DNA of 21,516 bases from Prolixibacteraceae bacterium (GTDB lineage: Bacteria; Bacteroidota; Bacteroidia; Bacteroidales; Prolixibacteraceae): assembly GCA_014380255.1 (NCBI GenBank), contig JACMKG010000056.1, positions 1 through 21,516 on the forward strand, read 5' to 3'. Below, in pieces: positions 1-21,516 of the stretch (position 1 is its first letter; each line of letters begins with the position of its first letter). Both the position numbers and the translations under genes were made by a program. The notes beneath the pieces are model-generated. The model was not told where the DNA came from, made no database searches, and was given only the letters and a program-made list of their open reading frames with translations.

Positions 1-18
1 ATCGGATACGAGGGGGGG

Positions 19-95
19 GCCGAAACCAGTTCGGCATGACGGCTTTGAATGGGCAGCATCCATCCACCGAAGCGTCTTGCCGAACTGGTTTCGGC
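19..95. repeat. Palindromic repeat pair (GCCGAA...TTCGGC type)
   Basis: Two 17 bp arms, 19-35 and 79-95, are exact reverse complements of each other. Each arm is itself a small imperfect hairpin (GCCGAA ... TTCGGC). They are followed by ATGAC (right of 19-35) or preceded by CGTCTT (left of 79-95). The same design, with the stem changed from CCGAA/TTCGG to CCTGAA/TTCAGG, recurs at 242-367 and 11602-11696, so this is a dispersed intergenic repeat family. Its function is unknown. Confidence 0.75.
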
Positions 96-140
96 ATCTC
101 CTGAAGTACCCTAAATGATGTTTTCTGTACTTATGGCGGG

Positions 141-449
141 TCCTGATCCCGATAGCAATCGCATTGGCGTTAACTTCGTTTTATAAATACAGATAATCAG
201 GTTATTAAAAATGCCTCTTTCTTCATTGACTGTATTCGATGGGATCCTGAAACAAGTTCAGGATGACGCTTCGAATGTCTTTGTTGTATGCCCGAAGCGA
301 CCTGGAATACGCTCAATCGAAGCGTCATCCCGAACTTCCTGCCCGCGGCAGGCGGGGTTTCTGGACCCCCTCGAATACTTTTTTTTTCTTAAGTATATCC
401 ATAATAACAAAACGAAGTTAACGCCTATGCGATAGCAATCGGGACAGGA
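141..449. repeat. Nested inverted repeat, about 310 bp
   Basis: The outer arms 141-184 and 406-449 are inverted copies of about 44 bp with few mismatches. They share the words GGCGTTAACTTCGTTTT and GATAGCAATC, the latter occurring on the plus strand in both arms. Between them lies a second inverted pair (242-275 and 317-367). The whole could be a small non-autonomous element with another repeat inserted into it, or a stack of palindromic repeats. It contains no convincing coding sequence, and no target-site duplication was established. Confidence 0.6.
242..367. repeat. Palindromic repeat pair with a GC-rich insert in one arm
   Basis: The left arm holds TCCTGAAACAAGTTCAGGA (245-263), a hairpin followed by TGACGCTTCGA. 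The right arm starts TCGAAGCGTCATCC (317-330) and is its inverted partner. In the right arm the hairpin loop is replaced by a self-complementary CCTGCCCGCGGCAGGCGGGG block at about 338-357, a second palindrome sitting inside the first. This is the inner part of the nested structure spanning 141-449. Confidence 0.65.
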
Positions 450-826
450 TGACAAGGGATGATGGCATCGATTACAGGTAATATGCAGTAAATAATGCTG
501 TTTTCATCATCCCTGTAACCCCATCACCTTCATTCCCATCGAAAATACTGCTATGCAAATGAGCACAAATGGATACACATGTAACTAAATGTCAATATTA
601 TATGCATCACACACCTACCTTTAGCCCATGCAAATGATCAAAAAGGGCACCCCGGGTACACTTTACTGAGTCAGTGCACGATTCAATTATTTACTTTTTA
701 ATTTCAAGTATTATGGCAAAGATTCTTAACGGAATTTTAGGTGGTTTCTCCGGAAATCGATTAAGGATAATAGGACATTATTTTAAATATTAACGGAAAC
801 TTACTTTTCCCCCTCATTGCCATCTC
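450..826. other. Intergenic stretch without recognisable genes
   Basis: This stretch lies downstream of kup. I see no supported coding frame, RNA gene or clear intrinsic terminator here. The phrase CATCCCTGTAACCCC near 508-522 recurs around 10105, but nothing else links the two places. Confidence 0.5.
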
Positions 827-2773
827 TTATACAATCCTTTTAATTTTACGGGTTAGTGGGCGTTCAATCATGATTGGGACTTTCTCTTCAATCACGGTGC
901 TGGTATCCAATCCAAAGGATTTGACATCATTGATGCTTAGCAGTCGTGTAAAGGAATGAAGGCCCATGATCATGGTCTCCCACGCTGAAAGCTTATAGTC
1001 CTGGGTCATTACCCTATCGAGGTTCACAAACAGGAAATCGGGCGGGAAGTGATGCTTTTTGAGCGATTCATAGAAGCTGATAAGCTTTATTTCATCGTTG
1101 GTGACCATATCCGTTACAATATCCCGGAAGTAAAGGTTGATACGAGGCTCTATTTTAAAGCCCAGATGGATATCCACACGTATCAGTGTTCCGGGAATAA
1201 ACTGGGTAACTTCATAGCTAAAGGTATCGGGCTCATCCACAACGTCTACATGTAAAAACCAATAGGTCTTGGCACGTTTGGGTTGTTTGTTGAAGATGGA
1301 ATACATGATTTTGGATTCTATCTCATGGGGCCTGTTGGCCTTGATGATATACACCAGGTTGGTGGCTATCGGCTTGATGGAGGTATCCTTGCTCAGGTCT
1401 TCAAACAAGTGAAGATACTTGTTGAGATTGACAAAACTGATGTGACGGTTTTTAATGCGACGGCCAAAGAACCAGCCAACCATGACCAGCAGGAAGACAA
1501 AGCCAAGGGCAATGGAAAACCATCCGCCATGGGCAAACTTATGAAGGTTGGCAATAAGGAAAGAGGTTTCGATGGCCCCGAACAGTAATGCCAGAAAGGT
1601 CAGAATGGGTATGGATACCCCCTTTTGGTACAGGTAATGGATCAACAGCAGGGTGGTCATCATCATGGTAATAGTGATGGACAGTCCATAGGCAGCCTCC
1701 ATGTTGGATGACTCGCGGAAAAACAGCACCACAAAGCAAACCATAATCCATAAGAGCCAGTTGACAAAAGGGATATACACCTGGCCTTTAACCGTGGTGG
1801 GGTGCAGCACCTTTATCTTGGGCCAGAAGTTCAGGGATACCGCCTCATTGATAAGGGTATAGGAACCTGTTATCAAGGCCTGGCTGGCAATGACAGCCGC
1901 GGCTGTAGAAATAAGGATACCGGGGAAGAGAAACCACTGGGGCATGATGGCATAAAAAGGGTTTAAATCATGGGTAAGCGTAGGGTGATTCATCAGCCAT
2001 GCCCCCTGTCCAAGGTAATTTAGGATAAGGGAGATCTTGACAAAGATCCACGAGACGCGGATGTTGTGGATGCCGCAATGGCCAAGATCGGAATATAGGG
2101 CTTCAGCGCCTGTGGTACATAGGAACACGGCCCCGAGTAGGATAAATCCTTCAGGGTAATGGGCCAGGAAATCATAGGCATAATAAGGGTTCAGCGCCCT
2201 TAATATCTCAGGGTAGGTTGTTATCTGGCCAAAGCCCAGAACGGCGAGCATTCCGAACCAAACCACCATTACGGGGCCAAAGAAATTCCCTATAAAACGG
2301 GTGCCGAACTGCTGGATGAAAAACAGGGCAGAGATGATCACCAGCACTACCGGCAATACGGGTATATCCGGATTGATGAGCAATAACCCTTCGATGGAGG
2401 AGGTCACGGTAATGGAAGGAGTGATTACTCCGTCGGCCAAAAGGGCACTGCCGCCAATGATTGTTAAGGTAGCTGCCCAGGTCGATTTCTTTTTCATCAG
2501 GGCATACAAGGCAAAGATGCCACCTTCCCCATGGTTATCGGCCCTAAGAGTGATGATTACATATTTTAAGGTGGTTTGAAGGGTTAAGGTCCAGAAAACA
2601 CAGGACAGGCCTCCATACACCAAGGTTTTGGTTATCTGATCGGCACCCGAGATGATCGCCTTGACTACATACAATGGACTGGTGCCGATATCTCCAAATA
2701 CAATGCCTATGGTGATTAATAATCCGGCAAAGGTTACTTTGTTTAAAGTATTGGAATGTTTTTGATCTGACAT
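827..2773 (-). CDS. kup: Kup-family low-affinity potassium transporter
   Basis: Kup/HAK/KT proteins import K+ with protons across the inner membrane. The 648-residue product fits the family length (E. coli Kup is 622). Residues 27-36 read GDIGTSPLYV and residues 78-92 hold ADNHGEGGIFALYAL, both hallmark Kup segments. A hydrophobic region with about twelve predicted membrane segments fills roughly the first 440 residues and includes a late HGGWFSIALGF segment. The last 200 or so residues form the hydrophilic cytoplasmic tail. It is the last gene of the minus-strand potassium cluster, 54 bp downstream of the response regulator, with no obvious promoter in the gap. It is therefore probably co-transcribed with and regulated by that two-component system. 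No terminator was found after the stop. Confidence in the family is very high; operon membership is inference. Confidence 0.96.
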   Translation of the reverse strand: MSDQKHSNTLNKVTFAGLLITIGIVFGDIGTSPLYVVKAIISGADQITKTLVYGGLSCVFWTLTLQTTLKYVIITLRADNHGEGGIFALYALMKKKSTWAATLTIIGGSALLADGVITPSITVTSSIEGLLLINPDIPVLPVVLVIISALFFIQQFGTRFIGNFFGPVMVVWFGMLAVLGFGQITTYPEILRALNPYYAYDFLAHYPEGFILLGAVFLCTTGAEALYSDLGHCGIHNIRVSWIFVKISLILNYLGQGAWLMNHPTLTHDLNPFYAIMPQWFLFPGILISTAAAVIASQALITGSYTLINEAVSLNFWPKIKVLHPTTVKGQVYIPFVNWLLWIMVCFVVLFFRESSNMEAAYGLSITITMMMTTLLLIHYLYQKGVSIPILTFLALLFGAIETSFLIANLHKFAHGGWFSIALGFVFLLVMVGWFFGRRIKNRHISFVNLNKYLHLFEDLSKDTSIKPIATNLVYIIKANRPHEIESKIMYSIFNKQPKRAKTYWFLHVDVVDEPDTFSYEVTQFIPGTLIRVDIHLGFKIEPRINLYFRDIVTDMVTNDEIKLISFYESLKKHHFPPDFLFVNLDRVMTQDYKLSAWETMIMGLHSFTRLLSINDVKSFGLDTSTVIEEKVPIMIERPLTRKIKRIV

Positions 2774-2827
2774 GAAAAAAGTAAATTGAAATTCTTATTT
2801 GAAAGGATTAAGGTATTTTCTGCAATA

Positions 2828-3511
2828 TTAATCACTGAAACGGTAACCGATACCGGATTCGGTAATCAAGTAGACAGGCTTGGAAGGATTATCTTCAATT
2901 TTTTTGCGCAACTGGGCAACAAAGACCCTCAGATACTGTGTCTGTTCCACATATCCATAGCCCCATACTTCCTTTAGGATATGCTGATGGGTAAGCACTC
3001 TTCCCTGGTTTTTAGCCAAAAGGTAAAGCAAGGAGAATTCGGTAGAAGTAAGTTTTAGTATCTCTTTGTTTTTACGAACAATATGGTTGATGTTGTCAAT
3101 GCTCAGGGAGCCTATTTCCAGCAGGGGATTATCATTTTTATTCTCACCGGCACGGATGGCAGCTCTTATTCGGGCAAGTAGTTCACCGCTTCGGAAAGGT
3201 TTGGTAAGGTAATCGTTAGCCCCGTTGTCAAGGGCTTTTATAATATCTTCTTCCGAACTTCGTACCGAAAGCACCAGGATGGGTTTAAAAAACCATTCAC
3301 GCAGCTTTTTCAGTATCTCCTGTCCGTCGATGTCTGGTAACCCAAGATCCAGAATGATCAGTGAAGGGTTGGTGGTTGCAGCCTCTACCAGTCCTTCCTT
3401 TCCGCTTGCAGCATGAAGAATCCGGTATCCGCTGGCCGAGAGGGTGATTTCAAGCAGGCGTCGGATCTGCAATTCATCATCAATAATCAGTATAGTGCTA
3501 TTTTCATTCAT
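2828..3511 (-). CDS. kdpE: KdpE-like OmpR/PhoB-family response regulator
   Basis: This is a 227-residue transcriptional regulator. The receiver domain (about 5-120) shows the acidic pair D11-D12, the phospho-acceptor D55 in ILDLGLPDIDG, and the conserved K104 in YLTKPF. A winged-helix DNA-binding domain follows (about 130-226), ending with the typical LRKKIEDNPSKPVYLITESGIGYRF-like wing. Its start overlaps the stop of the upstream kinase gene by 4 bp, a classic translationally coupled histidine kinase/response regulator pair. It resembles KdpE most closely, and its neighbours kup and trkH suggest control of potassium uptake. The kdpFABC target operon is not in the window, so the regulon is inferred. 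Calling it KdpE rather than a generic PhoB-like regulator is reasonable but not proven. Confidence 0.85.
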   Translation of the reverse strand: MNENSTILIIDDELQIRRLLEITLSASGYRILHAASGKEGLVEAATTNPSLIILDLGLPDIDGQEILKKLREWFFKPILVLSVRSSEEDIIKALDNGANDYLTKPFRSGELLARIRAAIRAGENKNDNPLLEIGSLSIDNINHIVRKNKEILKLTSTEFSLLYLLAKNQGRVLTHQHILKEVWGYGYVEQTQYLRVFVAQLRKKIEDNPSKPVYLITESGIGYRFSD

Positions 3512-5073
3512 TGGTTGAGCAATAGATTGTGAATGTTTGGATTTTCTGTGGGTATCTGAATAGTGAAAGCCGAGCCCCCGTCTTTGCGGTTTCTTACACT
3601 AACTGTCCCTTTGTGGGCTTCAACAAATCCTTTTACAATGGAAAGGCCCAAACCCAATCCACCGGTCTTGTTGCCATCTACCCTGTAGAATTTATTGAAT
3701 AAATCTTTAATGGCCTTATCCGGGAACCCGGGGCCACGATCTTTTACCTGAATCATGAGCAGTCCATCTTCATACCGGATGTTTAATTCAATTTCTGATC
3801 CTGTGGGCACATACTGGGTGGAGTTGATCACCAGGTTGTACATGCTCTGTTCCAGGAGGCCAAAATCAACCTTTACCAGGGGCATATCCTCGGGTATGGA
3901 TACCTTCAGGGTAAAAGCTTTCAGTTCCTCCTTCAGATCCTCGGCCACTTTATTTGCCAGATCGTTCATGTCGTACCAGTCAAGGCGAACCGATAACTGC
4001 CCGCTTTCCAGTCGGGACATATTTAACAGGTTTTCAATTAGTCGGTTAAGTCTTAGCGAGGCGGTGAAGATCTCATTAAACAAATCAGCCTTTACGCTTT
4101 CCGGATGGATGGAATTCATGAGTGAATCGGAAGCTCCCATGATGGTAGCCACCGGTATTCTGAACTCATGGGAGATGGAGTTGAACAGTGTTTTATACAG
4201 CCGGTCTGACTCGACCAGGAAGCGTGCCTTTTGGGCCAGTTCTCCCAGAAATTCCCTTTCCAGGGCATTGGCTATCTGGGTGAGAAAGGTATCCCAGAAG
4301 GCCTTTTCATCGGCTGTAAACAACCGCCCGGGCTTTACGGCTACCACTCCGGCATTTAAACGGGTACCCGGTAAGGGGTAAAACGAATATTGCACATTCG
4401 AATGGGTAGGGGTGAATCTTCCGGCAGGTTGAAGGTGGGTAAACACCCATTCGGCTAACTGGTATTCCTCAGGGGTAAGCTTTTTCTCCTTCTGAAGCCT
4501 GCCCGATGAGTGAAGGATATTATTCCCATCCTGCAGGATGAAAAAGGCACCCATGGAAAAATGATTGCTGATCCGTTCAAGGGCAATGGTCAGCACCTCA
4601 TCAATACCACTGGCTTTGGAAAGTTCCCTGGTAAGCTGAAACAGGGCATTGGTGCGTTCTTCCCTTTCGCGGGCAAGCCGCTCCTGCCTTCTGACCTTGG
4701 TAGTAAGGACCCCGTCTACAAGGGCAATGATGAAGAACATACCGAACATGAGGATATCTTCCGTCTTGTCGATGTGAAAGGTAAGGTTGGGAGGAATAAA
4801 GAAAAAATTCCATACCAGGGCGCTTAGGGTGGCGGCCACAAACACAGGGCCAATGGCCATAAAGGTGGCCAGGATGGAAACCACAAAAAGCAGGATAAAG
4901 GATACCACATGATAGCCCTGCTGGTTCGACAGCGGGGTGCAAAGCAAGGCCGTCAGACCAATAATGAATATGGAAAGCAAATAATGGTTGATCCTGGCAG
5001 ACAGGGAAAAGGGAAACTTCCTTTGTTCAGTTTTTAGATCCATAATACTGTATATGGGAGCAAAATTAACCAT
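3508..5073 (-). CDS. KdpD-like sensor histidine kinase lacking the N-terminal KdpD domain
   Basis: This 521-residue membrane kinase probably senses K+ or turgor and phosphorylates the adjacent regulator. Residues about 28-125 contain closely spaced membrane segments of the KdpD DUF4118 type. A GAF-like region follows (about 140-270), then the dimerisation/phospho-acceptor helix with H302 in SISHEFRIP. The ATPase domain has its N-box around N413-N417, the G1 box DRGPGF at 445-450 and the G2 box GGLGLGLS at 471-478. Classic KdpD has a further roughly 370 cytoplasmic N-terminal residues (KdpD domain plus USP domain) that are absent here. The chosen start has GGAAG four bases upstream; an internal Met11 is an alternative. 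The gene follows trkH by 60 bp and overlaps the regulator gene by 4 bp. Confidence 0.87.
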   Translation of the reverse strand: MVNFAPIYSIMDLKTEQRKFPFSLSARINHYLLSIFIIGLTALLCTPLSNQQGYHVVSFILLFVVSILATFMAIGPVFVAATLSALVWNFFFIPPNLTFHIDKTEDILMFGMFFIIALVDGVLTTKVRRQERLAREREERTNALFQLTRELSKASGIDEVLTIALERISNHFSMGAFFILQDGNNILHSSGRLQKEKKLTPEEYQLAEWVFTHLQPAGRFTPTHSNVQYSFYPLPGTRLNAGVVAVKPGRLFTADEKAFWDTFLTQIANALEREFLGELAQKARFLVESDRLYKTLFNSISHEFRIPVATIMGASDSLMNSIHPESVKADLFNEIFTASLRLNRLIENLLNMSRLESGQLSVRLDWYDMNDLANKVAEDLKEELKAFTLKVSIPEDMPLVKVDFGLLEQSMYNLVINSTQYVPTGSEIELNIRYEDGLLMIQVKDRGPGFPDKAIKDLFNKFYRVDGNKTGGLGLGLSIVKGFVEAHKGTVSVRNRKDGGSAFTIQIPTENPNIHNLLLNQ

Positions 5074-5133
5074 TTATCTTCCTAGTTGTTAAATAATTGC
5101 ATGTACTGTTTCTATTTGATAACATTGGATGAT

Positions 5134-6576
5134 TCAGAAGCTTTTTGAAAATAAAACAATCACTGTATATATTTCCAATCTTCCCAGAAGCATCATCAAT
5201 GAAAGAATCACTTTTGCCAATTCGGGAAGGTGAGCAAAATTACTGACAGGCCCGATGGTCCCTATTCCGGGACCTATGCCGGCCATGCATGTTGCAACGG
5301 CGCTGCTGGCCGTCTGCCCGTCAATACCCAAAAGGGCGAGCAATAGACTGCCTGTGACAAATACCAGGACGTAAACGGTGATAAAGGTTAGTATTGACTT
5401 ATTGGCTTCAGAGCTTATGACCTTTTGATTCAGCTTGATTGGTCTGACGGCATGGGGAGCAATCAGCTGATAGAAAAAGTTTTTGATATTCTTTAAAAGA
5501 ATCAGATGACGGGCCATCTTTATTCCTCCTGCCGTAGAGCCGGTACTGCCTCCAAGAAACATGGCAAAGAACAGAATAGACCAGGCGAAGGCGGGCCACT
5601 GCAAATAATCAGTAGAAGCGAACCCGGTGCAGGTAACGATAGAAACTACCTGGAAGAAGGATTCCCTGAAGGATTCCTCCAACGTTTTAGGCATGGAGAA
5701 ATACAAACTGGCAGTAATTGTCATTACCAGCAGAAACACAACAAAAAGGTAAAACCTTAGTTCTTCATTCTCCCTGACTTTTTTGAATTCATGTTTATAC
5801 AGGTAATAATGAATGGCAAAATTGGTTCCGGCCAGAAGCATGAAAGTGGTTATCACATATTGGATGTAGGGCGAATATTCTATAATGCTGGCATTTTTGG
5901 TTCCAAACCCACCGGTAGCCACTGTTCCAAAAGAATGGCATACACTGTCGAAAAGGGGCATTTGACCTGCCATCAAAAAGAGGATTTCAGCAAGGGTCAG
6001 AATGACATAGATCAGAAGCACCCGGTTTCCAATAGCTTTGATTTTGGGCTGAATCCTATCCTGCAACGATGATTCAAGGGTGAATAAGTGGTAGCTTCCC
6101 ACATGAAAGGCAGGCATGACAATGATGACCAAAACAATAATGCCGATACCACCAATCCAGTGCGTCAGGCTTCTCCAATACAGCATTGATTTGGGCAATG
6201 CTTCTATGTCTGTCAATATGGAAGCTCCGGTGGTGGTAAAGCCTGATACGGATTCAAAGATGGCATTTACAATGCCCGGAATAGCTTGTGAAAACAGATA
6301 AGGCAACGAACCGATTAAAACGATTAACAACCATGACAAGGTCACAATGAAAAAAGATTCCTTTCTGCGTAAGGGAATAATTTCACCTTTGCCCTTGGAA
6401 AAAAAATGGGAAATCAACCCAAGGGAAAAGCTCAAAAGCGAAGTGTATACAAAAGGCAGGATATCCTCTGAATAGTAGAGGGCCACCGGCACGCAGGTGA
6501 ATACAAAGGCTGAGAGTATGATCAGATTAAAGCTCAATACCTTGCATGTGTTCCTATGATTTTCCTGTCTTTTCAT
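5134..6576 (-). CDS. trkH: TrkH/KtrB-family potassium uptake membrane subunit
   Basis: This 480-residue integral membrane protein forms the K+-conducting pore of a Trk/Ktr system. The four pore-loop signatures are visible: TTTGAS (114-119), TGGFGT (221-226), TCTGFA (315-320) and GIGPGIG (433-439). The gating-loop region GGSTGSTAGGIK sits at 342-353. The family normally works with a peripheral nucleotide-binding TrkA/KtrA subunit, but no such gene is present in the window, so it must be elsewhere or be replaced. It appears to be the first gene of the minus-strand potassium cluster. I found no clear TAnnTTTG promoter immediately upstream. The GC-rich structured stretch 150-380 bp upstream could be part of a leader, but that is speculation. 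Confidence 0.95.
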   Translation of the reverse strand: MKRQENHRNTCKVLSFNLIILSAFVFTCVPVALYYSEDILPFVYTSLLSFSLGLISHFFSKGKGEIIPLRRKESFFIVTLSWLLIVLIGSLPYLFSQAIPGIVNAIFESVSGFTTTGASILTDIEALPKSMLYWRSLTHWIGGIGIIVLVIIVMPAFHVGSYHLFTLESSLQDRIQPKIKAIGNRVLLIYVILTLAEILFLMAGQMPLFDSVCHSFGTVATGGFGTKNASIIEYSPYIQYVITTFMLLAGTNFAIHYYLYKHEFKKVRENEELRFYLFVVFLLVMTITASLYFSMPKTLEESFRESFFQVVSIVTCTGFASTDYLQWPAFAWSILFFAMFLGGSTGSTAGGIKMARHLILLKNIKNFFYQLIAPHAVRPIKLNQKVISSEANKSILTFITVYVLVFVTGSLLLALLGIDGQTASSAVATCMAGIGPGIGTIGPVSNFAHLPELAKVILSLMMLLGRLEIYTVIVLFSKSF

Positions 6577-7070
6577 CTTTCCGCGTGCTTGCCTAATTTG
6601 CTGCCTGAATTGTCAGTGGCCATAAAAGACCGATGACAGGTTTATTTACCGTGCAAAAGTGCAGTGGATTTCATAAAGGAATTGTAAAGCTTAGATGGCA
6701 ATGTATAAAGATTTTATAAAGGGAGTGTGGTGCAGGTTTTGGTATCTGAAATCTTCAGGTAGGCAAGTATACCATGGAACGTGACACTGCGCGCGCGAAT
6801 GGTCTTCAGGACGGTAAGGTTGTGGCGGACGTTAGGGGATATCACCCCTGCGATGTTCATTCCATGAGTCGGCTGGAAGCCAACTGACCCAGTTAGTGCT
6901 GTGCAAGGGCGGCATCGGGTCCTTTTGGTTTCCCAACCGAAGTTTTAAAAGTCGTGATTAAAAACAAGGATAAGAATTGGCGGATTTATTAGATTCCTAT
7001 TTTGGTTGACATCGATCCATCTTTGAATGCCAGTAAAGGCCATTGTGTATTTCATAAAGAATACATATGT
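6577..7070. other. Non-coding stretch between trkH and the small-gene array
   Basis: No coding frame is supported. The proximal part (6577-6724) would be the trkH leader and promoter region. The middle part holds the hairpin-rich stretch described separately (6725-6960). The rest is AT-rich and unremarkable up to the GGTGCTATGCACC repeats. Confidence 0.5.
6725..6960. ncRNA. Candidate structured RNA or ribozyme remnant, class unknown
   Basis: This stretch is visibly richer in GC than its surroundings and contains several short hairpins: GUC/GAC at 6802-6812, AGGGG/CCCCT at 6834-6849, AGTcGGCT/AGCCaACT at about 6867-6885, and GGTT/AACC at 6927-6938. The AACTG of the third hairpin can instead pair with CAGTT at 6890-6894, so two mutually exclusive folds exist. 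It has no long open frame. Phrases such as GGAAGCCAACTG followed by AGTTAGTGCTGTGC, and a GTGTGG start, remind me of domain I of bacterial group II introns. I could not match it to a known class and no reverse transcriptase is nearby. The alternative is a regulatory leader of trkH on the minus strand. The coding strand is undetermined. Confidence 0.3.
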
Positions 7071-7157
7071 TCTACCATATTGTCGGTGCTATGCACCTTT
7101 AAAAAGATTTGTTAGCAATACGTTTCTACTATACTTTTTGGTGCTATGCACCTATTA
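7071..7157. repeat. Paired GGTGCTATGCACC palindromic repeats, left flank of the array
   Basis: Two copies of a 13 bp palindrome (5 bp stem, TAT loop) lie at 7085-7097 and 7140-7152, 55 bp apart. Each is preceded by TCTAC(C/T)ATA(T/C)T (7071 and 7125) and followed by CCT plus an A/T-rich tail. The same paired arrangement occurs at 9955-10045, on the far side of the small-gene array. They look like REP-type intergenic repeats; function is unknown. Confidence 0.75.
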
Positions 7158-7322
7158 AGAAGCATTGCCCGGGATTCTTATCTATCCTATTGCATTTGTT
7201 CTTATACATGCCATAAATTAACTGCCAGCCCAACCTTGGGTTAGTTCTGCCGTACACTCTTTTCCGACCATCACCTGGTCTGCCATTCGTGCGATGCCAA
7301 TATTCATTAATACAACATTGAT

Positions 7323-7697
7323 ATGATTAAAGATAATGAAATAAGCCGCTCGTGCTTTTACTATGACATGTTCATTGAAAGGGCCTATGGTACCTATGAA
7401 CCGGACATTCCGGGGTGTCATGCTCATAAAATAGAAGCTTTGATAATGGCTGAAAAGGAGAAGGATGTCTCGGTTGAATTCATTGCTGACTTTGAGGAGC
7501 AGCTGATCGAAATTAAAAGATGCATGGAAGAGGCCTTGGATATGTACTTGGCCATGACTCATGTGCCCAAAGAGATCATCAATGAATTAAAACACACTCA
7601 AGAGCAGGTGGTTTATGCCGTCAGCTCCGATGAACTGATGAAAATTGTATATAAAACCATTGATTTAACAGTTTCTGTACCTCTTGATATGAAATGA
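7323..7697 (+). CDS. Small acidic predicted-helical protein, array copy 1, unknown family
   Basis: This is a 124-residue protein of no family I recognise. It aligns without gaps to the products at 8405-8782 and 9269-9664, and is about 60% identical by hand count to the latter. Shared residues include C11-F12-Y13-Y14, F17, E19, Y22-G23, F57-E58, the AVSS(D/E)EL segment at 99-105 and, with copy 4, KTIDLTVSVP at 111-120. It has no signal peptide or membrane segment. The charge pattern suggests a bundle of amphipathic helices and a cytoplasmic location. It begins the tandem array about 170 bp after the left repeat pair, and no clear promoter was found just upstream. Conservation of an open frame and of family-specific residues across copies argues that it is a real gene. 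Confidence 0.75.
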   Translation: MIKDNEISRSCFYYDMFIERAYGTYEPDIPGCHAHKIEALIMAEKEKDVSVEFIADFEEQLIEIKRCMEEALDMYLAMTHVPKEIINELKHTQEQVVYAVSSDELMKIVYKTIDLTVSVPLDMK

Positions 7698-7891
7698 TAA
7701 ATACTGATTAATATTTAAATACTGCTAGTTGTCAGGTAATTTATTGTTTACAAAATCCGAATTTCTTAATTAAAATTTGTAACTTGAATTAACATTACGT
7801 TGTTGCATGCGATTTATTTTTGCTGTAATCCGTCTTTGAGTGGGGTTTTTAGATCAATTGATTTTAATAGTTAACTAAACCGGATAAGTTT

Positions 7892-8265
7892 ATGATTGAA
7901 GAAAAGCAATTAGTCAAATCTTGTTTTTATTATGAAATATTTATGGAAAGGGCCTATAACCGATTTACCCTCCAAAAGCCGGATATGCAGGCATCAGGGA
8001 TGAGAAATTTGATGGTGGCCGAATAACAGACCGCTGTTTCCTTTGAGTCGTTGATGAATTTTGAGGAACAGCTGACAGAGATTAAAATAACATGAAAGGT
8101 GCCTTATACAGTTACATGCACAAGCCCAATGTTCCCCGATATATCATGGATGAATTAAGCATTTATAAAGATCAGGTAGTTTGGGCTGTCAGCTAGGATG
8201 CACTGATAAAAATTGTACATGACACCATCAATTTGACGAATATTCTATTCATATCTAAACAATAG
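7892..8265 (+). pseudogene. Array copy 2, disrupted by two stops and a frameshift
   Basis: This is a fourth member of the small-protein family, recognisable along its whole length. It starts MIEEKQLVKSCFYYEIF and carries an in-frame TAA at codon 45 (8024-8026). A single-base deletion near 8084-8090 follows (ATTAAAATAACATG, where copy 4 has ATTAAAAAGGACATG). After the shift it reads on to a TAG at 8194-8196 in place of the residue after AVS, and ends at the TAG at 8263-8265. The segment QKPDMQASGMRNL groups it with copy 3 rather than copies 1 and 4. A TATTTTTG element at 7816-7823 could be a leftover -7 box, but no matching -33 box lies at the right spacing. Confidence 0.85.
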
Positions 8266-8404
8266 GTTTTTATAACTGTATTATAACTGAGGGATTACAA
8301 TTTTGAACACTTAATCGAATGATGTTTTTTTAATAGCTACACGTATGGTTGTACATCGGTTTGGTTCGTTGTAATTTCCAAGTATCAAATAATTCGGTTT
8401 AGGT

Positions 8405-8782
8405 ATGATTGCAGAAAAAAGATTAAGCAAGGCATGCTTTTATTATCAAACATTCATGGAAAGTGTCTATGGCAGCTATGTGCGACAGAAGCCCGATTTG
8501 CAGGCATCGGGCATGCGGAATTTAATTATGGCTGAAAAAGAGATATCAGAGACTTATGAATCAGTTGCTCGCTTTGAAGAACTGCTTTACGGGATTAAAA
8601 AGCATATTAAAGAGGCCATAAACCACTACATGGCTACACCCAATATATCCAAAGAACTCATCGATGTATTAAAGGAAACAAAGGCCCAGGTGAGTTGGGC
8701 GGTCAGCTCAGAGGAACTGATACTAATTATATTTAAAATAATGGATTTGAGAATTCTTACACCACTTTCCATGAAAGGATAA
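8405..8782 (+). CDS. Small predicted-helical protein, array copy 3, unknown family
   Basis: This 125-residue member of the tandem family keeps C11-F12-Y13-Y14, F17, E19, Y22-G23, F57-E58 and AVSSEEL (99-105) in the same positions as copies 1 and 4. It is the most diverged intact copy, especially in its C-terminus (KIMDLRILTPLSMKG instead of KTIDLTVSVP...MK). The shared QKPDLQASGMRNL segment ties it to the broken copy 2 just upstream, from which it is separated by 139 bp of AT-rich DNA. No signal peptide or membrane segment is visible, and no clear promoter was found in the upstream gap. Function is unknown. Confidence 0.75.
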   Translation: MIAEKRLSKACFYYQTFMESVYGSYVRQKPDLQASGMRNLIMAEKEISETYESVARFEELLYGIKKHIKEAINHYMATPNISKELIDVLKETKAQVSWAVSSEELILIIFKIMDLRILTPLSMKG

Positions 8783-9268
8783 AGAACCTGGGAAAAGAAA
8801 TGATTGATTACAAAGTTATTCTATAATACATCAAGCCAGGATCCGTGAAATTTAATTTGAAACTTAATACTACTTGGCTTTTTGTCGTCGCTTACGATAA
8901 GTTTAATGTTACCCAAGCCAAGGTTCAAGGTTTTTAAATTGGATAGGTTTCAAACAATCAAGCGATTTTATTAAAACTTGCTTTTTCTGTAATTATTTGC
9001 TGCACCAAATTAATTCTATTTCCATTCACTGATCGTATTGCAGCGGCGCTTTCCATTTATTTTCGAGCAACAAAAACAATACAGTACTAATTTATTTATC
9101 TGAATATAAATAAATTAAAATTTGTTTTATATAATTATTACATTATCTTTGACATATTACCCTAAAGGAAAACCTTTTTGATGTCTCTATTTTAGTACCC
9201 ACTATACTTCAATTCATCCATCGATAAATTCTCTTTTAAGTTTTTAATTAAAACTAAATAGAATATGT
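8783..9268. other. AT-rich intergenic gap between array copies 3 and 4
   Basis: This 486 bp stretch carries no supported coding frame. Its only readable feature is the promoter at 9121-9151, described separately. Confidence 0.6.
9121..9151 (+). promoter_or_regulatory. Bacteroidota-type promoter for array copy 4
   Basis: TTTG (9121-9124), a 19-base spacer and TATCTTTG (9144-9151) match the Bacteroidota primary-sigma consensus (-33 TTTG, -7 TAnnTTTG). The spacing is identical to that of the tRNA promoter at 11002-11032. The inferred leader before the ATG at 9269 is about 110 bases. Confidence 0.6.
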
Positions 9269-9664
9269 ATGATTGAAGAAAAAAGAATGAGCAAGGCTTG
9301 CTTTTATTATGAAATGTTCATGGAAAGGGCGTATGGCATGTATGAGCCAAACGTTCCGGGCTACCATGCCTGTATAATGAGAAACCTGATTACTGCCGAG
9401 AAAGGGAAAATCGTTTCCATAGAAATAGTGACTCACTTTGAAAAGCAGCTTACGGAAATTAAAAAGGACATGGAAGATGCCTTGGACAGTTACTTGGCTA
9501 AACCTAATTTTCCAAAGGAAATCATTGATGAATTAAAAAAATACAAAAGTCAGGTGGTTTGGGCCGTATGCTCCGAGGAACTGATGGAAATTGTATTTAA
9601 AACCATTGATTTAACAGTCTCTGTACCCATCAAAATGAAGTTGACCGGCTTTGAATTTTCATAA
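9269..9664 (+). CDS. Small predicted-helical protein, array copy 4, unknown family
   Basis: This 131-residue member of the tandem family is closest to copy 1 (about 60% identity over 124 gapless positions, counted by hand). It shares CFYYEMFMERAYG near the start, FPKEIIDELK around 81-90 and KTIDLTVSVP at 111-120, and adds a short extra tail. It is the only copy with a convincing promoter upstream. A GTATG precedes the start, so the ATG at 9265 is out of frame and 9269 is the sensible start. No domain, signal peptide or membrane segment is recognised. A stable hairpin lies 16 bases after the stop. Function is unknown. Confidence 0.78.
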   Translation: MIEEKRMSKACFYYEMFMERAYGMYEPNVPGYHACIMRNLITAEKGKIVSIEIVTHFEKQLTEIKKDMEDALDSYLAKPNFPKEIIDELKKYKSQVVWAVCSEELMEIVFKTIDLTVSVPIKMKLTGFEFS

Positions 9665-9679
9665 GGGGGCGATCATCTC

Positions 9680-9699
9680 GGCCACGAAGGATCGTGGCC
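9680..9699. other. Hairpin downstream of array copy 4
   Basis: GGCCACG (9680-9686) pairs with CGTGGCC (9693-9699) around a 6-base loop. It follows the copy 4 stop by 16 bases and could end its transcript, but no T-run follows, so it is not a standard intrinsic terminator. Confidence 0.45.
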
Positions 9700-9718
9700 A
9701 CAAGGAGTCCGGTTAATT

Positions 9719-9845
9719 AGGATTTGTAATCCTGATTATTAAACAAGGCATCTTTTCTCCACAGCGATAAATGATCAGTGATGGGTGATTACCTTTTAGA
9801 GATGGGTAGAGATCTTTAGATAATAGAGCGTAATTTCAAATTACG
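9719..9845. repeat. Two short palindromes of dispersed-repeat type
   Basis: AGGATTTGTAATCCT (9719-9733) and CGTAATTTCAAATTACG (9829-9845) are near-perfect palindromes about 110 bp apart. Such paired hairpins look like REP-type elements. I see no transposase gene nearby. Confidence 0.5.
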
Positions 9846-9954
9846 ATCCTCACGGGATTATTCAAAAATAATATGCACAATGAATGAAAATGGCCATCGG
9901 ATTATTTCTTCAACACGTATTGGTTTAAAATCTCTGATATAACAAACACAAGTT

Positions 9955-10045
9955 TAACTATACTGTCGGTTCTATGCACCTTTGAAAAAAACCACAGCAG
10001 CGATCTTTAGCTACCATACTTCCGGTGCTATGCACCTTTTAAAAG
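9955..10045. repeat. Paired GGTGCTATGCACC palindromic repeats, right flank of the array
   Basis: Copies at 9968-9980 (GGTTCTATGCACC, one base changed) and 10024-10036 (exact) are 56 bp apart. Each is preceded by CTA(C/T)(C)ATACT-like sequence and followed by TTT. The unit, period and orientation match the pair at 7071-7157, so the two pairs bracket the small-gene array as direct repeats about 2.9 kb apart. Confidence 0.75.
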
Positions 10046-10242
10046 CCCAGGGAGAGCATCTTCAGCATTCTATTTTCTTACCTCTTTATTCCTTTCAAAA
10101 TTTCCATCCCTGTAACCCCCAACTCCTTCAGCCACATAAAAAATATTCTTGCAAGGGTCCGTTATTCCATTGCTTTGAAAACCCTTAGGGGTGTCTTTTA
10201 TTCGATTAAAATGTGCAGATTCCTCACTTTATAAAGAGGGAT

Positions 10243-10375
10243 TGCCAATCCCTGAACATCCATCTGCCAATCCCTGAACATTGCCATCATTAGTAACCCA
10301 TCTGTAACCCATCTGTAACCTTTCTGTAACCTCAGATACAGAAAGGTTACCAATGAGTTACCAATGGGTATCTAA
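10243..10375. repeat. Short direct repeats and a long imperfect inverted repeat
   Basis: TGCCAATCCCTGAACAT occurs at 10243-10259 and 10265-10281 (22 bp period). Next come tandem TAACCCATCTG-like units (10291 onward), whose reverse complement follows. GTAACCTTTCTGTA (10315-10328) pairs exactly with TACAGAAAGGTTAC (10337-10350) around an 8-base loop, and imperfect pairing extends outward to about 10290 and 10375. The result is a hairpin of roughly 80 bp. Confidence 0.7.
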
Positions 10376-10650
10376 AGCAGATAAAGTTCAGTGAAAGGAG
10401 GAGATTAGAAACCCATCTCAATCAACATCAAAGAAAAAAGAAGGAACACCGATTTTTTGCCGGTCGTTGGAAAGAGCGTTTAGACATTTACCTTCTAAAC
10501 ATTTCATTCAAAAAATGCTTCTGATAGTGGATTCAACTGAGAAGGAAGTTTTTTTGCCTAAAGCCCCAAAAGGGGAAACTTCTGTTTTAATTTTCACCAC
10601 CGCTTTTTAGATTGATCCAAAATCTAAATATTTAGGATTTATTTAAAACA
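10376..10650. other. Intergenic stretch without recognisable genes
   Basis: There is no supported coding frame. A small CCCC-AAAA-GGGG hairpin lies near 10564-10575 and an AAATC...GGATTT palindrome near 10619-10640. Nothing else is recognisable. Confidence 0.45.
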
Positions 10651-10686
10651 AAAAAAGCTGTAGATCAATTGATCTACAGCTTTTTT
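10651..10686. terminator. Perfectly palindromic bidirectional terminator
   Basis: The 36 bp sequence reads AAAAAAGCTGTAGATCAA followed directly by its exact reverse complement. The GCTGTAGATC stem with A6 before and T6 after makes an intrinsic terminator on either strand. It sits 24 bases beyond the 3' end of tRNA-Pro, so its main job is probably to end the tRNA transcript. Confidence 0.85.
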
Positions 10687-10710
10687 ATAATGTTCATCAT
10701 TTCTGATGTG

Positions 10711-10786
10711 TCGGGGTAGTAGGATTCGAACCTACGACCCCCTGGTCCCAAACCAGGTGCGCTAACCGGACTGCGCTATACCCCGA
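10711..10786 (-). tRNA. tRNA-Pro (anticodon TGG)
   Basis: On the minus strand the acceptor arms TCGGGGT and ACCCCGA pair, the anticodon stem-loop reads CCTGG-TTTGGGA-CCAGG (anticodon TGG), and the T-arm contains GGTTCGAATCC. The 76-base gene has no encoded CCA. It lies 26 bp downstream of tRNA-Ser and just before a strong terminator, so the two form a unit. Confidence 0.96.
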
Positions 10787-10811
10787 GTGAACAATAAGCG
10801 GTTATAATAAT

Positions 10812-10901
<90 letters not shown>

Positions 10902-11001
10902 TGGGTATTTGTAACAGAATTATTTCAATTCAGAATTTCAATCTTTAAGCGGTAATCTCTTTCGTTCTTGACCACCCATTCTGCCTTTGTGAATGTGCGT
11001 G

Positions 11002-11032
11002 CAAATATAGAACTTGTTTTTTCTTTAGCAAA
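11002..11032 (-). promoter_or_regulatory. Bacteroidota-type promoter of the tRNA-Ser/tRNA-Pro unit
   Basis: On the minus strand TTTG (11032-11029), a 19-base spacer and TATATTTG (11009-11002) match the -33/-7 consensus of the Bacteroidota primary sigma factor exactly. Transcription would begin about 95 bases before tRNA-Ser. Confidence 0.75.
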
Positions 11033-11601
11033 ACAAAAAGGACAAAAAAGCATAGTTTTTTCAAGTTTTTTTCTGCCTGCAACCCCACTCCATTCAGGCT
11101 CTGCACCTTAACAGGCGAGCTTTTTACGGGGGATGTGATAAAAAGTTTGGGTGTAAAATCAGGTATAAAAAAAGCAAATGAATAAGTATGCTGATTATCA
11201 ATGATCTAATGAATACATGTTATAAAAAATCGTTAATTGGTTAGGTTATTTCAAAAGCATGGATTATCTTTGAAGTAAGAAAACGTTCTATCACATCAGT
11301 CAAAGGATATTATCCGCATTAATTCTGTGTTTGGAAAATTCAACATTTTTAATTGACCCGAGAAAGCTTTTGACTGCTAAAACAGGCCCAGTACCGCTTT
11401 GCGGGAGTAGCTCCGGCTACCGTAGGAAGTTTGATCAGTCAGGCACTCAAATCCTTTTATTTAGGGATTTTTACAATCGAATTAATGCGGATTTTTTATG
11501 CCCTGACGTGAAGGAAGACACGAAGGCAAAAGTAAAAAGTAAAAAGGCAAAAGGGATTGACGATTAGACGATTTACTATTTACTATTTCCGCTATGACCG
11601 A
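11033..11601. other. Intergenic stretch with an inverted repeat and AT-rich periodic repeats
   Basis: No gene is supported. ATCCGCATTAATTC (11312-11325) and GAATTAATGCGGAT (11479-11492) are an exact 14 bp inverted pair. They enclose further small hairpins (CCGCTTTGCGG near 11394-11404, AAATCC...GGATTT near 11449-11470), so 11312-11492 may be one small element. At 11528-11588 a degenerate periodic repeat (AGTAAAA, then GATTGACGATTAGACGATT and TTTACTATTTACTATTT) resembles those at 16245-16377 and 17467-17580. Confidence 0.55.
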
Positions 11602-11696
11602 AGCGTCATCCTGAACTTGTTTCAGGATCTCCTCGCACACCATTAACCAACATCCTTTATTTTACAGGGGGTGCCGAAACAAGTTCGGCATGACGC
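11602..11696. repeat. Palindromic repeat pair (CCTGAA/TTCAGG and GCCGAA/TTCGGC)
   Basis: GCGTCATCCTGAACTTGTTT begins the first arm (11602-11629) and GTGCCGAAACAAGTTCGGCA begins the second (11671-11696). They are inverted relative to each other, share GCGTCAT at their outer ends, and differ by compensated stem changes (CCTGAA/TTCAGG versus GCCGAA/TTCGGC). This is the same family as at 19-95 and 242-367. Confidence 0.75.
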
Positions 11697-11797
11697 TATG
11701 AACGTGATTGTCAGAAACCAGAAGCCATAAGATTTAAATAGTCCCCCAAGTACTCGAGGGTAAGTTGCCGATTAGTCAATTATTTCTAATTCGTGCT

Positions 11798-13381
11798 CTA
11801 AATTCTTTTTATAAGGAAGTATAATAGCAGTATGAGGGACATCAGAGCGCTACTCCGGCCTAGCAAGTTGCCGTGGCGGACAAAGAAGGTGAGCTGATTG
11901 TTAAGGTGCAATGGAGCGCTGATGGCAGCTGCGGTATTGACGGAAGTCTTTTGGATGATTTCACCCCGCTGCCCAATAAAGCCTGAGATACCTGTATTGG
12001 CGCTGCGGGCAATGCTTCGGCGTGTTTCAATAGCCCTAATCCTTGCATAGCCAAAATGCTGGGTAATGCCCTGCGACTCTTTCCACCAGCCATCGTTGGT
12101 AATAATAAACAAAACAGACGCTCCATTCTTCACCGTAAGGGCTACGTAAGGCGCAAAGGCAGATTCAAAGCAAATCACAGAGCCTATCCCCTCCCCTTTT
12201 GTTCCTTTAAAGACGGTAGGCCCGGTTGCCGAGGCAAGGCTTCCGCTGATACCACCGGCCTCGACCACGTAGTTGCCAAGGAAAGAAAAATACTCCTGAA
12301 AAGGCATTTTCTCCACACCGCTTACCAGGATGCTTTTATGCCCCAGCTGCACCTCAGGTGTATGATTAAAGAACAAGGCCGTGTTGTACACCTGGTAGAA
12401 ACCATCCTCATCGTCAGCTCTTGCCGTATAGTCAGGTGCTTCATCCTGCTTAAGATAGCGTTGAGTGATGGCCCCTGCCACCATGGCTGTATGCGGATAC
12501 GTCACTAGTACTGAATCCAGGGGCATTAAGGCTTTATTCTGCCGAAGACTATCATTCTCCCACATAGGAGCCAGAGCAGTCTCAGGGGTCACTACATAGG
12601 ACGTAGAAGGGCTAATAACACTTCGGGCAAGAGAAGCCAGGCGTTGAGTCTGCACCTCGGTACTCATGCCTGAGAACTTATCGGCATAAGGATTCACGTT
12701 GGGTTGCAGCACAGCCACTTCAACGACAGGTCCTTTTTCAGTATAGGTCTGATAGCGATACACAGACCATCCTGCGGGTAATGCCAGGATCACCAGCAGC
12801 CAGACTGCTGGATGAAGGTTGACTGCCGGGCGTATGGATGACCGACTTTTAATAGCTGAATACAAAAGGATGTTTACCACAAGAATCCACAGGGAGCCAC
12901 CAAGCACCCCGGTGAGTTCATACCACTGTATCAGCCAGGGCATGCTGGCAAAGGCGTTGCCCAGCGTGAGCCAGGGCCATTGGATGGTCCAGTAAAAATG
13001 CATGGTTTCAAATGAGAGCCAGAAGACTACCAGGGTAAAGTAAGCCGTATCGGCACCCAGCCGGCGGTGTATGGCATGCATCAACCACCAGATGCAGGCC
13101 ATCAGAAAAGCGTTGATCAGGGCGATAATCAGCATGCCCGACAGGGACACATAAGCTATCCACCAGGTAGACAGGATATTCCAGGTCAGGAAAGTGACCA
13201 GTGAACAGAAAAACAAGAGGTAACCCGGCTGAGCTGTACTGCTTCGTGTTAACATATCTTCCACTGCCAGTAGAGGAATGAAGGCCAGCAGGATGATCCA
13301 TGAGCCAGAAGGCCACATCCATGGCATGCTCAGCAGACAGCCAGAGGCTATGGAGAGCAGCAGTGGTTTCTTCAGGCTCAT
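11798..13381 (-). CDS. lnt: Apolipoprotein N-acyltransferase
   Basis: Lnt adds the third acyl chain to the N-terminal cysteine of diacylated lipoproteins at the periplasmic face of the inner membrane. The 527-residue product has about six membrane segments in residues 5-210, then a nitrilase-type domain (about 220-490) and a last hydrophobic helix. The catalytic triad is visible: E267 in VTPETALAP, K349 in LGHKSILVSGVEKMPF and C404 in SVICFESAF. NDGWW and the TRRSIARSANTGISGF-like segment are also typical of the family. The gene starts 15 bp after the metallophosphatase stop on the same strand, so it is probably the last gene of that cluster. The GVEKMPF loop is the version I associate with Bacteroidota Lnt proteins. 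Confidence 0.95.
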   Translation of the reverse strand: MSLKKPLLLSIASGCLLSMPWMWPSGSWIILLAFIPLLAVEDMLTRSSTAQPGYLLFFCSLVTFLTWNILSTWWIAYVSLSGMLIIALINAFLMACIWWLMHAIHRRLGADTAYFTLVVFWLSFETMHFYWTIQWPWLTLGNAFASMPWLIQWYELTGVLGGSLWILVVNILLYSAIKSRSSIRPAVNLHPAVWLLVILALPAGWSVYRYQTYTEKGPVVEVAVLQPNVNPYADKFSGMSTEVQTQRLASLARSVISPSTSYVVTPETALAPMWENDSLRQNKALMPLDSVLVTYPHTAMVAGAITQRYLKQDEAPDYTARADDEDGFYQVYNTALFFNHTPEVQLGHKSILVSGVEKMPFQEYFSFLGNYVVEAGGISGSLASATGPTVFKGTKGEGIGSVICFESAFAPYVALTVKNGASVLFIITNDGWWKESQGITQHFGYARIRAIETRRSIARSANTGISGFIGQRGEIIQKTSVNTAAAISAPLHLNNQLTFFVRHGNLLGRSSALMSLILLLYFLIKRI

Positions 13382-13396
13382 CGGCTATCAGGACTA

Positions 13397-14311
13397 TTAG
13401 AGGTGATTGACAACGGCAGAGAATGTTTGCTTTTTGCCTCTTTTATCGCATACAAATTCAATGATACCGGCAGCCAGGGTACCCCATCCGGCCTGATTCA
13501 CCAGTACAAGGCGGCCATCGGCATTCTTCAGCTCCAATGGCCTATCGACAAAGCTATGGGTGTGGCCTCCCACGATTAGGTCTGTATAGCGCGTCATGGG
13601 TGCCAACGAAAGATCGCTGATCTTTGAATGCTCATACTTTAAACCAAGGTGCGAGAGCGCAATAACCAGGTCGCACGAGTGTTCTTCTTTAAGCATCCTT
13701 TCCATCTTAAGAGCCGTTGCCGCAGGATCAAGAAACCTGGTATTGCCGAAATTCTGGGTGCCTACCAATCCCTCCAGTTCAATGCCAAGGCCATAGATAC
13801 CTATTTTGATGCCCGCCTTATGAAGGATAAGATGGCTTTTCACCTTTCCCGAGAGGATGGTATCCGAGAAATCGTAGTTACTGGACACCAGGGGGAAAGA
13901 GGCATGCTGAAGGGCAGAAGCGATATCCGGTAGCCCGTTGTCGAATTCATGATTGCCAATGGTTCCGGCATCATAGCCCATCTTGCTCATCAATTTGAGG
14001 ATCAGATCGCCTTTAAAGTAGTTGAAATAAGGAGTCCCCTGGAACATATCCCCTGCATCGAGCAGCAGCATGTTGGGATTTTCGGCTCTTTGGCGGGCAA
14101 CCAGTGAAGCCAGTCTAACCATACCACCACGCCCTGCATATTCAGCATTCGTTTCAGGAAAAGGATCGATGTGGTAATGCATGTCGTTGGTGTGCATTAC
14201 CGTAAGCTTTACCAGCTCGCCAGAAGCAAACAGTTCGGTGGGAAACATGGCCAGCGACAGAGCTCCTGTACTCAGCGCTGATTGTTTTATAAACGTTCTT
14301 CTATTGCTCAT
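13397..14311 (-). CDS. Tat-exported metallophosphatase, catalytic half of a 5'-nucleotidase/UshA-type enzyme
   Basis: This 304-residue periplasmic enzyme probably hydrolyses nucleotides or nucleotide sugars. An N-terminal twin-arginine signal (SNRRTFIKQS, then a hydrophobic stretch ending near FAS) is followed by a calcineurin-type phosphoesterase domain with the metal-binding motifs TNDMH (41-45), GDMFQGTP (87-94), GNHEFDNG (119-126), SHLG (220-223) and GGHTH (248-252). I chose the start at 14311 because GGAGG lies 7 bases upstream of that ATG; an in-frame ATG five codons earlier would put that motif inside the gene. It overlaps the end of the upstream lipoprotein gene by 11 bp. It lacks the C-terminal substrate-binding domain of UshA/CD73-type enzymes, which is encoded by that neighbour. 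Confidence 0.9.
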   Translation of the reverse strand: MSNRRTFIKQSALSTGALSLAMFPTELFASGELVKLTVMHTNDMHYHIDPFPETNAEYAGRGGMVRLASLVARQRAENPNMLLLDAGDMFQGTPYFNYFKGDLILKLMSKMGYDAGTIGNHEFDNGLPDIASALQHASFPLVSSNYDFSDTILSGKVKSHLILHKAGIKIGIYGLGIELEGLVGTQNFGNTRFLDPAATALKMERMLKEEHSCDLVIALSHLGLKYEHSKISDLSLAPMTRYTDLIVGGHTHSFVDRPLELKNADGRLVLVNQAGWGTLAAGIIEFVCDKRGKKQTFSAVVNHL

Positions 14312-15059
14312 TGTAGATCCTCCCATCCTCTTTTACTTCCATCACTCCATTTTCTTTATAACGAACAGTTAAAGCTCTGATCAGTTCATCCCTTATTTTC
14401 ATTCCTGTATTGATTCGCTGCTTTGGGTTCAGGAACATGCTCATCTGGTCGCCCCCGTTGGCTATGTAGTCGCTGGTAACCACCCAGTAGAAAGCCTGCG
14501 GATCGATTGCTTTGCCCTTGATGGTAAGACTACCTACCTTGTCATTGCGGATGCCCATCCGGAAGCCTGCAATCCCTTCACCCCCGCGGGCAGCTATCTT
14601 GGCTGCCATGTCGAGAAAGGCAGAACCACTGATTTCAACCAGCACTATCTCGTTTTCAAAAGGCATCAATTCAAAGATCCGCTGAACGGTGATTTCACCC
14701 TGAGGCAGCGAGGAGCGAAGCCCCCCATAATTAGTATAGGCAGCATCGGGTTGTATGTTAATATTTTGTTTCTGAACGTAAGAAGAGCCATAATCAAGCA
14801 GTATATCAGTCACCAGGTTGGTCAGTTTGCTTTCAGGCTTCCCTTTTACTAAAGGTGAAGGGCTAACGGTTACCAGTGTCGACATATCTTTCTCAATGCT
14901 ATCGCGATAAGGCCTGACTATCGATTCGATGGCTGAGTCGATGGGTGCCACCTGCGGACCAATGGTGACATTTTTTGTATTTACCTCTCGTACAACCAAC
15001 TGCCGGTTGCAGGAAAATAAAAATAAAAGAGCTAAAAAAACGATGGATAAACGATGCAT
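14301..15059 (-). CDS. Lipoprotein with the 5'-nucleotidase C-terminal substrate-binding domain
   Basis: The 252-residue product begins with a lipoprotein signal ending in LFSC (Cys17 would be lipidated). It consists essentially of the 5'-nucleotidase C-terminal domain: NYGGLR (110-115), the GEITVQRIFELMPFENEI segment (121-138), and TSDYIANGGD (195-204), which in UshA-like enzymes help bind the nucleotide. It has no metallophosphatase motifs. Its 3' end overlaps the start of the catalytic-domain gene, so the two halves of a normally single enzyme are separate, translationally coupled proteins, with the binding domain encoded first. Lipidation suggests membrane anchoring of a two-part enzyme, and Lnt at the cluster's end could act on it. 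The pairing is inferred from domain content and overlap. Confidence 0.87.
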   Translation of the reverse strand: MHRLSIVFLALLFLFSCNRQLVVREVNTKNVTIGPQVAPIDSAIESIVRPYRDSIEKDMSTLVTVSPSPLVKGKPESKLTNLVTDILLDYGSSYVQKQNINIQPDAAYTNYGGLRSSLPQGEITVQRIFELMPFENEIVLVEISGSAFLDMAAKIAARGGEGIAGFRMGIRNDKVGSLTIKGKAIDPQAFYWVVTSDYIANGGDQMSMFLNPKQRINTGMKIRDELIRALTVRYKENGVMEVKEDGRIYNEQ

Positions 15060-15166
15060 TGAAGTATATTTAGAATTCTAATTCTGATTATTTAACTATT
15101 GAATTACGCATAAAGATAGAAACAAATCAGGAAACGCATCATTGAACTAGATTAAATAAGTTAGTT

Positions 15167-16246
15167 ATGTTGGCAGGTACAGGATCCTTTACGGACGGGG
15201 GAAGGGCAACTAAAGTATGTATGGCATTGTTTTTTTCACTACTCTTCAACAATACATTTTCGCAGGAGTACATCAAGATAAAAGCTAAAAGTGGGGATGG
15301 TATTTACAGTATTCTTAAGCAGAACGACCTTGCTCCCAAGGAGTATTTCGATCGTTTTGTGGAGTTGAATAAAGCCAAGCTGGGCAAGAATCATTCTCTC
15401 ATCATAGGGCGCACTTACCTGCTCCCTGTAAAAGAAGAAAAAAAGAAAATAGAAGCAGTTGATAAGAAAGCGCCTGTGGAAGAGGCTATTCCTTCACAAA
15501 AGGTCTATGAGATCTTCGGCAAGGGCTACCACGATATTTCGATCAGAAGCAATGAACTTGAAGGGGCTGTTTTTTACCTGATGAGCGGGCATGGGGGACC
15601 AGACCCGGGGGCGGTAGGCTTTCTGGATAACCATATGCTATGCGAAGATGAGTATGCTTACGATGTGACACTTCGCCTGGCACGCAACCTAATGGAACGT
15701 GGAGCCACTGTTTATATGATCATCCGTGATCCGGATGATGGGATCCGTGATGATGCCTTTTTGAAACCTGACAGGGATGAGGTATGTTTCCCGGATCAGG
15801 TAATCCCACTGAAACAAGTAGACAGGCTGCGCCAGGAGACAGAAGCGGTGAATGATCTTCACTACAGCAACAAGGGCAAGTTTCAACGCCTGGTAGTTAT
15901 TCATGTGGATTCGAGAAGCAATAAAGAGAATATTGATGTGTTTTTCTACCATAACAAGGAAAGCAAGGCAGGCGGAATGCTGGCCATCAGGCTGAAGAAC
16001 ATTTTCGGGCTCAGGTATAAGATGCACCAGCCTCAAAGAGGTTATGACGGCACGGTGTCGCACCGAAACCTGTATGTGATCAACAATTCGAAGCCTACCT
16101 CTGTTTTTATTGAGTTGGGAAACATCAACCACAAACGAGACCAGCAGCGCTTCCTGATTGCCGACAACAGGCAGGCGGTGTCGAACTGGCTTAGAGACGG
16201 ATTGATAGAAGACTATAGACAGTCGAGGAAGGGGAAGAAAAAATGA
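15167..16246 (+). CDS. LysM-containing N-acetylmuramoyl-L-alanine amidase (Amidase_3)
   Basis: This 359-residue exported cell-wall hydrolase probably cleaves the bond between muramic acid and L-alanine in peptidoglycan. The N-terminus carries a signal-like stretch (about 17-32, ending FSQ); Met19 is an alternative start. A LysM-like domain occupies about 35-87, a charged linker 88-112, and a zinc amidase domain about 130-350. Likely zinc ligands are H142 (SGHGGPDPG), E162 (EDEYAYD) and H246 (VVIHVD), with E316 (FIELGN) as the catalytic glutamate. The usual SIHAN motif is replaced by VIHVDSRSNK, a variant. It is transcribed divergently from the nucleotidase cluster, with 107 bp between the two starts. 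Family confidence is high; the substrate is inferred. Confidence 0.88.
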   Translation: MLAGTGSFTDGGRATKVCMALFFSLLFNNTFSQEYIKIKAKSGDGIYSILKQNDLAPKEYFDRFVELNKAKLGKNHSLIIGRTYLLPVKEEKKKIEAVDKKAPVEEAIPSQKVYEIFGKGYHDISIRSNELEGAVFYLMSGHGGPDPGAVGFLDNHMLCEDEYAYDVTLRLARNLMERGATVYMIIRDPDDGIRDDAFLKPDRDEVCFPDQVIPLKQVDRLRQETEAVNDLHYSNKGKFQRLVVIHVDSRSNKENIDVFFYHNKESKAGGMLAIRLKNIFGLRYKMHQPQRGYDGTVSHRNLYVINNSKPTSVFIELGNINHKRDQQRFLIADNRQAVSNWLRDGLIEDYRQSRKGKKK

Positions 16247-16377
16247 TTGACGATTAACGATTGAAGATTAACGATTGAAGAACAGGGAGCAGATTTGACA
16301 ATTTGACAATTCGACCATTTGACAATTTGACCATCTAACCCTTTTTAACAATAGCAACCATTCAACCATTTAACATT
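16245..16377. repeat. Degenerate 7-8 bp periodic repeats
   Basis: At 16245-16280 the unit is GATTGAC/GATTAAC/GATTGAA (7 bp period, five units). From 16292 to 16340 it changes to ATTTGACA/ATTTGACC (8 bp period, about six units), and from 16346 to 16377 to CAACCATT-like units. The first array begins at the amidase stop codon. Related words occur at 11552-11588 and 17542-17580. Confidence 0.7.
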
Positions 16378-16411
16378 TAAAACTTATAATTTAAAATTCC
16401 TTATTCTTTTC

Positions 16412-16789
16412 ATGAGCTTGCCTGAAGGAAAAATACTGGTGTTATTTGATGGGATGTGCATCCTGTGCAGTGGGACCATTCGTTTTCTGCTGAAAGCTGA
16501 CCGCAGGAAGAAGTTCCTGTTTAAGACGCTTCAGAGTTCCACGGGCAAGGAGTCGGATGAAAGTGTGATGGTTAATGACGGAACGAGGCTTTATACTCAT
16601 TTTGATGCTGTAATGAAGATTGGCAAAGAGCTTGGGGGCATTTATCGGCTGGTTGGGATATTTGGCATCCTGCCCCGGGAGTGGCGCCTTAGACTTTACC
16701 AGTGGATTGCTCGTAACCGTTATCGTTGGTTTGGTAAGCGGCAATCGTGTTTCCTTCCTACTGCAGAGGATAAGGCAAGATTTATTTAA
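16412..16789 (+). CDS. DCC-family (DUF393) thiol-disulfide oxidoreductase-like protein
   Basis: This 125-residue protein has the family signature near the N-terminus, LFDGMCILCSGTIRFLL, in which D, C and C form the DxxCxxC motif that names the DCC group. The conserved later part includes a RL-x-G-IFGILPR-type segment and a terminal CFLPT. The family is predicted to be thioredoxin-like, but its in vivo substrates are not well established. It follows the amidase by 165 bp of periodic repeat DNA and is probably transcribed separately. A long inverted repeat follows the stop, shared with the convergent DUF4924 gene. Confidence 0.88.
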   Translation: MSLPEGKILVLFDGMCILCSGTIRFLLKADRRKKFLFKTLQSSTGKESDESVMVNDGTRLYTHFDAVMKIGKELGGIYRLVGIFGILPREWRLRLYQWIARNRYRWFGKRQSCFLPTAEDKARFI

Positions 16790-16822
16790 TGTGAATTCTA
16801 AAAAAGAAACCAGCCAGAAAAT

Positions 16823-16889
16823 AAACACATAGGCACATAGAGCACATAGAAAAAATTTTCACTATGTGTCCTATGTGCCTATGTGGTTT
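16823..16889. terminator. Long inverted repeat between convergent genes
   Basis: AAACACATAGGCACATAGAG begins the left arm (16823-16849) and CTATGTGTCCTATGTGCCTA begins the right arm (16862-16889). The arms pair over about 26 bp with few mismatches around an A6T4 centre. It lies between the ends of the DUF393 gene (plus) and the DUF4924 gene (minus), so it could end both transcripts. The arms are built from repeated CACATAG words. Confidence 0.6.
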
Positions 16890-16911
16890 ATTAATCTGTC
16901 AGCATCAGCTA

Positions 16912-17454
16912 TTAAAACTCGAATTCATCGTTCTCGAATTGAATGTAACGGGCCGACAGGTGACCGATCAGTTGGCCAAAGCCTGAAACAGTTTGTTGGG
17001 TAAGAGGAGTAATTTCAGCATTTTTCAACTTCAGGAGCCAAAAGCCATACAAGGCATTCAGGCAGGCTTCCACTTCATTGGTGACTGTTCCTTCAGAGCG
17101 GTTAACAAATTCACTGATTGGCTGCTTGTTCATTTCATACAGGTTCAGGTATTGTTCATCGGCCTGCGTTTCAATTAGTTTCAGGTGAAACTCATTCAGG
17201 TCATTTACCAAATTAACCAGTACCTGCAAATGCCCTTTCTGCTGAACATGTTCCTTTTCCATCATCAGGGCCAGGTTCTCATACCACAGGGCAATCTGGC
17301 GAGAGGCTTCCTCATCGGCATCAAATCTTTTGACCAGCTTTGCTTCGATCTGTTTGGGATCAAAAGTGCAAGCCCTGAGCAGGTCTTCCACCTGCCACAT
17401 GTACAGGATATATTCAGCAATATTCGTTTTACGTTTGTCGCGGGCGATTAACAT
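16912..17454 (-). CDS. DUF4924 family protein, function unknown
   Basis: This 180-residue soluble protein has the start MLIARDKRKTNIAEYILYMWQ and the overall pattern that I associate with the Bacteroidota-restricted DUF4924 family. It lacks a signal peptide or membrane segments and reads as mostly helical and acidic, with a terminal acidic/aromatic tail (IQFENDEFEF). It is separated from the upstream S4-protein gene by 138 bp of periodic repeat DNA, so it may have its own promoter, though I found no clear TAnnTTTG element. No function is assigned to the family as far as I know. Confidence 0.75.
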   Translation of the reverse strand: MLIARDKRKTNIAEYILYMWQVEDLLRACTFDPKQIEAKLVKRFDADEEASRQIALWYENLALMMEKEHVQQKGHLQVLVNLVNDLNEFHLKLIETQADEQYLNLYEMNKQPISEFVNRSEGTVTNEVEACLNALYGFWLLKLKNAEITPLTQQTVSGFGQLIGHLSARYIQFENDEFEF

Positions 17455-17466
17455 GAGAGGGAATTT

Positions 17467-17580
17467 TAAATGTTAAATGTTGAAGGGTTGGAAATGTTTG
17501 AAGAGTTTGAATGTTTGAAGGGTTTGAAAAGGTTGAAATGAGCGTCAAATAGTAAATTGTCAATCGTCTAATCGTAAATA
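17467..17580. repeat. Degenerate 8-9 bp periodic repeat upstream of DUF4924
   Basis: From 17467 to 17540 the sequence is a chain of TTTGAAGAG / TTTGAATG / TTTGAAGGG-like units. From 17542 to 17580 the reverse complement reads TTTACGATTAGACGATTGAC and on, sharing the exact 14-mer ACGATTAGACGATT with 11559-11572 on the opposite strand. Confidence 0.7.
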
Positions 17581-17592
17581 TCTACTGGCTGC

Positions 17593-17970
17593 TTAGATAT
17601 CAAAGAAATCGTCCAAGTCGCGCCGTTCTTTCTTGGTAGGCCTGCCGGTTCCTCTTTCCCGGTTGAAGAAGCTCATGTGTTTTTGAACCTCCAGTATTTC
17701 GAGTTCAGAAGCAGGGGTTGTTTCCACCATGAATTCGGGGACCATCTTGGCAGGCATGCGGTTTTCGGTAAGGGCCATAACCTTGTAGCTCCGGGTGATC
17801 GGGGGTCTTCTCACCTGGATTGTTTCGCCTTCCTTGATCTCTCGCGAAGGCTTGACATTTATTCCATTAATGGTTACTTTTCCTTTTTTACACTCTTCGG
17901 AGGCCAGGGTACGCGTTTTATACAGACGCACAGCCCACAGCCATTTGTCAATGCGAATTCCTCCACCCAT
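17593..17970 (-). CDS. hslR: S4-domain RNA-binding protein, Hsp15-like
   Basis: This 125-residue protein has an S4 RNA-binding domain at the N-terminus: IRIDKWLWAVRLYKTRTLA (about 5-23) followed by KGKVTINGINVKPSREIKEGETIQV (about 29-53). The C-terminal part is basic, with GRPTKKERRDLDDFFDI at the end. E. coli Hsp15 binds stalled 50S subunits carrying nascent peptidyl-tRNA, and placement one base after pth, the peptidyl-tRNA hydrolase gene, fits a shared role in ribosome rescue. The start is the first ATG of the frame and lies one base from the pth stop, so it is co-transcribed. The exact orthology to hslR is inferred. Confidence 0.88.
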   Translation of the reverse strand: MGGGIRIDKWLWAVRLYKTRTLASEECKKGKVTINGINVKPSREIKEGETIQVRRPPITRSYKVMALTENRMPAKMVPEFMVETTPASELEILEVQKHMSFFNRERGTGRPTKKERRDLDDFFDI

Positions 17971-17971
17971 A

Positions 17972-18538
17972 TTAGTTCTTTTTATTAAAGAATGTCATTG
18001 TTTGTGCAACGCCAATGGTACCAAAGCTTTTGATGATCTCTACCGAAGTATCGATCAGGGCAGGCAATTCAGGCACTTCCTGTTTGTTCCATTCACCCAG
18101 CACATAATCAACCTGTCTTCCCTTGCTGAAGTTATCACCTATTCCAAAGCGCAGCCTTGCATAATCCTGGCTGCCCAGCACTTCGGTAATGTTTCGCAGG
18201 CCATTATGGCCGGCATCACTTCCTTTGGCTCTCAATCGAAGCGATCCTAAGGGCAAGGCCAGGTCGTCGACTACCACCAGCAGGTTCTCGATAGCGATAT
18301 TTTCCTTCTGCATCCAGTACTTCACAGCCTTTCCACTTAAGTTCATATAGGTGGAAGGTTTCAGCAGGATAAAGGTACGGCCTTTAAATTTATATTCGCT
18401 TATCCAGCCGTAACGCTCATCGCTAAAAACAATATTGGACGCTCTGGCAAGAGCGTCCAATACTTTAAATCCTATATTATGCCGGGTATTTTCGTATTCA
18501 TGCCCCGGGTTTCCTAATCCTGCAATCAGGTATTTCAA
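17972..18538 (-). CDS. pth: Peptidyl-tRNA hydrolase
   Basis: Pth releases tRNA from peptidyl-tRNAs that drop off the ribosome. The 188-residue product has the catalytic H20 (NTRHNIGF), N10 (GLGNPG), N66 (STYMNLSGK), D91 ([11 protein letters not shown]) and N112 (GHNGLRNI), equivalent to the E. coli set N10/H20/N68/D93/N114. The gene lies 19 bp after rplY and 1 bp before the Hsp15-like gene. The rplY-pth order is conserved in many bacteria. Nothing unusual was seen. Confidence 0.97.
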
Positions 18539-18557
18539 ATCAGTAAACTTTTAATGA

Positions 18558-19127
18558 TTAACCTTTTCCCTGAGCAGCTCTTGCAGCCCTGGTTACCATG
18601 ATTGTTATAACAGGAACCGCTTTTGCATTGAGGAATTCGAGGTTTTCTCTCTGAAGAGTTCCCACTTTAATGCTTTGGCCGATATCCAGGTCATCCACAT
18701 TGATATCAATTGTATCAGGAAGATTCTTCACCATTGCTTTTACTTTCAATGTACGCAGGTTCAGTTTCAATTTACCCCCTTTACGGATACCTTTGGCGAA
18801 ACCTTCAACTTTAACAGGGATTTCAACTTTCACTGATTTGTCATCCGAAGTGCGAAGGAAGTCAACGTGCATTAACTGCTCTGCAACCGGATGAAATTGT
18901 GTAGCCTGAATAATTGACTGATAAACTGTTCCGTCGATATCAAGATCCACCAGATACACGTGAGGTGTATAAATCAGTGGTTTAAAGTCTTTTTCAGCAG
19001 CATAGAAATGGATGGGTTCTTCACCACCATACACTACTCCGGGAACTAATCCTTCTGCACGAAGTCTCTTGGCATCTTTTTTGCCAACAAGCTCTCTTTT
19101 TGTGCCTTTGATTGAAATTGATTTCAT
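18558..19127 (-). CDS. rplY: 50S ribosomal protein L25, CTC (two-domain) form
   Basis: This 189-residue 5S-rRNA-binding ribosomal protein has an N-terminal L25 domain (about 1-90, KGTKRELVGKKDAKRLRAEG, then LVPGVVYGG) and a C-terminal TL5/CTC beta domain (about 95-180). That makes it the long general-stress-type form rather than the short E. coli L25. The extreme C-terminus is a short Ala/Gly/Lys tail. It heads the rplY-pth-hslR unit and has its own TATATTTG element about 100 bases upstream, between it and prs. Confidence 0.95.
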   Translation of the reverse strand: MKSISIKGTKRELVGKKDAKRLRAEGLVPGVVYGGEEPIHFYAAEKDFKPLIYTPHVYLVDLDIDGTVYQSIIQATQFHPVAEQLMHVDFLRTSDDKSVKVEIPVKVEGFAKGIRKGGKLKLNLRTLKVKAMVKNLPDTIDINVDDLDIGQSIKVGTLQRENLEFLNAKAVPVITIMVTRAARAAQGKG

Positions 19128-19225
19128 TTTACTTTTTTTAAATATTTAAATTATGGTACTCAGTCCTCCCACTACGATGAATGGGCAAACAGCATGCATA
19201 ACATGTGCTTCAGGAAAAAGCGGTG

Positions 19226-19233
19226 CAAATATA
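19226..19233 (-). promoter_or_regulatory. Candidate -7 element for rplY-pth-hslR
   Basis: TATATTTG on the minus strand matches TAnnTTTG and is followed by GCAC, as in the tRNA promoter. The -33 position reads only TCTT/CTTT, a weak match. The predicted leader of rplY would be about 90 bases long. Confidence 0.45.
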
Positions 19234-19238
19234 TACAA

Positions 19239-20177
19239 TTAACCGTAATATAAAGAACTAATAGATTGATTTTTATAAACTCTTTCGATAGCCTCACCCA
19301 TGGCTTTGGCAATCGGGATGTATTTAATTTTTGCTGACTCCTGTTTTCCGGGTATTGAATCGGTGAAATAGACTTCCGTCAAGGCAGAGTTTTCAATCTT
19401 TTCATAGGCAGGACCGGAGAGTACACCGTGAGCTGCAAAGGCACGAACACTGTTGGCTCCCTTAGCCATCATGATGTCAGCTGCTTTGGCAATCGTTCCG
19501 GCAGTATCAATCAAGTCATCTACCAGGATCACATCCTTTCCGGCCACATCACCGATCAGGGTCATGCTGTCAATCACGTTGGCTTTAGCCCTTGATTTAT
19601 GACAGATGACCATATCGGTTCCGAGCATCTTGGCATAGGTATTGGCTCTTTTTGTTCCACCCACGTCAGGCGAGGCTATTACAATGTCTTTAAGCCCCAT
19701 TTTACCGATGAACGGGATAAACATCGATGATGCATACAAGTGGTCTACAGGCACGTTAAAAAAGCCCTGAATCTGGTCGGCATGAAGGTCCAGGGTAATG
19801 ATGCGGTCGGCACCTGCCGTGGAAAGGATATCGGCAATCAGCTTAGCGCCAATTGACACACGCGGTTTATCCTTCCTGTCCTGGCGTCCATAACCAAAAT
19901 AAGGAATAACTGCAATGATCTTGTAGGCTGAAGCACGTTTGGCGGCATCAATCATTAGCAATAATTCCATTAGGTTTTCTGCCGGGGGCGGCGTTGACTG
20001 GATGATAAATACATGGGAACCACGAATGGTTTCCTCGTAACATGGTTCGAATTCTCCATCAGAGAAAACAGGGCATGAAGTTTTTCCAATTTCAACACCT
20101 AAACTTTCACAAATCCGTTGGGTTAGATCCACGCTTCTTCTACATGGAAAAATCTTTAGGGGAGCATTTCTTGACAT
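19239..20177 (-). CDS. prs: Ribose-phosphate pyrophosphokinase (PRPP synthetase)
   Basis: Prs makes PRPP from ribose 5-phosphate and ATP for nucleotide, histidine and tryptophan synthesis. The 312 residues are the normal family length. Visible are FSDGEFEP (38-45), the catalytic flexible-loop region YFGYGRQDRKDKPR (93-106), the metal/ATP-binding DLHADQIQGFF (130-140), and the PRPP-binding loop DVILVDDLIDTAGT (215-228). The gene stands 111 bp upstream of rplY, the usual neighbour. A TACCTTTG element at 20214-20221 is a likely -7 box. Confidence 0.97.
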   Translation of the reverse strand: MSRNAPLKIFPCRRSVDLTQRICESLGVEIGKTSCPVFSDGEFEPCYEETIRGSHVFIIQSTPPPAENLMELLLMIDAAKRASAYKIIAVIPYFGYGRQDRKDKPRVSIGAKLIADILSTAGADRIITLDLHADQIQGFFNVPVDHLYASSMFIPFIGKMGLKDIVIASPDVGGTKRANTYAKMLGTDMVICHKSRAKANVIDSMTLIGDVAGKDVILVDDLIDTAGTIAKAADIMMAKGANSVRAFAAHGVLSGPAYEKIENSALTEVYFTDSIPGKQESAKIKYIPIAKAMGEAIERVYKNQSISSLYYG

Positions 20178-20213
20178 TTATTCCTTATTAATATTTGTGT
20201 ATGGGAATTGCGG

Positions 20214-20221
20214 CAAAGGTA
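20214..20221 (-). promoter_or_regulatory. Candidate -7 element for prs
   Basis: TACCTTTG on the minus strand matches TAnnTTTG exactly, 37 bases before the prs ATG. A TTTG at 20235-20238 lies only 13 bases away, so the -33 partner is doubtful. Confidence 0.4.
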
Positions 20222-20318
20222 AAAAAAACTTCTTCAAATATCTTCCATTCTATTTTTAAGTTGGAGTATCTATTTTTTTTGAAAAATATCTGAATGTGCT
20301 GGTCTTCAATTGTAAAAC

Positions 20319-20918
20319 TCACACACTATCCGATTTATTGGTCGTTTCGATAAAAGAAATAATTTCTTCCTGCCCTGTTCCGTCAAGGGAAGAGCTGACC
20401 ATCATCGTGGGCAACTCATCCCATATCTTTTTAAGTTCCAGAGCGTACGTACCCATATTTTTTGCAGCCGTTACCTTGCCCAGTTTATCAGCCTTGGTAA
20501 AAATAATGGAAAAAGGAATGTTGTTTTCTCCCAGCCAGGTAATAAATTCAATATCAATCTTCTGGGGGGCGTGCCTGATATCAATCAGCACAAAAAGGCA
20601 GTACAGGTTCTCGCGGTTCAGGATATACCGGCTGATCAGTTTCTGAAACTTCTCCTTAATGGTAAGCGAAGTCTTAGCATAACCATACCCCGGCAGATCG
20701 ACCAGGTACCAGCTTTCATCAATGACAAAATGATTGATTAGCTGCGTCTTTCCAGGCTTTACTGACACCTTGGCCAGGCTCTTCTGACCAACAAGCATGT
20801 TGATAAGCGATGATTTGCCCACGTTCGACCGCCCTATGAATGCATATTCCGGCCGGTCGGGGGCAGGGCATTTCTGTACATCGGTATTGCTGATTAAAAA
20901 TCGTGCCTGTTTGATCAT
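20319..20918 (-). CDS. engB: Ribosome-biogenesis GTPase EngB/YihA/YsxC
   Basis: EngB is a TrmE-Era-EngA-type GTPase needed for 50S subunit assembly. The 199-residue product shows G1 GRSNVGKSS (29-37), the G2 threonine in KPGKTQLIN (54-62), G3 DLPGYGYAK (74-82), G4 TKAD (141-144) and a G5 SSSLDGTG (175-182). Length and motif spacing are normal. The ATG directly abuts the stop of manA upstream, so the two genes are likely co-transcribed. Confidence 0.97.
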   Translation of the reverse strand: MIKQARFLISNTDVQKCPAPDRPEYAFIGRSNVGKSSLINMLVGQKSLAKVSVKPGKTQLINHFVIDESWYLVDLPGYGYAKTSLTIKEKFQKLISRYILNRENLYCLFVLIDIRHAPQKIDIEFITWLGENNIPFSIIFTKADKLGKVTAAKNMGTYALELKKIWDELPTMMVSSSLDGTGQEEIISFIETTNKSDSV

Positions 20919-21516
20919 TTAGTTATCAATGGTTACTTCCAGTAATTTCACGGTTGAGGATTGCGGTATGAGCGTTACACTCTCAATGGAGGCAGGAATC
21001 AGGATAGTTTCTCCTTTTGTAATGGTTTCTGATCCTGATTCGGTTTTAATTTCCACGGTACCATCCAGACAGATAAAGATCACAAAGCAATCCAGCTCAT
21101 TATAATCTTAATCCACCACCTGGGTCAAATCCAGTACATTGGTCGTGAAATAGGGGCATTTACCCAGCTCCACTGATTCATTGGCTTTGGCTACAGCTTT
21201 TGTCTTGTATTCAGGGAAGATGGTAAAATCAATGGCATCAAGGGCCAGGTCAGTATGCAGTTCGCGGGGGTTGCCTTCGTTGTCCCGGCGATCGTAATCG
21301 TAGATTCTATAGGTAATATCCGAAGTCTGCTGAATCTCGGCCAGCAGGATACCTTTGCCAATGGCATGTACGCGTCCGGCTGGAATGAAATAGGTGTCAC
21401 CGGCAGTTACTTCCTCAAAGTTGAGAATCTCGGTCAACTGGTTGTTTTTAAGCTTCTCAAGGTATACCTCTGCATCCACCTGTCGATTAAACCCTACCTG
21501 TAATTTTGAACCCGGA
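20919..21516 (-). pseudogene. manA: Mannose-6-phosphate isomerase (type I), partial, with an in-frame stop
   Basis: ManA interconverts fructose 6-phosphate and mannose 6-phosphate using zinc. The gene runs off the right edge of the window, so its N-terminal part is missing. The visible frame reads PGSKLQVGFNRQVDAEVYLE onward and includes FIPAGRVHAIGKG and YDYDRRDNEG, as in type I isomerases. After DLTQVVD a TAA (21108-21110) interrupts it. The same frame then stays open for 62 more codons that read like the family's C-terminal cupin (DGTVEIKTESGSETITKGET, ILIPA), down to TAA at 20919-20921. One base change (for example AAA or AAG to TAA) would explain it. It could be a real nonsense mutation, a still-active truncated enzyme, or a sequence error. 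Confidence 0.8.

Follow-up and report, generated by a model that had tools for sequence, protein, structure and literature searches.

The tandem array

The window, the whole stretch of 21,516 nucleotides that was analysed, comes from a Prolixibacteraceae bacterium and carries a tandem array of small genes in one orientation between positions 7323 and 9664. The features of the array and its immediate flanks are given below, with relatives from outside the window designated by P numbers.

7085-7155, + strand: left-hand pair of GGTGCTATGCACC-type repeats (55 bp apart), probably incidental to the array
7323-7697, + strand: copy 1, intact, 124 aa; clade A; nearest relatives P0004, P0006, P0007 and P0009
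7892-8265, + strand: broken copy, with TAA, frame change and TAG; nearest intact relative P0026
8405-8782, + strand: copy 2, intact, 125 aa; clade B; nearest relative P0023; five helices predicted by AlphaFold2
9122-9151, + strand: Bacteroidota-type promoter-like element, TTG-N19-TATCTTTG; its end lies 117 bp upstream of copy 3
9269-9664, + strand: copy 3, intact, 131 aa; clade A; nearest relatives P0003 and P0028; five helices predicted by AlphaFold2
9968-10039, + strand: right-hand pair of GGTGCTATGCACC-type repeats (56 bp apart), probably incidental to the array

The three intact genes and one broken copy described in the sequence-only reading are present at these positions and are paralogous, the intact proteins being 44-61 % identical (61 % between copies 1 and 3, 52 % between copies 2 and 3, and 44 % between copies 1 and 2). 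The similarity of copies 1 and 3 amounts to 154 bits, far above chance. The gap-free alignment of these proteins was confirmed over 124 columns, a 7-residue C-terminal extension in copy 3 aside. Of the motifs that they had been reported to share, AVSS(D/E)EL does not extend to copy 3, which reads AVCSEEL. The intergenic gaps along the array are 194, 139 and 486 bp, in agreement with the AT-rich spacers of 139-486 bp noted previously. Their GC content is 26-30 %, below that of the intact genes (38-40 %) and of the window as a whole (43 %). Besides the family genes, the list of ORFs for 7323-9664 holds just two short antisense ORFs, which overlap copies 1 and 3; no toxin gene lies between the array members.

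Loss of one copy, also claimed previously, is supported by the TAA, frame change and TAG in 7892-8265. In the broken copy, which has an ATG at 7892, codon 45 is an in-frame TAA (8024-8026); a frame change follows at approximately 8080-8095, and a TAG near the 3′ end (8194-8196) precedes the terminal stop (8263-8265). It is read by tblastn as two pieces in two frames. Because the sequence is otherwise well preserved, this decay looks recent.

The promoter-like element at 9122-9151 matches the Bacteroidota promoter consensus in full. Each strand of the window has a single full match: this one on the + strand, and one on the - strand that begins at 11031, upstream of two tRNA genes. The intergenic gaps ahead of copy 1, the broken copy and copy 2 contain none, and 0.12 would be expected in the four gaps together, based on single-base shuffles. 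A general sigma-70 scan was uninformative (16 sites vs 14.5 in shuffles).

Distribution, age and constraint of the family

Searching 5.8 billion proteins with the three window proteins gave 38 matches (E <=1, 214 candidates). A second search of the 5.8 billion with all 38 rows as queries likewise gave 38 (E <=10, 4874 candidates), adding three new proteins and lacking P0027, P0035 and P0037 from the first. Combined, the searches identified 41 distinct proteins, three from the window and 38 from outside it. No non-family protein was found even at E 10 in this number of proteins. The suggestion of a narrow distribution is therefore upheld in the collections searched, given 38 outside relatives among 5.8 billion proteins. 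Three of these relatives are from Prolixibacteraceae (locus tags VFG54_04575, VFG54_18165 and VFG54_20790), and the members with this prefix sit on three contigs differing in size. H7X84_10260, H7X84_12645 and H7X84_12650 are assigned to Verrucomicrobia by one source and to 'Prol...' by another, and the remaining 32 of the 38 are metagenome proteins whose longest contigs span 902-7394 bases.

Pattern scans of the GTDB species genomes gave 141 pattern matches with copy 3 and 19 with the alignment, none of which was confirmed. The copy 3 pattern set matches 13 of the 41 known members exactly and the alignment pattern 29 of 41; because such scans depend on short patterns, divergent or single-copy members could escape them. 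A phage or mobile origin was rejected, as copy 3 was unmatched in plasmids and phages, and all 55 pattern matches to the alignment in viral contigs were unconfirmed.

Weak, scattered matches only were obtained from Pfam and NCBIfam for the three window proteins and from Pfam, PHROGs and PADLOC for all 38 rows (the best 25 of 40 Pfam families, the best 25 of 52 PHROGs, and all 6 PADLOC matches inspected). Among the matches listed, the strongest were phrog_34918 (E 0.001, 6/38 members), CNV-Replicase_N (E 0.0025, 6/38) and OKR_DC_1_N (E 0.0031, 7/38), and no family reached more than 8/38 members; the strongest PADLOC match was to a homing endonuclease model (E 0.0023, 5/38 members). Identity with a known family was rejected, these best E values being at chance level for 38 proteins scanned. 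A sequence search of the PDB gave a designed protein as its best match (E 0.078). Literature searches, with most subscription journals outside their scope, found nothing relevant on general terms for such proteins and nothing on the locus-tag prefixes VFG54 and H7X84. That the family is an unrecognised one, as first proposed, is borne out by the absence of a significant profile match in Pfam, NCBIfam, PHROGs and PADLOC.

In a tree of 39 rows, three of them from the window and 36 drawn from the 38 outside proteins, each intact copy groups with its own outside relatives. Copy 1 groups with four outside rows (bootstrap/SH-aLRT 100/100), to which it is 77-83 % identical, copy 2 with P0023 (100/99; 68 %), and copy 3 with P0003 and P0028 (99/95; 81 % and 73 % for the two). 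The broken copy matches P0026 at 85 % over 65 residues and 74 % over 58 residues. Since each window copy has its own outside group, the copies split before parting from those relatives, which speaks against recent local expansion. The local expansion previously put forward is thus not supported, with three copies in three separate outside groups and the broken copy with an intact relative of its own; old paralogues can form an array with the look of a recent local expansion. P0028 (H7X84_12650), a relative of copy 3, is the only one placed by name in a separate assembly, and the relatives of copies 1 and 2 could be orthologues elsewhere or further paralogues of the same genome. The two fragments excluded from the tree, P0037 and P0038, are N-terminally short relatives of 83 and 88 aa; they may represent repeated breakage of family copies, or gene-calling or contig-end effects.

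Comparisons also suggest that tandem pairs recur outside the window, with linkage judged indirectly from locus tags and equal contig sizes. H7X84_12645 and H7X84_12650 have adjacent locus tags and an equal-sized longest contig, and the two members of P0023/P0026, P0003/P0036 and P0006/P0027 also have equal-sized longest contigs, the sizes found among these three pairs being 1444, 2134 and 2249. Four such pairs among the 38 outside proteins compare with 0.30 expected; in simulations, where the smoothing was our own choice, three or more pairs occurred in 0.0046 and four or more in 0.0005. Copy 2 and the broken copy, neighbours in the window, have P0023 and P0026, respectively, as their nearest relatives.

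Ratios of dN/dS by Nei-Gojobori counting are 0.49 for copies 1 and 2, 0.24 for copies 1 and 3, and 0.30 for copies 2 and 3, values that are rough because synonymous sites are near saturation (dS between copies 0.9-1.1). They point to constraint; a Ka/Ks near 1, which had been named beforehand as a sign of non-functional drift, was not observed, the ratios being 0.24-0.49. It is most improbable that the array consists of neutral remains left by the decay of an old gene family. Such decay would fit with one of the four copies being broken and with the two relatives as short as 83 and 88 aa, but not with three open frames having these ratios, nor with seven columns that are invariant over 38 sequences. 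What can most safely be said is that the family is real and undescribed, has a narrow distribution, and consists of old paralogues that are under constraint.

Neighbouring genes and flanking repeats

To the left of the array, on the - strand at 827-6576, are a Kup-like transporter, a KdpE-like regulator, a KdpD-like kinase, and a TrkH-like transporter, all with model matches that fall below NCBI's cut-offs; of the 895 positions in the KdpD model, the kinase matches only 396-888. To the right, beyond two tRNA genes, is an apolipoprotein N-acyltransferase (lnt), which is above the NCBI cut-off. Among the best 120 rows, relatives of Lnt are 87 % (a metagenome protein) and then 67-68 % identical, and the matches listed include 58 % to a protein labelled Candidatus Saccharibacteria and 57 % to Prolixibacteraceae. 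On these identities, the window probably belongs in Prolixibacteraceae or close to it. At 13397-15059, a UshA-like 5′-nucleotidase is split in two adjacent genes, matching the N-terminal and C-terminal parts of the model.

The GGTGCTATGCACC repeats on either side of the array are short and palindromic, with a conserved left flank and a unit spacing of 55-56 bp. There are four copies in the window, a number reached in 0 of 100 dinucleotide shuffles. One pair per side arises in approximately 10 % of random placements in intergenic DNA, therefore no weight is placed on this arrangement. There was no exact match to the repeat in viral contigs, and matches were weak for the left pair in plasmids (6 records, E 4) and for the right pair in phages (1 record, E 5). 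Nothing was found on this repeat type in the literature, where most subscription journals were outside the scope of the search.

A mobile or recombining cassette with these pairs as its boundaries, which would include the array and would have spread the family to several loci, is very unlikely. The number of repeats, two per side and unmatched in the 100 shuffles, would be consistent with such a cassette, as would the GC content of the array, which is below that of the window, and the presence of several loci under one locus-tag prefix. However, a pair on each side is expected at random about as often as stated above, no 14-mer of the tRNA stretches at 10700-10760 and 10805-10865 recurs within the window, and no recombinase or integrase was identified among the 10 window proteins up to 17454 (NCBIfam, E 1e-10). 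The region matched 239 plasmid records, of which the best 20 align at the two tRNA genes; these tRNAs are the only RNA families in the region above cut-off.

Two other repeats were seen in the window. An imperfect 58-nt inverted repeat, partly of 11-bp repeats, lies in intergenic DNA before the tRNA genes (10271-10394) and matches no RNA family at cut-off. A 32-nt inverted repeat containing GTCATCCTGAACTTGTTTCAGGATCT is at 11602-11697 and resembles dispersed intergenic repeats.

Predicted fold and possible role

AlphaFold2 predicts five helices for copy 3 (pLDDT 89.5, pTM 0.83) and for copy 2 (pLDDT 86.9, pTM 0.82). When solved structures were compared with these models, there was no close match. 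The hemerythrin-like domain of DcrH (PDB 3waq, 2avk) differs in that the family has no invariant histidine and hence no di-iron ligand set; structural Z at such a level is common among helical bundles. The five-helix bundle of the vinculin tail (PDB 1qkr) is eukaryotic, with 10 % identity and no sequence link, and is regarded as no more than a common arrangement. Nickel superoxide dismutase (PDB 3g50, 1t6i) carries an N-terminal nickel hook, which is not seen in the aligned sequences of the family.

Four residues, E44, K65, A71 and Y75, are invariant in 38/38 rows, and E19 and R20 are present in 35/36 and E58 in 36/38. There is one well conserved cysteine, C11 (31/34 rows), which stands alone. 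No histidine column is invariant, H33 being found in 16/36 rows and H56 in 27/38. Between the two main clades, comprising 20 and 19 of the 41 A4 rows with the two fragments excluded, clade-specific residues occur at five columns (27, 29, 33, 47 and 51) by our own cut-offs. No signal peptide or membrane helix is visible by eye.

The invariant glutamate, lysine and tyrosine could equally form a ligand or catalytic site. Small-ligand binding or catalysis by the bundle, via E19, R20, E44, E58, K65 and Y75, would account for the conservation of these six residues, in particular for E44, K65 and Y75 in every row. This is nevertheless improbable, as there is no invariant histidine column, C11 is isolated, and there is no significant match to an enzyme family in Pfam or NCBIfam; the conserved residues may merely pack the bundle. 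A protein-binding role is favoured because the proteins are predicted to be small helical bundles, with no signal peptide or membrane helix seen and no conserved set of metal ligands. Partner choice would most naturally reside in the loops, where the types differ.

The explanation preferred here is tentative, and as a whole has somewhat less than an even chance of being correct. The array would belong to a family of small proteins that is old and narrow in distribution, with members that are predicted to fold as five-helix bundles and are probably cytosolic. Several paralogue types would predate the outside proteins closest to each window copy, with purifying selection keeping the intact copies and occasional losses, such as the broken copy. 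The proteins may act by stoichiometric protein binding, in which a conserved core with the charged residues E19, R20, E44, E58, K65, E104 and D114 would hold the fold or a common partner site, and the loops flanking helix 2 (residues 27-33 and 47-51) would decide the partner of each type. The family is a coherent one, with defined paralogue types and a fold predicted with confidence; it has no significant counterpart in the profile libraries searched and no confirmed member in the GTDB species genomes scanned, and is small enough to be studied as a whole. If its proteins do bind partners, the paralogue types are ready-made tests of specificity.

Immunity, defence and stress were among the roles raised in the sequence-only reading; no evidence was found to link the family to any of these three. 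In homogeneous polyimmunity loci, toxin-less immunity paralogues would each bind and neutralise a different competitor toxin. In such loci the gaps are typically small, the genes are probably co-transcribed and differ in number and type among strains, and organisms usually have a single locus (Zhang et al., 2012; PMC3482391). The likeness to that description lies in tandem small paralogues in one orientation with no toxin genes between them, here in a stretch where the family genes are alone, and all-alpha immunity families exist (PMC3482391). The differences are the wide gaps (194, 139 and 486 bp), with a separate promoter-like site before copy 3, the lack of a known immunity domain, several loci under one locus-tag prefix, and the narrow distribution. 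The VFG54 members are on three different-sized contigs, as against the single locus usual in that account. Imm63 is the sole Imm family among the best 25 of 40 Pfam families (E 0.046, 1/38), and there is no significant match in Pfam (38 members), NCBIfam (three window proteins) or PADLOC (38 members). In addition, the closest relatives of the array proteins, at 68-83 %, are near the best of the neighbouring lnt (87 %, then 67 %). It is therefore unlikely that the array is a locus of this kind.

The wide spacing and the lack of a known immunity domain would still be compatible with an immunity-like mode of action. The proteins may form a clade-restricted, all-helical set of immunity or anti-effector proteins, in which the types would recognise different protein threats via the helix 2 loops, as a repertoire kept over a long time at several loci; this too is improbable.
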